From a bacterium (GTDB lineage: Bacteria; JAJVIF01; JAGGVT01), in NCBI GenBank assembly GCA_021157815.1, contig JAGGVT010000117.1, forward strand, positions 1-7,710: DNA of 7,710 bases, read 5' to 3'. A program made the translations under genes and the position numbers. The number at the start of each line of letters is the position of its first letter. Within the stretch, counting starts at the first letter, position 1. Positions 1-7,710 of this stretch are shown piece by piece. The notes under the pieces were generated by a model that was not told the DNA's origin, made no database searches, and saw only the letters and a list, made by a program, of their open reading frames with translations.

Positions 1-1052
1 ACCTGATTGCCGTAACGAGAACCCGGTCGAATGACAGTAACAAACGAAAGATGAGCATCCTTTTCATATCCGCCAGCTTCAGCAAGGTACTGTTCAACGC
101 TTTTTCCTTCGACATATAGATATCGTCCGGGAATTGTAACAGCGCCAAGCATGTAGATATATGCCTCTCTTGGTGGAACGTAAAGGCGATCACGATTTTG
201 AAGTTCGAAGACATTTTCACCGTCAATTATTTTCGCAAGGTCGATGTGTATTCTCTCGAATGTGCCATCCGGTCGAGCCCGTTCAATAACAGCATCGATA
301 ATATCCGCGAAAGGATCAGGTCCGCCGGCAAGTGTGAGAATGTCAATAAGCGTTTCACCATTGAGCACTTCATATATTCCGGGGCGAAAAATCCTGCCGG
401 TCAGTGAAACGGATTTCTGCCGGAGTGGAATCTCAATCTTGTCTCCAAACTGAAGATACATGTTATGCTCTTCCATTTCACCGAGAATTGACAGGCGGAA
501 CGGGTCTATCTCAGTCGAGACATCACCCCTGTGATGAATCATCCGGCGCGTGTCACCATTGGTTGACAAGCCGATTCGCTGGAGGAAATCCAGTAGAGTC
601 GTGTTTGCGAAGACAGTATAAATGCCGGGTTTTTTCGCTTTTCCAAAAACAAAAACCTGGATTTTCTTTACCCCTGTCAACTCAACAGACAGCGTAAAAT
701 CAGAGTAGTACTCTTCGTACTGCTCTTTTAGTATTTCTCGTAATTCAGGAATAGTTAGTCCGGCGACATCTGTCTCACCAATAATCGGCAGAATTAATTT
801 GCCATCCTGGCTGATTTTAACAACTTCCTCGAAAGGGTCAAGCGTGAAAACTCTGATAGTAAGGTAATCACCGGGACCAAGAGGATAGTTTTCTATGAAA
901 ACTTCACCATGGCCTTCAGTGGTGAAATCATACATCTGCGTGGAGCCGCCGCTGGCTGGCGCTGAGCCGGCATCCTGCGCGATGGATACCGTTGGGAAAA
1001 CAATCGCAAGAACAAATGCCGCTGCCAGTATTATTCCGGACAACTTTATCAT
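1..1052 (-). CDS. Polysaccharide export outer-membrane protein, Wza/SLBB family (3' end off window)
   Basis: This frame is open from an ATG at 1052 to the left edge (350 codons, C-terminus missing). Residues 1-25 form a signal peptide with a hydrophobic core and an SIA|Q-type cleavage site. There is no lipobox Cys, so unlike E. coli Wza it is probably not a lipoprotein. Residues about 57-127 (beginning YPLGPGDYLTIRVF) match the Poly_export domain. Three SLBB-type repeats follow: about 130-190 (FVFGKAKKPGIY), about 214-290 (SLTGRIFRPGIY, then DILTLAGG) and from about 298 (YMLGAVTIPGRY, then YLAEAGGY). Family members form the periplasmic and outer-membrane conduit for capsule or exopolysaccharide. 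The ATG overlaps the upstream Wzz stop as ATGA, and AGGAGG (1061-1066) lies 8 nt upstream inside the wzz tail, so translational coupling is likely. Family assignment is strong; the exported polymer is unknown. Confidence 0.93.
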   Translation of the reverse strand, partial: MIKLSGIILAAAFVLAIVFPTVSIAQDAGSAPASGGSTQMYDFTTEGHGEVFIENYPLGPGDYLTIRVFTLDPFEEVVKISQDGKLILPIIGETDVAGLTIPELREILKEQYEEYYSDFTLSVELTGVKKIQVFVFGKAKKPGIYTVFANTTLLDFLQRIGLSTNGDTRRMIHHRGDVSTEIDPFRLSILGEMEEHNMYLQFGDKIEIPLRQKSVSLTGRIFRPGIYEVLNGETLIDILTLAGGPDPFADIIDAVIERARPDGTFERIHIDLAKIIDGENVFELQNRDRLYVPPREAYIYMLGAVTIPGRYLYVEGKSVEQYLAEAGGYEKDAHLSFVTVIRPGSRYGNQ

Positions 1053-2479
1053 GATTCCTTCCTCCTCTTGCGTACATCGACAATTGCCATGTAATAGACC
1101 CATCCCGTTCCAAAAACAATCCCGAGGATAATTCCGACAAGCGTGTTTTTCAACGGTTTTGGCTTTCCTGGTTTATCAGGCGGTACCGCGTAATCAAGGA
1201 CATTGAAATAATCCTCCTCACGGACGACATCTATTTCAGCCTCGGCAAGCTGCTTTTTCAACAAAAGATAAATCTGCGAAAGCGCTTCGACATCACGTTT
1301 AAGCCTGATAAACCGCATGCTTTTATCAGGCAGAGTCTGCCAGTTTTCCTCGAATCCTTTCAGCACATGGTCATACGCCGCTATCTGCGCTTCCAGTTCA
1401 ATTCGAGTGAATTCAAGCGTTGCCAGTCTGGCATCGAGAACATTGCCTACCTCATTGATAAACAGGTCCCTTGTTTTGAATATCTCATTATTAAGCCTGA
1501 CAACATCAGGATGCTTTTCTGTTTTGGTGATTTTTTCAGCAAGAACCTGAATCTTTAAATCTGTGAGATGAGTTCGCAGTTGCGATACCGCGCTATCAAC
1601 AAGAAACTCATCCGGCAGTTCGCTTAAATCGGCGTATTTAATATTCTCAGAGGAAAGAAGATTACCGGGTTCTCGCCATACCTCCTCATATTTCTTAAAT
1701 CTATCCTCGATTTCAAGGCTTCTACCGGCAAGTGTTTTCTTAAAATCCTTCTCCATGCGGATGCTGTCATGCGTCAATGACAGGGCGATTTCATCGGATA
1801 TCCGCAACGCCTTAATATCAGCCGCGTTTCGAACCATCTGGACTATTTGCTCATCAAGCCCGACAGCTTCTTCCTCCGCGCTGAATGTTTTAAGCTTTTC
1901 CTCCGCGATTTCCAGCTCATTCTGTATCGTGTCAATCTGTTCACTAATGAAACTTCTCGTATGAACCGCTCTTATTGACGTTCCGATTTGGAGAAATTCA
2001 GAAAGCTGCTCAATGAATGAATTTGCAATCTGAGATGCCATCTCGGAATCCCTGGCAACATAACTCAGATGGAGTACATTATCCCTGACAGGTGAGATTG
2101 TAAGGTTTTCCCTCATTTCACGCATCAGGTGTTGGTCACGCGATTTATCAGTCGGATGATTGTAATACTCTCTTAAATTATTCTTATCGATTACCTTCAG
2201 AAGAATATTACGGCTTCTCAGGACTTCTTTAAATGAAACATTGCTTTTACTCGGACGGCTTAATCCCGCTACTCCAAACGCCGTTGCGGCGAATCCCGAC
2301 AACGATTTAGCCTGCGCGCTCTCAGTGATAATTATGCTTGTGTCCGCAATGTACTCTTTGGGCATTACTAAACTAATAACCAATGAAATCAGTCCAACGG
2401 CAATGCCACACACGATAATCATACCTTTGCGGCGCCATATAATCTGAGAAAGTTCTATTAGGTCGATAGAATCCTGCAA
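1049..2479 (-). CDS. Wzz-type chain-length determinant / polysaccharide co-polymerase
   Basis: This 476-aa inner-membrane protein has the classic PCP layout. A short cytoplasmic N-terminus (IDLIELSQIIWRRK) precedes TM1 at about residues 20-39 and a P-K-E-Y junction. A long, charged, coiled-coil-prone periplasmic region follows (about 100-420). A Pro/Lys-rich segment (PPDKPGKPKP, about 432-442) precedes TM2 (about 446-466), and the protein ends in a short basic tail (RKRRKES). No Walker A or tyrosine-rich tail follows TM2, so there is no fused BY-kinase; any kinase partner would be a separate gene. Proteins of this family set chain length and couple synthesis to the Wza channel, which agrees with the ATGA overlap to the export gene. 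The start is a TTG: an in-frame TAA lies two codons upstream, the next Met (residue 20) sits inside TM1, and a weak AAAGAG ribosome site precedes the TTG by about 9 nt. Confidence 0.93.
   Translation of the reverse strand: MQDSIDLIELSQIIWRRKGMIIVCGIAVGLISLVISLVMPKEYIADTSIIITESAQAKSLSGFAATAFGVAGLSRPSKSNVSFKEVLRSRNILLKVIDKNNLREYYNHPTDKSRDQHLMREMRENLTISPVRDNVLHLSYVARDSEMASQIANSFIEQLSEFLQIGTSIRAVHTRSFISEQIDTIQNELEIAEEKLKTFSAEEEAVGLDEQIVQMVRNAADIKALRISDEIALSLTHDSIRMEKDFKKTLAGRSLEIEDRFKKYEEVWREPGNLLSSENIKYADLSELPDEFLVDSAVSQLRTHLTDLKIQVLAEKITKTEKHPDVVRLNNEIFKTRDLFINEVGNVLDARLATLEFTRIELEAQIAAYDHVLKGFEENWQTLPDKSMRFIRLKRDVEALSQIYLLLKKQLAEAEIDVVREEDYFNVLDYAVPPDKPGKPKPLKNTLVGIILGIVFGTGWVYYMAIVDVRKRRKES
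1061..1066 (-). promoter_or_regulatory. Ribosome binding site of the export gene, inside the wzz 3' end
   Basis: A perfect AGGAGG lies 8 nt before the ATG at 1052. It is embedded in the Arg/Lys codons that end the co-polymerase gene. It fixes the export-protein start and supports reading the two genes as one coupled transcript. Confidence 0.8.
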
Positions 2480-2521
2480 TGTTTAAATCTCTTTAAATCC
2501 GGTTAAAATACATAAACTATA

Positions 2522-2550
2522 AAAATATAGGATACAAACACGCATGTCAA
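2522..2550 (-). promoter_or_regulatory. Probable sigma-70-type promoter of the wzz-wza operon
   Basis: On the minus strand a perfect TTGACA (2550-2545) is followed after 17 nt by TATTTT (2527-2522). A better -10 match, TATATT (2529-2524), overlaps it but leaves only a 15-nt spacer. Either would start transcription about 30-40 nt upstream of the TTG start at 2479. The -35 match is exact; which -10 is used is uncertain. Confidence 0.55.
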
Positions 2551-2651
2551 GCGTTTAACGTATTCATAAAAAACCAGATTGAATTGAAAATGGATAATCT
2601 GATATCGAGTAACGATTGCGGGACATGATTATTGCGTAGGGGCGCCGCTTG

Positions 2652-2662
2652 GAGACTGTCTC
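2652..2662. repeat. Odd palindrome GAGACTGTCTC (REP-like)
   Basis: An 11-bp perfect odd palindrome with the central core GACTGTC. The same core sits in both arms of the inverted-repeat element at 4492-4602 (GGGACTGTCCC form). It may be a remnant of a related palindromic family, but one short match is weak evidence. Confidence 0.35.
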
Positions 2663-2733
2663 AGAACTAATTGAAATGTGCAAATAACCAGTAATTTTGT
2701 GCTGCAGGCAGGATGGGGCTGCTGAGAAAGCCT

Positions 2734-2890
2734 ACTTTCCCCGTAACCCGGTCATGCCGTCCCGAACTAAAGAAACAATTATCTATAAGGTGAATCAGGC
2801 ATGCCGGGGAAGTGGTTATCTATGCTGAACCCCGGAATGCCTGCGAACGTTGCAGAATTGATTCATGTTTTTTTATAAAGGCATTCCGGG
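2734..2890. repeat. BIME-like cluster of four alternating CCCGG-ATGCC arms
   Basis: Four copies of one short motif occur in alternating orientation. They are CCCGGTCATGCC (from about 2747, plus), AGGCATGCCGGG (2797-2808, minus copy), CCCGGAATGCCT (2831-2842, plus) and AGGCATTCCGGG (2879-2890, minus copy). The last two form a perfect 12-bp inverted repeat around a 36-nt loop. The first two form an imperfect one that extends into ACTTTCCCC / GGGGAAGT. Three copies are preceded by AA(C) in the forward reading. The alternation resembles bacterial interspersed mosaic elements; folding into one or two cruciform-like stems is likely. No transposase is nearby. Confidence 0.55.
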
Positions 2891-3063
2891 TTACATTAAA
2901 ATCTATCCCTTTTTCAACAGCCCTAGGATGCCCGCACCACAAACCGCAGCATAACAACGTCCAGTTTTAATTCAAATGCAAGTAATTTCAAATCCAAGGA
3001 ATAAATCAGGTTCTAAGACGCCCTCGCTTACTGCTGGAGAACAAAAATCGGTGAAAATCACTG

Positions 3064-3876
3064 CTATTCATCCATGCTTTGCCTGAGCGATATCATCATT
3101 TCATCTTGTTGGGAATCATTGCCGGTTTCTGACTCGCGTGACTCTGATGTTAATTTAAGATGATTCTTCTGAGCTGATTCCTTATTATGAATTTCCTTTT
3201 TTATCGATGCAAATGGGTCATTAACCTGAGTTCCCATAATTGTCTCAAGAGTGTTCATGGAGTGTAATCCTTCAACAGCTTCGATAATATCCGGATGAAA
3301 TTGCTTGTTTTTTTCTTCTTGAATAACCTCGACTGCTTTCGATATCGTGACAGGAACATTATGTGGCCTTTCTGAGGTCAGTGCATATAGCGTACATGCG
3401 GCGTTGATAATCTGCGCTCCGATTGGAATTTCACAGCCGTTTAAATGATTTGGATATCCGGTGCCATCGTGTTTTTCATGATGGTACAGGATATTATTCT
3501 CTATTCCCTTGCTTAATGAAATTCCTTCCAGCGCTTTTATGCTCAATTCTGGATGACGTTGCACAATCTTGAACTCAGCCAGTGTAAGCCGTTCCTTTTT
3601 ATGCTTAATCTTATGCGGTACCGCCCACATTCCAATATCACAAAAAAGAGATGCTATTTCCAGTTCCTTTAATTCCAAATTGTCCAGCTCAATCTTGTTG
3701 CCAATCATTATTGACCATGACTTAACTTGATTAGTTCTGCCAATTGTGTATGGCGAGAGAGAGTCATAGGTGTTAAGAATAATCTCAACCATGCTTTGTC
3801 CAAAAATGGACTCTGATGAGACACCATCAGATATCGTATCCAAATGCAGATTTTCATTCTTCATATATGTATCCAT
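3064..3876 (-). CDS. Degenerate HD-GYP domain protein (c-di-GMP phosphodiesterase fold, probably inactive)
   Basis: This 270-aa cytoplasmic protein has no membrane segment or receiver domain. Residues about 40-205 follow the HD-GYP fold: FCDIGMWAVP (78-87, in place of HDIGK..IP), a conserved HP (108-109), HHEKHDGTGYP (132-142, GYP intact), then NAACTLYALTSERPH (158-172). Compared with active family members, the His of the HD pair is Cys79, the following Lys is Met83, and the late Asp ligand (VADxxDALTS position) is Cys161. The early helix ligand His also appears to be absent. Asp80, His108, His132 and His133 remain. Such loss suggests no hydrolysis but perhaps retained nucleotide or partner binding. 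Residues 220-270 are a polar, probably disordered tail. GGGAGG abuts the first ATG with no spacing, so Met5 (3864; 12-nt spacing) may be the true start. It lies upstream of and co-directional with the export operon. Confidence 0.85.
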   Translation of the reverse strand: MDTYMKNENLHLDTISDGVSSESIFGQSMVEIILNTYDSLSPYTIGRTNQVKSWSIMIGNKIELDNLELKELEIASLFCDIGMWAVPHKIKHKKERLTLAEFKIVQRHPELSIKALEGISLSKGIENNILYHHEKHDGTGYPNHLNGCEIPIGAQIINAACTLYALTSERPHNVPVTISKAVEVIQEEKNKQFHPDIIEAVEGLHSMNTLETIMGTQVNDPFASIKKEIHNKESAQKNHLKLTSESRESETGNDSQQDEMMISLRQSMDE

Positions 3877-3936
3877 CCTCCCGATTCTCTAATAATAAAA
3901 TCCAGATAATTGGCGTGAGTTTTTACTGTTTTACCC

Positions 3937-3942
3937 ATTATA
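3937..3942 (-). promoter_or_regulatory. Candidate -10 element for the HD-GYP gene
   Basis: A perfect TATAAT reads on the minus strand about 60 nt upstream of the HD-GYP start. The hexamer at 17-nt spacing (AAATTT) is a poor -35, so the call rests on the -10 alone. It overlaps the region of the divergent plus-strand promoter. Confidence 0.35.
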
Positions 3943-3945
3943 GGC

Positions 3946-3975
3946 TTGGATTAATTATCAAATTTTGCTTATAAT
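3946..3975 (+). promoter_or_regulatory. Promoter of the DUF1844 gene
   Basis: A perfect TATAAT (3970-3975) is preceded after 18 nt by TTGGAT (3946-3951), a 3/6 match to TTGACA. Initiation would fall near 3982, leaving a leader of about 30 nt that ends in a GGAG ribosome site. The -10 is strong and the -35 weak. Confidence 0.5.
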
Positions 3976-4010
3976 AATTTCTTTGCGGCAATCCATTTTC
4001 GGAGAAAAAG

Positions 4011-4391
4011 ATGTCAACTGAAGAAATCAACGAAAATACCAATGATGGAGAGAAAAAAGCCAGTGAGGAGGCGTATCGCCTCTCAAAGGAAAATTTCCCG
4101 GATATTAAATCCAATCTGGCTTATTTTATCCAGGTGCTGAGCAGCAACACTTATATTTATCTTGGAATGATTCCCATTCCAGGTACCGAGGAAGTCCTTT
4201 TCGACCTCGACCAGGCAAAACAGGCGATTGACCTTATCGAAATTCTTGTCAACCATGCCAAATCAATGGTCCCAGATGAGCAAAAACGAGAATTCGATAA
4301 CCTCTTGTCACAGCTACAGATGAATTATGTCGCCAAGTTAAAATCCGGGCAGGAAACCGAAACGGAAACTGACGATAAACCGGTTGAGTAG
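4011..4391 (+). CDS. DUF1844 family protein
   Basis: A small acidic cytoplasmic protein of 126 aa. Residues about 33-110 match DUF1844 (PF08899): LAYFIQVLSSNTYIYLG, then LGMIPIP (51-57), a short loop, DLDQAKQAIDLIEILV (66-81, the most conserved stretch) and a closing helix DNLLSQLQMNYVAKL (96-110). The N-terminal 30 residues and the ET-rich C-terminus (ETETETDDKPVE) are low-complexity and charged. The domain's biochemical function is not established. The start is secure: GGAG at 4001-4004 sits 6 nt before the ATG. It is divergent from the HD-GYP gene with a 134-bp shared intergenic region. An 8-bp tandem repeat begins 8 bp after its stop. Confidence 0.85.
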   Translation: MSTEEINENTNDGEKKASEEAYRLSKENFPDIKSNLAYFIQVLSSNTYIYLGMIPIPGTEEVLFDLDQAKQAIDLIEILVNHAKSMVPDEQKREFDNLLSQLQMNYVAKLKSGQETETETDDKPVE

Positions 4392-4398
4392 GCAGGCA

Positions 4399-4434
4399 AG
4401 TTATTAAGTTAGCAGGTTAGCAGGTTAGCAGGTT
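4399..4434. repeat. 8-bp tandem repeat array (AGTTAGCA/GGTTAGCA), copy 1
   Basis: About four and a half octamer units: AAGTTATT, AGTTAGCA-type, then GGTTAGCA twice, ending in GGTT-GA. It starts 8 bp after the DUF1844 stop. The same unit, including the terminal AGCAGGTTGA, forms the longer array after the SDR gene at 5583-5651. Because the period is not a multiple of three and each unit carries TAG, it stops every plus-strand frame. Confidence 0.8.
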
Positions 4435-4491
4435 GAGAGCGGTGCAAAACAACAGATTGAATGATATTTAATTTAATCTCAAATATTGAGC

Positions 4492-4602
4492 AAAAAAGGG
4501 GACTGTCCCAACAAAGTTCATAGATACGATAAACACTGGGATTTAGAACAATGTTTATCGAAATCATCGTACTGAAAGCCATTGTGGACTGTCCCCTTTT
4601 TT
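4492..4602. mobile_element. MITE/REP-like inverted-repeat element with terminator-like ends
   Basis: The outer arms are AAAAAAGGGGACTGTCC (4492-4508) and GGACTGTCCCCTTTTTT (4586-4602). They are inverted with only the central base mismatched, and flanking C4491/G4603 also pair. Nested inside is a perfect 9-bp inverted repeat, CGATAAACA (4527-4535) and TGTTTATCG (4552-4560), with a 16-nt loop. The whole 111 bp can therefore fold into one long hairpin. There is no open frame inside. GGGGACTGTCCCC-type palindromes are familiar as REP sequences linked to Y1/RAYT transposases, though none is encoded in this window. With A6 and T6 at its ends it could also act as a bidirectional transcription terminator. 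No clear target-site duplication is visible. Confidence 0.65.
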
Positions 4603-4627
4603 GTGGATTCTGGAGTATAATCAAATC

Positions 4628-5578
4628 ATGCGAGCATTAATAACAGGCATAAGTGGATTTGTAGGATCACATCTTGCGGAATTTCTCCTCAAACAGGATA
4701 TGGAGATTTTCGGGATAATCAGATGGCGTTCGAATCGCGAAAATATCCGCCACATCGAAAACAACCTGACACTGTTCGAGGGCGACATGCGCGATTTAAG
4801 CAGCGTCAAGCAGATAATTGAAGACACTAAACCCGAACGCATCTACCATCTGGCGGCACAGTCATTTGTCCCGACAAGCTGGACAGCGCCGCAGGAAACA
4901 ATTACATCGAACATAGTCGGTCAGTTGAACATCCTTGAGGCTGTCCGCGATCTCGATTTACCAACTCGAATTCTTGTGGTCGGTTCATCTGAAGAGTATG
5001 GATTGGTTTTTGAGAACGAGGTGCCAATCACCGAGGATAATCCCCTAAGACCGCTTTCCCCATACGGCGTCAGCAAAGTAGGGCAGGACCTTCTCGGATT
5101 CCAGTATTTCCATTCATACGGCATGCACATAATACGCACACGAGCTTTCAATCATACTGGTCCACGTCGCGGCGAGGTTTTTGTGACATCGAATTTCTGC
5201 AGGCAGGCGGTTTTAATCGAGAAAAAACTGCAGGAACCGAAAATCAGCGTTGGTAACCTTGAGGCTAAACGCGATTTCACCGATGTCCGCGATGTGGTAA
5301 AAGCATACCACCTCGCCCTTGAAAAATGCGAACCCGGCAAGGTCTATAATATCTGTTCCGGCAGAAGCTGGATAATAAAAGAACTTCTTGACAAGATAGT
5401 CGAGATTGCGGGAATCGAGATTGAAATAACAACCGACAAATCAAGAATGAGACCATCCGATGTCAAAATCCTTCAGGGCAGCCACGAAAAGTTCACAAAG
5501 CAAACCGGCTGGCAACCCGAAATCCCGATGGAGCAAACGATAAAAGACTTGCTTGATTACTGGCGGGAGAGGGTTTGA
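4628..5578 (+). CDS. GDP-sugar SDR: GDP-mannose 4,6-dehydratase / GDP-6-deoxy-D-mannose reductase family
   Basis: A 316-aa extended short-chain dehydrogenase. The N-terminal Rossmann motif GISGFVG (7-13) is followed by HLAAQ (74-78), the Ser/Glu catalytic region VGSSEEYG (118-125) and the YxxxK pair Y146/K150 in SPYGVSK. The C-terminal part carries RAFNHTGP (172-179), VGNLEAKRDFTDVRD (208-222), YNICSG (240-245) and GSHEKFTKQTGW (284-295). These C-terminal signatures are closest to GDP-4-keto-6-deoxymannose reductases (Rmd) as I remember them, whereas GIIRWRSNRENI (29-40) resembles the cofactor loop of GDP-mannose dehydratases (Gmd). Either activity would supply a GDP-deoxyhexose for surface polysaccharide. 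The ATG at 4628 places beta-strand 1 at the N-terminus; an in-frame TTG at 4601 lies inside the upstream inverted repeat and is unlikely. GGAG (4612-4615) is 12 nt upstream. A TATAAT at 4616-4621 is too close to be the promoter unless the message is leaderless. Confidence 0.9.
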   Translation: MRALITGISGFVGSHLAEFLLKQDMEIFGIIRWRSNRENIRHIENNLTLFEGDMRDLSSVKQIIEDTKPERIYHLAAQSFVPTSWTAPQETITSNIVGQLNILEAVRDLDLPTRILVVGSSEEYGLVFENEVPITEDNPLRPLSPYGVSKVGQDLLGFQYFHSYGMHIIRTRAFNHTGPRRGEVFVTSNFCRQAVLIEKKLQEPKISVGNLEAKRDFTDVRDVVKAYHLALEKCEPGKVYNICSGRSWIIKELLDKIVEIAGIEIEITTDKSRMRPSDVKILQGSHEKFTKQTGWQPEIPMEQTIKDLLDYWRERV

Positions 5579-5582
5579 GAAG

Positions 5583-5651
5583 AAGTTAGTAAGTTAGTAG
5601 GTTAGTAAGTTAGTAGGTTAGTAAGTTAGCAGGTTAGTAAGTTAGCAGGTT
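5583..5651. repeat. 8-bp tandem repeat array (AAGTTAGT/AGGTTAGT), copy 2
   Basis: Eight octamer units plus a partial ninth, starting 5 bp after the SDR stop. Units largely alternate AAGTTAGT and AGGTTAGT, and two units near the end carry a final C, giving a higher-order 16-bp period. The end AGTTAGCAGGTTGA is shared with the array at 4399-4434, so the SDR gene and its upstream inverted-repeat element are bracketed by the same repeat in direct orientation. Unit-number variation by slippage is expected. Confidence 0.85.
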
Positions 5652-5675
5652 GAAAAACTGAAGTATTCCTTGGGA

Positions 5676-5696
5676 GCGCTGGATTATATCCGGCGC
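5676..5696. repeat. Short hairpin-forming palindrome
   Basis: GCGCTGGA (5676-5683) and TCCGGCGC (5689-5696) pair as an 8-bp stem with one G-T-type mismatch around a 5-nt TTATA loop. No T-run follows, so it is not a standard intrinsic terminator. It may be another REP-like unit in the SDR/ATPase intergenic gap. I see no clear promoter for the ATPase gene in 5652-5729. Confidence 0.45.
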
Positions 5697-5729
5697 ATGG
5701 ACAATTCAAATTGAGTTGAATCAAATGAA

Positions 5730-6521
5730 ATGAACACTACCGAACTAACATACAAAAACGTCGCGCGACAAATGAATGAACGTCTTACAATTAAGGATAA
5801 AACAGGCAATCTTGATTTAACAGGCATTTCTAATTTCGACACTTTCTCGAATGTTTACATTACTTGCTTATACCAGGATGTTTTAATGCGAGTTTCTTCG
5901 TTGAACATTCAAACAACAGGTGATAAATCTGCGCAGGATTTCATTGGTATTCATTTGGAGCACGGGGCCGATTCCATAAAACTGAATTCTACATCGCGTA
6001 TTCACACCAGGAAAACAGATGTATCTGAAATACAGGAAAGGATTCAAAATGTAATTCTTGAACATCGAGTTGCAGTTGATTTGGAAGCTGTTAATGAACA
6101 TGTCCCTGAGGTTTTGCATAACGCCAAAGTGCATCCATTTGAACAGTTCTATTTTTTACGATGTGGGTTTTCAAAAACCGAGGGATTTTTTGATATAGCA
6201 ATAGGTGATTTCGGTTATGGAATTCGTGGAACACTTAAGCAAAAGAGCGAATATTCATATTTAGCTTCAAAGCCACATATGTATTCAATTGAGAAATCCT
6301 TTATACCTAAGGTTACATCAAAAAACGAAGCACGAGGAATGGGATTATCCGAATTGCATGATTATTTTTTAGAGCAGTCAAAGGGAGTGTTATTTCTATC
6401 TTCCGGTGATGGATATTATCTTATAGAAAATGATCTTGAGAAACATTCTGTAACTTCAGGAAATTTGGAGTATAATCTTAATGGTGTTCAAATTTTATTA
6501 CGGTTTTTTTGCTCAGAATGA
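5730..6521 (+). CDS. GHKL/HATPase_c-type ATP-binding protein (anti-sigma-kinase-like)
   Basis: A 263-aa soluble protein. The C-terminal half carries the Bergerat-fold signatures in order: an N box of the form ExxxNxxxH (E127, N131, H135 in PEVLHNAKVH), a G1 box DFGYGI (160-165), and a lid plus G2 box ARGMGL (201-206, after VTSKNE). Closing strands LFLSSGDGYY and NGVQILLRF (251-259) complete it. There is no histidine phospho-acceptor domain, membrane segment or receiver. Residues 1-110 match nothing I recognise and may be a sensory or dimerisation region. It overlaps the next gene, a STAS-like protein, by ATGA, as in SpoIIAB/RsbW-type kinase and antagonist pairs. It is visibly AT-richer than the SDR gene: 21/60 and 22/60 G+C in 5761-5820 and 6181-6240, against 30/60 in 4801-4860. 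This hints at separate acquisition. The ribosome site is weak (GAGT 13 nt upstream). The fold is confident; the substrate and role are inferred. Confidence 0.82.
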   Translation: MNTTELTYKNVARQMNERLTIKDKTGNLDLTGISNFDTFSNVYITCLYQDVLMRVSSLNIQTTGDKSAQDFIGIHLEHGADSIKLNSTSRIHTRKTDVSEIQERIQNVILEHRVAVDLEAVNEHVPEVLHNAKVHPFEQFYFLRCGFSKTEGFFDIAIGDFGYGIRGTLKQKSEYSYLASKPHMYSIEKSFIPKVTSKNEARGMGLSELHDYFLEQSKGVLFLSSGDGYYLIENDLEKHSVTSGNLEYNLNGVQILLRFFCSE

Positions 6522-6946
6522 AAATGTTTAAATTATCAAATATCACAAAGAGAACAACAAGCAGGGATCATGGTTCTGATGCGGCTCTGGCGATTATTGA
6601 ACTTCTTCACAATCACATCATTGAAAAAGTGGAGGCGAGCTCTATCGATGGTGTAAATTCAGTTACCATTCATACAAACACTGATGAGCTTATGATTGAC
6701 ATTTCTGATGATTCCAGGCCATCAGCAAGTTTTCTCGATGAAATTATCTATAGGCTTGATGATAAAAATCTTCTACATCGATTTAGATTCAGAATTCATA
6801 ATGACCGTGTTTTTCAAAAACTTGAAAAGATCAGCAATGATAGAGTGATATCCATCAATATCAATTGGAATGATAAGCGAAAAACAATCAAACCATCTGA
6901 CAAGCCTTCAAAAGCCAAACACAAAATAATCCATCGCGACCTTTGA
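6518..6946 (+). CDS. STAS-like DUF4325-type protein, partner of the ATPase
   Basis: A 142-aa protein whose pattern matches the STAS-like DUF4325 family. SRDHGSDAALAIIELL (15-30) resembles the usual N-terminal SR..G..A..I motif. ELMIDISDDSRPSASFLDEIIYRL (57-80) carries the beta-strand and the hallmark SFLDE (71-75). RFRIHNDRVFQKLEKISNDR (90-109) is the following strand and helix. STAS proteins such as SpoIIAA bind an ATPase/kinase and are phosphorylated on a Ser before the corresponding helix; Ser66, Ser69 and Ser71 here are candidates by position only. The region between residues 31 and 56 is longer than I expect, and the C-terminus is a basic tail (120-142). The ATG at 6518 overlaps the ATPase stop as ATGA; an in-frame TTG at 6509 and an ATG at 6524 are alternatives. 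Family membership is a motif-level judgement. Confidence 0.7.
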   Translation: MKMFKLSNITKRTTSRDHGSDAALAIIELLHNHIIEKVEASSIDGVNSVTIHTNTDELMIDISDDSRPSASFLDEIIYRLDDKNLLHRFRFRIHNDRVFQKLEKISNDRVISININWNDKRKTIKPSDKPSKAKHKIIHRDL

Positions 6947-6958
6947 TATCACCCGCAA

Positions 6959-6988
6959 TTTCCAACCAAACCACAAATAAGGTATACT
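6959..6988 (+). promoter_or_regulatory. Candidate promoter upstream of the lipoprotein gene
   Basis: TTTCCA (6959-6964, 4/6 match) and TATACT (6983-6988, 5/6 match) are separated by 18 nt. Transcription from here would begin near 6995, directly at the hairpin and T-run of 6997-7022, which is awkward unless the hairpin acts as an attenuator. Treat as tentative. Confidence 0.3.
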
Positions 6989-6996
6989 AATAACGC

Positions 6997-7022
6997 GTTT
7001 CGCTAATTGCGAACCCTTTTTT
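6997..7022 (+). terminator. Weak intrinsic terminator after the ATPase/STAS pair
   Basis: A 5-bp stem TTCGC (6999-7003) and GCGAA (7009-7013) surrounds the loop TAATT. G6997/C7014 can pair across a bulge, and CC plus T6 (7017-7022) follows. It lies about 50 nt past the STAS-like stop, a suitable place for ending that operon. The stem is short, so efficiency is doubtful. Confidence 0.45.
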
Positions 7023-7103
7023 CGCATCTAATTATTAACGGGCGGACTCAACCACCGTCCTATGTTCTGTTATCTCAAAATCATCTGGAGAGCTCTAAAT
7101 CAA

Positions 7104-7710
7104 ATGCTCAGATACCTTCTTCGAATTCTTCCAATACTGATTATTCTTATATTAACCTCCTGCTCATCAGGCAAATCAAACCCAATCGTAGTACCATCCG
7201 ACGAACCTGCCAGCGGATATGATTTGGCGGAATCATCAGGCCTTGCTTCTGACATTAACATTCCCTTTTCTTTCAATCCCCTGGATGAAACACGAACCGC
7301 GGCCGGATCAAATATTGGTGCCATAATTGAGAATCTCAGCTACGACATAAACGCCGGATGGGCATCGTTCGACCTGAGCATCACAAATGCAGGCGCGGCG
7401 ATTTTCGACCTTTATGTGAACATCGAACAAATCAAGCCATCGGGAGACCTTCTCGTTGACGGCTCAATCACACGGCGATTGAAATATGGAATCCTTGCGC
7501 GTGGCGCGAAATCAAGCGGACATCATATTGAAATTACATTCCAACCGGGGGAAATTCCGATCCTTTCTGGATTCCTGGAGGGTAGTTCGACTCCAATGTT
7601 CCAAAACGAACGAACCCTTCTGCATACCGATAAATTTGCTGATCATGCTCACGGCTACTCGACTTTCAGCGGACGCATTATCGCTGACCAGGTTTTAGTT
7701 CGCTTTCGGG
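7104..7710 (+). CDS. Secreted lipoprotein of unknown function (3' end off window)
   Basis: An ATG at 7104 opens a frame that runs to the right edge (202 codons). Residues 1-20 form a lipoprotein signal peptide: basic start MLRYLLR, hydrophobic core, then the lipobox LTSC with Cys20 as the expected lipidation site. A Ser/Pro-rich linker (21-45) follows. From about residue 66 the mature part is beta-rich with alternating hydrophobics (SFDLSITNAG, FDLYVNIEQI, SGHHIEITFQPG). This suggests an Ig-like or beta-sandwich surface domain, but I cannot name a family. GGAG at 7087-7090 lies 13 nt before the ATG, a long but usable spacing. It is probably the first gene of its own transcript. Lipidation is well supported; function is unknown. 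Confidence 0.8.
   Translation, partial: MLRYLLRILPILIILILTSCSSGKSNPIVVPSDEPASGYDLAESSGLASDINIPFSFNPLDETRTAAGSNIGAIIENLSYDINAGWASFDLSITNAGAAIFDLYVNIEQIKPSGDLLVDGSITRRLKYGILARGAKSSGHHIEITFQPGEIPILSGFLEGSSTPMFQNERTLLHTDKFADHAHGYSTFSGRIIADQVLVRFR

Follow-up and report, generated by a model that had tools for sequence, protein, structure and literature searches.

Kinase-STAS switches described so far

In the CapKS and VapKSC systems, whose switches act in stress and against phages, a kinase of the STAS-GHKL type phosphorylates a STAS partner (PMC13373217). CapK is activated by single-stranded DNA (ssDNA), and CapS, once phosphorylated on Ser54, leaves DNA (EMBO J 2026, PMC13373217). VapS is the antitoxin to a PIN toxin, and the VapKSC operon protects against a phage; the activation of VapK by ssDNA is modelled only (PMC13373217). 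Conserved aromatic residues linked to ssDNA are Trp68 of CapK and Phe54 of VapK (PMC13373217).

The two genes considered here lie in a stretch of 7,710 nucleotides from a bacterial genome (GCA_021157815.1, contig JAGGVT010000117.1), hereafter the window, and are a divergent toxin-less relative of the CapKS/VapKSC-type kinase-STAS switches; STAS-GHKL/DUF4325 pairs are widespread. Like VapK and VapS, the pair consists of a STAS-GHKL kinase that lacks an HTH, followed by a short STAS/DUF4325 protein that lacks a wHTH. In contrast to VapKSC, it is without a PIN toxin gene, has Ala70 at the column of VapS Ser48 and falls outside the PIN-linked clade. With CapK and CapS it shares the STAS-GHKL kinase and the STAS partner, whose Ser71 aligns with the SSF-motif Ser of CapS-like chains (9z71, 9z72), but gene 1 starts at the STAS-like domain with no N-terminal HTH, gene 2 has no wHTH, and no immune operon is visible 3′ of the pair up to the contig end at 7710. 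With defining features of each of CapKS and VapKSC missing, the pair is outside both named systems. The best structural matches to models of its GHKL and STAS-like parts are with SpoIIAB-SpoIIAA, RsbW-RsbV and UsfX-RsfB, though the kinases SpoIIAB, RsbW and UsfX have no STAS-like N-domain and bind sigma factors, none of which is linked here. A preliminary description had the pair as a possible uncharacterised partner-switching module with unknown input and target, a characterization that no longer applies to the kind of system, given CapK-CapS and VapK-VapS-VapC (PMC13373217), and that still does to the target of the toxin-less clade.

The gene pair and its surroundings

Both genes are on the forward strand. 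Gene 1 (P0001, positions 5730-6521) encodes a VapK/CapK-like STAS-GHKL protein kinase of 263 amino acids. Gene 2 (P0002, 6518-6946), whose start is taken as the ATG within the overlap of the two genes, encodes a STAS-like (DUF4325-like) protein of 142 amino acids that ends in a short basic tail and is the putative substrate of the kinase. The stop codon of one and the start codon of the other overlap as ATGA at 6518-6521, and the sequence has these frames and their overlap just where the preliminary description placed them. A terminator-like hairpin 3′ of the pair, at 7008-7026 of the same strand, is weak and a consensus match only; terminator-like sites numbered 2, against 0.8 expected.

The GC content of both genes is 35%, against 47% for the SDR gene, relative to which the pair had correctly been called AT-rich, and against 44% across 91 kb sampled from the genome. 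The further proposal that the pair is portable fits with this low GC, with the occurrence of wider-family members on phages and plasmids and with a patchy distribution. No PIN ORF is present in the 764 bases 3′ of gene 2 or in the rest of the contig, and the ORF that follows gene 2 is lipoprotein-like with no Pfam match. Nor, as had been noted from the start, does a Pfam scan reveal a sigma factor or a phosphatase encoded within the window. Elsewhere the genome has eight SpoIIE-type phosphatases, nine STAS proteins and five HATPase_c_2 matches above the cut-off, and because of these, partners in trans are possible, with none of them tied to the pair. Direct Pfam and NCBIfam scans of the gene 1 and gene 2 proteins gave no match, and the original assignment was therefore tested by way of their relatives.

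The window also carries repeats. The 8-mer GTTAGYAR is tandemly repeated at 5583-5651 and at 4408-4434, and the 21-mer GTTAGTAAGTTAGTAGGTTAG, with up to two mismatches, has 478 + 529 copies in the 3.2-Mb genome, its reversed control having 0; the GTTAGYAR/GTTAGTAAGTTAGTAGGTTAG repeat is a large dispersed family.

The kinase

Gene 1 is matched by phrog_3364 at 1.1e-17 (residues 22-259), and at 9.4e-24, an E-value that assumes a search space of 20,000 sequences, by a family HMM that was built from relatives with the window protein left out and whose alignment spans residues 4 to 258. Its residues 85-263 (5982-6518) are assigned by model and by VIA-align to a GHKL (Bergerat-fold) kinase domain, in which the N, G1 and G2 boxes first picked out by eye are all intact. 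The N box, E127VLHNAKVH135 (6108-6134), contains the putative catalytic Glu and Mg-binding Asn, and its E-x3-N-x3-H pattern is common to 28/28 relatives examined; the G1 box, D160FGYGI165 (6207-6224), and the G2 box, G203MGL206 (6336-6347), are recognized from the sequence and a motif alignment. The AlphaFold2 model of gene 1 has a pTM of 0.81, and for residues 85-263 the best VIA-align match is SpoIIAB (1l0o, 1til; Z 11.3, rmsd 3.0-3.1 over 129 residues), with UsfX (Z 10.1) and histidine kinases (about 8) below it. PADLOC gave a weak and uninformative JetC as its sole match; gene 1 was not taken as JetC-like or MutL-like, because the fold matches SpoIIAB.

The nearness of the model to SpoIIAB and UsfX, in a genome with eight SpoIIE phosphatases and nine STAS proteins, is what might be expected of a classical anti-sigma/anti-anti-sigma switch, RsbW/RsbV-like, with its sigma factor encoded elsewhere. 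Such a switch is improbable here, as the window is without a sigma factor or phosphatase and the kinase is a member of the phrog_3364 family with, like CapK and VapK, an N-terminal STAS-like domain.

This N-terminal region had been described as 110 residues long and unrecognised. About 85 of them are instead recognizable as a diverged STAS-like domain (residues 1-84, 5730-5981): the first 85 residues score 18.7 bits against the N-domains of the family, a value reached by 0/2000 shuffles, none of which exceeded 5.6; the relative L034 has a Pfam STAS_2 match in its N-domain (1.7e-5, residues 10-62); and the gene 1 model has a beta-alpha-beta-alpha pattern there. The domain is some 20 residues shorter than that of the relatives, and at its most conserved aromatic column (W/F/Y in 18/21) gene 1 has Asn35, with Phe36 adjoining. 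If this column corresponds to CapK Trp68, an equivalence that is assumed, ssDNA sensing may be altered in gene 1.

The STAS-like partner

Comparison by way of relatives indicates that the kinship of gene 2 to DUF4325 is real but remote, and the STAS-like/DUF4325 core proposed for it is in that sense borne out. Pfam PF14213 (DUF4325) gave no match to gene 2 at E <= 10, its curated cut-off not being reached, and an HMM of the same-position genes of five relatives gave 22.3 bits (best domain 19.6), a score found in 0/2000 shuffles. The motifs [TS]RDxG and SFLDE are common to gene 2 and the genes downstream of the related kinases, the TSRDxG of gene 2 being near its start. The model of gene 2 is middling (pLDDT 71, pTM 0.69), and a Foldseek search with it gave no significant match. 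The highest VIA-align matches are RsfB (Z 5.2), an SLC26 STAS domain, SpoIIAA (4.9) and RsbV (4.6), with unrelated chains intermixed near the same Z, and since Z is about 5 these matches are taken as supporting a STAS-like fold, not as proof of it. The protein continues for about 25 residues past this fold.

The motif S71FLDE (6728-6742) begins with the predicted phospho-acceptor, Ser71 (6728-6730), on the strength of alignments with SpoIIAA, CapS-like proteins and VapS. Ser71 falls on the later of the two Ser in the SpoIIAA motif DSSG (1auz) and on the SSF-motif Ser of the CapS-like chain 9z71; its equation with SpoIIAA Ser58 and CapS Ser54 comes from these alignments taken together with residue numbers from the literature. 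At the Ser48 column of VapS (9z7o) gene 2 has Ala70, Ser71 being next to it, and a shift of the alignment by one residue is possible. The predicted acceptor is at the SpoIIAA/CapS position and not at the VapS position. Three candidates, Ser66, Ser69 and Ser71, had been put forward earlier, and the family alignment supports Ser71 and neither of the other two.

The same genome encodes, on another contig, a vapKSC-like operon (L009, G000:C133, 260-2071) of STAS-GHKL, DUF4325 (54.7 bits) and PIN genes, the GC of which, 35%, equals that of the window pair. Two modules of like composition in one genome might suggest that the window pair supplies a further kinase and antitoxin, directed in trans at this operon's PIN toxin, but against the PIN-linked group alone gene 2 scores 0.9 bits, which is at chance level (228/2000 shuffles), its residue at the VapS Ser48 position is Ala and its C-terminus is different, all of which makes such cross-talk very unlikely.

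Relatives and their gene order

The phrog_3364 family is present, at E <= 1e-8, in 44/385 genomes searched. In 18/28 family loci examined a DUF4325-like gene is directly downstream of the kinase gene, so homologues of the two genes do occur side by side elsewhere, as a survey of neighbourhoods had been proposed to find out. PF14213 matches 17/20 downstream neighbours at E <= 0.01, a figure that is a label check and not an unbiased co-occurrence rate because the 20 (the 18 locus neighbours and two from viral contigs) were chosen by eye as DUF4325-like. An alignment of the DUF4325 neighbours matches Escherichia VapS (PDB 9z7o) at 1e-18, and L041 (1153-2172, reverse strand), one of the 28 loci, encodes HTH-like, GHKL and DUF4325 (49 bits) parts in one polypeptide, a fusion of both partners. 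The interpretation of the pair as a partner switch, offered in the preliminary description, thus gains from the family profiles, from the folds of SpoIIAB and STAS-antagonist type, from adjacency in many bacterial families and from this GHKL-DUF4325 fusion.

What comes third differs between loci. A PIN domain or PIN-like motif is encoded by the third gene in L009, L010, L017, L018, L024 and L035, on a Deinococcus plasmid and on two viral contigs, and in L020 (2727-3125) and L023 (2730-3344) its place is taken by a small protein whose hydrophobic N-terminus probably spans the membrane. In the Streptococcus phage Javan172 (L053) a PIN-like ORF at 4263-4793 follows the kinase-DUF4325 pair; its PIN_12 match, 1.8e-5, is below the cut-off, and the ORF is absent from the annotation of GenBank record MK448860.1.

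In a maximum-likelihood tree of the kinases, which has long branches (2.2 for the window kinase) and in which deep placement is unsure, the window kinase forms a clade with those of L033 and L034 (96/91), outside the clade (95/91) of the PIN-linked kinases. The L033 pair (genome G153) and the L034/L045 pair (Planctomycetales MAG CSMAG_2248) have the same two-gene order as the window pair, though at only 25-27% identity to it. The L033 partner is above the Pfam DUF4325 cut-off (24.4 versus 23 bits) and its kinase above that of HATPase_c (37.1 versus 26.4). Downstream of the L034/L045 pair there is no PIN gene, the next gene being a convergent ligA-like one, and the roughly 5 kb that follow the L033 pair contain no ORF that looks like PIN on inspection by eye. 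Divergent to the L033 pair, in L082 at 2855-4639 (reverse strand), are a DUF5677-like protein (25.7 bits, just under the cut-off) and a 300-amino acid protein that resembles a TIR domain by eye, without Pfam support.

The pair could have been left behind by a vapKSC toxin-antitoxin operon that lost its PIN toxin and is now decaying: a complete operon of this kind is present in the same genome, the window pair is fast-evolving, its N-domain is shortened and the PIN gene is missing. Against this, neither reading frame is disrupted, the two remain coupled, no catalytic motif has been lost, the nearest relatives, L033 and L034, are also without a PIN gene, and the PIN-linked kinases stand in their separate clade. 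Decay is on balance rather unlikely, though less so than either an anti-sigma role or action on the toxin of the second operon.

Close relatives of gene 1 are rare, since direct searches, by tblastn against phages and plasmids and by a scan of viral contigs, gave no match. A scan of genome contigs for the gene 1 family yielded L045 only, and searches of the phyla to which L033 and L034 belong brought in no additional members. The Escherichia VapS sequence similarly had no relatives among phages, plasmids and viral contigs.

Possible mode of action

The pair is probably a kinase-substrate partner switch of the SpoIIAB/CapK/VapK kind, most likely acting on an unlinked target. Gene 1 would be a cytoplasmic STAS-GHKL serine kinase that phosphorylates the STAS-like gene 2 product, most likely on Ser71; the phosphorylated product would then let go of its partner, the activity of which would change. 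In relatives, CapS has a promoter as its partner and VapS a PIN toxin, and as no such partner is encoded beside the pair an unlinked target is here the most likely one. Computation has shown the family and fold, the integrity of the catalytic motifs and the conservation of the pairing; ATP-dependent phosphorylation of Ser71 and partner release are what we infer from CapKS, VapKSC and SpoIIAB. Activation of gene 1 by ssDNA, the input in relatives, is doubtful.

Several points weigh against such a switch. Both proteins are below the curated Pfam and NCBIfam cut-offs, the link of gene 2 comes from transitive homology and a middling model, the window kinase is on a long branch, and there are the Asn35 at the aromatic column, the shortened N-domain and the lack of a visible target. 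A more specific version, tentative at this stage, is that of a separate STAS-GHKL/STAS-like clade that has kept the CapKS/VapKS switch with neither a toxin nor a DNA-binding output, and whose altered N-domain senses a signal other than ssDNA. If so, the effect of the pair would be exerted in trans, with the host SpoIIE/STAS network one conceivable target and the basic tail of gene 2 one conceivable route.

CapKS and VapKSC have one kinase-STAS core and two outputs, and the existence of pairs with no output gene of their own suggests that the wiring of this core is wider than described. In such pairs a third output can be sought with a system of two defined proteins.
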